A stretch of DNA of 64,000 nt from Roseospira visakhapatnamensis (GTDB lineage: Bacteria > Pseudomonadota > Alphaproteobacteria > Rhodospirillales > Rhodospirillaceae). Made by a program: the position numbers and the translations under genes. Where the stretch lies: the NCBI RefSeq assembly GCF_014197915.1, contig NZ_JACIGK010000001.1, positions 62,001 through 126,000 of the forward strand, read 5' to 3'. The notes below the pieces were generated by a model. The model was not told where the DNA came from, did no database searches, and saw nothing but the letters and a program-made list of their open reading frames with translations. This document shows positions 1-64,000 of this stretch, one piece after another; the first letter of the stretch is position 1; every line of letters starts with the position of its first letter.

Positions 1-461
1 CCATCGGTGGCCAGGTCCTCCACCAGCACCACCCGGTCGCCCTCGCGGAAGGTGCCCTCGATCTGCGCCATGCGACCGAACCCCTTGGGTTTCTTGCGCA
101 CGTACAGCATCGGCAGCATGAGCGCGTCGGACAGCCAGGCGGCATAGGGGATGCCGGCGGTCTCGCCGCCGGCCACGGCATCGAACGCCTCGGCGCCCAC
201 GTCGCGCTCCAGGGTCTCGCGCGCCAGGTCGATGACACGCCGGCGCGCGCGCGGGAAGGCGATCACCCGGCGGCCGTCGATGTACACCGGGCTGGCCCAG
301 CCGGCGGTCAGGCGATAGGGGTCCTCGGGACGGAAATTGACGGCGCCGATGTCCAGCAGGATGCGCGCCACCTGGCGGCCGGCCTCCTTCTGGCGCGGGT
401 CGCGGGCCGCGTGGGACTGGGCCGCATGGGATGGGGCGTCGGGGGTGGGACCATCGGTCAT
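1..461 (-). CDS. pyrE: Orotate phosphoribosyltransferase, 5' part (cut by window edge)
   Basis: Catalyses transfer of orotate to PRPP to give OMP in de novo pyrimidine synthesis. The visible N-terminal 153 residues read MTDGPTPDAPSHAAQ..., then ARILLDIGAVNF, the GWASPVYIDGRR segment, AGGETAGIPYAAWLSDAL, and the start of the PRPP-binding loop VVLVEDLATDG at the window edge. Those last two motifs are diagnostic of type I phosphoribosyltransferases of the PyrE family. The ATG at 461 is the first plausible start. It adds a short Ala/Pro/His-rich leader of about 20 residues before the conserved part, so a slightly later start is possible. Divergent from the enoyl-CoA hydratase gene. The C-terminus lies outside the window. 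Confidence 0.9.
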   Translation of the reverse strand, partial: MTDGPTPDAPSHAAQSHAARDPRQKEAGRQVARILLDIGAVNFRPEDPYRLTAGWASPVYIDGRRVIAFPRARRRVIDLARETLERDVGAEAFDAVAGGETAGIPYAAWLSDALMLPMLYVRKKPKGFGRMAQIEGTFREGDRVVLVEDLATD

Positions 462-618
462 CGGGCGCGGGCTCCGGCGGGGATCGGGACGGATCTCATG
501 GGACGGGACCGGTATGAAACCCTTCGTGTCGGCCCTATGTAGCGGCTATAAGGGGCCGACCGCAATCGCCCGCTGCCCGCCGCCCGGGCCCATTCACCGC
601 GACATCGAGGGAGCCCTC

Positions 619-1404
619 ATGCAACCGGACGCGATCCTGACCCGCCGCGACGATTCCGGCCTCGTGGCCACTGTCACCCTCAACCGCCCCGACAAACTGA
701 ACGCGCTGGACCTGCCGATGTGGCGCGGCCTGGCCGAGGCCTTCGAGACCCTGGCCGAGGACGAGGCGCTGCGCTGCGTGGTGCTGGAGGGGGCCGGCAA
801 GGCCTTCGCCGCCGGCGCCGACATCGGCGAGTTCGACACCGTGCGGGCCACCGCCCAGCAAGCCAAGACCTACGATGTGACCCTGCGCCGGGCGTTGACC
901 GCCGTGCGCGAATGCCCGGCGCCGGTGGTGGCGCGCATCGACGGGGCCTGCGTCGGCGGCGGCCTGGAACTGGCCTGTCAGGCCGACCTGCGCGTCGCCA
1001 CCACGCGGTCGCGCTTCGGCGTGCCCATCGCCCGCATCTCGGTGGTCATGGCCTACCCGGAGATCGAGGCCATCCAGCGCCTGATCGGCCCCGCGCGCAC
1101 CGCCGAAATCCTGCTCGAAGGCAAGATCGTGGACGCCGACTGGGCGCTGCGGGCCGGACTGGTCAACGCCGTCGTGGAGCCCGAGGCCCTGGACGAGACC
1201 CTGGCCGGCATGGTCGAGCGCATCGGCCAGGGGGCGCCGCTGGTGGCCCGCTGGCACAAGCGCTTCATTCGCCGCCTGGTGACGCCGCATCCGGTGTCCG
1301 AAAGCGAACTCGACGAGTGCTACGACTTCCTGGCCACGGCCGACTACGTGGAGGGCGTGGACGCCTTCAAGGGCAAGCGCAAGCCGGCCTTCAAGGCGCT
1401 CTGA
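619..1404 (+). CDS. Enoyl-CoA hydratase/isomerase family protein
   Basis: 261-residue crotonase-fold protein, the usual family length. It is expected to hydrate or isomerise enoyl-CoA thioesters in fatty-acid or amino-acid breakdown. Visible motifs: TLNRPDKLNALD near the N-terminus, the oxyanion-hole segment KAFAAGADIGEF at about residues 65-76, and the second oxyanion element ACVGGGLELA at about 110. The start at 619 is chosen because homology begins immediately after it and a GAGG/GAG purine run sits just upstream. The longer reading frame from 337 overlaps the pyrE leader and is not conserved-looking. The next gene follows after 16 bases, so the two may be co-transcribed. Substrate cannot be told from sequence. 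Confidence 0.88.
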   Translation: MQPDAILTRRDDSGLVATVTLNRPDKLNALDLPMWRGLAEAFETLAEDEALRCVVLEGAGKAFAAGADIGEFDTVRATAQQAKTYDVTLRRALTAVRECPAPVVARIDGACVGGGLELACQADLRVATTRSRFGVPIARISVVMAYPEIEAIQRLIGPARTAEILLEGKIVDADWALRAGLVNAVVEPEALDETLAGMVERIGQGAPLVARWHKRFIRRLVTPHPVSESELDECYDFLATADYVEGVDAFKGKRKPAFKAL

Positions 1405-1420
1405 GCGGAGGACCGGCACG

Positions 1421-2002
1421 GTGGACGGCGACCCCGGCGTGAGCGTGGGCGGCGCGGCCCTGCTGACGGGGGCGCTGGTCGCCGTGGCCCTGGTGATCCT
1501 GTACACGATACGCCTGGGAGCGCCCCCCTGGCCCACCATGCCCCGGGCGGCGCGGCGGCTGCTGGCGGTGCTCCCGGAGCGGATCGACGGCGAGATCCTG
1601 GACCTGGGCTGTGGCTGGGGTGGCCTGGCCCTGGCCCTGGCGGCCCGCTACCCCGGCCGCCGGGTGATGGGCGTGGAGTTGTCGCCGGTGCCCTGGGCGG
1701 TGGCGCGGCTGCGCCGCCTGGCCGGGCGCCTGGACACCCTGGAGATCCGCCGCGCCGACCTGCACGGCGTGGACCTGTCGCGCGCCGGCCTGATCGTCTG
1801 CTACCTGCACGGCGCGGCCATGGCGCGTCTGGCCGAACGGATGCTTCGGGAGGCGCCGCCCGGATGCTGGCTGGTGTCCAACACCTTCGCCCTGCCGGGC
1901 CTGACGCCCGTGGCACGACACCCGGTGGATGATGTCTTCGGGACCACCATCCTTGTCTATCGGCTGCCGGAGCGCGACGGAGACCAGGCGAACGCCGTAT
2001 GA
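1421..2002 (+). CDS. Membrane-anchored class I SAM-dependent methyltransferase
   Basis: 193 residues. An N-terminal hydrophobic helix (about residues 10-27, GAALLTGALVAVALVILY) precedes a Rossmann-type SAM domain with motif I ILDLGCGWGGLALALA and an acidic end of strand 2 (VMGVELSP). The start is GTG at 1421, supported by a GCGGAGGA ribosome-binding site 8 bases upstream. Substrate is unknown; the anchor suggests action at the inner membrane. The TGA stop coincides with the first bases of the three-hairpin repeat that follows. Closest general description is a class I methyltransferase-like protein of the kind found in many alphaproteobacteria. Confidence 0.75.
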   Translation: MDGDPGVSVGGAALLTGALVAVALVILYTIRLGAPPWPTMPRAARRLLAVLPERIDGEILDLGCGWGGLALALAARYPGRRVMGVELSPVPWAVARLRRLAGRLDTLEIRRADLHGVDLSRAGLIVCYLHGAAMARLAERMLREAPPGCWLVSNTFALPGLTPVARHPVDDVFGTTILVYRLPERDGDQANAV

Positions 2003-2138
2003 TACCAACGGCCCTTGAGAATGACCGTTGCAGTCCGTGGCCGGCCCTGGCACCGCTTTGCGGTGCCAAGATCTGGACCATCCGGGCGCCTGCAAGGCGC
2101 CCGGCGGCGGATGAGTCACACTCATCCACCGCCGGTAT
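2000..2138 (+). repeat. Three-hairpin dispersed element, copy 1
   Basis: Three stem-loops in series: GGCACCGC/GCGGTGCC (about 2050-2068), GGGCGCC/GGCGCCC (about 2084-2102) and GGATGAGT/ACTCATCC (about 2108-2126), joined by the spacer AAGATCTGGACCATCC. The ends read TGATACC and GGTATGATA, forming a short imperfect terminal inverted repeat. The left flank CCAACGG...CCGTTG (2005-2030) resembles a degenerate version of the palindrome at 53238. Further copies are at about 11085-11205 (same orientation) and 44078-44175 (inverted). The element abuts the stop codon of the methyltransferase gene and lies just upstream of the Rpn-family gene. Confidence 0.8.
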
Positions 2139-2178
2139 GATATGGTTGCGTGATCCTTCAAAAAACACGCAGATCGTC

Positions 2179-3198
2179 ATGTCGTCGTCCGGCCACCCTC
2201 CGCCCGACCGTCCCGCCAACCCCCCCACCAATCCGCATGACGCCCTTTTGCGGGCGGTGCTGGATGACCCGGCGCAGGCGGCGGAGGTGCTGCGGCGGAT
2301 GCTGCCGCCGGAGATCACCGCCCGCCTGACCGACGCTCCTCCGGAGCCCGTCGACGGCAGTTTCATCGATCGCCGCTTGCGGCGGACCACCAGCGACCGG
2401 TTGTTCCGGGTCGCGCTGACCGATGGCCGGCCGGCGTTCCTCTACGTCCTGGTCGAGCACAAAAGCCGGCCGGATCCACGCACCCCCCTGCAACTGCTCG
2501 GCTACATGGTGCGCATCTGGGAACGCCACGCCGGCCGCGATCCCGCCAGGCTCGCCCGCCTGCCGCCGATCCTGCCGCTGGTTCTCTATCATGGGCGGGC
2601 GCCCTGGGCGGTGCCCACCTCGGTGCTGGACTGCCTGGATGCCGACGAGGCCCTCAAGGCGACCTTGCGGGACCTGCGCTACGGCCTGCGGGACTTGAGC
2701 CAACGCGTGCCCGACTCGCCACCGGAGAAAACCCCCGCCTGGGCGGCCCTGCGCGCCCTGGCCACGGTGGGTCGGGACGGCAGCGCCACCATTGAGGGGC
2801 TGGCCAGCATTGTCGCCGCCCTGCCGGACGGAACACTTCTGGAACGCCAGGTGGTGCACTATATTCTGCATGTGGCTCGACACCTGACGGCGGCGGACTG
2901 GCGCGCGGTGGCCGCCCGGGCCCGACCGAACGAGGAGGAGACATTGGTTTCGCTGGCGGCACAGGAATGGATGCGGCAGGGAGAGGCTCGGGGTCGCGCC
3001 GAGGGGGAGGCCCGTGGAGAGGCCAGGGCTTTGACCCGATCGATACTGCGCACCTTGACGGCCCGCTTCGGAGTCGTGCCCCCGGCCTTGGCGGCGCGGG
3101 TGCATGCCGTGCCGGTCGCGGACCTGGACGCGCTGCTCGACCGGGCGCTGACCGCGCCTGACCTGGCCGCCGTGTTCGACGAGACCGCCCGCCACTGA
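2179..3198 (+). CDS. Rpn/YhgA-family PD-(D/E)XK nuclease-like protein
   Basis: 339 residues from the ATG at 2179. The N-terminal two thirds matches the Rpn (YhgA-like, formerly 'putative transposase') family: DRRLRRTTSDRLFRVAL, then the nuclease-core strand FLYVLVEHKS with the E-x-K pair, and QLLGYMVRIWERH. The C-terminal tail has the family's typical charged repeat RGRAEGEARGEARAL followed by LTARFGVVPPALAARV. Rpn proteins of E. coli promote RecA-independent recombination and cleave DNA; some act in phage defence. The frame is open back to 1999, but that part is encoded by the repeat element and is not protein-like, so the internal ATG is preferred. Confidence 0.8.
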   Translation: MSSSGHPPPDRPANPPTNPHDALLRAVLDDPAQAAEVLRRMLPPEITARLTDAPPEPVDGSFIDRRLRRTTSDRLFRVALTDGRPAFLYVLVEHKSRPDPRTPLQLLGYMVRIWERHAGRDPARLARLPPILPLVLYHGRAPWAVPTSVLDCLDADEALKATLRDLRYGLRDLSQRVPDSPPEKTPAWAALRALATVGRDGSATIEGLASIVAALPDGTLLERQVVHYILHVARHLTAADWRAVAARARPNEEETLVSLAAQEWMRQGEARGRAEGEARGEARALTRSILRTLTARFGVVPPALAARVHAVPVADLDALLDRALTAPDLAAVFDETARH

Positions 3199-3325
3199 CC
3201 GACATGGCACGACGGACACGGCGCACCGGGGCGCGGGACCACGATGTCCGCGGTCCCTGGCAGAGGCCGCCTTGTCCACGCCCGCCAGACGTCTCCACAC
3301 CGTCTCACCGCATCCGAGTCCCTTC

Positions 3326-4258
3326 ATGACCGCCATCGCCCTGGTCGACGATCCGCACGCGCGCCGCGCCCTGCCCCTGCTGTTGGTCGGCGCGGTGCTG
3401 ATCGGGTTCTCCCCCGTGTTCGCCAAGCTGTCGCCGCTGGACCCGACCATCACCGCCTTCTATCGGGTCGGGCTGGCCTGGCCGCTGCTGATGGCCGTGG
3501 CCGTGCTGCACGCCCGCGCGCCGACCATCGCGCCTCGCAAGGCCCGCCCCGAGACCGGCCGCGACCACCTGATGCTGGCGGTCCCGGGGATCGCCTTTTC
3601 CGGCGACCTGGCGTGCTGGCACTGGGCCCTGGAGTACACCTCGGTGGCCAACTCCACGGTGCTGGCCAATCTGGCGCCGGTGTTCGTCACCTTCGGCGCC
3701 TGGGCGCTGTTCGGCCACCGGCCGACGCCGATGTTCCTGGCCGGGCTGGTCACGGCCGTCGCCGGCGTGGTCCTGCTGGTGGCCGACAGCCTGACCGTGG
3801 GCGCGCCCGGACAGATCCTCGGCGACAGCCTCGGCGTGATCACGGCGGTGTTCTACGGCGCCTACATCCTGGGCATCGGCTGGTGCCGGACCCGCTTCCC
3901 CACCGCCGTGGTCATGGCCTGGAGCAGCCTCCACGCCGCCTGGATCCTGCTGGCGCTCAGCCTGCTCAATGGCGAGGGCCTGACCATCCCCACCTGGTCG
4001 GCGCTGGCCATCCTGCTGGGCCTGGCCTGGCTGTCCCATGCCGGCGGCCAGGGGGCCATCGCCTTCGCCCTGGCCCACCTGCCGCCGGCCTTCGGCAGCG
4101 TCAGCCTGTTGGTGCAGCCGGCGGTCGCGGCCGTGCTGGGGTGGTTGATCCTGTCCGAGCCCCTCACACCGTTGCAGGCGGCGGGCGGCGTGGTGATCCT
4201 CGCCGGCATCGTCATCGCCCGGCGGGGCAGCGCCGCCACGCCCGCCCGGCGACCATGA
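3326..4258 (+). CDS. EamA/DMT-superfamily transporter
   Basis: 310 residues with about ten hydrophobic helices arranged as two EamA repeats. The first spans residues ~12-150 and includes a FSPVFAKLSP-type motif. The second spans ~160-300 and ends in a helix with the LSEPLTPLQAAGGVVILAGI motif typical of the family. Such proteins export small metabolites or amino acids across the inner membrane; the substrate is unknown here. A TTG at 3272 with AGAGG upstream would add 18 residues and cannot be ruled out. The ATG at 3326 is preferred because hydrophobic homology starts soon after it. It converges on the DUF1036 gene. Confidence 0.85.
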   Translation: MTAIALVDDPHARRALPLLLVGAVLIGFSPVFAKLSPLDPTITAFYRVGLAWPLLMAVAVLHARAPTIAPRKARPETGRDHLMLAVPGIAFSGDLACWHWALEYTSVANSTVLANLAPVFVTFGAWALFGHRPTPMFLAGLVTAVAGVVLLVADSLTVGAPGQILGDSLGVITAVFYGAYILGIGWCRTRFPTAVVMAWSSLHAAWILLALSLLNGEGLTIPTWSALAILLGLAWLSHAGGQGAIAFALAHLPPAFGSVSLLVQPAVAAVLGWLILSEPLTPLQAAGGVVILAGIVIARRGSAATPARRP

Positions 4259-4277
4259 GTCTGTTCAACCAGATCAC

Positions 4278-6056
4278 TCACTCGCTGCGTTGATAACGCA
4301 AAAGGTTGCCGCGCGGCAGGGCCAGCATCTCCAGCGACGTGGCGTCCATGTACATGACCGAGTAGCAGGACGGCGCCGCGTCGCCCGGCAGACGCACGAT
4401 GATCACCGGATCCTCGCCTCCCGAGCCGGGATTGTCGGGGCAGGCCATGGCCACCGAATAGGCGCCATCGGCCATCAGGTCGCCTTCGTAATAGTCGAAG
4501 TAGCGACCGTCCCCGAAGCGGATGGCGGCATGGTGGTCATCCCGGGACTGCCATCTCCCCTGGATGCCGGCGCGGGTTCTCTCGACCGGGTCGTCGCCCA
4601 CCTCGCCTTGCGTGTCGCCCCGGGTGTCCTCCCCGGCATCTTCCGGCGCGCCGGGCGGGACATCGCCACCGGAAGGCGTGGTGGGGACCGGGCCGCCGGC
4701 GTCCTCGGCGGCGGCTCCCTTGCCGCCGGCGCCGGTCGGCGGGGACGGCGGGGCAGCGGGCGCCTCGGGCCGCGCGCCCGAGGCGGGGATGCCGTCGCCC
4801 TTGCCGATCACGAACACGTAGCCCGGGGCTTCCGGCCCGGTGTCGATCTCGCTGAAATCGTGTTCCTCATAGCCGCGTCCGGCGCAGTCCTGGTCGCCGA
4901 TGATGGTGAAGGCATCATCGACGGTGCAGAAGGCGTAGCCCTCGCCCTCGAACGCCTCGCTCGGATCCTCGGCCCGGTAGTAATAGAAGCGTTGGGTCAG
5001 GTCCCCTTCGACCGGGGTCGCGCACTCACCGGTGTCCAGGGTCCACCAGCCCTCGGACGTCCACTGATCGTCCTTGGAATAGCCGATGGCCAGGAAGCGC
5101 GGAATGCCGCTCTGATTGCAGATGCGAAGCCCGGCGTCGGCGGGACCGCTGGTGGTGTCGGTGCCCGGGGGCTCCGACGATCCAGACCCGACGGCCATGC
5201 TGTCGGCGTCCATGACGAAGACATAGCCCCGCGCCTCCGGCCCGGTGTCGATCTCGCGGAAATCAAGCTCCTCGTAGCCCCGCGCCTCGCAGTTCTCGTC
5301 CCCGACAATGGTGAAGGCATCGTCGACGGCGCAGAAGACATAGCCCTCGCCGTTGAACTGCTCGTCCGGGTCCTCGGCGCGGTAGTAGTAGAACTGCTGC
5401 GTCAGATCGCCTTCGATCGGCGTGGCGCACTGGTCCGGCTCCAGGGTCCACCAGCCCTCGGACGTCCACTGATCATCCTTGGAGTAGCCGATGGCCAGGA
5501 AGCGCTCCACGTCGGTCCGATTGCAGATCCGCAGGCCCGAGTCGGCCGGTCCGGTGACCACGCCGGTCGCGTCGCCGTCCGCTGTCGTGGCGGTCTCCAG
5601 CGCCGCGTCGGTGATGGCGTGGGCGAACGTGGTGGCCACCTCGCCGGTGTCGATCTCGCGGAAGTCCTCGGTCACATAGCCGCGGTCCTCGCAGTCCTCA
5701 TCGCCGACGATCGTGAAGGCGCCAGCCACGGTGCAAAAGGAGTATCCCTCGCCGGGAAAGCTGCCGTCCTCCGCCTCGGCCCGATAGTAGTAGTAGCGCT
5801 GGGCCAGGTCGTCCTCGACGGGGGTCGCGCACTGGCCAGGATCCAGGTTCCACCAGCCCTCGGATGTCCAGGCGTCGTCCTGGGAATAGCCGATGGCGAT
5901 CGAGCGATGCACGCTTGTCTGGTTGCAGATCTCCAGGCCGGCCCGGGCCGGCGTGGTGGCAAGGCTGGTCGCCAGGGCGGCGACGCCGGCCATCACGGCC
6001 AGACCCGCGCGGTCGGACGTGACCCGCGCGGCGCCGCGGCGGAGCTTGGAACCCAT
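4278..6056 (-). CDS. Secreted triple-DUF1036 protein with C-terminal lipocalin-like domain
   Basis: 592 residues. A signal peptide (residues 1-39, ending TTPARAG) is followed by three tandem DUF1036 domains at about 40-145, 173-285 and 308-425. Each begins GL(E/R)ICNQ or CNR and contains AIGYS, WTSEGWW, QCATP, YYYYRAE or FYYYRAE, a Cys in the FC(T/A)V segment and a DxDC/DENC/DQDC motif. A Gly/Pro/Ala-rich linker (~430-500) leads to a C-terminal ~85-residue domain starting IQGRWQSRDD and ending RGNLLRYQR, which resembles small lipocalin-like sensor domains. Start chosen at 6056 because of the strong CGAAGGAGAG ribosome-binding site. DUF1036 proteins usually carry one copy. Function is unknown; a periplasmic or exported role is inferred. 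Confidence 0.85.
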   Translation of the reverse strand: MGSKLRRGAARVTSDRAGLAVMAGVAALATSLATTPARAGLEICNQTSVHRSIAIGYSQDDAWTSEGWWNLDPGQCATPVEDDLAQRYYYYRAEAEDGSFPGEGYSFCTVAGAFTIVGDEDCEDRGYVTEDFREIDTGEVATTFAHAITDAALETATTADGDATGVVTGPADSGLRICNRTDVERFLAIGYSKDDQWTSEGWWTLEPDQCATPIEGDLTQQFYYYRAEDPDEQFNGEGYVFCAVDDAFTIVGDENCEARGYEELDFREIDTGPEARGYVFVMDADSMAVGSGSSEPPGTDTTSGPADAGLRICNQSGIPRFLAIGYSKDDQWTSEGWWTLDTGECATPVEGDLTQRFYYYRAEDPSEAFEGEGYAFCTVDDAFTIIGDQDCAGRGYEEHDFSEIDTGPEAPGYVFVIGKGDGIPASGARPEAPAAPPSPPTGAGGKGAAAEDAGGPVPTTPSGGDVPPGAPEDAGEDTRGDTQGEVGDDPVERTRAGIQGRWQSRDDHHAAIRFGDGRYFDYYEGDLMADGAYSVAMACPDNPGSGGEDPVIIVRLPGDAAPSCYSVMYMDATSLEMLALPRGNLLRYQRSE

Positions 6057-6251
6057 CACACTCTCCTTCGTCGTGGCACGAAATGGGGGATCGCGGAGGC
6101 TGGCAGCCCCAACCGAACCGGAGCCGGAACGGCATGCGTTGAGCAAGCTTACCAGCGCCGGGGCCATTCCACGAGGCGAATGAGGCGAATTTCCGTCGCC
6201 GCCCGACACCCGCGCCTTGATCGCCGGATCGACGGCCGGGTACAAGCGCTG

Positions 6252-6689
6252 ATGCCTCTGCACTTGGTCAAACTCTGCGTCGGCGTCGAAACGCCCGATC
6301 AGTTGCGCGCGTGGCAGCACGGCCGCCGCGAGGTGGCCGGCGCCGCGCTGGTCCACACCACCCGCATGATGCCGCGCCGCCGCGACGCCATCCTGGAGGG
6401 GGGATCCCTGTACTGGGTGATGAAGGGCGCCATCCGCTGCCGCCAGCCGATCCTGGATCTGGAGGCGATCACCGACCCCGACAGCGGGCGCTCGGCCTGC
6501 CGCATCCACCTGGACCCGGGGATCCTCGACACCGAGCACTGGCCGTGGCGACCGTTCCAGGGCTGGCGCTATCTGGTCGCGGAGAAGGCGCCGCCCGACC
6601 GGATCGCGGGGACGGCCGGCGAGGGCGACGAAACCGGCGCCATGCCCGAGAGCCTGCGCCGCGACCTGCGGGATCTGGGGCTCCTGTGA
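6252..6689 (+). CDS. DUF1489 family protein
   Basis: 145 residues, the normal length for DUF1489, an alphaproteobacterial conserved family of unknown function. Family features seen: N-terminal LVKLCVGVETPDQL, then HTTRMMPRRRDAIL, GSLYWVMKGAIRCRQPIL, and PFQGWRYL near the C-terminus. The last is a characteristic position. The ATG at 6252 matches the start of the family. It is divergent from the DUF1036 gene, with about 195 bases between them for both promoters. The opposite-strand reading frame over the DUF1036 gene runs into this frame but is not part of the protein. Confidence 0.85.
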   Translation: MPLHLVKLCVGVETPDQLRAWQHGRREVAGAALVHTTRMMPRRRDAILEGGSLYWVMKGAIRCRQPILDLEAITDPDSGRSACRIHLDPGILDTEHWPWRPFQGWRYLVAEKAPPDRIAGTAGEGDETGAMPESLRRDLRDLGLL

Positions 6690-6879
6690 GGGCCGTCCCG
6701 GATCACGTCGGCGCGCGCGTGAAGGCCATTGGATCCAGGGACGGCGGCGGCACCGGCGTCTGGCTCAGGATGCCGTCCGGTGCAGCCACGATTCCACCCC
6801 GGCGGAAACGGGCATCCGCATCGGCGCGGTCCTCGGGTATGGTGGGACCTGGAGATCGCCCCAACCCGGATCCGTCGCC

Positions 6880-7875
6880 ATGTCGCCCCAGCGCCTGCCA
6901 CCCCTCAACGCCCTGCGCGCCTTCGCCGCCGCCGCCCGCCACCTGTCGTTCACCCGCGCCGCCGAGGAACTGCACGTCACCCAGGCGGCCGTCAGCCATC
7001 AGGTCAAGGCCCTGGAAGAAAGCCTGGGCGTGCCGCTGTTCCGGCGCGGCACCCGCTCCATCCACCTGACCGAGGCGGGACAGCGCTACGCCCGGCGGGT
7101 GCGCGAGGCGTTCCAGATCCTTCAGGAAGCCACCGACACCCTGCGCGACCAGTGCCAGGCCGGCCGGCTGGTGGTGTCCACCATGACCAGTTTCGCCGCC
7201 CGCTGGCTGATCCCCCGCCTGGGCGACTTCCTGGCCGCCCATCCGGATATCGAACTGCGGCTGGAGACCGGCATGTCCTGCGCGGACCTGCTGGGCGGCG
7301 AGGCGGACGTGGCCGTGCGCATGGGGCCGGGTCCCTATGACGGCCTGCATGCCGAAATGCTGCTGCGGGACGAGGTGTTCCCGGTGTGCGCCCCGTCGCT
7401 GCTGACCGGGGACCATCCCCTGCGCACGCCCGCCGACCTGGCGCATCATGTGCTGTTGCAGGACGCCGGCCTGAGTTGGGAGGTCTGGTTGCGCGCCGCC
7501 GGCGTGGACCTGGCGGCGGTCGGCCTGGATCCGGAGCGCGGCCCCGGATTCGTCGATTCCACCATGAGCGTCCAGGCCGCCGTGGCCGGGCACGGCGTGT
7601 TGCTGGGCCGCACCGTGCTGGTGGCCGACGAACTGGCCGAGGGCCGCCTGGTGGCGCCCTTCGACCTGGCCATCGAGAGCAACTTCGCCTACTGGTTCCT
7701 GTGCGCGCCGGACCGCTTCGGCAGCCCGCGCGTGCGCGCCTTCCACCGCTGGCTGACCCGCCAGACCGCCACCGCCTGCCTGGCGCGACCGATCTCGCGC
7801 ATCCTGCCGGCTTCCCAGGAGGGCGGGGTGATCTTCAACGCGCAGCATAGCGCGCGGCCGGGCCCGTGGAGTTAG
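6880..7875 (+). CDS. LysR-family transcriptional regulator, GcvA-like
   Basis: 331 residues. N-terminal winged helix-turn-helix at about 8-65 (LNALRAFAAAARHLSFTRAAEELHVTQ..., then HQVKALEESLGVPLFRR) belongs to the GcvA branch, recognisable by the PPLNALRAFEAAAR-type opening. The effector-binding domain follows from about residue 90 (RLVVSTMTSFAARWLIPRLGDF), with GSPRVRAFHRWL near the end. GcvA relatives control amino-acid catabolism, beta-lactamase genes or catabolic enzymes, but the target is not clear here. The ABC transporter gene starts 7 bases after the stop, so the two form a unit on the same strand. Confidence 0.88.
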   Translation: MSPQRLPPLNALRAFAAAARHLSFTRAAEELHVTQAAVSHQVKALEESLGVPLFRRGTRSIHLTEAGQRYARRVREAFQILQEATDTLRDQCQAGRLVVSTMTSFAARWLIPRLGDFLAAHPDIELRLETGMSCADLLGGEADVAVRMGPGPYDGLHAEMLLRDEVFPVCAPSLLTGDHPLRTPADLAHHVLLQDAGLSWEVWLRAAGVDLAAVGLDPERGPGFVDSTMSVQAAVAGHGVLLGRTVLVADELAEGRLVAPFDLAIESNFAYWFLCAPDRFGSPRVRAFHRWLTRQTATACLARPISRILPASQEGGVIFNAQHSARPGPWS

Positions 7876-7881
7876 GCGCGC

Positions 7882-9417
7882 ATGACGTCCGGCCCTCCGT
7901 CCCCCGCCCTGTCCGTCCACGGCCTGACCCTGGGGACCCCCGACGGGCGGCACCTGCTTGAGAACGCCGCCCTGACCCTGGCGCCGGGGGAAATCCTGTT
8001 GCTGACCGGGCCGTCCGGGTGCGGCAAGAGCACCCTTCTGCGGGCCCTGGCGGGGCTGGCGCGTCCCGGCGACGTGCTGGCGGGGACCCTGGTGGTCGCC
8101 GGACACCCGTCGGTGGACATGGCGGCCGCCCCCGGACAGGCCGGGGTCGGGGCGCTGGTGTTCCAGACCCTCGGCCTGTTCGAGGAACTGACGGTGGCCG
8201 AGAACCTGGCCATCGTCGCCGACCACGGCGGCGCCCGCGCCGGCCCGGCGGCCGACATGGCGCGCGCCCTGGTCGCCGACCTGCCGCCGGATCGCTCGCC
8301 CCGCGCCCTCAGCGGCGGGCAGCAGCAGCGCGTGGCCATCGCCCGCACCGTGCTGGCGGACCGCCCGGTGCTGCTGTTCGACGAGCCCAACGCCGGCCTG
8401 GACGGGGCGGCGGCGCGCGCGCTGGCCGCGCTGATCGCCCGCGTCGCGCGGGATCTGGGGCGCGGCGTGATCATCGTCGCCCACCACCTGGACCCCTTCC
8501 TGCCCCATGCCGGGCAGGTGCTGTTCATGGACCCCGAGACCCGGCGCCTGGAGCCGCTGCCGGCCGAGCGCGCGGCGATCGAGGCCCGCCTCCTGACGGC
8601 CGCCGACAGGGACCGGCACCCGCCGCCCCCGCCGACGAATGGGAACGACGGCCGGGACCACGACGCCCCGCCGGCCAGCCCGGCGGCTGCGGTGCGCGCG
8701 CCCTGGCGGCGGCGCTGGATCGGCCGGTATCTGCGCGAATACCTGTGGAGCCTGGCGTTCCGCCCGGCGGCGGTGCTGTACATGGGCCTGGCGGCGGTGC
8801 TGGTGGGATTCGTCACCACCTGGTTCACCATTCAGACCATGCCCTATCGCACGGTGCTGTCGCCGCTGATCCTCAACGACGTGCTGGCCGGCCTGGGGGC
8901 GTTGCTCTACCGGGTCCTGATCCCGCTGATCACGGCGATCCTGCTGGCCGCGCGGGCCGGCGCCATCGTCGCCGCCGACATGGGCCACCGGACCCACGCG
9001 ACGCAGATCCTGGCCATGCGCAACCTGCGCCTGCCCGAGCGGCCCTACCTGTGGGGCACCGTGACGGCGACGACGACCGTCGCCGCGCTGGTCTACGCCT
9101 TCGGCCTGTTCGGGCTCGCGTCGCTGACCTCGGCCATCGTGTTCGCCGGCCTTCTGGACGGCGAGATGGACCGGTGGGCACGGCACTTCTTCAGCCAGTT
9201 GGTGGACGCGGACCGGTGGATCCCGCGCGGCACCGGTTGGGTGGTGGTGAAGATGGTGCTGAGCGCCGGGGCCATCGCCGCCACCGCCCTGGTTCAGGGC
9301 TTGCGGCCCAAGCTCACCGGCCTGGACATCAACGACGGCATCTCGGCGGCGGTGACCACGGCCCTGGGCAGCGTGCTCGCCATTCATGCGCTGGTGGCGC
9401 TGGCCGAGTTCTCGTGA
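7882..9417 (+). CDS. ABC transporter fusion: ATPase plus MlaE-like permease
   Basis: 511 residues. Residues 1-225 form an ABC ATPase with Walker A GPSGCGKST (~38-46), signature LSGGQQQR (~147) and Walker B VLLFDEPNAGLD (~168). A charged Pro-rich linker (~235-275) leads to a permease with about five membrane helices. Its segment LLAARAGAIVAADMGHR followed by QILAMRNLRLPERPYLWG resembles the conserved core of MlaE/YrbE permeases (GR.GAA..AELG...QIDAL..MG..P..YL). MlaE and its ATPase MlaF are normally separate proteins, so ATPase and permease in one chain is uncommon. No MCE/MlaD-type substrate-binding gene is adjacent. Probably an inner-membrane lipid or hydrophobic-compound transporter; substrate unknown. 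Confidence 0.78.
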   Translation: MTSGPPSPALSVHGLTLGTPDGRHLLENAALTLAPGEILLLTGPSGCGKSTLLRALAGLARPGDVLAGTLVVAGHPSVDMAAAPGQAGVGALVFQTLGLFEELTVAENLAIVADHGGARAGPAADMARALVADLPPDRSPRALSGGQQQRVAIARTVLADRPVLLFDEPNAGLDGAAARALAALIARVARDLGRGVIIVAHHLDPFLPHAGQVLFMDPETRRLEPLPAERAAIEARLLTAADRDRHPPPPPTNGNDGRDHDAPPASPAAAVRAPWRRRWIGRYLREYLWSLAFRPAAVLYMGLAAVLVGFVTTWFTIQTMPYRTVLSPLILNDVLAGLGALLYRVLIPLITAILLAARAGAIVAADMGHRTHATQILAMRNLRLPERPYLWGTVTATTTVAALVYAFGLFGLASLTSAIVFAGLLDGEMDRWARHFFSQLVDADRWIPRGTGWVVVKMVLSAGAIAATALVQGLRPKLTGLDINDGISAAVTTALGSVLAIHALVALAEFS

Positions 9418-9880
9418 CGACGACCACCGGCGCGAATCGCCGGCCCCCGCCGTCAGGCCGCCGTGGGTCGGGAGCGGTGCGACTTACGGCGAATTCTGAA
9501 CTACAATGAAGATTTGGCGACGAAAAGCGGCTTGTTCCGACCGAACACTTTACGTACACTCCCGAAAATTCTACAAACCAGCCGCCGGTGGCTGCCGGTC
9601 CGAAACGAATGCTGGAAATGCTGAGGGTCCTGGCGCCGGGACCCCTCTCGCCGACGGGGTCGGTGGCGAGGCCGGTGTATGTCTGCGATGATCGGTCACG
9701 TCGGGACACCGGACCCGCCCCTGGGTCGCGGAGCGGGTGGTGCGTGGTCCGCGCGCAAGGGCGGCGGGCGAAGGCACCCTCCGGGACAGCTCGATCCGGA
9801 TGCACAGACGACGGCGGATGGCGGGGAACCGCTCCGGTGGACGAACGGGACTCAACACAGGCTCACTGAAGGTTTCGCTC
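9418..9880. other. Intergenic region upstream of the OmpA-like lipoprotein gene
   Basis: 463 bases without a convincing gene. An AT-richer patch at about 9495-9585 contains a small dyad TGTTC...GAACA (9533-9547) and is the best place for a promoter. The frame of the following gene is open back to 9737, but a lipoprotein signal starting at 9881 makes the extension unlikely. Confidence 0.5.
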
Positions 9881-11008
9881 ATGGCGCTTCGGAACACTCG
9901 CGCGGTTCTCCTGATGGCGGCGATGATGGCCCTTGCCGGGTGTGACACCATCGGAACGCCGTTCCCATCCCTGAGCGGACCCTCCTCCTCCACCTACGCC
10001 GGCAGCCAGCCGCCACGCCTGGGGTCCACCTATTTCGAGCCCTCCGGCGTGTCCGCCGGATCGCCCACCGGAACCTACGTGGGCCAGAAGGTGGTCGGCT
10101 ACCGCACGGAACTCACACAGCTTCAGACCGCCATCCGCGATCAGAACACCCAGTTGCAGACGGTCCGCAACAAGACCATCCAGGATTCCCAGGCCTATCA
10201 CGAGAACGTGGCCGGCATGAACGCGCGCCTGCAGGTGGGCACCACCCCGGGCAACCCGATCCTGATGAACCGATGGGAGCAGGCCCAGGCGCAGCTCAAC
10301 ACCATCAACGACGACATCATCCTGATGAACCAGCTGGCCGCGCAGATCTCCACCAACTCGGCGATGGCCAACTACCTGCTGGACACCGTGCGGGCGTCCT
10401 TCTCGTTGTCGGGCGCGGTGGACGAGGATCACCGCCAGCTCCGGGTGCTGGAGGACGAGACCCAGCAGACCGTGGTGCTGATCGAACGCCTGCTGAACGA
10501 GCTGTCCCAGGACGTGGCACGCCAGCAGCAGTACGTCAGCAACGAGAAGCAGAACCTGAACACCCTGGCCCTGGCCATCAAGAACGGCCAGCTCTACGGC
10601 ACCAGCTTCGCCAACCGGCCGATCCTGGGCAGCCCGCAGATGGCCGCCATGGGCTACGGCGCGGGCCTCGGCGCCGGCGCCGCCACGCTGTCGCCGGGAG
10701 TCGGCGGCGGCCAGCCGCTGGTGATGATCCGTTTCGACCGGGGGTCGGTGGACTACGAAACAGCCCTGCACGAGGCCGTCAACAACGCCCTCATCCGCAT
10801 GCCCGGCGCCGGCTTCCAGGTGGTCGCCGTGGGTCCGGCGGTCAACGCGGTGGGCCAGCCCTCCAACAACACCGCCCAGGCGCGCCTTTATGCCGAGCGC
10901 GTGGTGCGCTCGCTCCAGGGCATGGGCGTGGACCCCAACCGCGTCTCCCTGGCCGCGACCACCAGCCCGACCGTCCAGTACCCCGAGGTCCACGTCTTCG
11001 TGCGGTAG
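9881..11008 (+). CDS. Lipoprotein with coiled-coil and OmpA-like C-terminal domain
   Basis: 375 residues. Signal peptide with lipobox LAGC (Cys21), so the mature protein is expected to be lipid-anchored, probably in the outer membrane. Residues ~65-250 are rich in Gln/Asn/Glu and helical (TELTQLQTAIRDQNTQLQTV; VLEDETQQTVVLIERLL), suggesting coiled coil. The last ~100 residues (MIRFDRGSVDYETALHEAV... then ARLYAERVVRSLQGMGVDPNRVSL) look like an OmpA/MotB-type peptidoglycan-binding fold: beta strand, a helix with RLYAERVV, then the 'G.dp.rv' turn. The start at 9881 is set by the signal peptide. Role in envelope integrity is inferred. A strong hairpin follows the stop. Confidence 0.75.
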   Translation: MALRNTRAVLLMAAMMALAGCDTIGTPFPSLSGPSSSTYAGSQPPRLGSTYFEPSGVSAGSPTGTYVGQKVVGYRTELTQLQTAIRDQNTQLQTVRNKTIQDSQAYHENVAGMNARLQVGTTPGNPILMNRWEQAQAQLNTINDDIILMNQLAAQISTNSAMANYLLDTVRASFSLSGAVDEDHRQLRVLEDETQQTVVLIERLLNELSQDVARQQQYVSNEKQNLNTLALAIKNGQLYGTSFANRPILGSPQMAAMGYGAGLGAGAATLSPGVGGGQPLVMIRFDRGSVDYETALHEAVNNALIRMPGAGFQVVAVGPAVNAVGQPSNNTAQARLYAERVVRSLQGMGVDPNRVSLAATTSPTVQYPEVHVFVR

Positions 11009-11032
11009 TTTCAGGATCACAGAGTATTGCCC

Positions 11033-11071
11033 AACAACGCCGTCACGGATGGTTTCCGTGACGGCGTTGTT
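11033..11071 (+). terminator. Perfect 17-bp stem-loop after the lipoprotein gene
   Basis: Arms AACAACGCCGTCACGGA (11033-11049) and its exact complement (11055-11071) with a 5-base loop. It begins 25 bases after the lipoprotein stop. No long U tract follows, only TTGTTGCGTT, so it could be a terminator or an mRNA 3' stabiliser. Confidence 0.65.
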
Positions 11072-11084
11072 GCGTTACGCGCCG

Positions 11085-11205
11085 CCCGGCTCCGGTGGGG
11101 AGCGGGACGGTGCCGCCCTGGCACCGCTTCGCGGTGCCAAGATCTGGAACATCCGGGCGCCTGCAAGGCGCCCGGGGGCGGATGAGTCACGCTCATCCAC
11201 CGTGG
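11085..11205 (+). repeat. Three-hairpin dispersed element, copy 2
   Basis: Same orientation as copy 1: hairpins GGCACCGC-TTC-GCGGTGCC (11120-11138), GGGCGCC-TGCAA-GGCGCCC (about 11155-11173) and GGATGAGT-CAC-GCTCATCC (about 11180-11198), with the conserved spacer AAGATCTGGAACATCC. Compared with copy 1 the first loop changes TTT to TTC. In the third stem an A becomes G, which keeps a wobble pair. It lies between the lipoprotein gene's hairpin and the 3' end of the GST gene. Confidence 0.8.
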
Positions 11206-11226
11206 TGGCGACGACATACCGGGGGC

Positions 11227-11853
11227 TCACACGCTGGGTTCGGTTTCCGCGAAGCCCGGCAGGGTCGGCCCCCGGGTGGCGACCAGCGCCTCCAGCCGGG
11301 GCCAGCGCCCGGCCTCCACAAGATGCGGCAGCACCACGGCCAGGAACGACAGCGTCACCATAGCGGTCACGTCCGCCTGGCCGGGGCGATCGCCGTCCAG
11401 GAACCAGCCGCCGGCCTGGTCCGGCCGCTCCGCCTCGACCGCCTCCAGGCCGCCGACGACCTGATCCTCGCACTGCGCCACCCACGGCGCGTACATCTTG
11501 TCCTCGGGACGGCGGGCGCGCTCGTAGTAGGCGCTGACCCCCTTATCCAGGACCCCGGTCAACAGCGCGCAATGGCGCAGCACCCGCCGCCGGGCCTCGC
11601 CCCCCGGCGGGACCAGGGCGCGTTCCGGCCCCACCGTCTGGTCCAGATGGTCGAGGATGGCGACGCTGTCGATCAGCACCGTTCCGTCGTCCAGATGCAG
11701 CGCCGGCACGCGGCCCAGCGGATTGTGCTTGCGAATCTCGGCCGCATGGGTGGTCACCGCCAACGGCAGGCGATCGACCGGGATCCCGAGCAGCGTCATC
11801 GAGACGGCGACGCGACGGGTGTAGGGGGACAGGTCACGGCCAATCAGCAGCAT
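11227..11853 (-). CDS. Glutathione S-transferase family protein
   Basis: 208 residues. N-terminal thioredoxin-like domain LIGRDLSPYTRRVAVSMTLLGI with SPYTRR at the usual catalytic region, then NPLGRVPALHLDDGTVLIDSVAILDHLD, the glutathione gamma-glutamyl binding segment (VPAL plus DS). A helical C-terminal domain with the typical AGGWFLDGDRPGQADVTAMV motif (N-capping Asp) follows. The start at 11853 is set by the start of the fold; the open frame upstream to 12000 is not conserved-looking. Such proteins conjugate or reduce electrophiles with glutathione; the specific substrate is unknown. Confidence 0.85.
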   Translation of the reverse strand: MLLIGRDLSPYTRRVAVSMTLLGIPVDRLPLAVTTHAAEIRKHNPLGRVPALHLDDGTVLIDSVAILDHLDQTVGPERALVPPGGEARRRVLRHCALLTGVLDKGVSAYYERARRPEDKMYAPWVAQCEDQVVGGLEAVEAERPDQAGGWFLDGDRPGQADVTAMVTLSFLAVVLPHLVEAGRWPRLEALVATRGPTLPGFAETEPSV

Positions 11854-12523
11854 GGACAGCCTCGTGTGCAGACGATGGAACAAGAGTTTGACGGAGGGGA
11901 CGCTGGCGCGCGGAACGAGATCGGCCGGCCTTGGTTCTGACGGGTCCCGGTCGGGGCCGCGAGACGGCACCGGGGACGCCAGCGGGAGAAAATCATACAA
12001 ATTAAGAAATATTGTGCAAACACCAGATGGCGGGGCCGTCCGCAGCCAGCGCGGGAGAAAGCCGCTCCGGGGCCGCCCTTCGGGCGCAAGATATCGTCAT
12101 GTCATGGCAAGAAAGAACTGGCACGCAAGCTGCATGGACCGTGATGTGACGGGTTCGACACCCCCTCCAGACGGGCCCGACACATGAGTCCCGGCGCGGT
12201 ACTTCCCGTGTCCGCCTCCGCGTCGCGGACTCAACCGGCCACCCACGCCGGTCAGGGGAACGGTCGCGGTCGTTTGCTCCCTCTCTCCGCCGCGCCGTTC
12301 CCCTTCTTTCTTTATCGTTTCTTATCCGTTTCAATCTATACTTTGACTGCCTCGGCCGCTCCCCACGGAGCGCGACCGGGGCTCTCTCTGTCTGCGCTCT
12401 ATATGTGCGTCACCCTTTCGTCACCATTCATGTTAGCAAATCCCCTTTCCCAAGGTGCATTTCACTTTGCACAGTGCGTCGCAAATTGAGAGGTCTTTCG
12501 CGAAACGTGCGAACCTGCCGCGA
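11854..12523. other. Gene-poor, lower-GC intergenic stretch
   Basis: About 670 bases with no reading frame that looks coding. From about 12270 to 12490 it is AT- and pyrimidine-rich (runs of CTCTC, TTTCTTTATCGTTTCTTATC), unlike the flanking coding DNA. No tRNA, recognisable small RNA or repeat copy was found. Confidence 0.45.
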
Positions 12524-12826
12524 TCAAACGTCCCCGATTATCCGACCGTCGGTCATCCGGCGCCGCTCCTCATCCTCACGGACGGGGCGCATCACGGCAG
12601 ACACGATCCTTTCGGCGGTATACACACTGATACCCGGATGGCGTTCCAGATACGCGCCCACGGCCGCCCGCCATGCCCGGGGGGCGCAGGCGCCGTTCGC
12701 CAAGGCGGTCTCATGGGTGGCACGCACGACGTCCTCGTCCGAGACCAGGGCCTCCGTTCGCCACGCCTTGCCCGGTCCACAAGCCCCGCCCCGTGTCGAA
12801 CCCGACCGCCGGCCATCCTGCTGCAT
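12524..12826 (-). CDS. Hypothetical small basic protein
   Basis: 100 residues from the ATG at 12826 (MQQDGRRSGS...), preceded by TGGGAGG at good spacing on the minus strand. No family recognised. The central part, LVSDEDVVRATHETALANG, then AWRAAVGAYLERHPGISVYTAERIVSAV, reads like a folded helical domain, and codon third positions there are mostly G or C, as expected for a real gene in this genome. The C-terminus is highly charged (REDEERRRMTDGR). It may be a genuine orphan; an open frame alone is weak evidence in GC-rich DNA. Confidence 0.4.
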   Translation of the reverse strand: MQQDGRRSGSTRGGACGPGKAWRTEALVSDEDVVRATHETALANGACAPRAWRAAVGAYLERHPGISVYTAERIVSAVMRPVREDEERRRMTDGRIIGDV

Positions 12827-13289
12827 TCTGCTGCCTCCCACCCGTCCGCGGGCAAGCACGGTCGGCATTCTCCGACCATCCGAGGCGAACCGACGACGCC
12901 ATTCCCACCCTCCGCGCCTTGGGCGCATACACTCAATAGGTCTTGTCATACGGGAGAGCACGGAACCGCTCTTGTAGAAAAGTCTAACCTCTTTCGGCGG
13001 AGGACGTCATCCCCATTCAGCCGACGGTTATGGTCTTCATCGAACCGACATGACACCGCGCCCGCCCGCGCCCTCTCGACACACCAAACGGATCGCGTGA
13101 TCGGTGCGGCGCGCCGCCCTGTCACCGAAGGTTCACCGCCCCGTCATTGTCGGGCAACACGACTGCGGTAAAGCAGGAGTCCCCCAAGGCCCCACGGCCG
13201 GGACCGGCGACCGGCGGACCCGCCCGGCGGTCCCGACACGGTCCGGGCGCGCCGCGCCGGCCGCCCCCCACTCGCCACTGGAGAAGCTC
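12827..13289. other. Intergenic region upstream of the glycerophosphodiesterase gene
   Basis: About 460 bases with no convincing gene. Several open frames cross it on both strands but none shows recognisable protein features. It presumably holds the promoter of the secreted phosphodiesterase gene; no clear operator was identified. Confidence 0.4.
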
Positions 13290-14528
13290 ATGGTCCCGAA
13301 ATCCGGCCTCGCGTCCCTGGTTGCCGGCACCGCGCTGGTCGCCACCGCCTCCGTCGCCACCGTCTCGATGGCCCTGGCCGAGACCGTCCAGGTGGGTCCC
13401 CGCCCCCTGTTCCTGGTCGACCGCATGGACGACGGCGCGCTGAAGGAAAAGCTGCTGGCCTGCGCCGGGACCCCGGTGAAGCGAACCCTGTTTTCCATCG
13501 GTCACCGGGGGGCGCCCTTGCAGTTCCCGGAGCACACCCGCGACTCCTACGTGGCCGCCGCGCGCATGGGCGCGGGCATCATCGAATGCGACGTGGCCTT
13601 CACCGCCGACATGGAACTGGTCTGCCGGCACGCCCAGAACGACCTGCACACCACCACCAACATCCTGGCCACCGACCTCGCCGCCAAGTGCACCCAGCCC
13701 TTCACACCGGCCAGCGGTGACGAGCCGGCCCGGGTCGAGTGCCGCACCTCCGACCTGACCCTGGCCGAGTTCCTCAGCCTCCGGGGCAAGATGGACGCCG
13801 GCGACAGCAGCGCCGCCACGGTGGAGGCGTACATGGACGCCACCGCCGGGTGGCGCACCGACCTGTACGCGGCCGAGACCGGCACCCTGATGACCCACGC
13901 GGACTCGATCGCGCTGATCCGCGACCTGGGCGGAAAATTCACCCCGGAACTCAAGACACCGGCCGTCGACATGCCCTTTGACGGCTTCACCCAGGAAGAC
14001 TATGCCCAGAAGCTGATCGACGAGTACAAGGCCGCCGGCATTCCGGCCTCGGACGTCTGGGCGCAGTCCTTCAATCTCGACGACGTGCTGTACTGGGTCG
14101 AGCACGAACCCGCGTTCGGTGCCCAGGCCGTCTACCTGGACGACAGCTACGAGATCGAGGGCTGGGACCCCATGGACCCGTCCACCTGGACGCACACCAT
14201 GGCCGACCTCAAGGCGATGGGCGTCAACATCATCGCCCCGCCCCTGTGGGTGCTGGTGACGGTCGAGAACGGCGAGATCGTGCCCTCGGTCTACGCCGAG
14301 AACGCCAAGGCCGCCGGCCTGAGCATCATCACCTGGTCGCTGGAACGCTCCGGCCCGCTGGTGACCGGCGGCGGCTGGTACTATCAGTCGATCGAGGCGA
14401 TCACCGACGGCGACGGCGTGATGATGGAACTGGTGGACGTGCTGGCCCAGGACGTCGGCGTGATCGGCATCTTCTCCGACTGGCCCGCCACGGTCAGCTA
14501 CTATGCCAGTTGCATGGGCCTGAAGTAG
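13290..14528 (+). CDS. Secreted glycerophosphodiester phosphodiesterase
   Basis: 412 residues with a signal peptide (about residues 1-31, ending SMALAET). The GDPD active-site signature is present: [19 protein letters not shown] (HRG with the following Glu), then [19 protein letters not shown] (E-x-D metal ligands and second His). Later elements [11 protein letters not shown] and [15 protein letters not shown] also match GlpQ-type enzymes. It hydrolyses glycerophosphodiesters to glycerol-3-phosphate and an alcohol, here in the periplasm, giving a phosphate or choline source. The start is supported by CTGGAGAAGCTC just upstream and by the signal peptide. It stands alone and is followed by a clear terminator. 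Confidence 0.87.
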
Positions 14529-14593
14529 ACGCCGTCCCGGGTAACGCCGGGGCGACGGCGCCGACGCGGTCGCGTGGGCGCGCGAGGACGATC

Positions 14594-14632
14594 ACCGGGG
14601 TGAGTCCGCGAGGACTCGCCCCGGTTTCGTTT
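14594..14632 (+). terminator. Rho-independent terminator after the phosphodiesterase gene
   Basis: Perfect 14-bp stem ACCGGGGTGAGTCC / GGACTCGCCCCGGT (one G-T wobble) with a GCGA tetraloop, followed by TTTCGTTT. It lies 66 bases after the stop codon. Confidence 0.8.
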
Positions 14633-14736
14633 GCGGGCCGGGACCTGTCCCCGGCGGCACGACCCGGACACGGCACGCGCGCGACCCCGGACCGCGTCGC
14701 GCCCGTGTCCGCCAAACGATCGCTCGCATGCACGCC

Positions 14737-14800
14737 AAATATGGTGATATTTCTACGGATTGACACAATATACGATTGCACCTGATTACGTATTCCGCTT
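14737..14800 (+). promoter_or_regulatory. AT-rich promoter region of the GntR-type regulator gene
   Basis: A sharp AT-rich island in GC-rich surroundings. TTGACA at 14760-14765 is a perfect -35 hexamer; TGATTA (14783-14788) lies 17 bases downstream as a poor -10. The TATACGAT at about 14770 may be an overlapping element or operator. Placement of the exact start is uncertain. Confidence 0.45.
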
Positions 14801-14920
14801 GCCCACCCGCAACGTCTGCTCTAGTCTCGCCCAAACCATCCCAGGTATTGCATGCGGACGTCAATCCCGCGTAAATGGCGCGCTCGCCGTTCATGGCCAT
14901 GACAGTGGAGCATCCTTGAC

Positions 14921-15634
14921 ATGTCGGAACCCATCGGTCGTTCGGGGACCTCGCAATCGGAAACCGCCCTCGGCATCATCCGCGACCGTATCCTCGACCT
15001 GACCCTGGCCCCGGGTAGCCATATCGACGAGCGCGCACTGATGACCCGCTACGGCCTTGGCCGCACGCCGACTCGCGAGGCCCTCAACCGCCTCGCGTCC
15101 GAAGGGCTGGTGCATCTGCGCGCCAACCGGGGCGCCTTCGTTCGGCCCCTGGACCTGACCGAGACCGCGCACTTCTTCGATGCCTACTTCGCCGCCGAAC
15201 GGCTGATCGGCTACTTCTGTCGCTTCGATCATCACGCACTGGTCAAGGACATCATGGCGATCCAGGACCACCATGGCGCCGCCATCGCCCGCAACGACCT
15301 GCTCGACATCACCCGCCACAACGCGGACTTCCACCTGCGCATCGCCGAGGCCACGGACAACAGCTATGTCTACGACTTCAGCGCCCGGGTGCACGCGGCG
15401 GCCCGGCGGATGCTGTTCTTCGTCTATCGAAGCGAAAAGGAACTAACCGTGCGCCGCGTGTTCGCGCGCGAACAGCAGGGCATCGTCGGCGATCACGCGG
15501 AAATCATCGACTGCCTGCGCCGCACCGACCGCACCGCCCTCATCGACGCCCTGACGCGCCATGGCCAGCGCTTCCAGGGGCGCCTGATGACCCTGATCGG
15601 TCATTCGGACGGCGCGACCTTCCAGCCGTGGTGA
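14921..15634 (+). CDS. GntR-family transcriptional regulator with FCD domain
   Basis: 237 residues. N-terminal winged helix at ~12-75 (ALGIIRDRILDLTLAPGSHIDERAL, then LGRTPTREALNRLASEGLV) and a C-terminal all-helical FCD ligand domain with the expected metal-site segments (RHNADFHLRIAEATDN; DHAEIIDCLRRTD). FadR-subfamily regulators respond to organic acids or amino-acid derivatives. The gene converges on the LIV-type ABC transporter operon, which makes that operon a reasonable but unproven target. Confidence 0.87.
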   Translation: MSEPIGRSGTSQSETALGIIRDRILDLTLAPGSHIDERALMTRYGLGRTPTREALNRLASEGLVHLRANRGAFVRPLDLTETAHFFDAYFAAERLIGYFCRFDHHALVKDIMAIQDHHGAAIARNDLLDITRHNADFHLRIAEATDNSYVYDFSARVHAAARRMLFFVYRSEKELTVRRVFAREQQGIVGDHAEIIDCLRRTDRTALIDALTRHGQRFQGRLMTLIGHSDGATFQPW

Positions 15635-15722
15635 CCACGACCCCGCGCCGCCCGTCGCGGCATCGCGATACGGCCGGACGCCCTGTGCCGCGCCCCGCCC
15701 GTGCGCGCGTGCGAACCGACGG

Positions 15723-17266
<1,544 letters not shown>

Positions 17267-17299
17267 CGTTCGGTGTCTCCCTTTCGTCATCCGTGGCGT

Positions 17300-18454
17300 C
17301 TACTCGGCCGCCTGGGGGTGGGCGTGGTCGATGCCGCCGCCCTTGCGCGAGCGCGACAGCGCCCCGGCGATGCGGCGTCCACCCTCGATCAGGCCCCCGG
17401 GCAGGAAGATGACGATCAGCATGAACAGCAGGCCCAGCGTCAGGTGCCAGCCCTCGCCGACGAACAGCCCGGCCACCGAGACCACCGCGCCCTCCACGCC
17501 GTCGGGCAGGACCCCGAAGATCTGGTGCAGGGTCTGTTCGTTGAAGGCCGAGAAGATGTTCTCGGAGTACTTGATGATGCCCGCGCCCAGCATCGGGCCG
17601 AGCAGGGTGCCGGCACCGCCCAGGATGGTCATCAGCACCACCTCGCCCGAGGCGGTCCACTGCATGCGCTCGGCCCCGGCCAGCGGGTCGGTGACGCACA
17701 GCAGGGCGCCCGCCAGACCGGCGTACATGCCCGAGATCACGAAGGCCGTCAGGGCGTAGGGACGGGTGTTGATGCCCGTGTAGTTGAGGCGGTTCTGGTT
17801 GGACTTAATGGCCTGGAGCATCAGCCCGAACGGCGAGCGGAAGATCTTGAAGGACACGAACATGCCGATCAGCAACCAGACCGCGCAGAAGTAGAAGCCG
17901 GGCAAGCCGTTCATCTCGACCCCGAACAGGGTGGCCACCAGGGACCCCTCCACCTCGCCGGCGCCGATCATGTGGTCGAGCACGCGCGGGTCGCTGTTCA
18001 GCACCCGCAAGCCGGTTTCGCCGTTGGTGATCGGCGTCAGCACCGAGTAGGCCAGGTTGTAGGACATCTGGGCGAAGGCCAGCGTCAGGATGGAGAAATA
18101 GATGCCGGTGCGCCGCAGGCTGACGAAGCCGATCACCCAGGCGAAGGCGCCGGCCAGCAGGATGGCCAGGCCGATCGCCGGCAGCGGGTTCATGCCCAGC
18201 AGCTTGAAGCTCCACACGGCGGTGTAGGAGCCCACCCCCAGGAAGGCCGCGTGCCCGAAGGACAGGTAGCCGGTCAGCCCGAACAGGATGTTGAAGCCGA
18301 TGGCGAACAGGCCATAGATGGCGAACTTCTGCATCAGGTCCGGGTAGGCGGCGCCGAAGGGCACCAGCCACAGGGGCATGGTCAGGATGACCACCGTGAA
18401 GGCGGCGAACCGGACGAGGTCGCCGCGCGCGGTCTCGCGCTTGATCGCAGTCAT
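17300..18454 (-). CDS. livM: LIV-type ABC transporter permease, LivM-like
   Basis: 384 residues with about ten membrane helices. Family motifs include [31 protein letters not shown], the hallmark 'GxxGxxSxGHaaF' sequence, [25 protein letters not shown], and [16 protein letters not shown]. The C-terminal tail is short and charged. Forms the translocation channel with LivH. Four bases separate its start from the livH stop, indicating tight coupling. Confidence 0.88.
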
Positions 18455-18458
18455 GGCC

Positions 18459-19487
18459 TCAGCTCTCCATCACGCCCTTGCGGCCCATCAGGCCGCGCGG
18501 CCGCACCAGCAGGATGATGACGGCCACGAGATAAATGATGATCTGGTCGATCCCCGGCAGGACGCTCTTGACCTCGGTCATCGAGGCGAAGGACTGCAGG
18601 ACGCCCAGCAGGAAGCCGGCGGCCACCGCGCCCGGCAGGCTGCCCATGCCGCCGACCACGACCACCACGAAGGACAGCACCAGGAAGTCCATGCCCATGT
18701 GGTAGTCCGGCGGCAGGATCGGCGTGTACATCACCCCCGCCAGGCCGGCGACCACGGCGGCGAGGCCGAAGACGATGGTGAAGCGCCGTTCGATATCGAT
18801 CCCGAACAGGCCGACGGTCTCGCGGTCGGCCATGCCGGCGCGCACCACCATGCCGAAGGTGGTCAATTGCAGGAACGCGAACACGCCACCGATGATCAGG
18901 GCCGAGAACAGGAAGTAGATCAGGCGCCAGTAGGGGTAGACGATCTGCCCGGCCTCGAAGCCGATCAGGGTGCCCACGTCGGCGGCGCCGCGCACGGTGT
19001 CGGGCGGCACCTGGGGAATGGGGTTGGCGCCGAACCAGGTCTTGATCAGTTCCTGAAGCACGATGGCCAGGCCGAAGGTGACCAGGATCTGCTCGGCATG
19101 GGTGCGCCGGTAGAAGAACTGGATCAGGCCGCGTTCCATGATCAGGCCGACGATGATCATCACCGGAATGGCCATGAGGATGGAGAACGGCACGGAGTAG
19201 TCGAGGATGAAGGTGCCGGTGGCGCCCAGCCAGTCCTCGATCATGGGCACCCGAATCTCCAGGGGCGTGCCCCACGGGGTCATCTGGGTGGGATCGACGG
19301 TCACTTTCTCCAGGCCGATGAGCTGGTTGAAGCTGACCGCGCAGAAAGCGCCCAGCATGAAAAGCGCCCCATGGGCGAAATTGACAACGCCGAGGGTGCC
19401 GAACACCAGGGTCAGACCGAGCGCGATCAGGGCGTAGGCACCGCCCTTGTCGAGCCCGTTCAGGATCTGGAGAAGGATCGCGTCCAT
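18459..19487 (-). CDS. livH: LIV-type ABC transporter permease, LivH-like
   Basis: 342 residues, about eight membrane helices. Starts [40 protein letters not shown], the conserved LivH opening. A ~40-residue insert after the second helix ([18 protein letters not shown]..., residues ~60-95) makes it longer than E. coli LivH (308). Later motifs [21 protein letters not shown] and [15 protein letters not shown] are typical. Start at 19487 is set by homology; an AAGGAG sequence lies upstream. Separated from the binding-protein gene by about 270 bases that include a hairpin. Confidence 0.88.
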
Positions 19488-19702
19488 CCGCCAAGGCTCC
19501 TTGGGGACCCGGGCGCGACCGCCCCGACGGGGGCGGGGCGCGCGGCCGGGCCGGAAAACGAAAAACCGGAGGAAAAGGGTCCCCGATGAGGGATCACGCC
19601 GCGCGACGGCGCGGTCTGATTCCGCATGGGGGACCATCGCGGGCGGACGAACGAATCCTCGCGTCAGGGATCCGCCCGGCACGCCCGCCAACCAAGACGG
19701 GT

Positions 19703-19732
19703 CGCGGTCGCTCCGATCCCGGAGCGACCGCG
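19703..19732 (-). terminator. Intercistronic stem-loop between binding-protein and permease genes
   Basis: Perfect 12-bp stem CGCGGTCGCTCC / GGAGCGACCGCG around a 6-base loop, extended outward by CCAAG/CTTGG, about 25 bases after the binding-protein stop. No U tract follows in the direction of transcription. In similar operons such hairpins stabilise the binding-protein message or partly attenuate the permease genes. Confidence 0.55.
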
Positions 19733-19755
19733 CCTTGGTCAGCGGTCACACGGCC

Positions 19756-21111
19756 TTAGACGCCGTTGTTGCACTCGCCCAGTTCGCCACCGAAGATGGC
19801 GGGATCGTAGGTCACCTGGTCGACCGGGACTTCCTGCACCACTTCCAGCAGGTCGAACTGCGACGTCGGGTTCTCGTTCCCCTTCACCACCAGGACCTGC
19901 TTGAAGCACTGGTGATCCTCGGCGCGGTACAGGGTCGGGCCGTTGCCCATGCCGTCGAACTCGAAGCCCTCCAGGGCCTCGACCACGCCGCAGGGCATGA
20001 AGGTGCCGGCGCGCTCGCAGGCATCGGCATAGAGGAGGGCCTGGACGTAGCAGGTGTGCGCGGCCTGGGACGGCGGGAAGCCGTATTCCTCGCCGAAGGA
20101 TTTCACGAAGGCCTTGGAGCCCTCGTCCTGCAAGGACCAGTGCCAGTTGGTGGTGCCCAGGATGCCCTTCACGTTCTCGCCGGCGCCCTGCGCCATCAGG
20201 CGCGAGTACAGCGGCACCACGACGGCGAAGTCCTTGCCGCCCACCTGCTTGTCGCGCAGGCCGAACTGCACGGCCTGGGTCAGCGAGTTGACCATGTCCT
20301 TGCCGTAGTGGTTCAGGATCAGCACGTCGGCGCCGGAGTTCAGCACCGGCGTGATGTACTGCGAGAAGTCACCGGCGCCCAGCGGCGTGCGCACCGCCGA
20401 GACCGTCTCCCAGCCCAGGGCCTCGGTGGAGTTCTTGATCGACTCCTCCTGGGTCCAGCCCCAGGTGTAGTCGGCGGTCAGGTGGTAGGCCTTGCGGTCG
20501 GTGCCGTAGTTGTCCTTCAGCACCGGGGCCAGGGCGGCGCCGGACATGTAGGCGTTGAAGAAGTGACGGAAGCCGTTGCGCCGCTTGTCCTTGCCGGTGG
20601 TGTCGTTGGAATGGGTCAGGCCGGCCATGAAGACGACGCCGGCTTCCTGGCACAGCGACTGCACCGCGATGGCCACGCCCGAGGACGAGCCGCCGGTGAT
20701 CATGATCGCGCCGTCCTTCTCGATCATGCGCTTGGCGCTGGCGCGGGCGGCGTCGGACTTGGTCTGGGTGTCGCCGGTGACGAAGGCCACCTTCTTGCCC
20801 AGCACACCGTTCCCCTTCAGGGTCAGCGGCTTCATGGTGTTCAGCATGCCGCCGTCGCCCTCGCCGTTGAGGTGCTTGACGGCCAGCTGGTAGGCGCGCA
20901 GCTCGTCGGCGCCCTCGTCGGCGTAGGCGCCGGTCTGGGGCACGTTGAAACCGAAGGTCACGGTATCGCCGGTGGGCGCGTTCAGATAGTCAGCGGCCCA
21001 GGCCTTCGAGGAAAACACGGTGGGCGCGGCCAGACCGGCGGTCAGGCCGGCCCCCAGGGCGACGCCGCCCTTCAACACGCCACGACGGCTCGGAGTCATC
21101 AGATCAACCAT
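19756..21111 (-). CDS. LIV-type ABC transporter substrate-binding protein (Tat-type signal)
   Basis: 451 residues. The N-terminus TPSRRGVLKGGVALGAGLTAG has the twin-arginine form S-R-R-x-x-L-K, then a cleavage region ending SKAWAAD, so export by Tat is likely. The mature part is a type I periplasmic binding fold of the Leu/Ile/Val or amide family: TVTFGFNVPQTGAYADEG, VAFVTGDTQTKSDAARASAKRMIEKDGAIMITGGSSS, VVFMAGLTHSNDT. The first gene of the operon with livHMGF. Start at 21111 has GGGAGGA at 6 bases. The ligand is not predictable with confidence. Confidence 0.87.
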   Translation of the reverse strand: MVDLMTPSRRGVLKGGVALGAGLTAGLAAPTVFSSKAWAADYLNAPTGDTVTFGFNVPQTGAYADEGADELRAYQLAVKHLNGEGDGGMLNTMKPLTLKGNGVLGKKVAFVTGDTQTKSDAARASAKRMIEKDGAIMITGGSSSGVAIAVQSLCQEAGVVFMAGLTHSNDTTGKDKRRNGFRHFFNAYMSGAALAPVLKDNYGTDRKAYHLTADYTWGWTQEESIKNSTEALGWETVSAVRTPLGAGDFSQYITPVLNSGADVLILNHYGKDMVNSLTQAVQFGLRDKQVGGKDFAVVVPLYSRLMAQGAGENVKGILGTTNWHWSLQDEGSKAFVKSFGEEYGFPPSQAAHTCYVQALLYADACERAGTFMPCGVVEALEGFEFDGMGNGPTLYRAEDHQCFKQVLVVKGNENPTSQFDLLEVVQEVPVDQVTYDPAIFGGELGECNNGV

Positions 21112-21282
21112 TCCAGTCCTCCCGGTTCCATGCGTTTGCACGCGGTTCGCTGCGTGCGGTTGAGGCTCGGCCGCCGGTGTCCGGGGCGGGGACATGGACC
21201 CGCCGCTGGCCGCGCCATGGGGGTTGCACCGGCGCCCTGACAGCGCGATCTCCCCCTTCGGTTCTGTCGCAGGGTTACGCGG

Positions 21283-21337
21283 TTATTGTCAAAAAAACAA
21301 TAATATCTTGATTTACCTGTGCTTTTTTGTAACAAAA
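21283..21337. promoter_or_regulatory. Two inverted repeats in the divergent promoter region
   Basis: In a markedly AT-rich 75-base island between the binding-protein gene (minus) and the XRE regulator gene (plus): TTATTGT/ACAATAA (21283-21289 and 21297-21303) and TTTTGT-A-ACAAAA (21325-21337). Position between divergent genes makes them candidate operators for the adjacent XRE regulator; this is inference. Confidence 0.5.
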
Positions 21338-21413
21338 TTCTCCATGCGCTGGACCGAGGAGTCAAAAAATCCACCTTGCGGCGCAACATGACCGCCGAAA
21401 GGAGGCCGTTCTC

Positions 21414-23027
21414 ATGGAGTCCAGCTTCAGCCTTAAGATTCGCGCGCGGCGGCGCGCGCTCGGTCTGACGCAGGCCGATCTGGCCGAGCGTGTCGGCATT
21501 TCCACGTCGTATTTCAACCTCATCGAGCGCGGCAAGCGGACCATCGGCGGCGCGTTGCTGCTGCGCATCGCCCGGGCGCTGGACCTGGATCCGGCGACCC
21601 TGGACGACGCCTCGGAACGGCGCCTGGCCGCCGAGCTGACGGACGTCGCCGGCGACCCGCTGCTGGCCGACCTGGACCTGGGGGGCGATCGCGGTCCCGA
21701 TCCCCTGGCCAGCGCGGTGGCGGCGCTGGTCGGCCGCCATCCCGGCTGGGCGCGGGCGCTGGCCCGCCTGCACCGCGAGTGCCGCGACCGGGGCGAGGTG
21801 ATCGCCGCCCTGTCCGACCGCCTGGGCCAGGACCCGTTCCTGTCGGACATCGTCCACCGCATGCTGACGACCATCGCCGGCATCCGCTCCACCGCCGAGA
21901 TCCTGGCCAGCGTCGAGGACATCACCCCCGACCAGTCCCGCCGCTTCCACACCACGCTGGCGGCGGAAAGCGCGAGTCTGTCCGACGTCGCCCAGGCCCT
22001 CGCCGACTTCTTCGACCAGGCCGAAGCCCCCAAGCGCGCCGTCACCCCCGGCGAGGAGGTGGACGACTTCATCCTGGTCAACGACACCCACTTCCCGACG
22101 CTGGAGACGGAGGCCGAGCGCTTCGCCGACGCGCTGCGCGCCGCGCGCCGCGGCGGCCCCCGGCGATCCGCCGACCAGGCCGCCCTGGTGCTCGACGGCG
22201 ACCTGATCACCTTCCTGGACCGCTCCGGCGGGCTGCCCGACCGAACCCGCGCCGAACCGGTGCCGGGCCTGCCCGAGGACGCCCTGAGCGACGGCATCGT
22301 CCGCGCCCTGGAGGACGGCGCGCCGGCCCCCAGCCGCCGCTTCGCGCTCGCGCGGCTGGCCACCGCCCGCGCCTTGATCGAGCCCATCGAGGCCCTGGTG
22401 GCCGCCTCCCCCACGCTGGGCACGGCGACCGCCCGCCGCCGGGCGCGCGGCGTGCTGGCGGCCTATGCCGCCTCGGCGCTGCTGTTTCCCTACGACACCT
22501 TCCGCGACGACGCCGAACGGCTGCGCTACGACATCGGCCTGATGCGGCGGCGCTACCGCGCCAGTTTCGAGCAGATTTGCCAGCGCACCGTGAGCCTGCG
22601 CCGGCCGGGCGCCGAGGGCGTGCCCTTCGCCATGCTGCGCGCCGACCCGGCCGGCACCCTGTCGAAGCGGTTTCCCCTGCCCAACCTGGCCATGCCCCGC
22701 CATGGCTCGGCCTGTTCCCTGTGGGCCATCTACGGCGCTTTCCAGACCCCGGGGTCGGTGGTCCGGCAACTGGCCGAAACCCCGTCGGGCGACCGCTTCC
22801 TGTTCGTCGCCCGCACCGTGGCCAAGGGCGCGGACAGCTTCGGGGCGCCGGCCCGCCTGCTGTCGGTGGCCATCGCCTGCGACGCCCGCCACGCCCACCG
22901 GCTGGTCTACGCCGACGGCCTGGACCTGTCGACGCGGGCGCGGGCCGACGCCGTGGGGGTGTCCTGCCGGGTGTGCCCCCGCAAGGGCTGCCGCCACCGC
23001 GCCGCCGACTCGATCGTGCCGACGTGA
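21414..23027 (+). CDS. XRE-family regulator of the ScfR/RamB type (DUF2083)
   Basis: 537 residues. N-terminal helix-turn-helix at ~5-60 (LKIRARRRALGLTQADLAERVGISTSYFNLIERGKRTIGG). A middle region follows, then a C-terminal domain of the short-chain-fatty-acyl-regulator type: SFEQICQRTVSLRRPGAEGVPFAMLRADPAGT, FPLPNLAMPRHGSACSLW and a Cys/His cluster CRVCPRKGCRHRA at the end. Relatives (RamB, PrpC-locus ScfR regulators) control glyoxylate-cycle or propionate genes in response to acyl-CoA. Residues ~150-200 (IVHRMLTTIAGIRSTAEIL ... LAAESASLSDVAQALADFFDQ) resemble a kinase dimerisation helix pair. Divergent from the ABC importer. A GGAGG-type site precedes the ATG. Confidence 0.82.
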   Translation: MESSFSLKIRARRRALGLTQADLAERVGISTSYFNLIERGKRTIGGALLLRIARALDLDPATLDDASERRLAAELTDVAGDPLLADLDLGGDRGPDPLASAVAALVGRHPGWARALARLHRECRDRGEVIAALSDRLGQDPFLSDIVHRMLTTIAGIRSTAEILASVEDITPDQSRRFHTTLAAESASLSDVAQALADFFDQAEAPKRAVTPGEEVDDFILVNDTHFPTLETEAERFADALRAARRGGPRRSADQAALVLDGDLITFLDRSGGLPDRTRAEPVPGLPEDALSDGIVRALEDGAPAPSRRFALARLATARALIEPIEALVAASPTLGTATARRRARGVLAAYAASALLFPYDTFRDDAERLRYDIGLMRRRYRASFEQICQRTVSLRRPGAEGVPFAMLRADPAGTLSKRFPLPNLAMPRHGSACSLWAIYGAFQTPGSVVRQLAETPSGDRFLFVARTVAKGADSFGAPARLLSVAIACDARHAHRLVYADGLDLSTRARADAVGVSCRVCPRKGCRHRAADSIVPT

Positions 23028-23243
23028 GTGCCGACGCCAAGCGGACCGGCCGGATCGGACTCGCCGGGCCACAGCCTTGACCTTTGTTTTCACGCGGCAT
23101 CGCGGTACCATTGGAAACAACCAGCCGATCAAGGGTGGTCGACAAATAAAGAAATGGCGGGGTCCGTGACCGCGCGGACGCCACGGCGTTTGTCCCGATG
23201 CGTGGGGACGGACGGCGACGGGAGCGAACGAGGGAGGACGCGC

Positions 23244-23618
23244 GTGCCCACGCGCCTGCTGATCGCCGAGGATGAGCCCAGTATCCTGGAATCCCTGGTC
23301 TTCATCTTGGCCCGGGAAGGTTATGACATCGCCACCGCGCGCGACGGCGAGGACGCCCTGGACCGCCTGCGCGACCCCAAGGGACCGCCCGGCCTGCTGA
23401 TCCTGGACGTCATGCTGCCGCGCCTGGACGGGTTCGAGGTGCTGCGCCGGGTGCGCGATGATCCCGCGCTGAAACGCGTGCCGGTCCTCATGCTGACCGC
23501 CAAGGGGCAGGCCCGCGACCGCCAGATGGCCGAGCAGATGGGCGCGGACGCCTTCATCGCCAAGCCATTCTCCAACCAGGACGTGGTGCGCCAGGCCCGT
23601 CGGCTGGCCGCTCCATGA
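23244..23618 (+). CDS. Single-domain response regulator (CheY-like)
   Basis: 124 residues, receiver domain only: RLLIAEDEPSI (acidic pair), LLILDVMLPRLDG (phospho-acceptor Asp), VPVLMLTAKGQ (Thr) and FIAKPFSNQDV (Lys). Start is GTG at 23244 with AGGGAGGA upstream. Lacking an output domain, it must act through a partner protein or as a phospho-sink. Its stop overlaps the next gene (ATGA), and the sensor kinase follows, so the kinase at 23992 is the likely phosphodonor. Confidence 0.85.
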   Translation: MPTRLLIAEDEPSILESLVFILAREGYDIATARDGEDALDRLRDPKGPPGLLILDVMLPRLDGFEVLRRVRDDPALKRVPVLMLTAKGQARDRQMAEQMGADAFIAKPFSNQDVVRQARRLAAP

Positions 23619-23995
23619 CCGGTGACCCCACCATGCCCTCTCCCGCGTCGGGCGGCGCCACGGCGACGGACGCACCCGCCGGTCCCACCGGTCCGCGCGG
23701 CGCGCCGCGCCGCTGGCGGGACGTGGCCATCGCCTTGCCGCTGCTGGGGACGGCGCTGCTGATGCCGCCGCTGGTGGGTCTGGCCCTGCCGGCGCCGCCG
23801 ATCGCCGGTGTGCCGTCCATCGTGCTGTACGTGTTCGGCGTCTGGGCGCTGCTGGTGATGGCCACGGCGCGCGTGACCGCCGGCCTGTGCCGGGACGACG
23901 ACCCGGCGGCCGAGAACACCGCCCCCGACAACAACGCCGACGCCATCACCGGCACCGGCGCCAAGAACGACTCCTGCCGGGAGACACGGGCATGA
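23615..23995 (+). CDS. Small two-helix membrane protein next to the SSF-type kinase
   Basis: 126 residues; Ala/Pro/Gly-rich soluble ends around two hydrophobic helices (~38-58 and ~66-88), joined by LPAPPIAGVPSIVLYVFGVWALL. The loop-helix pattern 'P.i.GvP..y.y...W.llv' resembles the small subunits (DUF3311/DUF485-like) that precede solute:sodium symporter genes. Overlaps both neighbours by 4 bases, placing it inside a three-gene unit with a response regulator and an SSF-fused kinase. Assignment to a named family is tentative; a helper role for the SSF domain of the kinase is inferred from layout. Confidence 0.7.
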   Translation: MTGDPTMPSPASGGATATDAPAGPTGPRGAPRRWRDVAIALPLLGTALLMPPLVGLALPAPPIAGVPSIVLYVFGVWALLVMATARVTAGLCRDDDPAAENTAPDNNADAITGTGAKNDSCRETRA

Positions 23996-26721
23996 CACCC
24001 CAGGCGGTGGAGTTCGCCCTGGTCGCGGCCCTGGCCTACGTCGCCCTGCTGTTCGGCGTGGCCTATCTGGGCGATCAGCGGGCGCGGCGCGGGTCCTTCG
24101 CCTGGCTGCGCTCGTCGCTGGTCTACACCCTGTCCATCTCGGTGTACTGCACCTCCTGGACGTTTTACGGCGCCGTCGGCTCGGCGGCCCGGGGTGGACT
24201 GGAGTTCGCCACCATCTACCTGGGGCCGACCCTGGTGTTCGTCGGCTGGTGGCTGTTCCTGCGCAAGCTGGTGCGCATCGGCCGCACCCAGCGCATCACC
24301 TCCATCGCCGACCTGATCTCGTCGCGCTTCGGCAAGAGCGAGGCCCTGGGCGCCCTGGTCACGATCATCGCCGTGGCCGCCGCCACCCCCTATATCGCCC
24401 TCCAGCTCAAGGCCGTGACCACCAGCTATCAGGTCATCGCCGGGCTGCCGCTGGACAACCTGGACGTCCGCGTCGGCTTCTGGGTGGCCGTGGGCATGGC
24501 CGCCTTCACCATCCTGTTCGGCACCCGCAACGTGGACGCCAACGAGCGCCATCACGGCGTGGTCGCGGCCATCGCCCTGGAGGCCCTGGTCAAGCTGGTC
24601 GCGCTGCTGGCCGTGGGAGGGTTCGTCGTCTTCGGCCTGTGGGACAACCCGGCCGCGCTGTTCGCCGCCGTGCCGCCGGACTTCCTGGCCTCGGACGAGG
24701 TGTTCGGGCCGCGCTGGATCACGTTGATCGTGCTGTCGGCGGCGGCCATCGTCTGCCTGCCCCGCCAGTTCCAGGTGATCGTGGTGGAGAACGAGAACGA
24801 GCGCCACCTGGCCACCGCCTCGTGGCTGTTCCCCACCTATCTGCTGCTCAGTTGCGTGTTCATCCTGCCCGTCGCCATCAGCGGCATGACCCTGATGCCC
24901 GAGGGCGCGGACCCGGACATGTTCGTGCTCACCATCCCGCTGGCGGCCGAAGCCGACTGGCTGGCGCTGCTGGTGTTCCTGGGCGGGTTCTCGTCGGCCA
25001 CGTCCATGATCATCGTCTCCAGCATCGCGCTATCGACCATGGTGTCCAACCACATCGTCGCCCCCCTGGCGCTTCGCCTGTCGCGGAGGCGCACCCGCAC
25101 CAGCGGCGACGTGCGCCGCCTGCTGCTGACCAGCCGGCGCGCCGCCATCGGCACCATCCTCTTGTTCGGGTTCCTCTACTTCCAGGGCAGCGCGCAGTCC
25201 GACGCGCTAGCGGCCATCGGCCTCATCGCCTTCGTCGGCGTGGCCCAGTTCCTGCCCAGTGTCATCGGCGGCCTGTACTGGCCGCTGGCCAACAAGCGCG
25301 GCGCGCTGTGGGGCCTGTGCGGCGGCTTCCTGACCTGGATGTACACCCTGGCCGTGCCCAGCCTGGGCGAGGCCAGTCCGTTGGGCGCGGCGGTGCTGCG
25401 GGACGGCCCGTGGGGCCTGACGGCCTTGCGGCCCCAGGCGCTGCTGGGCCTGGACGGCTGGGACCCGCTGGTGCACGCCACCTTCTGGAGCCTCTTGGTC
25501 AACGTGCTTCTCTTGGTCCTGGGCTCGCTCAGCCGGGAACCCAAGCCGCTGGAATGGTTGCAGGCGACCCGCTTCGTGGACGTCTTCCGGGGCGGCGCCG
25601 ACGCCGGCGAGCGGCCCCAGTTCCAGCGCCCGGCCACCAGCGAGGACCTGTTCATCCTGGCCCAGCGCATCCTGGGAGCCGAGCCGGCCCGCGACCTGTT
25701 CGACGCCTTCGCCCGCCGCCAGGGCATCGCCAAGGGCCTGCCCCGCCCCACCGAGGACCTGGTGGGCGACCTGGAACGGCGCCTGGCCGGCAGCGTCGGC
25801 GCCGCCTCGGCGCGGGCCATGGTGTCGCAGATCGCCGGCCGCGAGGTGATCAGCATCGACGAACTGGTGTCCATCGCCGACGAAACCGCGCGCATCATGC
25901 GCACCAGCCAGGCGCTGGAGCGCAAGTCGGCGGAACTGGAGGTCACGGCCCGGCGGCTCCGCGAGGCCAACGACCAGCTTCGCGAGCTGGACCGCCAGAA
26001 GGACGACTTCCTCAGCCAGGTGAGCCACGAGGTGCGCACGCCCATGACCGCCATCCGCTCGTTCGCGGAAATCCTGCGCTACACCGAGACCCTGGACTCC
26101 GATCAGGCGCGCCGCTTCGTGGCCATCATCCATGACGAATGCATCCGCCTGACGCGGCTGCTCGACGACATCCTGGACCTGCGGGTGGTGGAGCAGGGCG
26201 AGATCCCGGTGTCCATGGACACGATCGACCCGGACGCCGTGCTCGACCGCACCCTGGACGCCTGCGAGGGGCTCAGCGGCGAGGTTCCCGTGCGCACCGT
26301 GCGCCGCGCCCGCGCCACGGGCGCCCGGGTGCGGGCCGATCCGGACCGGCTCCGTCAGGTGTTCATCAACCTGCTGTCCAACGCCGTGCGCCACAACGAC
26401 AAGGCGGTGGTGACCATCACCGTGGACAGCCGGGACCGCGACGGGGTGTACGAGGCGACCATCACCGACAACGGCCCCGGCGTGCCGGACGACGCCCGCG
26501 AGCGCATCTTCTCGCTGTTCTCCGCCAGTTGGACGCGCGCCGCCGGCAAGGGGGCCGGCCTGGGGCTGGCCATCAGCCGGGGCATCATGCACCGCATGGG
26601 CGGCGAACTGACCCTGGAGCCCGCCGACGGGGATGGCGACGGCGCCCGCTTCCGGGTCACCCTGCCCATGGAGGTGTCGGCACGCCAGACGCGCGCGGAG
26701 ATGCCCGGGCTGCCGGTGTGA
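23992..26721 (+). CDS. Sensor histidine kinase with N-terminal SSF transporter-like domain (CbrA-like)
   Basis: 909 residues. Residues ~1-520 carry about 13 membrane helices of the sodium/solute symporter (SLC5/SSF) fold (SSLVYTLSISVYCTSWTFYGAVG; ITSIADLISSRFGKS; GGFSSATSMIIVSSIALSTMVSNH). Next comes a STAC-like segment (~560-600, EDLFILAQRILGAEPARDLFD), a coiled coil, and a complete kinase core: H-box FLSQVSHEVRTPMTAI with His679, N-box NLLSNAVRHND, G1 DNGPGVPDD, G2 GAGLGLAIS. CbrA of Pseudomonas, the best-known relative, couples solute uptake to carbon/nitrogen regulation. ATG overlaps the previous gene. The only nearby receiver protein is the single-domain regulator two genes upstream. Confidence 0.88.
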   Translation: MTPQAVEFALVAALAYVALLFGVAYLGDQRARRGSFAWLRSSLVYTLSISVYCTSWTFYGAVGSAARGGLEFATIYLGPTLVFVGWWLFLRKLVRIGRTQRITSIADLISSRFGKSEALGALVTIIAVAAATPYIALQLKAVTTSYQVIAGLPLDNLDVRVGFWVAVGMAAFTILFGTRNVDANERHHGVVAAIALEALVKLVALLAVGGFVVFGLWDNPAALFAAVPPDFLASDEVFGPRWITLIVLSAAAIVCLPRQFQVIVVENENERHLATASWLFPTYLLLSCVFILPVAISGMTLMPEGADPDMFVLTIPLAAEADWLALLVFLGGFSSATSMIIVSSIALSTMVSNHIVAPLALRLSRRRTRTSGDVRRLLLTSRRAAIGTILLFGFLYFQGSAQSDALAAIGLIAFVGVAQFLPSVIGGLYWPLANKRGALWGLCGGFLTWMYTLAVPSLGEASPLGAAVLRDGPWGLTALRPQALLGLDGWDPLVHATFWSLLVNVLLLVLGSLSREPKPLEWLQATRFVDVFRGGADAGERPQFQRPATSEDLFILAQRILGAEPARDLFDAFARRQGIAKGLPRPTEDLVGDLERRLAGSVGAASARAMVSQIAGREVISIDELVSIADETARIMRTSQALERKSAELEVTARRLREANDQLRELDRQKDDFLSQVSHEVRTPMTAIRSFAEILRYTETLDSDQARRFVAIIHDECIRLTRLLDDILDLRVVEQGEIPVSMDTIDPDAVLDRTLDACEGLSGEVPVRTVRRARATGARVRADPDRLRQVFINLLSNAVRHNDKAVVTITVDSRDRDGVYEATITDNGPGVPDDARERIFSLFSASWTRAAGKGAGLGLAISRGIMHRMGGELTLEPADGDGDGARFRVTLPMEVSARQTRAEMPGLPV

Positions 26722-26747
26722 TCGGACCGCCGAACGGAAAGGCCCGT

Positions 26748-27386
26748 CTACAGCAACGGCCGCGCGCGGTCGGCGTCGGCCGTGGGCTGGTCCTTGATGC
26801 GCACGTGGGCGACCACCTCGCGGACCCCGCGCATGTCGCGGGCATAGGCGATGGCGCGGTCCAGGGTGTCCCGCGACTGGGCCACGCCCAGCAGGTAGAC
26901 AGTGCCGTTGACCACATCGACGCTGTAGTTGATGGAGCGCACCTTCTCGTCCAGCAAAAGGCGTGCCTTCAGCTTCTGGGCGATGGCCGCGTCGGCGGCG
27001 GCGTCCACCAGGGTGGCGGTGTCGTCCACGCGGAGTTCGTTGATCACCGCGCGCACGCCCTCGGCCCGCCAGGCCAGCCGCGCCGCCTCCACCCGATGCT
27101 CGGGACGCGGCACCTCGCCGGTCAGCAGCACCCGGCCCTCGCGCACGGTGATGTCGGCGGCCAGGAACAGGTCGGAGTCATGGTCGAGCCAGAGCTGATT
27201 GATGGCCAACTGGATGGCGGCGTCGTCGGCGTACCCGCTCAGGCCCCGTTCCTCGGTGGCCGCCGTGGCCATGCTGGCCCCGGCGCCGACCGCCAGGCCC
27301 GCAGGTGAACAGGCGGCCAGCCCGCCGCACAGACCGCTTGCCAGGATCAGGATCCCGGTCGCGTAACACCGCTTCCGCCGTTCCAT
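26748..27386 (-). CDS. BON-domain lipoprotein
   Basis: 212 residues. Lipoprotein signal with lipobox GGLAAC (Cys26). Two BON domains follow: about 55-120 (AAIQLAINQLWLDHDSDLFLAADITVREGRVLLTGEVPRPEHR) and about 130-205 (AIAQKLKARLLLDEKVRSINYSVDVVNGTVYLLGVAQ). Architecture matches DolP/OsmY-like envelope proteins that bind phospholipid and help outer-membrane integrity. Converges with the SSF-kinase gene. The lipase gene upstream is on the same strand 60 bases away, so co-transcription is possible. Confidence 0.85.
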   Translation of the reverse strand: MERRKRCYATGILILASGLCGGLAACSPAGLAVGAGASMATAATEERGLSGYADDAAIQLAINQLWLDHDSDLFLAADITVREGRVLLTGEVPRPEHRVEAARLAWRAEGVRAVINELRVDDTATLVDAAADAAIAQKLKARLLLDEKVRSINYSVDVVNGTVYLLGVAQSRDTLDRAIAYARDMRGVREVVAHVRIKDQPTADADRARPLL

Positions 27387-27445
27387 CGGCTCTCCCCGCC
27401 CCCGTTCGTGCCGGCCCCTTGAGTATGACCGATCGGGCGGCGCTT

Positions 27446-28513
27446 TCAATACGCCGGCCAGGCCGGTGTCTCGCGCGGCGACAGGGTGAGGTCGCCGGCC
27501 AGCAGGGCGCGGGCCTGGGTGTCGGCGCCGGAGGGCAGCGGGGCACGGGGATCGCGCACCCAGGCGATGATGTCCTCCAGGGCCAGCACCCCCGACAGGT
27601 CGCGCAACAACATGTGCCAGCCGTCGCGGTACAGGGCCGGGCGGCGCAGGGGATCGCGCCCCTCGCCGACCAGCGCCCGCATCGCCGGCAGGGTGGCGTC
27701 GATGGGCACCAGGTGGTCGTTCTCGCCCAGCATCACCAGCACCGGCGCCGCGACGCGGGGGAGCGCCGCGTGCGCGGCGTCCATCAGGTCGAACAGGCCG
27801 GCGACGGCATCGACGCGGGTTTCCTTGAGGGTCAGCGGATCCCGGGACAGGTGGAGCAGCCAGTCCCGGTTGTCGGACGGCCAGATGTCCAGGCCCTCGC
27901 CGGTGAAGGTCATCCAGGGAATGGCATGGCTGACCAGGGGCATCAGCAGGCGGGCCAGCAGGGGCCGGCCCTCGGCGCCCCAGACGGCCGGCGCCACCAG
28001 GACCGCGCCATCGACCCGCGCGGGATCGACCGGAGCCCCCAACGTCGCCAGCACGACCGCGCCGCCCATGCTCTCGCCCAGCACCAGCACCCGGGCACGC
28101 GGATACGTCTGGCGGGCCAGGGCGACCAGGTCGCGCAGATCGTTGGTCAACCGCGCCGTGCCCGCCCACAGGCCGCGATGGGGCGTGTCGCCGAAGCCGC
28201 GCTGGTCGGGGGCCCAGACGGCGATGCCCCGGTTGGCCAGGAACGGGCCGGCCTCGGCGAAGGCATGGCCATAGTCGTTGAACCCGTGCAGGGCGATCAG
28301 CACCACGGCCGGATCGCCGGCGCCCCGCGTCCAGCGGCGCAGCGGCAGCCGGAGACCGTCGCGCATCACCGCGTGACCGTCGCCGTCCAGGCGCGGCGGC
28401 GGCCCGCCCGGACGGAGTCCCGGTCCCGGCGGTTGCAGGCGCGGGGCACAGCCGGCGAGCAGGGCCAGCGCGCCCACGCTCGCGGCCAGGACGTCCCGCC
28501 GGCGCCAGGTCAT
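27446..28513 (-). CDS. Lipoprotein alpha/beta hydrolase (monoacylglycerol lipase/lysophospholipase-like)
   Basis: 355 residues. N-terminus MTWRRRDVLAASVGALALLAGC gives a lipobox LAGC (Cys22). The body is an alpha/beta hydrolase of the PldB/monoglyceride-lipase type: ALHGFNDYG (oxyanion loop), WAPDQRGFGDT, nucleophile elbow LGESMGGAV, catalytic Asp in LGENDHLVP, and His in YRDGWHMLLRD. Predicted to cleave monoacylglycerols or lysophospholipids at the envelope. It follows the ABC-2 ATPase gene by 22 bases on the same strand, which suggests one transcript. Confidence 0.87.
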   Translation of the reverse strand: MTWRRRDVLAASVGALALLAGCAPRLQPPGPGLRPGGPPPRLDGDGHAVMRDGLRLPLRRWTRGAGDPAVVLIALHGFNDYGHAFAEAGPFLANRGIAVWAPDQRGFGDTPHRGLWAGTARLTNDLRDLVALARQTYPRARVLVLGESMGGAVVLATLGAPVDPARVDGAVLVAPAVWGAEGRPLLARLLMPLVSHAIPWMTFTGEGLDIWPSDNRDWLLHLSRDPLTLKETRVDAVAGLFDLMDAAHAALPRVAAPVLVMLGENDHLVPIDATLPAMRALVGEGRDPLRRPALYRDGWHMLLRDLSGVLALEDIIAWVRDPRAPLPSGADTQARALLAGDLTLSPRETPAWPAY

Positions 28514-28535
28514 CGGGGTTCCGTCTCCCACGTCG

Positions 28536-29531
28536 TCACGCGGCGGCCGTCGCGCCCACGCCATCCCGGGTCAACTGCAGGAAGATGTCCTCCAGGTCCG
28601 TTTCCTCGGTCACCAGATCGCGGATGTCCAGGTCGGCGGCCCGAAAGGCGTCCAGGACCGCGCCCACCGTGGTCTCGCTGGGCTTGTAGCGCACTTCCAC
28701 CTGGTCTGGGCCGCGCACCATGGCCTCCAGGGCCGCCAGCGGCGCCGGCAGCGGATCGGACAGCGGCCCGCCGTCGACGGTGACGATCAGCGTCTTGCAG
28801 TCCAGCCGACCCAGCAGGTTGCGGGTGGTGTCGCAGGCGGCCACCGTGCCCCGGTGGATGATGGCCGTGCGGTCGCAAAGCGTCTCGGCCTCTTCCAGGT
28901 AATGGGTGGTCAGCAGGATGGTGGTGCCGCGCGCGTTCAGGTCCTTCACATAGGACCAGAGCTGCTGGCGCAGTTCGATGTCCACGCCGGCGGTGGGCTC
29001 GTCCAGCACCAGGATCGGCGGCGTGTGCACCATGGCCTTGGCCACCAGCAGGCGCCGGCGCATGCCGCCCGACAGGGTGCGGGCGTAGGCGTCGGCCTTG
29101 TCGGCCAGACCCACGGCGTCCAGGATCTCCAGGGTGCGGCGCTCGCGCTTGGGCACGCCGTACATGCCGGCCTGCACCTCCAGCAACTCCCGGGGGGTGA
29201 AGAACGGGTCCAGGTTCAGTTCCTGCGGCACGATGCCGATGGCGCAGCGCGCCTGGCGGTCCTCGCGGTCGATGTCATGACCCCAGATACGCACCGTGCC
29301 GGTGGTCTTCAGCACCAGCCCGGCCATGATGTTGATCAGCGTCGACTTGCCGGCCCCGTTCGGCCCCAGCAGGGCGAAGAAGCCGCCGCGCGGGATGGTC
29401 AGCGACACGTCCTCCAGCGCCGTCTTGGCCCCCTGGCCGGCGCTCGGCCGGTAGACCTTGGTCAGGCCCTCGATCTCGATGGCGTTGTCCGGGTGGCGGG
29501 GCGCCTCGGGGGCGCGGGCGAAGGCAGGCAT
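28536..29531 (-). CDS. ABC-2 type transporter ATP-binding protein
   Basis: 331 residues. Walker A LLGPNGAGKST, the CcmA-type sequence IGIVPQELNLDPFFTPRELLEVQ, signature LSGGMRRRL, Walker B ILVLDEPTAGVD, and switch TTHYLEEAE identify the ABC-2 exporter ATPase (CcmA/NodI/YadG group). A C-terminal ~80-residue domain of the DUF4162 type follows (IIHRGTVAACDT... VTEETDLEDIFLQLT). Start at 29531 is preferred; the frame stays open further upstream. No membrane subunit is adjacent in this window; the partner permease must be encoded elsewhere or have been separated. Confidence 0.86.
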   Translation of the reverse strand: MPAFARAPEAPRHPDNAIEIEGLTKVYRPSAGQGAKTALEDVSLTIPRGGFFALLGPNGAGKSTLINIMAGLVLKTTGTVRIWGHDIDREDRQARCAIGIVPQELNLDPFFTPRELLEVQAGMYGVPKRERRTLEILDAVGLADKADAYARTLSGGMRRRLLVAKAMVHTPPILVLDEPTAGVDIELRQQLWSYVKDLNARGTTILLTTHYLEEAETLCDRTAIIHRGTVAACDTTRNLLGRLDCKTLIVTVDGGPLSDPLPAPLAALEAMVRGPDQVEVRYKPSETTVGAVLDAFRAADLDIRDLVTEETDLEDIFLQLTRDGVGATAAA

Positions 29532-29700
29532 GGCGGACCTTTTCCGGGGACGGAGGGCGTGGGGCTCCGCGAGCGGGCGACCCATCTCATGGGGGCCGAT
29601 CTCATGGGGGGTGTTGCACGGACGGCGGCGGCGGGTATCATCCGGGCAAGACCCGCCTTTCAACATAGGGCGCCCCCCCAAAAAGTCGAGGAGCCGCGCG

Positions 29701-29901
29701 ATGGAGCACGTTCCCACCTTTCCCGTCACCGAAACCGTGGTGGTGGACAGCCCCGCCGTCGTGTGTGACGGCATCGGCGTCACCCTGGGCCATCCCCGGG
29801 TGTACCTGCACATCAAGCCGGGGCAGGACTCGGTGATCTGCCCCTATTGCTCCCGCCAGTTCGCGCTGACCACCAAGGCGGCCCTGGCCAACGCGCATTA
29901 A
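29701..29901 (+). CDS. Zinc-finger CHCC domain protein (NDUFS6-like)
   Basis: 66 residues, the usual size. zf-CHCC pattern: VVCDGIGVTLGHPRVYLHI followed by CPYCSRQF supplies Cys, His, Cys, Cys ligands. The family corresponds to the zinc subunit of complex I (NDUFS6) and is common in alphaproteobacteria as a free-standing gene. The ATG at 29701 has GAGGAG 8 bases upstream. Divergent from the ABC-2 ATPase gene. Confidence 0.88.
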   Translation: MEHVPTFPVTETVVVDSPAVVCDGIGVTLGHPRVYLHIKPGQDSVICPYCSRQFALTTKAALANAH

Positions 29902-30068
29902 GCTCAAGACGCCTGATCCTGAATGGCTGCTTCTTGCGTCGGGAACGATTCTTGGGTGCGCGCACAACTTTAGCAAGCATCACACTCAACGCGCGCGAAC
30001 GTGCCCTAAAAGATCAGAGTAAAGGCTCGTGCACCTGACGGCGTCGGCGCAGCCATGGTGAGCATGTT

Positions 30069-30482
30069 ATGGGCAATGAAGATAAATTAAAATCCCTCCA
30101 GAAGACCCTGGACGAGGTGCGACTGGTTCGATCAAGCGGAGTCCTAGGCGCTCGTCTTGCAGCAGATATCCTCCTGATATTTATCATATATATGGGATTT
30201 CAAGCCCTTTCCCTTCTGGTTAACCACGGTATCGTCGCAATTGCGGCATTGTGGTATCTGACTGACTTCGATTACTCGGTCACGCGAAGTCTGGCGTTTG
30301 CTCGATCACACGGTCTGCCGTATCCTGAACTCCAGCTTCTCGTTCACACGGCTGTCGTGTTCGCGACCGTGTTCATTGCCTGGCGGGCGCACCGCCTCTA
30401 CCGAAGGTGCGTGAACTTTACGGCATTCGAGCGAAAGACCCTCAAGCGGATCGCGGACTTGAAGATGCGCGAACCGACCTGA
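30069..30482 (+). CDS. Hypothetical small membrane protein of atypical composition
   Basis: 137 residues, no family recognised. A helical charged start (NEDKLKSLQKTLDEVRLVR) precedes two or three hydrophobic segments (LAADILLIFIIYMGFQALSLLV; GIVAIAALWYL; LLVHTAVVFATVFIAW) and a basic C-terminus. Codon use is clearly AT-richer than in its neighbours (AAATTAAAATCC, ATATTTATCATATATATG), suggesting recent acquisition. The 165 bases before it are also lower in GC. It sits between the zf-CHCC gene and polA without obvious relation to either. Confidence 0.6.
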   Translation: MGNEDKLKSLQKTLDEVRLVRSSGVLGARLAADILLIFIIYMGFQALSLLVNHGIVAIAALWYLTDFDYSVTRSLAFARSHGLPYPELQLLVHTAVVFATVFIAWRAHRLYRRCVNFTAFERKTLKRIADLKMREPT

Positions 30483-30571
30483 GCCGGGTGGACTTGATTT
30501 CTCTCTGGCCGTCACGGCGTTATGCGTCGGTCGGGTACCGCACCACCCGTCTGGAGCCCACGGGAGATGAG

Positions 30572-33409
30572 ATGACCGCCCCTGACACGACCGCCCCCGC
30601 CAGCGACGCCACTTCTCCTGACCGCCTCACCCTGGTGGACGGCTCCGGCTACATCTTCCGGGCCTATCACAGCCTGCCGCCCATGACGCGGCCGGACGGC
30701 ACGCCGGTGAACGCGGTCTATGGCGTGACCACCATGCTCATGAAACTGCTGGCGGACATGGACGCCGAACACGTCGCGGTGATCTTCGACAAGGGCCGGC
30801 GCACGTTTCGCAACGACCTCCATCCGGACTACAAGGGCCACCGCCCCGACGCGCCCGAGGATCTGGTGCCGCAGTTCCCGGTGATCCGCGAGGCGGTGCG
30901 GGCCTTCAACGTGGCCTGCGTGGAGATGGAGGGCTTCGAGGCCGATGACCTGATCGCCACCTATGCCCGACAGGCCCGGGAAAAGGGCATCGCGGTAACC
31001 GTGGTGTCCTCCGACAAGGACCTGATGCAGTTGGTGGGCGACGGAGTGGCCCTGCTGGACCCCATGAAGAACCGTCCCATCGGCCCGGACGAGGTGCGCG
31101 AGAAGTTCGGCGTCGGCCCCGACAAGGTGGTGGACGTCCAGGCGCTGGCCGGCGATGCCTCCGACAACGTGCCCGGCGTGCCGGGGATCGGCGTCAAGAC
31201 CGCCGCGCAGTTGATCACCGAGTACGGCGACCTGGACACGCTGCTGGCCCGCGCGGGCGAGATCAAACAGCCCAAGCGCCGCCAGAACCTGACGGACTTC
31301 GCTGATCAGGCCCGCCTGTCCCGCGATCTGGTGACCTTGCGCGACGACGTGGACGTGCCGGCGCCGCTGGACGGCTTCGGCCGCAAGGCCCCCGAGGGCG
31401 ATGCCCTGCGGGCCTTCCTGATGGACAACGGCTTCAAGTCGCTGCTGGCCAAGGTCGAGGGCACCCTGATCCCCACCCCCGGCGAGGACCAGGGCGCGGC
31501 GCCCGATCCGCTGGCCGAGGCGCGCGCCGCCGAGGCCGCGTACACGCTGGTGCAGGATGCCGAGACCCTGCGCGCCTGGGTGGCCGAGGCCCAGGCGGCC
31601 GGTGTGATGGCCATCGACACCGAGACCGACGCCCTGTCGGCCATGCGCGCCGGTCTGGTGGGGATCTCCCTGGCGGTGGCGCCGGGCCGGGCCTGCTACA
31701 TCCCGCTGGGCCATCGCGCGGCGGCCGACAGCGGGCAACTGGACCTGGACGGCGGCGGCGGCGGCGGAACCATCGATCCGGGGGAGGCGCCCCGGCAACT
31801 GCCCCTGGACACCTGCGTCGCCGGCCTCCGCGACCTGCTGCGCGATCCCGGGGTCCTCAAGGTCGGCCACAACATCAAGTACGATCTGCACATTCTGGCC
31901 CGGGTCGGCCTGGAGGTGACGCCCGTCGACGACACCATGGTGCTGTCCTACGTGCTGGACGGCACCGGCCAGGGACCCGGGGGGCATGGCCTGGACGACC
32001 TGGCGCGGCGCCATTTCGAGCACACCATGATTCCCTTCAAGGCGGTTTGCGGCAGCGGCAAGGCCCAGATTACCTTCGACCGGGTCCCCCTCGACCAGGC
32101 GCTGACCTATGCGGCCGAGGACGCGGACTACACCCTCCGCCTGCACCGGCTGCTGAAGCCGCGCCTGCTCGACGAGCGCATGGTCGCCGTCTACGAGACC
32201 CTCGACCGGCCCCTGGTGCCGCTGCTGACCACCATGGAACAGGCCGGGGTCAAGGTGGACCCCCTGGTGTTGCGCGCCCTGTCGCGGACCTTCGCCCAGC
32301 GCATCGCCGACCTGGAGGCGGAGGTTCACCGCCTGGCCGGGCATCCGTTCAACATCGGCTCCCCCAAGCAGTTGGCAACGGTGCTGTTCGACGAGATGGG
32401 CCTGGAGTCGGGCCGCAAGAGCGCCAAGACCGGCGCCAAGTCCACCGGCGCCGACGTGCTGGAGGATCTGGCCGCGCAGGGCCACGACCTGCCGGCCCGG
32501 GTGCTGGACTGGCGCCAGTTCGCCAAGCTGAAAAGCACCTACACCGATGCCCTGGTGGAGGACATCAACCCCGACACCGGCCGGGTGCACACCACCTTCG
32601 GCCTGACGGGCACGTCCACCGGGCGGCTGTCGTCCAACGACCCCAACCTCCAGAACATCCCCATCCGCACCGAGGAGGGCCGGCGCATCCGCGGGGCCTT
32701 CGTCGCCGAGCCCGGGCACCGGCTGATCAGCGCCGACTATTCCCAGATCGAGCTGCGCCTGGTGGCCCACGTGGCCGACATCAAGGCGCTGAAGGATGCC
32801 TTCCACCACGGCGCCGACATCCACGCCATCACCGCCAGCCGCATGTTCGGCGCCCCCGTGGAGGGCATGGACCCGATGCTGCGGCGGCGCGCCAAGGCCA
32901 TCAACTTCGGGATCATCTACGGCATCTCGGCCTTCGGGCTGGCCCGGCAACTGTCCATTCCCCGGGGCGAGGCGCAGGCGTTCATCGACGCCTACTTCAA
33001 GGAGTTCCCGGAGATCCTGACCTACATGGAGGCCACCAAGGCGGAAGCCCGCCAGCACGGCTTCGTCCGCACCCTGTTCGGCCGCAAGTGCTGGACCCCC
33101 GGGATCACCGACAAGAACCCCAACATGAAGGGCCTGGCCGAGCGCGCGGCCATCAACGCGCCCATCCAGGGCGGCGCGGCCGACATCATCAAGCGCGCCA
33201 TGATCCGCCTGCCGTCGGCCCTGACCGAGGCCGGGCTGTCGGCGCGGCTGCTGCTTCAGGTCCACGACGAACTGATCCTGGAGGCCCCCGAGGCCGAGGC
33301 CGAGCGCACCGCCGAGGTGGCGCGGCACGTCATGGCCGGCGCGGCGGCGCTGTCCGTGCCTCTGGTTGTGGACACCGGCGTCGCGCCCACCTGGGCCGAC
33401 GCGCACTGA
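30572..33409 (+). CDS. polA: DNA polymerase I
   Basis: 945 residues with all three domains. 5'-3' exonuclease (~10-300: LVDGSGYIFRAYHSLPP, FDKGRRTFRNDLHPDYKGHR, VVSSDKDLMQLV, GDASDNVPGVPGIGVKTA). A 3'-5' proofreading domain (~340-560) with VMAIDTETDAL, VGHNIKYDLHIL and YAAEDADYTLRLH, all metal-binding acids present. A polymerase domain with TGRLSSNDPNLQNIPIRTEEG, DYSQIELRLVAHVA, RRRAKAINFGIIYGISAFGL and LQVHDELILE. A glycine run (~390) is inserted in the exonuclease domain. Functions in Okazaki-fragment maturation and repair. Start at 30572 with GAGATGAG upstream. Confidence 0.95.
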   Translation: MTAPDTTAPASDATSPDRLTLVDGSGYIFRAYHSLPPMTRPDGTPVNAVYGVTTMLMKLLADMDAEHVAVIFDKGRRTFRNDLHPDYKGHRPDAPEDLVPQFPVIREAVRAFNVACVEMEGFEADDLIATYARQAREKGIAVTVVSSDKDLMQLVGDGVALLDPMKNRPIGPDEVREKFGVGPDKVVDVQALAGDASDNVPGVPGIGVKTAAQLITEYGDLDTLLARAGEIKQPKRRQNLTDFADQARLSRDLVTLRDDVDVPAPLDGFGRKAPEGDALRAFLMDNGFKSLLAKVEGTLIPTPGEDQGAAPDPLAEARAAEAAYTLVQDAETLRAWVAEAQAAGVMAIDTETDALSAMRAGLVGISLAVAPGRACYIPLGHRAAADSGQLDLDGGGGGGTIDPGEAPRQLPLDTCVAGLRDLLRDPGVLKVGHNIKYDLHILARVGLEVTPVDDTMVLSYVLDGTGQGPGGHGLDDLARRHFEHTMIPFKAVCGSGKAQITFDRVPLDQALTYAAEDADYTLRLHRLLKPRLLDERMVAVYETLDRPLVPLLTTMEQAGVKVDPLVLRALSRTFAQRIADLEAEVHRLAGHPFNIGSPKQLATVLFDEMGLESGRKSAKTGAKSTGADVLEDLAAQGHDLPARVLDWRQFAKLKSTYTDALVEDINPDTGRVHTTFGLTGTSTGRLSSNDPNLQNIPIRTEEGRRIRGAFVAEPGHRLISADYSQIELRLVAHVADIKALKDAFHHGADIHAITASRMFGAPVEGMDPMLRRRAKAINFGIIYGISAFGLARQLSIPRGEAQAFIDAYFKEFPEILTYMEATKAEARQHGFVRTLFGRKCWTPGITDKNPNMKGLAERAAINAPIQGGAADIIKRAMIRLPSALTEAGLSARLLLQVHDELILEAPEAEAERTAEVARHVMAGAAALSVPLVVDTGVAPTWADAH

Positions 33410-33477
33410 CGACCCGTTTCCGTTTCCGTCATCGCGGTCCCCCGGGATGACGGCCCGCCAGGAGGACCCCCGGATCC

Positions 33478-34776
33478 ATGGTGCGGCGCTATCTGGTTCC
33501 CGGACCGCTGGTCGTGGTCCTGCAACGCCTGGTCAGTGGCTTCCTGTTCATCCCCTCGGTGATCGCGCTGCTGGGCGTCGTGCTGGCGGTGCTGGCGGTA
33601 TGGGTGGACCGGACCCTGGTGCCGGACTCCTTCGAGACATGGGTCCAGATCCTCGACATCGACGCGGCGGGCGCGCGCTCCGTCCTGTCGACGATCGCCG
33701 GCGCCACCATGACCGTCATCAGCCTGGTCTATTCCCTGACGCTGGTGGTGTTCACCCTGGCGGCCGCGAACATCGGCCCGCGCCTTCTGGAGAACTTCAC
33801 GAACAACCGAGTGAACCAGATCACCATCGGGTTGTTCGCCGCCAGTTTCCTGTACGCCCTTATCGTCCTCTACATTGTCGGCGAGTCGGAGGTTCCCAAG
33901 ATTTCCGTGGCGGTCGCCATCGTCCTGGTGACCGTCAGCCTGTTTTCCCTCATCTACTTCGTGAACGACGCCGCCCGCAGCGTCAAGGTGGACAACGAGA
34001 TCGCCCGCACGCAGCACGCCCTGCGGCGATCCATCGACCGGCTGCTCGTCAAGGAGACGCCCGAGGCCGACGGCGAGGCGTACAGGATTCCCACCGGTCC
34101 GACACGGACGGTCGCGGCCACCGCGCCCGGATACATCACGGCGGTGGACATCCCGGACCTCAAGCGCCTGGCCCTCCAGGCCGGTGGATTCATCACCATG
34201 AGCGCCCACCTAGGGGACTACGTGGTCGCCGGCGAGACCATGGCCGAACTGGTCGCCTGCTCGGATCGCTGCACCGAGGACGATGTCCGGCGCGCCATCC
34301 TGCTCGCGGATGCCCGGGCGCCGGGCGGCGACATCAAGTTCCACATCCACCTGGGCGTCGAGATCGCCCTCCGGGCCCTGTCCCCGGGCATCAACGACAG
34401 CTACACGGCGCTCGGCGCCATCGACCACCTGTCGGGGTCGCTGGCCATGATCCTGCAACGCGGGGTGCCCTCCGCCCTGCACCGCGACGAGGCGGGAACC
34501 CCGCGTGTCTGGATGCCGATCCTTGAGATCAAGGACATCATCGGCGTGGCGCTGCACCCGCTGCGGCGCGCGGGTCGCGGTAACATGCTGGTCACGCTGC
34601 GCCTGATCGAGGTGGTGGGCAAGCTGCGCCGGATCGCCTTGCCGCGTCACGCGCCGATCCTGACCATGCACCTGCGTCTGATCGCCAGCGATGCGACGCG
34701 GACCATCCAGGGCCGGCACGACCGGCGGGAGGTGGCCCGCCTGCTGCGCGCGGCCTCGCGCCGCCGCCCGGTCTAA
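33478..34776 (+). CDS. DUF2254 membrane protein
   Basis: 432 residues. Four N-terminal membrane helices (about 10-35, 70-92, 118-138, 145-165), with the family motif LSTIAGATMTVISLVYSLTLVVFTLAAANIGPRLL. A soluble region follows with GYITAVDIPDLKRLAL and FHIHLGVEIALRALSPGINDSYTALGAIDHL, which define DUF2254, a family of unknown function. Its stop codon overlaps that of the convergent acyl-CoA synthetase gene by four bases (CTAA). Role unknown; possibly a channel or membrane-stress protein. Confidence 0.85.
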   Translation: MVRRYLVPGPLVVVLQRLVSGFLFIPSVIALLGVVLAVLAVWVDRTLVPDSFETWVQILDIDAAGARSVLSTIAGATMTVISLVYSLTLVVFTLAAANIGPRLLENFTNNRVNQITIGLFAASFLYALIVLYIVGESEVPKISVAVAIVLVTVSLFSLIYFVNDAARSVKVDNEIARTQHALRRSIDRLLVKETPEADGEAYRIPTGPTRTVAATAPGYITAVDIPDLKRLALQAGGFITMSAHLGDYVVAGETMAELVACSDRCTEDDVRRAILLADARAPGGDIKFHIHLGVEIALRALSPGINDSYTALGAIDHLSGSLAMILQRGVPSALHRDEAGTPRVWMPILEIKDIIGVALHPLRRAGRGNMLVTLRLIEVVGKLRRIALPRHAPILTMHLRLIASDATRTIQGRHDRREVARLLRAASRRRPV

Positions 34777-36446
34777 CCCGCGCCGCCCGCCGCCCGGTCC
34801 CGCAACGCCCGCCGCATCACCTTGCCCGTGGTGGTCATGGGCAGGGCCTCCAGGAACGCCACCGCGCGCGGGTAGGCATGGGCGGCATGGTGGGTCCTGG
34901 CGAAGTCCCGCAGGGCGCCCGCCAGGGCCGCCTCGCCGCCCGCCTGCTCGACCGCGCCGGGCGACGGCACCACGAACGCCTTGACGATCTCGGTGCGCAC
35001 CGGGTCGGGCACGCCGACCACGGCCACCATGGCCACGGCGGGATGCTTGAGGAGGCAGTCCTCGATCTCACCCGGGCCGATGCGGTAGCCGGCCGAGGTG
35101 ATCACGTCGTCGTCCCGGCCCACGAACCACAGGTAGCCGTCCTCGTCCATGCGGCCGGTATCGCCAGTCAGCAGCCAGTCGCCCACGAACCTGGCGGCCG
35201 TGGCCTCGGGGTTGTTCCAGTAGCCCAGGAACATCACCGGGTCGGGCCGGGCCACGGCGATGGACCCCAGGTCGCCCGTCGCCACCGGCGCCCCCGTGAC
35301 CGGATCGACAATCGCCACCCGATGCCCGGGCACCGGCCGGCCCATGGATCCGGGGCGCACCGGGAACAGGTCGGCGCCGTTGGCGACCACCAGATTGCAC
35401 TCGGTCTGGCCATAGAACTCGTTGATGGTCACGCCCAGGGCGTCGCGGCCCCAGTCCAGCAGCCCGGCCCCCAGGGTCTCGCCGCCCGAGCCCACCGATC
35501 GCAGGGCGCAGCCGAAGCGCCGGGGGTCGGGCACCTGGCGCAGCATTTTCAACGCCGTCGGCGGCAGGAACACGTTGCGCGCGCCGTGGCGAGCCATCAG
35601 GGCGAGCGCCGCCTCGGGATCGAACTTCGCGGCCCGATGGGCCAGCACCGGCACGCCGTGGTACAGCGAGGGCAGCAGGACGTCCAGCAGCCCGCCGATC
35701 CAGGCCCAGTCCGCCGGCGTCCAGAACAGGTCTCCGGGCCTGGGGAACAGGCGGTGCGGCACTTCCACGCCCGGCAGATGCCCGCGTAACACCCGCTGGG
35801 CGTGCAGCGCCCCCTTCGGCTTTCCGGTGGTGCCCGAGGTGTAGATGATCAGCGCGGGGTCATCGGCGCCGGTGTCGGCGGGTGCCCGCCGGTCCCGCGC
35901 GGCGGCCAGGGCGACGCCCCAGTCGATGACGCGTTGCGCCGGGTCGGCGGCGGCGGCCGAGCCACCCCCCAGGCAGACGATGGTGGACAGATGGGGCAGC
36001 GGGTCCGGCAGGCTGGTGATCCGGTCCGCGCCGGGACCGTCGGTGATCAGCGCCCGCGCACCCGAATCGGCCAGCCGGAACGTCAGGGCGTCGCCGCCGA
36101 ACAGGGTGAACAGCGGCACCGCGATCGCGCCCAGGCGCTGGATGGCCACATGGGCGACGGCGGTCTCCCATTGCTGGCCCAGCAGCACCGCCACCCGGTC
36201 GCCCGGCCGCACGTCGCGCCCGGCGAGGGCATTGGCGAGGCGGCTGGACTGCCGGCGCAGGTCCTCGAACCGATAGGCCTGGACGGTCCCGTCGGCGGCG
36301 TGGTCGATCACCGCCACGGCGGCCGCCCCGGCGGGCGTGGCGCAATGGCGATCGCAGACATCGGCCGCGATGTTGAGGCGCTGGGGCACGCGCCAGACAA
36401 AACGGGTGCACAGATCGTCCCAGGAGCAGGGAGCGTCAGGAAGCAT
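34773..36446 (-). CDS. Acyl-CoA synthetase (AMP-binding enzyme)
   Basis: 557 residues of the adenylate-forming superfamily: P-loop LIIYTSGTTGKPKGALH, NEFYGQTECNLVVANG (A5), LLTGDTGRMDEDGYLWFVGRDDDVITSAGYRIGPGEIE (A7-A8) and PMTTTGKVMRRAL with the catalytic Lys (A10). Activates a short- or medium-chain carboxylic acid to its CoA thioester, similar to acetyl-/propionyl-CoA synthetase-like enzymes of alphaproteobacteria. Its first ~30 codons and the sequence in front of them are repeated at 39458-39681 in a broken form, see the repeat entries. Confidence 0.88.
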   Translation of the reverse strand: MLPDAPCSWDDLCTRFVWRVPQRLNIAADVCDRHCATPAGAAAVAVIDHAADGTVQAYRFEDLRRQSSRLANALAGRDVRPGDRVAVLLGQQWETAVAHVAIQRLGAIAVPLFTLFGGDALTFRLADSGARALITDGPGADRITSLPDPLPHLSTIVCLGGGSAAAADPAQRVIDWGVALAAARDRRAPADTGADDPALIIYTSGTTGKPKGALHAQRVLRGHLPGVEVPHRLFPRPGDLFWTPADWAWIGGLLDVLLPSLYHGVPVLAHRAAKFDPEAALALMARHGARNVFLPPTALKMLRQVPDPRRFGCALRSVGSGGETLGAGLLDWGRDALGVTINEFYGQTECNLVVANGADLFPVRPGSMGRPVPGHRVAIVDPVTGAPVATGDLGSIAVARPDPVMFLGYWNNPEATAARFVGDWLLTGDTGRMDEDGYLWFVGRDDDVITSAGYRIGPGEIEDCLLKHPAVAMVAVVGVPDPVRTEIVKAFVVPSPGAVEQAGGEAALAGALRDFARTHHAAHAYPRAVAFLEALPMTTTGKVMRRALRDRAAGGAG

Positions 36447-36584
36447 CGTGGGTGGTCTCCGAGAATCAGGTCCGGTCGCTGTCGTCGTCGGCCTCGGCGC
36501 GGCCCGGCGGGGCCGGCTCCAGAGGCATGGCGTCCCGGGGCTGGGCCATGAGCACCACCGCCAGGCCCTCGGGACGCGGCGCGC
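36361..36584. repeat. Direct repeat, left copy (acyl-CoA synthetase 5' end / PAS-gene 3' end junction)
   Basis: Aligns without gaps to 39458-39681 (constant offset 3097). By hand count of the first 120 columns about 98 match, roughly 80% identity. The left copy contains the intact start of the acyl-CoA synthetase gene and a remnant of the 3' end of a gene like the HAMP/PAS sensor. Similarity fades at both ends within a few bases. Confidence 0.85.
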
Positions 36585-36615
36585 TCCGCGACGGTCTCTC
36601 GCCAGTGTTCGCTCT
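36466..36615 (-). pseudogene. Remnant of the C-terminus of a HAMP/PAS sensor gene
   Basis: Minus-strand codons read SAPRPEGLAVVLMAQPRD, then PLEPAPPGRAEADDDSDRT-stop. This matches the end of the sensor at 39533-41281 (AAPRPDGLAVVLVAQPRE ... PPEPGPPALAKADDDRDPT). Upstream of about 36600 the match stops. The frame happens to stay open to 36753 but the extra part is unrelated. It is a truncated copy, not a working sensor. Confidence 0.75.
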
Positions 36616-37065
36616 CCTTTTGCGGCTGTCGAGCATGGCTGTCGAGCATGAAGGTCGCGCCGGCGCCTCCAGACCCCGCGCCGCGTCCACCCGTCGCTCC
36701 GGGGTCAGGCCGTCCATTTCCGAAAGCCAAGCCAAAGACGTGTCCCGATCCATGCCCGCCCGCCGGGTTCGCTCTCCGTCACGACGCCCCGGTCGGAACC
36801 GCAGGGTCCCCGTTCATGAGACCTGAAATCATCGTAATGCACATATAAAGGTTGCATGCTGGCGGCCACCTGTTTAGATGGTGTTATCTGGGTGATAACA
36901 GCTTTAACTTTTTAACGCCCGTCGCACATCCATGCGGCGCACTGGATTCGGTCGTTGCCGATCAGCAAAGACCGAACCCCTATCCCGCGCCGATCACACA
37001 AGAATGCTCCAGAAAAAGCAATCATCCTCACATAGATCTGTTGTTCTAATAAAATGGAGGGTAGC
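36616..37065 (+). promoter_or_regulatory. AT-rich leader of the oxygenase gene with a candidate operator
   Basis: About 450 bases without a gene; GC falls sharply after 36820. An inverted repeat TGTTATC / GATAACA (36882-36888 and 36894-36900, 5-base spacer) is a good operator candidate. TATAAAG at about 36845 and several AT-rich hexamers could be promoter parts. The composition differs strongly from the flanking chromosome. Confidence 0.5.
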
Positions 37066-38004
37066 ATGATTCACTTTATTGACACGGATTCAATGAATCC
37101 GCCTCAGTCTGTTCAAGATATGGTCATGAGACATATTGATCGCGGAGAGAATGCCTACGAAATTTATTGCCGAATTGGGGCGGATGTCGACGGGCTCTGG
37201 CCCAAGTCCCGTGACCTCGCCCGGCAGATCATCGATCAAGTGGACGAGATGTCTTACGCCGTGACGAGTCCCCTGGGGTTGGGCGACATGCCGTCGGCCG
37301 CGCGCGACGTGCTGCTGTTGGCCCTGTTGGATAAGGTTGGGCTCATCACAGTGCATGATGACGACAGCAAAGTCCTGTGGGAGGTCAAGAGCCGGGACGG
37401 TCTTCAAGGCGGGCCGCGCAAACTCACGTTTTCGGAAAAGGTCGGTCGCTGTCCGCTGCACTCGGACTCCGCGTTCGCCTACGACCCAGAAAAGTACCTG
37501 TGTCTCTATGTGGTCAAAGAGTCCGGCGATGGCGGCGGAGAATCCGTCGTCGTGTCCATGGCCGACGCCATCGAGGAGTTGCGCGACGAACAGGACGGGG
37601 AGACCTGCCTCCGCCTTCTGCGCGACACGATCTTTCCGTTCCGGACACCGCCGGCCTTCTCCAAACGCACCAAGACCTTGACCGCGCCGATTCTCAGCGG
37701 ATCGTCCACCGTCCGCTACCGATACGATTGCATTGAAGATGGCTTCACGGACATTCCCGAGCTGGATACGGACGACCGTCGATGGGCCGTCTCCTATTTC
37801 TCGGACTTCGTGGAGAACCGGGCGAGCAAGCACACGTTTCTGGCCATGCGGGACCAGCTTCTCGTGGTGGACAACCGCCGCTCCCTCCATGCCCGGACCG
37901 ACTTCCGCGATGCGGGGCGGGCCTTGATCCGCGCGCGACTCCATGCGCCACCCGCCAGTGTGTTGGCGGGAAGGGGTACGCCGATCCACGCCACGTCGAC
38001 CTGA
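37066..38004 (+). CDS. Fe(II)/2-oxoglutarate-dependent oxygenase, clavaminate synthase/VioC/AsnO-like
   Basis: 312 residues. TauD/TfdA-superfamily signature: CPLHSDSAFAYDPEKYLCL contains the first His and Asp ligands (His132, Asp134), and DQLLVVDNRRSLHARTDF holds the distal His (His275), followed by the 2-oxoglutarate-binding Arg region ALIRARLH (~290). The motif VVDNRRxxHxR is typical of amino-acid hydroxylases such as VioC (arginine) and AsnO (asparagine) and of clavaminate synthase. The likely reaction is hydroxylation of a free or carrier-bound amino acid. Start chosen at 37066 because GGAGGGTAGC precedes it; an in-frame ATG at 37054 would add four residues. GC is well below the genome level. 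No peptide-synthetase gene is nearby. Confidence 0.82.
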   Translation: MIHFIDTDSMNPPQSVQDMVMRHIDRGENAYEIYCRIGADVDGLWPKSRDLARQIIDQVDEMSYAVTSPLGLGDMPSAARDVLLLALLDKVGLITVHDDDSKVLWEVKSRDGLQGGPRKLTFSEKVGRCPLHSDSAFAYDPEKYLCLYVVKESGDGGGESVVVSMADAIEELRDEQDGETCLRLLRDTIFPFRTPPAFSKRTKTLTAPILSGSSTVRYRYDCIEDGFTDIPELDTDDRRWAVSYFSDFVENRASKHTFLAMRDQLLVVDNRRSLHARTDFRDAGRALIRARLHAPPASVLAGRGTPIHATST

Positions 38005-38095
38005 ACACGACCTGTCGATCCGGCGAGGACCTGTGCACGGTCTATCGAGCCTCGCGTTATCCTGGTGCGTCGTCGTTCTTCCAGTCATCAAGCAA

Positions 38096-39418
38096 ATGGC
38101 TCCGTCCTTATCGTTCCCCACCCTGCGTCTGGTGCTCGCGCTGGCGCTGCTGGCCGGAACCACGGTGCTGGCCGAGGCGCCGGCGCCGTGGATCGGCCTG
38201 ATCGTCCTGGGCCTCGTGCTGCTCATCCTGCTGCCGAGCCTGCCCTCTGTGCTGCGCACGGTGACGGGGCGCTTCGCTGCGGCGCAGGTGGCGGTGACCA
38301 TCGCCTTGCTGGTGGGGACGGGGCAGGGGATGTGGGACGCGGTTGTGCCCGGGATGCGCTTTTCCGGCGTGGCCGCCTTCCTGATCTGCATGCCGCTCTA
38401 TGCCGTCTTGTTTCGAGCCGGCGGGCTGGACCGATGGATGGCGCGGACGTTGCTGCGTGTGCGCGGCGGGCTGCGGGTGCCGGCTCTGCTGGCCTGCGCC
38501 ACGGTCAGCACCTTCGGCCTCAGTTTCGGCACCATCCCGGTCTACGGCAGTGCCTTGCCCGGCGGATCCCGGCCGGCGGCGGCCGCCCTGTCCCGCGGGA
38601 TCGTGATCTCAATGCTGCTCGCGCCCACCACCGGGTCGGTTGCCGCGGTGATGGCGGCCTATCCCACCCTGGGACTGCCGGTCATCCTTTCGGCAACGGG
38701 ACCGGTGGCGGCGTTCGCCTTCGCCTTGGGTTGCCTCTTCCGGCACGGGTCGGTCGCGTTCGCCGAGGCCACGCCCAACCGGAAGCGGACGGAGCCGACC
38801 GACTGGACCGCCCCTGTCCTGGTGGCCATTCTTCTGATCGGGCTGCTCGGCCTCGGTGTGTCGCTGTTGCCCGCCATCGCCTGGAGTGGCGTGGTGACCT
38901 ATTTGGTGTGGATGCGATTCCAAGGGCGCGGTCGGCGCTGGCGCCGGGCGGTTGCTGGCCTGCGTGGCGTCATGAACCGGTCGGCCGCGCGGCTGGCCCC
39001 GGAGATCATGCTGTTCGTGGCGACAGGCTGGTTGGCCTGGGCGCTGTCCGGGCTGACCCTGCCGTCGGATCTGGGGGCGCCGGACGCCGGGGGGCTGCTC
39101 CGCCCCGCGCTGCCGGCGGTCATTCTGGTGGCCATGGCGGGGATCGCCATGCTGGGTGTTCATCCGATGGTGGTGTTCGGGATCCTTCATCCCCTTGTCG
39201 CCCAAATCGGCACGGGTCTGCCACCAGCGGCGGAATACACCGTGTGGCTGATCGGCTTTGTGTTGGCCCTGCTGCTTGCCCCCATTTCCGTGCTGACCAT
39301 GACCGCCGCCATCACCTCCGGCCTGACGCCCTGGCAGGCGAGCGTGCGACTGCACGGGGTCTACGCTCTGTGCCTGGGCGCCGGCACGGTGGCCTACGTT
39401 GTGACGCGGTATGGATAG
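38096..39418 (+). CDS. Polytopic membrane transporter-like protein
   Basis: 440 residues with about 11-12 hydrophobic helices and a basic cytoplasmic loop near residue 285 (FQGRGRRWRRAVAGLRG). The segment STFGLSFGTIPVYGSALPGGSRPAAAALSRGIVISMLLAPTTGSVAAVMAA looks like the re-entrant substrate region of ion-transporter-superfamily carriers, but no specific family is claimed. The ATG at 38096 follows the oxygenase gene by 91 bases on the same strand; the frame is open to 37943. Paired with the oxygenase inside the repeat-flanked segment, it may import the oxygenase substrate or export its product (inference). Confidence 0.65.
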   Translation: MAPSLSFPTLRLVLALALLAGTTVLAEAPAPWIGLIVLGLVLLILLPSLPSVLRTVTGRFAAAQVAVTIALLVGTGQGMWDAVVPGMRFSGVAAFLICMPLYAVLFRAGGLDRWMARTLLRVRGGLRVPALLACATVSTFGLSFGTIPVYGSALPGGSRPAAAALSRGIVISMLLAPTTGSVAAVMAAYPTLGLPVILSATGPVAAFAFALGCLFRHGSVAFAEATPNRKRTEPTDWTAPVLVAILLIGLLGLGVSLLPAIAWSGVVTYLVWMRFQGRGRRWRRAVAGLRGVMNRSAARLAPEIMLFVATGWLAWALSGLTLPSDLGAPDAGGLLRPALPAVILVAMAGIAMLGVHPMVVFGILHPLVAQIGTGLPPAAEYTVWLIGFVLALLLAPISVLTMTAAITSGLTPWQASVRLHGVYALCLGAGTVAYVVTRYG

Positions 39419-39457
39419 CCAACCACATGCCCGACGACGGATGAGCCCTGGCGCCTG

Positions 39458-39543
39458 TCGGCCGCGAGGTTGCGGCACGGGGGCACGCGCCGGACGAAGC
39501 GGTCGCACGGGTCGTCTCAGGAGCAGGGGACGTCAGGACGCGT
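39458..39543 (-). pseudogene. Remnant of the 5' end of an acyl-CoA synthetase gene
   Basis: Minus-strand codons in the synthetase frame read RPDVPCS-stop-DDPCDRFVRRVPP, then CRNLAAD. The intact gene reads MLPDAPCSWDDLCTRFVWRVPQ, then RLNIAAD. The Trp codon TGG is TGA here and the start codon is lost. It ends where the repeat ends. Confidence 0.75.
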
Positions 39544-39681
39544 CGTGGGTCGTCGCCGAGGATCGGGTCGGGTCGCGGTCGTCGTCGGCCTTGGCGAGGG
39601 CCGGCGGGCCCGGCTCCGGAGGCGCGACCTCCCGGGGCTGGGCCACCAGCACCACCGCCAGGCCGTCGGGACGCGGCGCGG
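39458..39681. repeat. Direct repeat, right copy
   Basis: Gapless partner of 36361-36584. Here the PAS-sensor gene is intact and the acyl-CoA synthetase 5' end is broken. The two copies bracket the oxygenase and transporter genes. Confidence 0.85.
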
Positions 39682-41281
39682 CCACCAGCGACAGCGCCAG
39701 GGGCAGGCGACGACCATCCGCATGCCGCCCCAGGCCGGCCAGCGGTGCCGGGTCCCCGCCCTCGCCGCCCGTGTTGGACGTCCCCGTGTCGGACGTCCCC
39801 GTATCGGACGTCCCCGTATCGGACATCCTGGTATCGGACGTCCTGCTGTCGCACGCATGGTCCAGGCGGCGGCGCAGGCGCGCCGTGGTGTCCTCGTCGA
39901 ACAGGGCCTCCAGCGCGCGCCCCAACAGCGCCGCCTCGTCCTGGCCGAACAGCCGTTGCGCGGCCGCGTTCAGGCCCTCCACGCGGCCGTCGCCGCCCAG
40001 CAGAACCAGCGCCACGGGCGTCGCGGCCAGCAGAAGCCGCCCCTGGACGTCGCCGTCATGGCGGGCCCGGTCCACGCGCCGCCGCTCGGCATCCAGGGCC
40101 GCCACGGCGCGAATCAGCGCCCCCAGTTCGTCGGTCCGATCGGCACCGGGCGGCAGCGCCAGGGGCGTCGCGTCACCGGCCGCGCGGGTGGCGCGCACCA
40201 GGGCGCGCAGGCGCACCACCAGCGCGCGCCACACCTGCCACAGGCCAAACAGCGTCACCCCCAGGCCGACGGCCACCACCGTCACCGCCCCGCCGCGCCA
40301 CAGCAGCGCCTCGCGCTCCAGGCCGGCCCGGCGCACCGCCTGGGTCTGCTCCAGGTCGGCGATGACCTGGGCCACGGCGGCGGTCAGCCGATCGGACGCC
40401 TGCCGGCCACGGACCAGCACCGCCGGCGTGTTCTGTTCCACGCCCAGGCGCTGCTGACTCAGGCGGACCACGCCATCGCGCCCCTCTGCGCCCACCGCCA
40501 GGGCGGTGAGTTCGGCCTGAAGCGCCTCCAGCAGGGGAATCACGCTCCGGCCCGAGCGACGAATGGCCGAGGCCGCCCGGCGCAACGATTCGTCGGCGCG
40601 CAGCGACAGGTACTCAAGGTCGCTGGGGCTGGCCGCGCCGGTGGCCGCCAGCATCATCCCCACGGCCACCTGGGCGTTGCGGGCCCAGCCGCGAATGGCC
40701 GCCGCCTGGCGGCCCCCGCTCGGGCCGGCGGGCTTGACGGGATCCCGCAGCAGGAGGAAGGCGGGCAGTCCCTCCGGCGTCCGCCCGGCCAGCAGGTCCC
40801 TCTCCAGGTCCGGCAGCAGGTCGCCCAGGATGGCCAGGCGCGCCGTCGCCCGGGCGGTGGCGTCGCGCAGATCGAAGCGGCGGCTGACCAGGCCGTCCAG
40901 GCTGTCCAGCGCCGCGCCCATGTCGGTCAGCGCGGCCCGCAACCGCTCGCGGGTGGCGGGCTCCAGGCGCGTCCCGTTGAGATCCGACAGGCGCGCCGCC
41001 AGGGCCGCGCGCGCCTCCGCCATGCTGGCCACCGCGCGTGTCCTTTCGGCCCGGTCGCGCGCGGTGGCCAGGGTGCCGGCGGTCTCGGCCAGGACATCGC
41101 CGAGACGGCTGATGGCCAGCATGTCGGAAAAGCGCGGGATGGACTCGTCGAGCAGGTCCTGGCGGTCGCGACGCCAGCGATCCTGGGCCAGCAAGAACCC
41201 GCCAACGAGCAGCACGATCAGGAACGCCAGGAGGCCATGCGTGGCGGCCAGGCGAAGGGCGAGGCGGGGACGTGGCGGCAC
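39533..41281 (-). CDS. HAMP/PAS membrane sensor protein lacking a kinase domain
   Basis: 582 residues. An N-terminal membrane helix (~12-31, LLAFLIVLLVGGFLLA) is followed by a long helical periplasmic domain (~32-330) like those of TorS-type sensors, a second membrane helix (~333-355, GGAVTVVAVGLGVTLFGLW), a HAMP linker, and a PAS domain (~425-560, LLAATPVALVLLGGDGRVEGLNAAAQRLFGQDEAALLGRAL). The PAS domain is interrupted by a 15-bp-repeat-encoded SDTGT tract. It stops right after the PAS domain: no H-box, ATPase, GGDEF or methyl-accepting region. It may signal through a partner, or be a truncated kinase. The left repeat copy ends at the same point, so the short end predates the duplication. 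Confidence 0.75.
   Translation of the reverse strand: MPPRPRLALRLAATHGLLAFLIVLLVGGFLLAQDRWRRDRQDLLDESIPRFSDMLAISRLGDVLAETAGTLATARDRAERTRAVASMAEARAALAARLSDLNGTRLEPATRERLRAALTDMGAALDSLDGLVSRRFDLRDATARATARLAILGDLLPDLERDLLAGRTPEGLPAFLLLRDPVKPAGPSGGRQAAAIRGWARNAQVAVGMMLAATGAASPSDLEYLSLRADESLRRAASAIRRSGRSVIPLLEALQAELTALAVGAEGRDGVVRLSQQRLGVEQNTPAVLVRGRQASDRLTAAVAQVIADLEQTQAVRRAGLEREALLWRGGAVTVVAVGLGVTLFGLWQVWRALVVRLRALVRATRAAGDATPLALPPGADRTDELGALIRAVAALDAERRRVDRARHDGDVQGRLLLAATPVALVLLGGDGRVEGLNAAAQRLFGQDEAALLGRALEALFDEDTTARLRRRLDHACDSRTSDTRMSDTGTSDTGTSDTGTSNTGGEGGDPAPLAGLGRHADGRRLPLALSLVAAPRPDGLAVVLVAQPREVAPPEPGPPALAKADDDRDPTRSSATTHDAS
39771..39845 (-). repeat. Five tandem 15-bp repeats inside the PAS-sensor gene
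   Basis: Units of the form GTRTCGGACGTCCCC (plus strand) at 39771, 39786, 39801, 39816 and 39831, with a decayed sixth unit after. In the protein they give S-D-T-G-T and close variants. The length is a multiple of three, so copy-number change would keep the frame. Confidence 0.9.
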
Positions 41282-41439
41282 TGCGGCGGTGGTCCGGTTG
41301 TTGACCCAGGAAACCCGGCGGGTGTGCAGTCACTATGCCACCAACCGGGCGCCGTGACACCCCAGATGCGGCATGGGGTCCCCGAGACGGGCGGTCGCCG
41401 CGCCGCCACCCCGAACACCTGCCGGGCTGGACTCCCCCC

Positions 41440-41469
41440 TTGCCTCGCGGGACGGCGGGTCCTAGATTG
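41440..41469 (+). promoter_or_regulatory. Likely promoter of the SRP RNA gene
   Basis: TTGCCT (41440-41445) and TAGATT (41464-41469) separated by 18 bases, ending 7 bases before the predicted 5' end of the RNA. This placement fits a sigma-70-type promoter. Confidence 0.55.
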
Positions 41470-41476
41470 GCCCTCG

Positions 41477-41572
41477 GAAGGCTGGCGGTGGACGGGTCCC
41501 TCGCCAACCCGGTCAGGTCCGGAAGGAAGCAGCCGTAACGAGTTCCGGCTCGGGTCGCCGTCCAGTCTTCCA
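41477..41572 (+). ncRNA. ffs: Signal recognition particle 4.5S RNA
   Basis: The universally conserved tip GGTCAGGTCCGGAAGGAAGC (from 41512) followed by AGCC is unmistakable. The long hairpin closes with GGAAG (41477-41481) pairing CTTCC (41568-41572) and CTGG (41483-41486) pairing CCAG (41563-41566), giving about 96 nt. It binds Ffh and targets nascent membrane proteins to the membrane. Position directly upstream of dnaX is common in alpha- and other proteobacteria. Confidence 0.93.
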
Positions 41573-41704
41573 CGCCCCTCTCGGGTGTCCGTGCCCTCGG
41601 GCGCCCATGGCGTCGGCGCACCCGGCCGCGTGCGCCATCGTGGGCCCCGTTCCCTTGGGAGTCCCCGCCGGCGGACGTCCCGCCCAGCCGGACCCGACCG
41701 CGCG

Positions 41705-43759
41705 ATGAGCGAGCCCCCCCTCGAGGTCCCGCCCCCCTCCGGGACGTCCGACACCGCCGCCGGCGGGTCCGCGCCACGATCGGCGGACGCCCGGGGCTAC
41801 CGGGTGCTGGCCCGCAAGTACCGCCCCGTCACCTTCGACCAGTTGATCGGCCAGGACACCCTGGTCCGCACGCTCACCAACGCCGTGCGCGGCGGCCGCC
41901 TGGCCCAGGCGTACATGCTCACCGGCGTGCGCGGCGTCGGCAAGACCACCACGGCGCGGCTGATCGCCCGGGCGCTGAACTGCATCGGCCCCGACGGCAC
42001 CGGTGGCGTGACCATCACCCCCTGCGGCACCTGCGACGCCTGCCGGTCCATCATGGAGGACCGGCACGTGGACGTGCTGGAGATGGACGCCGCCAGCCGC
42101 ACCGGGGTGAACGACATCCGCGAGATCCTCGACGGCGTGCGCTACCGGCCCACCGCCGCGCGCTTCAAGGTCTACATCATCGACGAAGTGCACATGCTGT
42201 CCAACCAGGCGTTCAACGCCCTGTTGAAGACCCTGGAGGAACCGCCGGACCACGTGACCTTCATCTTCGCCACCACCGAGATCCGCAAGGTGCCGGTCAC
42301 CGTGCTGTCGCGGTGCCAGCGCTTCGACCTGCGCCGCGTGGAACAGGCGGTGCTGGCCGAGCACTTCGCCGGCATCGCCGCGCGCGAGGGCGCGACGGTG
42401 GCGCCGGCCGCGCTGGCGCTGATCGCCCGGGCCGCCGACGGCTCGGTGCGCGACGGGCTGTCGCTGCTGGACCAGGCCATCGCCCATGGCGACGGCGCCG
42501 TGGACGAGGGCCAGGTGCGCCACATGCTGGGGCTGGCCGACCGCGCCCAGGTGTTCGACCTGTTCGAGTCGCTGATGAAGGGCGACGTGGCCGCCGCCCT
42601 GGAGGTGCTGGCGGGCCAGTACGCGCTGGGCGCCGATCCGCTGGTGGTGCTTCAGGACCTGCTGGGGCTGGCGCACTGGCTGACCCGGGGCAAGGTGGTG
42701 CGCGGGCAGGACGACGACCCGATCCTGCCCGAGGCCGAGCGCACGCGGGGCCGGGCCATGGCCGAGGGCCTGTCCATGGCCACCCTGACGCGGGCGTGGC
42801 AGATGCTGCTGAAGGGGCTGGGCGAGGCGCGCGTGGCCCCCGATCCGCTTCAGGCCGTCGAGATGGCGTTGATCCGGCTGGCCTACGCCAGTGACCTCCC
42901 GTCGCCGGCCGAGGCCGTGGCGCGGCTGACCGGCGGCGGCCCCCGGCCCGGACCCGGTGGTTCCGGTGGATCGGGGAGGGGCGGTGGACCGGGACCGGGC
43001 GGGACCGGCCCCATGGACACCCCCGCAGAGGCGCGCGCGACCGGCGCGGCCGTGGGGCCGGGCGGAGGGATCTCCTCCCGCGCCGGCGGCGGCGCCGCCA
43101 TGGCCCTGCGATCGGATCCGGCCCCCCATGTGACCCCCCATGTAAACCCGGACGCGGCCCCCGCCCCGTCCCCCGATCCAGACCAGGACTCCCGGCCGGC
43201 TCCGGCCGGGGATCCCGCCAGCCTGCCGCCCATGCCGGCCACCTTCCAGGCGGTCGTGGACCTGACGCGCGACCGCCGCGAGGCGACGCTGGCCATGCAC
43301 CTGGATCGTGACGTCCGCCTGGTGCGGTTCGAGCCCGGGCGCATCGATCTCAACCTCGGCCCCGGCGCGCCCCGCGACCTGCCGGCCCGGCTCCAGTCGC
43401 TGCTTGGGATGTGGACCGGGCGGCGGTGGACTGTCAGTATCTCGGACCTTCCGGGCGCGCCCACCCTGCACGAGACCCTCCAGGACAGCGTGCGCGCCGA
43501 CCCCCTGGTCAAGGCGGTGCTGGACACCTTCCCCGGCGCCACGATCGGTGTCGTGCGCACGCGGGCCGTGGGACAGGATGGCGCGGCCGGATCGGGCGGA
43601 CGCGATGACGGTGGCCGAACCGGCGGGGGCGGTGCTGGCGGCGGTGACGACCTCGACGACCTTGACGCGTCCGGTCTGGACGATGCCCTGCTCGACCCGG
43701 AGGACGACCCCTTCGGCGAGGGCTTTTCTGACGATGATTTCGGAGACGACGACCCATGA
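41705..43759 (+). CDS. dnaX: DNA polymerase III subunit gamma/tau
   Basis: 684 residues. AAA+ clamp-loader ATPase: RKYRPVTFDQLIGQDTLVRTL, Walker A LTGVRGVGKTTTARLIARALNC, zinc module Cys plus PCGTCDAC, Walker B VYIIDEVHMLS, sensor 1 FIFATTE, Arg finger VLSRCQRFDLR. A Gly/Pro-rich linker (~410-500) leads to the tau C-terminal domain, which ends in a very acidic tail (DDDFGDDDP). Start at 41705 is chosen by homology; the open frame continues far upstream through the SRP RNA gene and is not coding there. No slippery A-rich frameshift motif was seen. The stop overlaps the ybaB start. Confidence 0.93.
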   Translation: MSEPPLEVPPPSGTSDTAAGGSAPRSADARGYRVLARKYRPVTFDQLIGQDTLVRTLTNAVRGGRLAQAYMLTGVRGVGKTTTARLIARALNCIGPDGTGGVTITPCGTCDACRSIMEDRHVDVLEMDAASRTGVNDIREILDGVRYRPTAARFKVYIIDEVHMLSNQAFNALLKTLEEPPDHVTFIFATTEIRKVPVTVLSRCQRFDLRRVEQAVLAEHFAGIAAREGATVAPAALALIARAADGSVRDGLSLLDQAIAHGDGAVDEGQVRHMLGLADRAQVFDLFESLMKGDVAAALEVLAGQYALGADPLVVLQDLLGLAHWLTRGKVVRGQDDDPILPEAERTRGRAMAEGLSMATLTRAWQMLLKGLGEARVAPDPLQAVEMALIRLAYASDLPSPAEAVARLTGGGPRPGPGGSGGSGRGGGPGPGGTGPMDTPAEARATGAAVGPGGGISSRAGGGAAMALRSDPAPHVTPHVNPDAAPAPSPDPDQDSRPAPAGDPASLPPMPATFQAVVDLTRDRREATLAMHLDRDVRLVRFEPGRIDLNLGPGAPRDLPARLQSLLGMWTGRRWTVSISDLPGAPTLHETLQDSVRADPLVKAVLDTFPGATIGVVRTRAVGQDGAAGSGGRDDGGRTGGGGAGGGDDLDDLDASGLDDALLDPEDDPFGEGFSDDDFGDDDP

Positions 43760-44079
43760 AGAACCTTGGTAACCTCATGAAGCAGGCCCAGGAGATGCAA
43801 GGCAAGATGGCCGCGGCTCAGGAGAAGCTGCAGGCCATGGAGATCACCGGCTCGGCCGGGGGGGGCATGGTGCAGGTGGTCATCAACGGCAAGGGCGTCA
43901 TGCGCGGCCTGACCATCGACAAGTCCATCGTCGATCCCGAGGACAAGGAGATGCTGGAGGATCTGATCGTCGCCGCCTACAACGACGCCCGGGAGAAGTC
44001 GGAAGAGGTCATGCGCGAGGAGATGAGCCAGGTCACCGGCGGCCTGAAGCTGCCCGGCGGCATGAACCTGCCGTTCTGA
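43756..44079 (+). CDS. ybaB: YbaB/EbfC family nucleoid-associated protein
   Basis: 107 residues, standard length. N-terminal helix MKNLGNLMKQAQEMQGKMAAAQEKL, the conserved core GGGMVQVVINGKGVMRGLTIDKSI and a C-terminal helix ending LPGGMNLPF. Binds DNA as a dimer. Translationally coupled to dnaX (ATGA overlap) and followed by recR, the usual order. The TGA stop runs directly into a three-hairpin repeat copy. Confidence 0.92.
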   Translation: MKNLGNLMKQAQEMQGKMAAAQEKLQAMEITGSAGGGMVQVVINGKGVMRGLTIDKSIVDPEDKEMLEDLIVAAYNDAREKSEEVMREEMSQVTGGLKLPGGMNLPF

Positions 44080-44175
44080 TACCAGTGGCGGATGAGTGTG
44101 ACTCATCCGCCCCCGGGCGCCTTGCGGGCGCCCGGATGTTTCAGATCTTGGCACCGCAACGCGGTGCCAGGGCGG
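44078..44175 (-). repeat. Three-hairpin dispersed element, copy 3 (inverted)
   Basis: Opposite orientation to copies 1 and 2. Read on the plus strand: GGATGAGT/ACTCATCC, GGGCGCC/GGCGCCC, spacer with CAGATCTTG, then GGCACCGC/GCGGTGCC. On the minus strand the first loop is GTT and the second CGCAA, so loops differ from copies 1 and 2 while stems are unchanged. It starts TGATACC at the ybaB stop, as copy 1 starts at the methyltransferase stop, and separates ybaB from recR. Confidence 0.8.
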
Positions 44176-44200
44176 CACCGGCCGCGAGGCCACGGATGCC

Positions 44201-44800
44201 ATGACCGGACCGGAAATCGACCGTCTCATCACCCTGCTGGCGCGGCTGCCCGGGCTGGGGCCGCGCTCCGCCCGGCGGGCCGCGCTGCACCTGATCCAGT
44301 CGCGCGAGGCGGCCATGGTGCCGCTGCTGGGCGCGCTCGGCGACGTGGCCGAGCGGGTGCGTCCCTGTTCGACCTGCGGCAACGTGGACACCCGCGATCC
44401 CTGCGCCGTCTGCGTCGACGGGCGCCGCGACGACGGCGTGATCTGCGTGGTCGAGGACGTGGCCGACCTGTGGGCCATGGAGCGCGCCGGCGCCTTTTCC
44501 GGCCGCTACCACGTGCTGGGCGGCGTGCTGTCCGCGCTGGACGGCGTGGGGCCGGAAGACCTGTCCATCCCCAGGCTGGAGGCACGCTGCGCCGACGGCC
44601 GCGTGCGCGAGGTCATCCTGGCCCTCGGCGCCACGGTGGACGGCCAGACCACGGCCCATGTGATCGCCGACCGCCTGGCCGAGACCGCGCCCGGCGTGGC
44701 CGTCACCTCCCTGGCCCAGGGCGTGCCGGTGGGCGGGGAACTCGATTACCTGGACGACGGCACCATCGGCACCGCCTTGCGCGCGCGCCGGCCGGTGTAG
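44201..44800 (+). CDS. recR: Recombination mediator protein RecR
   Basis: 199 residues, standard size. Helix-hairpin-helix [20 protein letters not shown]4 zinc finger [16 protein letters not shown], Toprim domain [28 protein letters not shown], and the Walker-B-like C-terminal [23 protein letters not shown]. Works with RecO/RecF to load RecA at gaps. Separated from ybaB by 121 bases that contain the repeat copy; the usual alphaproteobacterial spacing is shorter. Confidence 0.94.
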
Positions 44801-44834
44801 GACCCGCCCAAGCCGCCGCCGCGCGCCGCCGGTC

Positions 44835-45782
44835 CTACAGACCCAGGGCCGCCCGGACGGTCGGCAAGCCGGGCTCGCCATCCGCCGTGGTCACGCCGTC
44901 CAGCCAGGGCTCCAGCAGGCCGGGGTTGGCCTGAAGGTACTTCACCGCGGCCGAGTCAGCGGTCTCGTCATGATCCAGGATGGCCCCCATCAGGATGTTC
45001 TCCATTTCCACCGAGAACCGAAGCTGACGGAGGAACCGGCCCAGGTTGGGACAGTCTTCGGTCAGGCCGGTCCGGGTCAGCGTATGGACCGTGGCGCCGC
45101 CCTGGTTGGGGCCGAAGTAGTCGCCGCCACCCGTCAGGTAGGTCAGCTCCATCTTGGTGTTCATCGGATGGGGCGACCAGCCCAGGAACACGATCCACTC
45201 CTCGGCATCCCAGGCGCCGCGCGCCTGCAACAGCATGCCGGCCTCGGAGCTTTCCACGAGCTGCCAGTCCCCCAGGCCGAAGGCGTCGTCGTCGATCATC
45301 TGCTGGATGAGCTGGTTGCCGTCGTTGCCCGGCTCGATGCCGTAGATCTTGCCGTCGAACCGGTCCTTGTGCGCGTCCAGGTCGGCCAGATCGGTGATGC
45401 CGGTGTCGGCGACGTAGCCGGGCACCACCAGGGTGTACTTCGCGCCCTCCAGGTTGGCCCGGATCTCCTCGACGGTGCCGCTCTCCAGGCGTTCCTCGAC
45501 CATGGTGGCCATGGAGGGCATCCACAGGCCCAGGAAGACGTCGAGGTCACCCTGTTCCAGGCCGATGAAGGTCACCGGCACGCTCATCTGGCTAACCTTG
45601 GGCTCGTAGCCCAGGGCGTCCAGCAGGGTGCGGGCCACGCCGGTGGTGGCCTGGATATCGGTCCAGCCGATCTCCGAGAGGTGCACCGCCCGGCAGGACT
45701 CCGGCACCTCGGCCAATGTCGGGGTCGCGGCCAGCGCGCCCAGCGCGATCACGCCGGTGAGGGTGGTCTTGATCGGGGTCAT
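44835..45782 (-). CDS. choX: Choline ABC transporter substrate-binding protein
   Basis: 315 residues with a signal peptide (1-24, ending PTLAEVP). The OpuAC-type fold has ChoX-like motifs: AVHLSEIGWTDIQATTGVARTLLDALGY, LGLWMPSM, GIEPGNDGNQLIQQMI, and ESSEAGMLLQARGAWDAEEWIVFLGWSPHPMN, which carries the aromatic choline cage region. Binds choline (and acetylcholine) in the periplasm. It is the last gene of betI-betB-betA-choX, 37 bases after betA. The ATPase and permease (choV, choW) are not in this window. Confidence 0.87.
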   Translation of the reverse strand: MTPIKTTLTGVIALGALAATPTLAEVPESCRAVHLSEIGWTDIQATTGVARTLLDALGYEPKVSQMSVPVTFIGLEQGDLDVFLGLWMPSMATMVEERLESGTVEEIRANLEGAKYTLVVPGYVADTGITDLADLDAHKDRFDGKIYGIEPGNDGNQLIQQMIDDDAFGLGDWQLVESSEAGMLLQARGAWDAEEWIVFLGWSPHPMNTKMELTYLTGGGDYFGPNQGGATVHTLTRTGLTEDCPNLGRFLRQLRFSVEMENILMGAILDHDETADSAAVKYLQANPGLLEPWLDGVTTADGEPGLPTVRAALGL

Positions 45783-45819
45783 GGTGGTCTCTCCCTGGTT
45801 TGGTCTTGATGATCGCGGG

Positions 45820-47493
45820 TCAGCGTTGCCGGGTTTCCCAGCCGTCGACCAGCGACACCGGCGCCGTTTCCGCCGGCAGGGGGTCGCGGCCCCGGATCAC
45901 GTCGGCCAGCTTCTCGGCGAGCATGATGGTGGGCGCGTTCAGGTTGCCGGAGACGACGCTGGGCATGATGGAGGCGTCGACCACACGCAGGCCGTCCACG
46001 CCGTGCACGCGGCCATCCGGAGCGGTGACGGCCATGGGGTCGCTGTCCGGCCCCATGGCGCAGGTGCAGGAGGGGTGATAGGCGCTTTCCACCAGATCCC
46101 GGACCCAGGCATCGATCTCGGCGTCGGTGCGCACATCCGGCCCCGGCGCCAGTTCGCCGTCGTTGAAGGGCGCGAACGCCGGCTGGGTCATGACCTCGCG
46201 GGTCAGCGTGATGGCGTCGCGCATCTCGCGCCGGTCGCGCTCGGTGGAGAAGTAGTTGAACTGCACGCGCGCGATGTCGGTGGGATCGGCCGAGCGCAGC
46301 TTGACCCAGCCCCGGCTCTCGGGGCGCATCGGCCCCACGTGGGCCTGATAGCCATGGACCGACTGCATGCCGCTGCCGTCGTAGGACGCGGCCACCGGCA
46401 GGAAATGGTATTGCAGGTTCGGGTGCCGGACGCCGGCTTCGGAGCGGATGAAGCCGCCGGCCTCGAAATGGTTGGTGGCCCCCGCGCCGGTGCCCCGGGT
46501 CAGCCACTCCAGCCCGATGAATGCCTGGTTCCAGGGCTTGAGTACGCCATAGAGGGTCTGCGTGGTCTTGCACTTGTACTGAACGTAGACCTCGGGATGG
46601 TCCTGGAGATTGGCGCCCACCCCGGGACGCGGCGCCACCACGTCGATGCCGTGCGCGCGCAGGTCATCCGGGTCACCGATGCCGGACAGCATCAGCAGGT
46701 GCGGCGAGTTGAAGGCGCCGCCGCACAGGATCACCTCGCGGCGGGCGCGCGGCTGGTGCTCTCCGGACGGTCCCTTGAGCGCCACGCCGGTCGCGCGCCC
46801 GTTGCGCACGTCCACGCGGCCGACCATCGTACGGTCCACGAAGGTCAGGTTGGGCCGCTTCAGCGCCGGACGCAGGTAGCCCACGGCGGTCGACGAGCGC
46901 CGGCCCCGGCCCACGGTCATGTCCATGGGGCCGAAGCCTTCCTGGCTCGCGCCGTTCAGGTCGTCGGTGCGCCGGTAGCCGGCCTGTTCCCCGGCCTCGA
47001 TGAAGGCATCGAACAACGGCGTCCAGCGGGTGCCGCGTGTCACCTTCGTCGGCCCGCCGACGCCGTGATAGGGGTTGGGACCGACCTGCGGGAAGTCCTC
47101 GGACGCCTTGAAGTACGGCAGGCAGTGGGCGTAGTCCCAGGTCGCGTCGCCGGTCTCCTCGGCCCAGCGGTCGTAGTCCAGGGCGTGGCCGCGTATGTAG
47201 ACCATGCCGTTGACCGAACTGGATCCGCCCCAGACCTTGCCGCGCGGCTGGTACATGCGTCGGTTGTTCACATGCGGCTCGGGTTCGGTGCGATAGGCCC
47301 AGTTGTAGGTGTCGGTCTTCAGCGGCCAGGCGAAGGTGGCCGGCATGTGGATGTACAGGCTCCAGTCCCGCTTGCCGGCCTCGATCAGCAAGACCGAGAC
47401 CTCGGGATCCTCGGTCAGCCGGTGGGCCAGCACGCAGCCGGCCGAGCCGGCGCCGACGATGATGTAGTCGTAGGATGTCTTCAGGGCGGGCAT
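45820..47493 (-). CDS. betA: Choline dehydrogenase
   Basis: 557 residues, GMC oxidoreductase. FAD-binding YDYIIVGAGSAGCVLAHRLTED, GMC signature GGSSSVNGMVYIRGHALDYDRWA, second signature GGAFNSPHLLMLSGIGDPDDL, and the C-terminal active-site region ESAYHPSCTCAMG ... VVDASIMPSVVSGNLNAPTIMLAEKLAD. Membrane-associated oxidation of choline to betaine aldehyde. Start ATG overlaps the betB stop by one base (TGATG). Gene context makes the assignment secure. Confidence 0.94.
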   Translation of the reverse strand: MPALKTSYDYIIVGAGSAGCVLAHRLTEDPEVSVLLIEAGKRDWSLYIHMPATFAWPLKTDTYNWAYRTEPEPHVNNRRMYQPRGKVWGGSSSVNGMVYIRGHALDYDRWAEETGDATWDYAHCLPYFKASEDFPQVGPNPYHGVGGPTKVTRGTRWTPLFDAFIEAGEQAGYRRTDDLNGASQEGFGPMDMTVGRGRRSSTAVGYLRPALKRPNLTFVDRTMVGRVDVRNGRATGVALKGPSGEHQPRARREVILCGGAFNSPHLLMLSGIGDPDDLRAHGIDVVAPRPGVGANLQDHPEVYVQYKCKTTQTLYGVLKPWNQAFIGLEWLTRGTGAGATNHFEAGGFIRSEAGVRHPNLQYHFLPVAASYDGSGMQSVHGYQAHVGPMRPESRGWVKLRSADPTDIARVQFNYFSTERDRREMRDAITLTREVMTQPAFAPFNDGELAPGPDVRTDAEIDAWVRDLVESAYHPSCTCAMGPDSDPMAVTAPDGRVHGVDGLRVVDASIMPSVVSGNLNAPTIMLAEKLADVIRGRDPLPAETAPVSLVDGWETRQR

Positions 47494-48974
47494 CAGTACG
47501 GGGCCTCCACGTGTCCGGGCTCGACGTAAACGCTCTTGATCCGGGTGACGTGCTCCAGCGCGGCACGCCCGTTCTCGCGCCCCATTCCGGACTGCTTGAT
47601 GCCGCCGAAGGGCATCTCGACGGGGGTGATGTTGTAGGTGTTGATCCACACCACGCCGGCCTCCAGGCGGGCGGCGACGCGGTGGGCGCGGGTCATGTCG
47701 CGGGTCATCACGCCACCGGCCAGGCCGACGGGAAGCGCGTTGGCGCGGGCGATCGCCTCGTCCTCGTCGGCGAAGGACAACACGGTCATCACCGGGCCGA
47801 AGATCTCCTGGCGGCACAGCGGCAGGCCGTCGTCGTCGGCACGGAACACGGTGGGCAGGACAAAGGGCTTGCCGGCCAGGGCCGGGTGGTCGGGCGCCCG
47901 CCCGCCGGTCAGCAGGGTGGCGCCGTCGGCCCTGGCGCGCGCGATCCGCGCCAGCACCGACCGCTGATGCTCGGGTGTGATCAGCGGCCCCATCTGCGTC
48001 GCCGGATCCAGCGGGTCGCCCAGGGTCATGGCCTCCGCGCGCGGCAGCAGACGGGCGAGGAACGCGTCGATCACCGTGTCCCGCACGAAGACCCGGGTGC
48101 CGTTGGTGCAGATCTGTCCCTGGGTGTAGAAGTTGGCGAGCATGGCGGCCGAGACGGCGTCGTCCAGGTCCGCGTCCTCGAACACCAGCAGCGGCGACTT
48201 GCCGCCCAGTTCCAGGGTCAGGGTCTTGAGCGTACTGGCGCTGTCGGCCATCACCGCCTTGCCGGTGTCGATCTCGCCGGTGAACGAGATCTTGGCGATG
48301 CCGGGATGGGTGGTGAGCATCCGGCCCACGCGGGCGTCGCCCTGGACGACGTTGAACACGCCGGAGGGCACGCCGGCCTCGGTCAGCACCTCGGCCAGGA
48401 TGGCGGCCGACAGCGGCGTCTGCTCCGCCGGCTTGAAGACCATGGCGTTGCCGGCGGCCAGGGCGGGCGCGGTCTTCCAGCAGGCGATCTGGAACGGGTA
48501 GTTCCAGGCGCCGATACCGCCCACCACGCCCAGCGGCTCGCGCCGGGTGTAGAACCAGGGGGCGTCCCCGCCCTCGCCCAGGGTCTGGTGTTCGCCGCCG
48601 ATGGTCGGCGCCAGGGCGGCGAAGTACGCCAGGCAGTCGGCGCCCGAGTCCACGTCGGCCTCGGGCGTCTCCTGGATGGGCTTGCCGCCGTCCAGGCTTT
48701 CCAGCCGGGCGATCTCGTCCCGCCGGGCGCGGATCAGGTCGGCGGCGCGCGACAGCACGCGGCCCCGCGCGGTGCCGCTCATCGCCGCCCAGGCGCGCTG
48801 GCCCTCGGTGGCGGCGGCGACGGCGGCGTCCACATCGGCGGCGGCGGCGGCCTGAACGGTGGCGATCACCGCCCCCGTGAAGGGATTACGGGTCTCGAAC
48901 GTTTCCCCCGACGTGGCGTCGCGGACCGCGCCCGCGATGAACAGGGGCCGGGGGCCGGGTGTCTGGTCGGTCAT
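47493..48974 (-). CDS. betB: Betaine aldehyde dehydrogenase
   Basis: 493 residues. ALDH family motifs: EPLGVVGGIGAWNYPFQIACWK (NAD-binding), FTGEIDTGKAV, LELGGKSPLLVFEDADLD (general-base Glu), FYTQGQICTNGTRVFV (catalytic Cys) and QEIFGPVMTVLSF. Oxidises betaine aldehyde to glycine betaine with NAD(P). Its ATG overlaps the betI stop (ATGA) and its stop overlaps betA, so the operon is tightly coupled. Confidence 0.94.
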   Translation of the reverse strand: MTDQTPGPRPLFIAGAVRDATSGETFETRNPFTGAVIATVQAAAAADVDAAVAAATEGQRAWAAMSGTARGRVLSRAADLIRARRDEIARLESLDGGKPIQETPEADVDSGADCLAYFAALAPTIGGEHQTLGEGGDAPWFYTRREPLGVVGGIGAWNYPFQIACWKTAPALAAGNAMVFKPAEQTPLSAAILAEVLTEAGVPSGVFNVVQGDARVGRMLTTHPGIAKISFTGEIDTGKAVMADSASTLKTLTLELGGKSPLLVFEDADLDDAVSAAMLANFYTQGQICTNGTRVFVRDTVIDAFLARLLPRAEAMTLGDPLDPATQMGPLITPEHQRSVLARIARARADGATLLTGGRAPDHPALAGKPFVLPTVFRADDDGLPLCRQEIFGPVMTVLSFADEDEAIARANALPVGLAGGVMTRDMTRAHRVAARLEAGVVWINTYNITPVEMPFGGIKQSGMGRENGRAALEHVTRIKSVYVEPGHVEAPY

Positions 48975-49570
48975 GATGAGCGGGTTGCCTCGTTTAGGGC
49001 CGCCGTGAGGTAGTGCGCGGCAAGGCCGCGCGTCTCGACGGGATCGATGCCGCCATGGGTCAGCGCCGCGCGCAGCCACAGGCCGTCGATCAGGGTGGAC
49101 AGGCCCAGCGTGATCCGGCGGACCGCCTCGTCCTGACCCGGCAGCATCATCCGGAGGGCGTGGCCGAGGTTGCTATGCAGGCGCGCCGTGTTGACCCGTT
49201 GCAGGTGGGCCAGGCGTGGACTGTGGTTGAGCCGGCCCCAGAAGCTGAGCCAGACGGCGCTGGTGTCGGGCCGGAACTGGTCCGGACCCAGGTTGGCGTC
49301 GATGACCGCGTACACGCGGTCCAGGGGCGTCTCGGCGGCGGCCAGACGGCGGGCGGTCTCGCGCCCCAGCTCGCGGCCGATATGGCGCATGGTCGCCTCG
49401 ATCAGCTCCGCCTTGTCGCCGAAGTAATGCCCGACGATGCCGGCGGTCAGGCCGGCTCGCTTGGCGATGCGGGCCAGGCTGGCCGCTTCCGGTCCATCCT
49501 CGTGGATGGACTGGATGCAGGCGCGAATCAGATCGAGTCGGCGCTGTTCCTTGAGGCTCGGACGTCCCAT
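48971..49570 (-). CDS. betI: TetR-family repressor of choline/betaine genes
   Basis: 199 residues. N-terminal TetR helix-turn-helix ACIQSIHEDGPEAASLARIAKRAGLTAGIVGHYFGDKAELIEAT, and a C-terminal BetI domain (PDTSAVWLSFWGRL; LGLSTLIDGLWLRAALT). BetI represses bet genes and releases in choline. The ATG at 49570 is set by the family start MGRPSLKEQRR; the open frame further upstream crosses the operator and is not coding. First gene of the operon. Confidence 0.93.
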   Translation of the reverse strand: MGRPSLKEQRRLDLIRACIQSIHEDGPEAASLARIAKRAGLTAGIVGHYFGDKAELIEATMRHIGRELGRETARRLAAAETPLDRVYAVIDANLGPDQFRPDTSAVWLSFWGRLNHSPRLAHLQRVNTARLHSNLGHALRMMLPGQDEAVRRITLGLSTLIDGLWLRAALTHGGIDPVETRGLAAHYLTAALNEATRSS

Positions 49571-49594
49571 GCGGCGGATCGTCTGGTTTTTTGT

Positions 49595-49606
49595 TTGAAC
49601 GGTCAA
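49595..49606 (-). promoter_or_regulatory. Candidate BetI operator
   Basis: TTGAACGGTCAA, an imperfect palindrome (TTGA...TCAA) 24 bases upstream of betI, in an AT-rich stretch. Enterobacterial and other BetI sites contain a similar TTGAACGTTCAA-like core. The match and position make autoregulation of betIBA-choX likely. Confidence 0.65.
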
Positions 49607-49886
49607 TAAAAAAATAAGGCTTATCCCCCTGTTTCCGGGACCCCCATGACGTGGGGTACGCATGGTCGCCGGACCCACCACAGACTGCACCGACCGGACC
49701 CAAGGGGATAAGCTGGAAAAAAAATAAGGCGGCGCGCGGCCCGGGCGGCACGACAAAGGCGCGGGCCGGCCACGGACGTCACCGGTCATGGTCCATGACC
49801 GCTGGTCTCGACAACGGTCTGGTCTCAGCGACAGTGTGGTGTGAGTCGGACAGCAGGAGCGGAGGCGACGGCGGGTCGGCGGCGCC
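49607..49886. other. Intergenic region upstream of betI
   Basis: Holds the betI promoter region. Two AAAAAAATAAGGC-like tracts (about 49606 and 49722) and an inverted pair GCTTATCCCC ... GGGGATAAGC about 75 bases apart are visible; their role is unknown. A 19-base palindrome lies at 49783. Confidence 0.4.
49783..49801. repeat. Palindrome, second copy of the GGTCATGG family
   Basis: CGGTCATGG-T-CCATGACCG, 9-bp perfect arms, related to the longer palindrome at 53238-53264. Lies between betI and a secreted-protein gene. Confidence 0.7.
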
Positions 49887-50498
49887 TCACCACGCCGGAC
49901 ATCCCGCCCCGCGCCATGCCTCCAGCGCCACCGCGCCCAGGTCGCCCGGGGCGGTGGTGGCCAGCCGCTCCAGCGTGACGGTGGCCCGCGCGCAGAAGCC
50001 GTCCCGATCCCGGATGCTGTCGGCGGCGGCGCCGTTGGCCAGGCGGGTGACCAGCCGGTCCACCTGCCCCTGGCCGCCCCGGCCCCGAAAGCGCGTGGTC
50101 AGGGAGTCCGCGTTCACGGACAACTGGGTGCGGAAGCGGGTGACGAACACGCCATACGCCTCGCGCTGGTCGCAGGTCAGCGCGGCGACCATCAACCGGG
50201 TCTGCAAGGCTCGCGTGGCGATCACCGGTGGCGGCGCCTCGCCCTCGGCGCGCGGTCCGCAGGACGCGGCCGGCGCCGGAAGGTCGGTGACGCCGACCGC
50301 ATGCGCCGCCTGACCGTCGGTGGCGGCCCCCGCCCCGCCCGGCGTCCCCAGGACCGCCAGCAGGGCCACCACCGCCAGCACGGCCAGCGCCGGCGCCGGA
50401 ACCAGCGGCGCCCCCCGGACGGTCGCCGCCCGGCGGCGTCGCCCGGATCCTGACGGCTCCGATCGCCGCCCCGCCCCTGTGCGGTCGCTGTGTCTCAT
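49887..50498 (-). CDS. Conserved secreted protein of unknown function
   Basis: 203 residues. A basic N-terminus (~1-35) precedes a hydrophobic segment (VPAPALAVLAVVALLAVLG) and a likely cleavage site near GAGAATD. The mature part has four Cys; segments ATRALQTRLMVAALTCDQREAYGVFVTRF and RDGFCARA resemble a group of small exported alphaproteobacterial proteins without known role. The long charged leader suggests the true start may be further inside, for example near the hydrophobic stretch; no better start was evident. Confidence 0.65.
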   Translation of the reverse strand: MRHSDRTGAGRRSEPSGSGRRRRAATVRGAPLVPAPALAVLAVVALLAVLGTPGGAGAATDGQAAHAVGVTDLPAPAASCGPRAEGEAPPPVIATRALQTRLMVAALTCDQREAYGVFVTRFRTQLSVNADSLTTRFRGRGGQGQVDRLVTRLANGAAADSIRDRDGFCARATVTLERLATTAPGDLGAVALEAWRGAGCPAW

Positions 50499-50821
50499 GC
50501 CGTCATACCGTCCCCGACTCCGTGACGGGTCATCCCGATCGCCGGTCCCACAGGGTAGCCCAGGAGGCGGAAAAAGGGAATCCGGCGCCGCCCCCCTTTG
50601 CTCCGAAAACGGGTGAAGTCAGGTCGTTATGGCGCTATTGTCATCCAGCCTGGGATCGTTTCACGCGTGCCCGACCCACGGGGGCGGCGCGTCACCGGAC
50701 CCCCGGGCATGGCGTTTCGATCCCGGGGTCGGTGGCATGCGGGCGGGCGCCGGTCCGGGCCGGTCGCAAGGGGCGGACCCGGATCACCACACACCGGATG
50801 GACCCAACGGAGGATCGCCGC
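50499..50821. other. Intergenic region upstream of the acyl-CoA dehydrogenase gene
   Basis: About 320 bases between divergent genes. The frame of the dehydrogenase is open through it but the text is low-complexity and not conserved-looking. A GGAGGA site sits just before the chosen ATG. No operator recognised. Confidence 0.4.
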
Positions 50822-52645
50822 ATGAGTGCCTATGTCGCGCCCGTCCAGGACATGCTGTTCGCCCTCGATCTGGCGGGCCTGCCCGATCTGGTCTCGCTGC
50901 CGCGCTTCGCCGACGCCACCCCCGACCTGATCGCCGCCGTCCTGGAGGAAGCCGGCAAGTTCGGCGCCGGCGTGCTGGCGCCCCTCAACGAGATCGGCGA
51001 CCAGCAAGGGTGTACCCTGGAGGCCGATGGCACCGTGCGCCTACCCGAGGGGGCGGTGGACGCCTACGCCCAGTTCGTCGAGGCCGGCTGGCCCTCGCTG
51101 CCGTTCGACCCGGCGGTGGGCGGCCAGGGCCTGCCCGCCGCGGTGGGCGTGGCGGTGGGCGAGATCTGGCAGGCCGCCAACCTGGCCTGGGCGATCGGGC
51201 CGCTGCTGACCACCGGCTCCATCGAGGCGCTCTCCGCCCATGGCACCGAGGATCAGAAGCGGCTGTTCCTGCCGCCGCTGGTCAGCGGCGCGTGGACCGG
51301 CACCATGAACCTGACCGAGCCGCAGGCCGGTTCCGATCTCGCGCAACTGCGCTGCAAGGCCGAACCGGCGCCGGACCTGGGGTCCTGCCTGGGCGGCGAC
51401 GCCTATCGCATCATCGGCCAGAAGATCTTCATCTCCCACGGCGATCACGAGATGGCGGAGAACATCTGCCATCTGGTGCTGGCCCGCCTGCCCGACGCCC
51501 CCCCCGGGGTGCGGGGTATCTCGCTGTTCCTGGTGCCCAAGGTGCTGGTGAACGACGACGGCTCGCTGGGCGCGCGCAACGACGTCAAGGCGGTGTCGCT
51601 GGAGCACAAGCTGGGCATCCACGGCAGCCCGACGGCGGTGATGGCCTTCGGCGACGAGGGTGGCGCCGTCGGCACCCTGATCGGCCAGCCGCACAAGGGC
51701 CTGGCCTGCATGTTCACCATGATGAACAACGCCCGCCTGAACGTGGGCCTCCAGGGCGTGGGCATCGCCGAGCGCGCCACCCAGCACGCCGCCGCCTACG
51801 CCCGGGAGCGGTTGCAGGGCGCGGACGTCACCGATCCCAAGGCCGGCAAGACGGCCATCATCCACCACCCGGACGTGCGCCGCATGCTGATGACCATGCG
51901 CGCCAAGACCCAGGCGGCGCGGCTGCTGACCTACTACGCGGTGGCCCAGCTCGACCTGGCCCACGCCCACCCGGACGAGGCGGTGCGCGCCGCCGCCCAT
52001 GCCCGCATGGACCTGCTGACCCCGGTGGTCAAGGGCTGGTGCACGGACGTCGGATTCGAGGTCAGCGACCTCGGCGTCCAGGTGTTCGGCGGCACCGGCT
52101 ACATCGAGGAAACCGGCGCCGCCCAGTTCCTGCGCGACGCCCGCGTCTGCCGCATCTACGAGGGCACCAACGGCATCCAGGCCATCGACCTGGTGGGCCG
52201 CAAGCTGCTGCACGACCAGGGCGCGGCGGTGAGGACGCTGGTCACCGACATGCGCGCCACGGTCTCGGCCCTGGAGGCCGGCGCGCCGACCCGCAACACC
52301 CTCGACGCGGCGTCCCTGGCGCCGCCGCTGGGCGCGGCGGTGGACGACCTGGAGGCCGCCTCGGCCTGGATCCTGGAGCACGCCTCGCCCCTGGCGGCGC
52401 AAGGGGCCAGCACCCCCTATGCCCACCTGTTCGGCATCGTCACCGGCGGCTGGCTGATGGCCCGGGCGGCCATGGAGGCCCGGCGCCGCCTGGACGCCGA
52501 CGAGGGCGACCCGGCCTTCCTGACCGCCAAGATCGCCACCGCGCGCTACATGGCCGACGCCATCCTGCCGTTCACGGGCGCCCATCGGGCGGCCATCGTG
52601 GCCGGCCCCGACAGCCTGATGGCGCTGGAGCAGGACTGGTTCTGA
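50822..52645 (+). CDS. Acyl-CoA dehydrogenase, DmdC-like long form
   Basis: 607 residues, longer than classic acyl-CoA dehydrogenases (~380) because of the N- and C-terminal additions of the DmdC/AidB-like branch. MNLTEPQAGSDLAQLR (FAD/substrate loop), QKIFISHGDHEMAENICHLVLAR, EHKLGIHGSPTAVM, VQVFGGTGYIEETGAAQFLRDARVCRIYEGTNGIQAIDLVGRKLL with the catalytic Glu in YEGTNG. Related enzymes oxidise 3-methylmercaptopropionyl-CoA in DMSP demethylation, but many paralogues act on other acyl-CoAs, so substrate is open. The start has AACGGAGGATCG upstream. Confidence 0.87.
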   Translation: MSAYVAPVQDMLFALDLAGLPDLVSLPRFADATPDLIAAVLEEAGKFGAGVLAPLNEIGDQQGCTLEADGTVRLPEGAVDAYAQFVEAGWPSLPFDPAVGGQGLPAAVGVAVGEIWQAANLAWAIGPLLTTGSIEALSAHGTEDQKRLFLPPLVSGAWTGTMNLTEPQAGSDLAQLRCKAEPAPDLGSCLGGDAYRIIGQKIFISHGDHEMAENICHLVLARLPDAPPGVRGISLFLVPKVLVNDDGSLGARNDVKAVSLEHKLGIHGSPTAVMAFGDEGGAVGTLIGQPHKGLACMFTMMNNARLNVGLQGVGIAERATQHAAAYARERLQGADVTDPKAGKTAIIHHPDVRRMLMTMRAKTQAARLLTYYAVAQLDLAHAHPDEAVRAAAHARMDLLTPVVKGWCTDVGFEVSDLGVQVFGGTGYIEETGAAQFLRDARVCRIYEGTNGIQAIDLVGRKLLHDQGAAVRTLVTDMRATVSALEAGAPTRNTLDAASLAPPLGAAVDDLEAASAWILEHASPLAAQGASTPYAHLFGIVTGGWLMARAAMEARRRLDADEGDPAFLTAKIATARYMADAILPFTGAHRAAIVAGPDSLMALEQDWF

Positions 52646-52753
52646 TCCGTCGGCTCACCGGGCCCGCTCGGGATGACGGCGGACCGTATGGGGTCCAGAC
52701 GGCCCATGCGGTCGTCGGTCCGAACGCCCATGCCCGGGTGTCCCGGGCCCCGA

Positions 52754-52798
52754 GGCGTCGGGACCGGGGGCGTCGGAACCGGGGGCGTCGGGACCGGG
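52754..52798. repeat. Three tandem 15-bp repeats
   Basis: Units GGCGTCGGGACCGGG, GGCGTCGGAACCGGG, GGCGTCGGGACCGGG in the 170-base gap between convergent genes. One substitution among the three copies. Confidence 0.85.
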
Positions 52799-52814
52799 GG
52801 CGGACGCCGGGCCG

Positions 52815-53201
52815 TCATGACCCAGCCAGTTGCGCCTCGCCGTTCCCGAAGGACCAGTCGATCGGATCGTTTTCCGTCAGGACCACCATGACGTCCTGGC
52901 GACGCAGGCCGAGCCGGGCCTCGAGATTCGCGGCGATCGCGGCGTAGAACGCCGTCTTCTGCGCCGGGGTCCGGCCGCGTTTCATCGTGACCGCGATGAA
53001 GATGCAGTGGTCGGACCGGTCCACGCCCAGGTAGCCCCGATCGAACAGCAGTTCATCCCGGCCATGCTCCGAAATGACCTGAAACCGGTCGTCGGCCGAA
53101 ACCCCAAGGCTGTCGACCATGGCGTCGTGCACGGCATCGCCGACGGCACCCTTGTGGTCGGGTCCCTTGCCGACGGGCACGGAGATTCTCAGAAACGGCA
53201 T
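52815..53201 (-). CDS. Tautomerase-family protein
   Basis: 128 residues. Begins MPFLRISVPVGK, giving the catalytic Pro1 after Met removal. This is the tautomerase superfamily (4-oxalocrotonate tautomerase/MIF fold) in its ~130-residue form: VGDAVHDAMVDSLGVSADDRFQVI, HCIFIAVTMKRGRT, and QKTAFYAAIAANLEARLGLRRQDVMVVLTENDPIDWSFGNG match the 'tautomerase_2'-type proteins. Substrate unknown. Converges with the acyl-CoA dehydrogenase gene. Confidence 0.85.
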   Translation of the reverse strand: MPFLRISVPVGKGPDHKGAVGDAVHDAMVDSLGVSADDRFQVISEHGRDELLFDRGYLGVDRSDHCIFIAVTMKRGRTPAQKTAFYAAIAANLEARLGLRRQDVMVVLTENDPIDWSFGNGEAQLAGS

Positions 53202-53237
53202 GCTGGCGTATCCTTTCGTGTCGCACAAAAGGGGATC

Positions 53238-53264
53238 CCAACGGTCATGGACCATGACCGTTGG
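53238..53264. repeat. Perfect 27-base palindrome
   Basis: Arms CCAACGGTCATGG (53238-53250) and CCATGACCGTTGG (53252-53264) around a single A. Related to the palindrome at 49783 and, more weakly, to the left flank of repeat copy 1 near 2005. It lies 36 bases upstream of the tautomerase start. Confidence 0.85.
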
Positions 53265-53916
53265 CGGCGAAGCCGGCCCGCCCCCCGCCCCGCCACCCCG
53301 GGCGACATGCCCTCGGTGGCCGGGTGGCGGCACGAACCGGTGCCGTGGTGGACAAGACGCCCTCGTCCACCGCTGGTGCTTTTCGAGACTGACCGTCGAC
53401 GCCACTGGCCGGCGCGCCATCTTACCCGAACGAGGGCCCGCCCCTCCACGACGGGATGCCCGACCCCGGGGAGATCGCGGCGGCGGAACGACCGGACACC
53501 GCGGATCCCCCTGCCGCCATCGCGGATCGGCGCGCGGGCCAGGGGCACCTCCGGCGTCCGGCGCGGCCCATTCCCGGGCGTGTTGCTCGGAAATTGATGC
53601 GAACGGCCTCTTTCTCCCGTGAACAAACCTCGCTAGACTGCGCTCATGGATGCCCAGGGTTGGCCCCGTCCAGCCCAAGGCCATCAGTCATCCATGGGAC
53701 GACAGTATGTGGGGTCTTTCACCCAAAACCCTTCCTTTCCGTCAGCCTCACGCGTTCATGGCGTGATGGCGGCCTTCCTCACACCGGGCGCGGAGCCCTA
53801 GAACAGGGTGTTGCCCCGGGTTGGCACCCAGCCAGTCCGATCGCGCCTGTCGTTCCAATAAGAAACACGCTCATCACCGCGTTTGGGTCATCACCATACG
53901 AACAGGGAACAGAAAC
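53265..53916. other. Intergenic region between tautomerase and phaB
   Basis: About 650 bases with no convincing gene on either strand, although several open frames cross it. It should carry the phaB promoter; the segment around 53600-53640 (AAACCTCGCTAGACTGCGC) has a plausible -10 TAGACT. Nothing else was identified. Confidence 0.4.
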
Positions 53917-54645
53917 ATGTCCAATGGTCGCGTCGCTCTCGTCACCGGCGGTACCCGAGGCATCGGCGCCCGGATCAGCCTTGAGCTCAAGGAAGCCGGC
54001 TACACCGTCGTCGCCAATTACGGCGGCAACGATGCCGCCGCCGAGAAGTTCAATCAGGAGACCGGCATCACGGTCAGCAAGTTCAACGTCGGCGACTACG
54101 AGGCCGTCAAGGCCGCCATCGAGACGATCGAGGCCGAGAAGGGTCCGATCGACGTGCTGGTCAACAACGCCGGCATCACCCGCGACAGCACCTTGCATCG
54201 CATGACCCCCGATCAGTGGCACGAGGTGATCGACACCAACCTCGGGTCGGTGTTCAACACCACCCGGTGCGTCATCAACGGCATGCGGGACCGCCAGTTC
54301 GGCCGCATCGTCAACATCACCTCCATGAACGGCCAGTGCGGCCAGATCGGCCAGGCCAACTACGCCGCCGCCAAGTCGGGCATGAAGGGCTTCACCAAGT
54401 CGGTGGCCCTGGAGGGCGCCGCCAAGAACGTCACCGTCAACAACGTGGCCCCCGGCTACACCGACACCGAGATGGTGCGCGCCGTGCCCGCCAATGTGCT
54501 TGAGAAGATCGTCGCCGGGATCCCGGTCAAGCGCCTGGGCTCGGTGCATGACATCGCGCGCGCGGTGCTGTTCCTGGTGGCCGACGAGGCCGGCTTCGTC
54601 ACCGGCTCGACCCTGTCCATCAACGGCGGTCAGCATATGTACTGA
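53917..54645 (+). CDS. phaB: Acetoacetyl-CoA reductase
   Basis: 242 residues, SDR family. VALVTGGTRGIGARI (NADPH-binding TGxxxGIG), VLVNNAGITRDSTLHRM (NNAG and the PhaB-type ITRD), ITSMNGQCGQIGQANYAAAKSG (catalytic Ser, Tyr, Lys) and NNVAPGYTDTEMV. The TRDxTxHxM and NGQxGQxGQxNYxAAK motifs separate PhaB from FabG. Makes (R)-3-hydroxybutyryl-CoA for polyhydroxyalkanoate synthesis. phaA and phaC are not adjacent. Followed by two hairpins. Confidence 0.93.
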   Translation: MSNGRVALVTGGTRGIGARISLELKEAGYTVVANYGGNDAAAEKFNQETGITVSKFNVGDYEAVKAAIETIEAEKGPIDVLVNNAGITRDSTLHRMTPDQWHEVIDTNLGSVFNTTRCVINGMRDRQFGRIVNITSMNGQCGQIGQANYAAAKSGMKGFTKSVALEGAAKNVTVNNVAPGYTDTEMVRAVPANVLEKIVAGIPVKRLGSVHDIARAVLFLVADEAGFVTGSTLSINGGQHMY

Positions 54646-54664
54646 TCCGGCGTCCCGCGCGGAG

Positions 54665-54694
54665 GCCGGCGGATGATCACCCGCATCCGCCGGC
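54665..54694 (+). terminator. GC-rich stem-loop after phaB
   Basis: GCCGGCGGATG / CATCCGCCGGC, 11-bp perfect stem with an 8-base loop, 19 bases after the phaB stop; no U tract. Confidence 0.5.
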
Positions 54695-54732
54695 GGGATC
54701 ACCTCCGCGCCGGGAGCACCCGATTTCGCGAG

Positions 54733-54763
54733 ACGGCCACGGACCCTTCCGTGGCCGTTTTCG
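54733..54763 (+). terminator. Rho-independent terminator downstream of phaB
   Basis: ACGGCCACGG / CCGTGGCCGT stem with a 6-base loop and TTTTCGT after it. Confidence 0.75.
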
Positions 54764-55080
54764 TATGCGGACGGATCCCGGACAGGCGCGCGCGCCTGCC
54801 CCGCCGGACTCAGGGGTGGGACAGCACCGGAAGAAAGCAACCGATAGGTTCGCGGGCGATCATTTCACCAACGATATCAAGTCGGCGTCACGTTTCATGC
54901 AAAGCTGTTTTTCTGTTTCTCATCCGAATGACGGCGACCGGCGCAACACCCATTGTTCACCTGGATTATTGAAGCCGCAGGTCGTAAACTTCTTGTGTTC
55001 AGGATCCCGACTCTTGGGGGCACGTCGGGCTCTCCCGTCGCCCCGCATGTGCACCGGATCGGCACGGCGTGCAGCGCCTC
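54764..55080. other. Intergenic region upstream of the DivL-like gene
   Basis: About 320 bases with no gene seen; lower GC between 54840 and 55000. No repeat copy or RNA gene recognised. Confidence 0.4.
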
Positions 55081-55129
55081 CTGTTTGACAGTGCCCTCTG
55101 TTTGACAGTGCCCCCTGTTTGACAGTGGT
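55081..55129 (+). promoter_or_regulatory. Three tandem 17-bp repeats containing TTGACA, upstream of the DivL-like gene
   Basis: CTGTTTGACAGTGCCCT (55081-55097), CTGTTTGACAGTGCCCC (55098-55114), then CTGTTTGACAGTGGT (55115-55129). Each unit has a perfect -35-like TTGACA and a small dyad CTGT-TTG-ACAG. Positioned just before the predicted start at 55137. Could be a multi-site operator or stacked -35 elements. Confidence 0.6.
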
Positions 55130-55136
55130 CGACACC

Positions 55137-57860
55137 ATGCGCTGGTCCCGAGTGAGGCACGAACGCCCCAGATCACACCGCCGCGAGGCCCGATCCGAAC
55201 GCCCCGTCTCAAACCGGCGGGCATCCGGACCGGGGCGGCCCCCCCGCCTGCTCGCCCCCGTCGCGGCGGTCGCGGCCGTGGTGATGCTCTTCCCGGCGAC
55301 CGCCGCCGCCCAGGCGCCACCCCAAGGCTTCGGCGAGACGCTGATCGCCGCGCTGACCACCTCCGACGCGCTGCTGGCCGAGGGGGCGAGCCTTCTTGTC
55401 CTGTCCCTGGGCCTGGGCGTCCTGGCCTGGTGGCAAAGCCGCCGCCGGCGCGCCAGCGAACGCGAGACCGAGGCCCTGGCCGACCAGGTGGAAACCCTGC
55501 GCGCCGCCATGGCCGCCGGCCCCGATACCTGCTTCGCCTGGCTGTACCGGCCCCCCCGGGTGCTCTGCGCGCGCCGCCTCGCGGTGCTGCTGAACCTGCC
55601 GGACGGCACGACCTCCGACATCGGCGCCGTGGTCGCCGCGCTGCGGCCGGACATCCGCCCGGCGCTGACCCAGGCGCTCGACCGGCTGCGCCAGGACGGA
55701 ACGCCGTTCTCGCTGGAGACCACGCGGGCGGACGGCGAGCGGCGCCTGGACCTGCGCGGCCTGCGGGTCCACGACGCCACCGACAACCGCCCGCTGGCCG
55801 ATGTCCTGTGGGTCCGCGACGTCACCGACGACGGGCGCGCCGTGGACCGCCTGGCCCGCGAGGCCGCCCGCCAGAGGGCCGAGGCCGACCGGCTGCGCGC
55901 GGTGCTGCACGCGCTGCCCCTGCCGGTGTGGGTGCGCGACGGCGACCTGGCGCTGATCTTCTGCAACGCGGCCTGCGCGCGGATGATCGAGGCCGCCGAC
56001 GCCGCCGACGCCGTGGCCCTGGGACGCGACCTCGCGGTGGGCGAGGTGGGCCGTGACCTGCGGGCCCTGGCCGCCCGCAGCCGGGCGGTGGGGGCGCCGC
56101 TGTCGGAGCGGGTGCACCTGGTGGTGGATGGCGCGCGCCGCCTGATGGACGTGACCGAGGCCCCGTTCCTCGACGACTCCGATGGCGGCCAGGACCGCCT
56201 GACCGCCGGCGTGGCCCAGGACAGCACCGCCCTGGAGGACCTGGACAACCGCCTGACCCAGGAGCAGGCCGGCCAGGCCGCCGTGCTGGACCGCCTGTCG
56301 ACGGCCATCGCCATCTTCGGGCCGGACACGCGGCTGAGCTATCACAATCCCGCCTTCGCCCGCCTGTGGCGCCTGGACCCGGCCTGGCTGGACCGGGACG
56401 GCCCGGGCTACGGCGCCCTGCTGAACCGGCTGCGCGACCAGCGCGCCTTGCCGGAGGTGGCCGACTACCCGGCCTTCCGCACCGCCGAGGTGGGCCGCTT
56501 CACCACCCTGATCGATCCGCTGGAGGATCTGATTCACCTGCCCGACGGCAAGACGTTGCGCCGGGTCATCACCCCCCAGCCCAAGGGCGGGCTGCTGTTC
56601 ACCTATGAGGACGTCACCGACGCGCTCAGCCTGGAGCGCTCCTACAACACCCTCTCGGCGGTCCAGCGCGAGACGCTGGATCACCTGCATGAGGCGGTCG
56701 CCGTGTTCGGCGCCGACGGACGCCTGAAGCTGGCCAACCCGGCCTTCGAGGCCCTGTGGGGCGCGCACGCCGCCGACCCCGAACTGGCCCTTCCCCTGTC
56801 CGAGTTCATGGACCTCCAGCAGGCGCGGTTCGCCGACGAGACCAGTTGGCGCCACCATCGCTTCGCCGTGCTGGCGCCCCCCTCGCACCGCGCGCCTCAT
56901 CGCGGACGGGTGACCCCGCAAGGCGCGATCGTGCTGGACTACGCCTGCGTGCCCCTGCCCGACAGCGGTGTCCTGCTCAGCTACAACGACGTGTCCGATA
57001 CCGCGCGGGTCGAACACGCGCTGCGCGAACGCGCCGCCACCCTGAGCGCGGCGAGCATGCTGCGCGCCGACTTCATCGCCAGCCTGTCCTATGAACTGCG
57101 CACGCCGCTGACCACCATCGCCGGCTTCTCGGAGATGCTGTCGGCCGAGTACCACGGCCACCTGAACGCCCAGCAGATCGACTATGCCCAGTCCATCGCC
57201 GAGACCGCCCGCGACATGATCACCCTGCTGGACGACACCGCCGACCTGGTGGCCATCGAGGCCGGGCGCGCCGGGCTGGAGGTGGCCGCCTTCGACATCG
57301 CCGACCTGGTGGCCCGGGTGATGACCGTCAGCCGCGACCTGGTGCGCCGCCGCGCGGTGGCCATTCAGGTGGATTGCCCGCCGGACATCGGCTGGATGGT
57401 CGGCGACGCCGACCGCATCCGCCAGATCCTCACGCACCTGATGGGGCGGGCCATTCGCGCCTGCGCCGCCGGTGGGCATGTGACCGCGCGGGTCGCGCGC
57501 GCCCCGGCGGCGGACGGATCGGAGGTCCGGGGTTCCGACGGCGAGCCCCCGGAGGCCGCCGGCGCCGGGACCGGCCCCGGCGACCAGGGCCTGGAACGCA
57601 TCGTCTTCAGCGTCGGCGACGACAACGGCGAGACCGCCGGCCGGCGGCTGGCCGCCGGCGCCGACCTGGGCGACGGCGGATCGCTCACCATGCTGCTGGT
57701 GCGGCGCTTCACGGAAATGCACGGCGGCACCATGACCCTGCAGGCGCTGCCGGGGACGGGCACCACGGTGATCTGCAGCCTGCCGTCGGGCCGGGCCGAC
57801 ACCATGCCCCAGGCCGCGGCGGACACGCTCCACCGCGACGACGCCACCGCCCCGGCCTGA
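55137..57860 (+). CDS. DivL-like multi-PAS histidine kinase homologue with Tyr in place of His
   Basis: 907 residues. One N-terminal hydrophobic segment (LLAPVAAVAAVVMLFPATAAA) and a second helix (LLVLSLGLGVLAWW). At least three PAS-like domains follow (starting near HALPLPVWVRDGDLALIFCN, LDRLSTAIAIFGPDTRLSYHN and LDHLHEAVAVFGADGRLKLAN). The dimerisation helix reads FIASLSYELRTPLTTIAGF, so Tyr652 replaces the phospho-acceptor His, as in Caulobacter DivL. The ATPase domain is degenerate: N-box HLMGRAIRAC and a G1 box reduced to VGDDNGE. DivL acts as a scaffold controlling the CckA-CtrA cell-cycle pathway. Start uncertain: TTG at 55119, ATG at 55137 or a later codon. Confidence 0.82.
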   Translation: MRWSRVRHERPRSHRREARSERPVSNRRASGPGRPPRLLAPVAAVAAVVMLFPATAAAQAPPQGFGETLIAALTTSDALLAEGASLLVLSLGLGVLAWWQSRRRRASERETEALADQVETLRAAMAAGPDTCFAWLYRPPRVLCARRLAVLLNLPDGTTSDIGAVVAALRPDIRPALTQALDRLRQDGTPFSLETTRADGERRLDLRGLRVHDATDNRPLADVLWVRDVTDDGRAVDRLAREAARQRAEADRLRAVLHALPLPVWVRDGDLALIFCNAACARMIEAADAADAVALGRDLAVGEVGRDLRALAARSRAVGAPLSERVHLVVDGARRLMDVTEAPFLDDSDGGQDRLTAGVAQDSTALEDLDNRLTQEQAGQAAVLDRLSTAIAIFGPDTRLSYHNPAFARLWRLDPAWLDRDGPGYGALLNRLRDQRALPEVADYPAFRTAEVGRFTTLIDPLEDLIHLPDGKTLRRVITPQPKGGLLFTYEDVTDALSLERSYNTLSAVQRETLDHLHEAVAVFGADGRLKLANPAFEALWGAHAADPELALPLSEFMDLQQARFADETSWRHHRFAVLAPPSHRAPHRGRVTPQGAIVLDYACVPLPDSGVLLSYNDVSDTARVEHALRERAATLSAASMLRADFIASLSYELRTPLTTIAGFSEMLSAEYHGHLNAQQIDYAQSIAETARDMITLLDDTADLVAIEAGRAGLEVAAFDIADLVARVMTVSRDLVRRRAVAIQVDCPPDIGWMVGDADRIRQILTHLMGRAIRACAAGGHVTARVARAPAADGSEVRGSDGEPPEAAGAGTGPGDQGLERIVFSVGDDNGETAGRRLAAGADLGDGGSLTMLLVRRFTEMHGGTMTLQALPGTGTTVICSLPSGRADTMPQAAADTLHRDDATAPA

Positions 57861-57867
57861 GTGCTTC

Positions 57868-57918
57868 CCTCCCCTCGCGCGGACATCGTTTAACAAACGA
57901 TTCCAACGCGAGGGGAGG
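57868..57918. promoter_or_regulatory. Nested inverted repeat between the DivL-like and ppx/gppA genes
   Basis: Outer 12-bp arms CCTCCCCTCGCG (57868-57879) and CGCGAGGGGAGG (57907-57918) enclose an inner palindrome ATCGTTT-AAC-AAACGAT (57885-57901). It may terminate the upstream gene; the inner AT-rich palindrome looks more like a protein-binding site. Confidence 0.6.
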
Positions 57919-57949
57919 TGCACTACACTGCACATGAGAGATACTAGAT

Positions 57950-59280
57950 GTGGTCCCCCAGACGGGGCCTCCCGGACAGGCCCCACGGACCCGCCCGGAC
58001 GAGGTTCCGACGTCCTGTCGCCCGAGCGTGCCCGTGCCCTTCGAACCGCCCAGCCTTCGCATCCCGCCCCTTCGCGTCCCGCGTCTGCGTGTCGGCGCGG
58101 CGTCCGTCGTGCCGGAGGCGCACGAGGCCCCGCGACCCGAGGCGTGCCGGGATCTGGCACCGGCCCCCCCCGCGCGCCTGTCGCCGCACGGGCGGGCGGA
58201 GCGGCGCCCGGCCGGCCTGCCCGCGTCGTCCGCCGGCAGCCGTCCCACCTTCGTCGCCGTGGACCTGGGCACCAACAACTGCCGCATGCTGGCGGCCCGC
58301 CCGGATCCACGCGGTGGCTTCCGGGTGGTGGATTCCTTCTCGCGCATCACCCGCCTGGGCGAGGGCCTGCACGACAGCAACCAGCTGTCGGAGGCCGCCA
58401 TGGCCCGCACGGTCGAGGCCCTGCGCGCCTGTGCCCGCAAGATGAGCCGCCATCATGTCGCCGGCGCCCGCATGGTGGCCACCGCCGCATGCCGCCACGC
58501 CGCCAACGGGGCGGCGTTCCTGCATCGGGTGGAAGTCGAAACCGGCCTGCGCCTGGAGATCATCCCGCCCGACGAGGAGGCCCGCCTGGCGCTCGCCGGC
58601 TGCGCGCCGCTGTTGCGGCCGGGCTGTCGCGGCGCGGTGGTGTTCGACATCGGCGGCGGCAGCACCGAACTGATGTGGGTCGCGCCCGGCGGCGACGCCC
58701 GCGACCACGGCGAGGGCGACTCCGGCACGGGTGGCGACGACGGCGAGGGCGGCGTCAACGGACGCGGGCGACCGCGCGGGCCGCGCATCGTCGCCATGGC
58801 CTCGCTGCCCGTGGGCGTGGTGACCCTGGCCGAGGCCCGGGGCGGCGACCTGGGCGACCAGGACTATGCGCAGGTGGTGGACGAGGTCCGCCGCGCGCTG
58901 CGGGACTTCGACGGGTGCCACGGCATTTCCGAGCGCCTGGCGATGGGCGAGCCCATCCAGATGCTGGGCACCTCGGGCACCGTCACCACCCTGGGGGGCG
59001 TGATGCTGGATCTCCCGCGCTACAACCGCGACAGCGTGGACGGCCTGGAGGTGGACTTCCTGTCCATCCGCGCCGTCAGCCGCCGGCTGCGGACCATGAC
59101 CTGCGACCAGCGCGCCCGCCATCCCTGCATCGGCACCGATCGGGCGGACCTGGTGGTCGCGGGCTGCGCCATCCTGGAGGCGATCTGCGACCTGTGGCCG
59201 ACCGGACGACTGCGCATCGCCGACCGGGGCATTCGCGAGGGGGTATTGATGGACCTGATGCGGGCCGCCAGGGTGCTGGC

Positions 59281-59284
<4 letters not shown>
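57950..59284 (+). CDS. Ppx/GppA-family phosphatase
   Basis: 444 residues from a GTG at 57950; GTG codons at 58028 or 58034 are alternatives because the first ~100 residues are Pro/Arg-rich and not part of the fold. The core has FVAVDLGTNNCRMLAA (phosphate 1 motif), RITRLGEGLHDSNQLSEAAMART, MVATAACRHAANG, GAVVFDIGGGSTELMWV (phosphate 2 motif) and QMLGTSGTVTTLGG (adenosine-type motif). Acidic/Gly insert at ~250. Hydrolyses polyphosphate or pppGpp. Its stop overlaps rlmE (ATGA), a pairing seen in other alphaproteobacteria. Confidence 0.85.
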
Positions 59285-61715
<2,431 letters not shown>

Positions 61716-61720
61716 AGAGG

Positions 61721-61767
61721 GCCGGGGACCGGGGAGCGGCCAAGGCGGCGGTTCCCCCGGTCCCGGC
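61721..61767. terminator. Bidirectional hairpin between convergent genes
   Basis: GCCGGGGACCGGGG (61721-61734) pairs with CCCCCGGTCCCGGC (61754-61767), one bulged base, around a 19-base loop. It lies 6 bases after guaB and just before the minus-strand gene's stop. Confidence 0.5.
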
Positions 61768-61772
61768 GCCGT

Positions 61773-63056
61773 CTACTCCACCGGGGTGATCGCCTCCCAG
61801 CGATGCACCACGTCCAGGCCGTCCAGCACCACGCCGTCGAAGCCCAGGTCCATCAGGCCGACGAAGTGCTCCCCCAGGTGCGTCTTCCAGTCCGGATCCC
61901 AGTATTCGGTGAAGTAGGCACCGGGCCGATCGCGCACCGTGGCGGACAGCCAGCGGGGATCCCCCAGGCGCCACTTGGGTTGCCAGTAGTAGGTATCCTC
62001 CCGGGCCAGGGCGACGTTGAAGGTCGCCAGCACCATCCGCCGCGCGCCCAGCTTCTTGTAGCGCAACTCGGCCACCTGCTGCGCCGTTAGCGCCCGGCCG
62101 CCGATGACGAACGGATTGACGATGATGATGTCGTGGTTGGTGGCGCGCAGCGCCCCCACCAGCAGGCTCACGTCGCCAAACCCGCCGCCGTGCTCCAGCA
62201 CCAGCGCCGAGCGGGCCTGACGCGGATCGGTGATGTTGTCGGCGTTCTCGCCCATCGGGCGACCGCCGGGCACGCGGTCCAGCCGGCCGTGGTCGTCGGT
62301 GTCCACCAGCAGCAGCACGCCGGCCTCGGCGGCCAGCCGGTGCGCCTCGACCACGCCCTCGGCGTCCACGCAGTGATCGACGGACAGCAACGCCATGTCC
62401 AGGTCGCGCAGTACCGCCAGCGTTTCCGGATCCAGCGGCGGTTGGCCACAGAACTGGCCGTCCAGCACCAGGCCGTCGACGGCGCCGACGAAGCCGCTGC
62501 TGATCTCGCCCACCCCGGCGGCCGGCGAGTCGGGATCGACCGCGCCCAGGCCGGCCTCGACGGCGCGCGCCGCCTCCAGCACCGCCTCGCGGCGGTCGCG
62601 CACGGCCAGCGGCGCCCCGCCCCGGGCCAGGATGGCGAATCCCGGATCGCGGGCGCGGGCATAGCGCGCCAGCTCGCGGACGATGGCCCGCAGCTCCTCG
62701 CGGAAGGCGGGGATGGCCCAGGGGGGCAGCGACAGCAGGGGCTCGCCGGGACCCTCGGGCTCGGCCACCGGCTGCTCCGCCCGCAGCGCCTCCAGCAGGG
62801 TCGGGCGCGGCTCCGGATCGTACAGCCCCTCGGGCTCCATGCTCTCCTGTTCGGGCGCGAGGCCCAGATCGCGGAGCTGCTCCATCAACCGCTGGGTCCC
62901 CATGACCGGCGGGCCGACCGGCGAGTCCGAGGCCGCCGGGTCCTGCGCCCGGGCGGCGGGGGGCGGCGACATCACCGCCCCCAGGGACAGCGCGGCGACA
63001 AGCGCGCGGGCGGGCCAGACGGACCGGCGGGCGGGGTATGAGCGGTTGGCTTTCAT
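61773..63056 (-). CDS. Secreted TM1410/GH114-like hydrolase-related protein
   Basis: 427 residues with a signal peptide (~1-38, ending ARAQDP). The N-terminal ~120 residues are Glu/Pro-rich. The rest is a TIM-barrel-like domain of the TM1410/GH114 (endo-alpha-1,4-polygalactosaminidase-like) group: [43 protein letters not shown], and [41 protein letters not shown]. The 'DG(V/L)VLDGLD' end and 'EYWDPDWK' are hallmarks. Enzymatic activity is not proven. The ATG overlaps the upstream gene's stop (ATGA). Confidence 0.8.
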
Positions 63057-64000
63057 GCGGCGACCTCCGCCACCATTTCGGCGATCGCCAGGCAGGCGGT
63101 CAAGCCCGGACTCTCGATCCCGTAAAGCGCGGTGTATCCGGGCACGCCGGTCTCGCGCGGGGACTGGATGACGAAATCCCGGGCCGGCGCGCCCGGTGCC
63201 TGGATCTTGGGGCGGATGCCGGCATAGGCGGGATGCAGGGCCCCGTCGGGCAGATCGGGCCAGTAGCGGCGAATGCTGGCCTCGAAGGCGGCGCGGCGAC
63301 CCGCGTCCACGGTGTAGTCGACGGCGTCGTCCACCCAGGCCACGTCCGGGCCGAACCGGCCCTGGCCGCCCAGGTCGCGGGTGTAGTGGATGCCCAGGCC
63401 GGCTTGGCCCGGCACCGGATAGACCAGGCGGTGGAACGGCGGGCGCCCCGACAGGGCGAAGTACACCCCCTTGGCATGGTGGAGCGGCGGGATCGGCGCG
63501 GCGGGCACGCCGGCCAGCGCGCGACTCAGGGGCTGGGCGCCCAGGCCGGCGCAGTTGACGACGCCATCCGCCCGCAGCGTCATCGGCGCGGCCCCCCCCA
63601 CCGCCAGCACCACGCCCGCCGCCTCCACCCGGCCGCCGACGACCGGCGCGCGCACCGCCAGCATGGCCCCGGCCGCCTGGGCGTCCCCCAGCAGCGCCAG
63701 CATCAGGCCGTGGCTGTCGACGATGCCCGTGGTCGGCGAGGCCAGGGCGGCGGTGCAGGCCAGGCCGCCGGGCTCCAGGGCCATGGCCTCGGCCGCCGTC
63801 AGCCAGGGCAGGTCCACGCCGGCGGCGGCGGCCCGCGCCTGGACGGCGCGCAACCCGTCGATCTCCGCCGCGCCGCCGGCCGGGGTGGCGACGATCAGCT
63901 TCTCGCAACGCTCATGGGCGATGCCGCGCTCGGCGAGATAGGCATACAGAAGCGTCTTGCCCCGCACGCACAGGCGCGCCTTGAGGCTGCCCTCGGGGTA
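63053..64000 (-). CDS. FAD-dependent oxidoreductase, LhgO/DAO-like (5' end outside window)
   Basis: About 316 visible residues; the N-terminal FAD-binding GxGxxG part lies beyond the window. Visible: [15 protein letters not shown] at the edge, [114 protein letters not shown], and [29 protein letters not shown]. This order is that of L-2-hydroxyglutarate oxidase/dehydrogenase and related DAO proteins. Overlaps the GH114-like gene by 4 bases. Confidence 0.87.

Follow-up and report, generated by a model that had tools for sequence, protein, structure and literature searches.

The window analysed here is a stretch of 64,000 nucleotides, corresponding to positions 62001-126000 of contig C1 in a 4.49 Mb assembly of 99 contigs (G000, referred to below as the own genome). 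Two intact genes on the minus strand frame the locus. The left one (34773-36446; Pfam PF00501 and PF13193) encodes an AMP-binding acyl-CoA synthetase, and the right one (39533-41281; PF08448 and PF00989) encodes a PAS sensor of 582 amino acids that has orthologues in five other genomes of the genus. The interval holds, in left-to-right order, the relic of a transposase gene of the IS1595 family (36587-36770, minus strand), an AT-rich region identified by its base composition (36823-37065, plus strand, GC 0.477), a gene for a TauD/TfdA-type iron/2-oxoglutarate oxygenase (37066-38004, plus strand), a gene for a polytopic membrane protein of 440 amino acids (38096-39418, plus strand) and a final 39 bases. 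Beyond the sensor there is a small SRP RNA (41477-41573).

This insert is flanked by a direct repeat of 223-224 bp (36361-36583 and 39458-39680), which aligns without gaps at a constant offset of 3097, with 189 of 224 bases identical (BLAST E value 5e-68). A first-pass annotation of the sequence had described just such a gapless repeat, at about 80% identity; the repeat is real, although the figure was slightly low, the measured identity being 84-85%. The edges of the repeat are sharp, with identity dropping to background at both ends, and the sole further match to it in the rest of the own genome is of 29 bases. The repeat spans the overlap of two minus-strand genes, i.e., the end of the sensor gene and the start of the synthetase gene, with the sensor stop codon lying 11 bases inside the synthetase gene (counted from start to stop inclusive).

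Each copy of this junction retains one whole gene end and one remnant. In the left copy the synthetase start is whole, with its ATG at 36446 and the first 86 bases of the gene within the repeat, while the alignment and our reading of the sequence identify 36436-36583 as a remnant of the sensor end, interrupted by an in-frame TGA; a protein search also recovers this remnant (67%, with one TGA). Alignment of the right copy gives the reverse arrangement: the sensor end is intact, and the synthetase remnant (39458-39543) has lost its start codon (ATG to ACG) and has acquired a stop at the ninth codon (TGG to TGA). The first-pass annotation had read both copies as junctions of a synthetase start and a PAS sensor end, with the same division into intact and remnant halves, and that reading holds.

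No kinase domain was found in the window's sensor, which stops after the PAS domain. That of the nearest relative (G005; L045:523-2967), by contrast, continues with a histidine kinase domain (HATPase_c, 5e-24) in an open frame of 834 codons. The sensor open frames of three further relatives (G001, G002 and G004) are 555-668 codons long. Inside the window's sensor gene, an array of 15-base repeats (39753-39855) codes for a repeated TSDTG-like linker.

The inserted genes and the transposase relic

The third-position GC content (GC3) of the synthetase, the sensor, dnaX and a DUF2254 gene is 0.907-0.921. The values for the oxygenase are GC 0.606 and GC3 0.751, and those for the membrane protein are 0.701 and 0.866. 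The lower GC noted for the oxygenase in the first-pass annotation thus applies to this gene and the AT-rich stretch upstream of it, but only mildly to the membrane protein.

The oxygenase matches Pfam TauD (PF02668) with 61.2 bits, against a cut-off of 27, as a member of the TauD/TfdA superfamily. Its HxD motif and distal H align in register with TmpA (6npb), with which it shares these iron-binding residues. Gamma-butyrobetaine dioxygenase and TmpA were both rejected as equivalog identities: the matches to TIGR02409 (34.4 of 414.75 bits) and NF049936 (27.9 of 400 bits) are weak and lie far below both curated cut-offs, and no equivalog cut-off tested was reached. Folding from single sequences gave models too unreliable for interpretation (pLDDT 47.2 and 32.2), and the first of these matched nothing at E ≤ 0.001 when used for a structure search.

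Ahead of the oxygenase, the AT-rich DNA (fold z score -2.53) contains a perfect palindrome with 7-base arms (36882-36900; TGTTATC, five bases, GATAACA) and an imperfect 36-base palindrome with 18-base arms that match at 83% (36944-36979). Both are possible operator sites; a search for the palindrome pattern in viral contigs gave no match. A match to a sigma-70-like promoter was found at 37027-37055, one of two such matches in the region when 0.3 would be expected. We infer that the oxygenase and membrane protein genes make up a foreign module that has a promoter of its own.

The membrane protein matched no Pfam or NCBIfam family at the cut-offs, and to call it a transporter is a guess. Relatives that are 31-32% identical to it occur in three genomes of the class, all from a single genus, and no oxygenase was found near them (one 16-residue match, E 0.92). 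Adjacency suggests that the oxygenase and the membrane protein might work together.

Searches for a source of the insert returned few relatives of either protein, those of the oxygenase being distant. The oxygenase was found in two of 385 genomes of the class, including the own genome, at E ≤ 1e-12, and in three of 60 relatives, again including the own genome, the other two proteins being 21-28% identical. Oxygenase relatives also occur in 12 plasmid records, all at less than 60% identity; three of these were opened, and the two that are annotated have an MFS gene and peptide-synthetase genes alongside. No oxygenase was found in phages, in viral contigs or in a genome-contig scan. The membrane protein was confined to the own genome among the 60 relatives, and was found in four of the 385 class genomes (own genome included) and in two of 299 genomes of the phylum, one of them the own genome and the other containing a 79-residue piece; it was not found in plasmids or viral contigs.

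The transposase relic was recognized by its matches to an intact gene in the same genome (G000:C53:816-1715), whose product matches PF12762 and, above the cut-off, NF033547, i.e., an IS1595-family transposase. The two align at 83% over 103 bases, and, after a gap of about 350 bases in the intact gene, at 88% over 26 and 81% over 37 bases (score 50, with a maximum of 41 in 300 shuffles). The relic thus comprises the start region of the transposase gene followed by an internal piece (about codons 148-165), the middle having gone. It contains a 13-base direct duplication (36624-36649) and abuts the left junction copy, the local alignment extending to 36587, three bases from that copy.

Intact copies of the element start near GGCTCAATTAGCG, and neither this sequence nor its complement was found at 36000-41000 of the window. 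An upstream piece aligned at the relic scored 24, when 95% of shuffles scored 23 or less and the shuffle maximum was 30. No terminal inverted repeat was found at the relic, so that transposition of the IS1595 element itself is at most a candidate means by which the genes were brought in. A search of the genus with the transposase detected a single relic at the locus (G000:C1:98607-98753) and no second IS copy to the right of the insert, so that the two flanking copies of a composite or pseudo-compound transposon are not seen. In G001 and G004, the starts of related elements are located at the ends of contigs, a usual place for repeats. Other cut-down starts of the IS1595 type occur in the genus, on G000:C15 (L075, about 2016-2066) and on G004:C139 (L079); among these further starts, one has been shortened to about 80 bases after its end, and another has a second start nearby.

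The junction in related genomes

The same junction was examined in the five other genomes of the genus (G001-G005), which bring the genus sample to six with the own genome. Sensor orthologues are present in all five (45-73% identity) and synthetase orthologues in four (76-89% identity), with no synthetase in G003 at E ≤ 1e-60. In the four genomes that have both (G001, G002, G004 and G005), the two genes are adjacent and uninterrupted, with an identical 11-base overlap. The oxygenase and the membrane protein were absent from all five relatives searched. The uninterrupted junction that the first-pass annotation had envisaged in relatives thus exists, and its presence in four of five genomes, together with the insert genes in none, supports the reading of the segment, from sequence comparison, as a lineage-specific insertion into a formerly joined synthetase-sensor junction.

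The wider surroundings appear to differ, because neither dnaX, nor the DUF2254 gene (tblastn at 1e-5), nor the SRP RNA was seen in the stretches fetched from the five relatives, of which that of G005 starts just 522 bases ahead of the sensor. In these genomes, the pair of synthetase and sensor genes (in G003 only the sensor) therefore appears to sit in a different neighbourhood.

Origin of the second junction copy

The divergence between the two copies had led the first-pass annotation to propose that a separate version of the junction arrived with the incoming DNA. Within the 86-base synthetase part, the distance between the left and right copies is 0.186, whereas distances to the four relatives are 0.244-0.410 for the left copy and 0.314-0.482 for the right. 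In this part, the copies are therefore nearer to each other than to any genus relative compared, which is the outcome that the annotation had itself set against its proposal.

The pattern of substitution also disfavours imported flanks. By codon position, the differences between the copies are distributed 4/7/5 in the synthetase part and 5/10/4 in the sensor-only part. Third positions account for 9 of 35 differences, near the one third expected without coding constraint. Between the working orthologues of the own genome and G005, third positions account for 139 of 203 differences in the synthetase and for 185 of 319 in the first 474 codons of the sensor. For the two parts of the repeat, the contrast gives Fisher p = 0.0047 (synthetase) and 0.011 (sensor), with the two differences in the overlap entered in both. 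With G005 as the outgroup, changes in the synthetase part were assigned to the right (dead) copy in 10 cases and to the left (intact) copy in four, two being ambiguous; for the sensor part no outgroup aligns. Only one of the 10 right-copy changes is at a third position, compared with 13 of 21 between the orthologues (p = 0.0089). The latter figure, for the same 86-base stretch, is 13/21 or 14/22 by two counts. When all the differences over these 86 bases are used, the contrast is weaker (5/16 versus 13/21, p = 0.099), and 29-codon windows of true orthologues can have a third-position share as low as 0.25. A simple mixture sets an upper bound of 21-30%, depending on the orthologue share assumed, on the fraction of differences for which orthologous divergence already present could account. 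With no excess at third positions and with changes mostly on the dead copy, the differences are best read, from the sequences compared, as decay of one redundant half per copy after a local duplication, and this reading is favoured.

A rough age follows from the same comparison. At four-fold sites, the own genome and G005 differ at 74 of 300 positions in the synthetase and 104 of 269 in the sensor, half of which corresponds to 12-19% per lineage. Set against this, the 10 changes in 86 bases on the right copy would make the duplication old, and by a rough estimate only a little younger than the divergence from G005.

We consider it probable that a native junction was copied locally, that foreign, IS-associated DNA became lodged between the copies, and that the redundant halves then decayed. 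In the ancestor, the sensor gene would have run into the synthetase gene with the 11-base overlap, and about 223 bases around this overlap would have been duplicated. DNA containing an IS1595-type element, the oxygenase gene and the membrane protein gene would be what separates the copies. With one gene end retained whole in each flanking copy, neither old gene would have been broken; the redundant halves, i.e., the left sensor end and the right synthetase start, would have been free to decay, and the insertion sequence would later have been reduced to the relic that now ends three bases from the left copy. The low GC and GC3 of the oxygenase, the IS1595 relic at the left edge, and the dead start codon and stops all support this account, while the four changes on the intact left copy, and a synthetase part of 86 bases, count against it. 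The order of duplication and insertion, and the agent of insertion, are what we infer; no IS end or target duplication that would point to the agent was found at the insert. A rather unlikely reading is that insertion and duplication were one event, with a staggered break of about 223 bases over the gene overlap being filled in at either side of the captured DNA.

An unlikely origin is DNA from a related bacterium that carried the oxygenase, the membrane protein and its own junction and recombined at the shared junction, either by a single crossover of a circle or through an element bringing a spare gene end, as e14 does. A single crossover should leave direct repeats in each of which one gene end is whole, and the 15-16% divergence between the copies could be understood in this way. 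So could the high divergence of the synthetase start: the first 29 codons are 1.96 times more diverged from G005 than the rest, the highest ratio of 10 species pairs, although the other nine range from 1.40 to 1.92 and the early codons vary in all. On the other side are the closeness of the copies to each other and the third-position pattern, with its bound on imported differences. The ORF list and family searches found only the oxygenase, the membrane protein and the transposase relic in the 2.9 kb insert, with no integrase or replication gene, and the segment had no match among plasmid and phage records. Import of the junction is disfavoured overall, although a very close, unsampled relative may have been its source.

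Rather less probable again is an initial tandem duplication of a longer stretch of the synthetase-sensor region, after which the oxygenase genes and the IS entered the spare copy and deletions took away nearly all of it, with one deletion endpoint inside the IS and 223 bases left on each side. The truncated relic, three bases from the left copy as if a deletion had joined them, and the decay of the redundant parts like spare DNA would both fit, but self-comparison revealed no further trace of sensor or synthetase in the insert, and more steps are needed. This is a variant of local copying followed by decay in which the initial duplication was larger. An ancestral arrangement, with the insert lost in the relatives, is very improbable even with a genus sample of just six genomes, because a precise loss restoring the same 11-base overlap would be needed in four relatives and the insert genes are nearly absent from the order and class samples too.

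Comparison with known systems

The arrangement of e14 at icd in E. coli, where the element supplies a spare end of the gene that it enters, resembles the present locus in having a host gene end on both sides and host genes that remain whole. It differs in that no integrase was found here, that the decay pattern suggests a local rather than an imported copy, and that both neighbouring genes, not one, are whole.

A second comparison is with composite or pseudo-compound transposons, in which foreign genes are inserted next to insertion sequences, here of the IS1595 family (ISApl4, PMC12561309). The likeness is that passenger genes lie beside an IS1595-family transposase; here, however, there is one truncated relic, neither an inverted repeat nor a second copy was found, and the flanking repeat is made up of host gene sequence, 223 bases long, in place of a short target duplication.

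The case is neat and instructive, but fairly ordinary genome evolution. It offers a dated, polarised example of how foreign genes, both rare among the sampled genomes, can enter an overlapping gene pair and leave each member unbroken: the cost of the insertion falls on the duplicated overlap, which afterwards decays. The locus also indicates that a diverged flanking repeat need not imply imported flanks. If the single staggered-break event were the true course, a foreign module would have entered an overlapping gene pair while harming neither gene, and the overlap would act as a filter through which only duplicating insertions survive.
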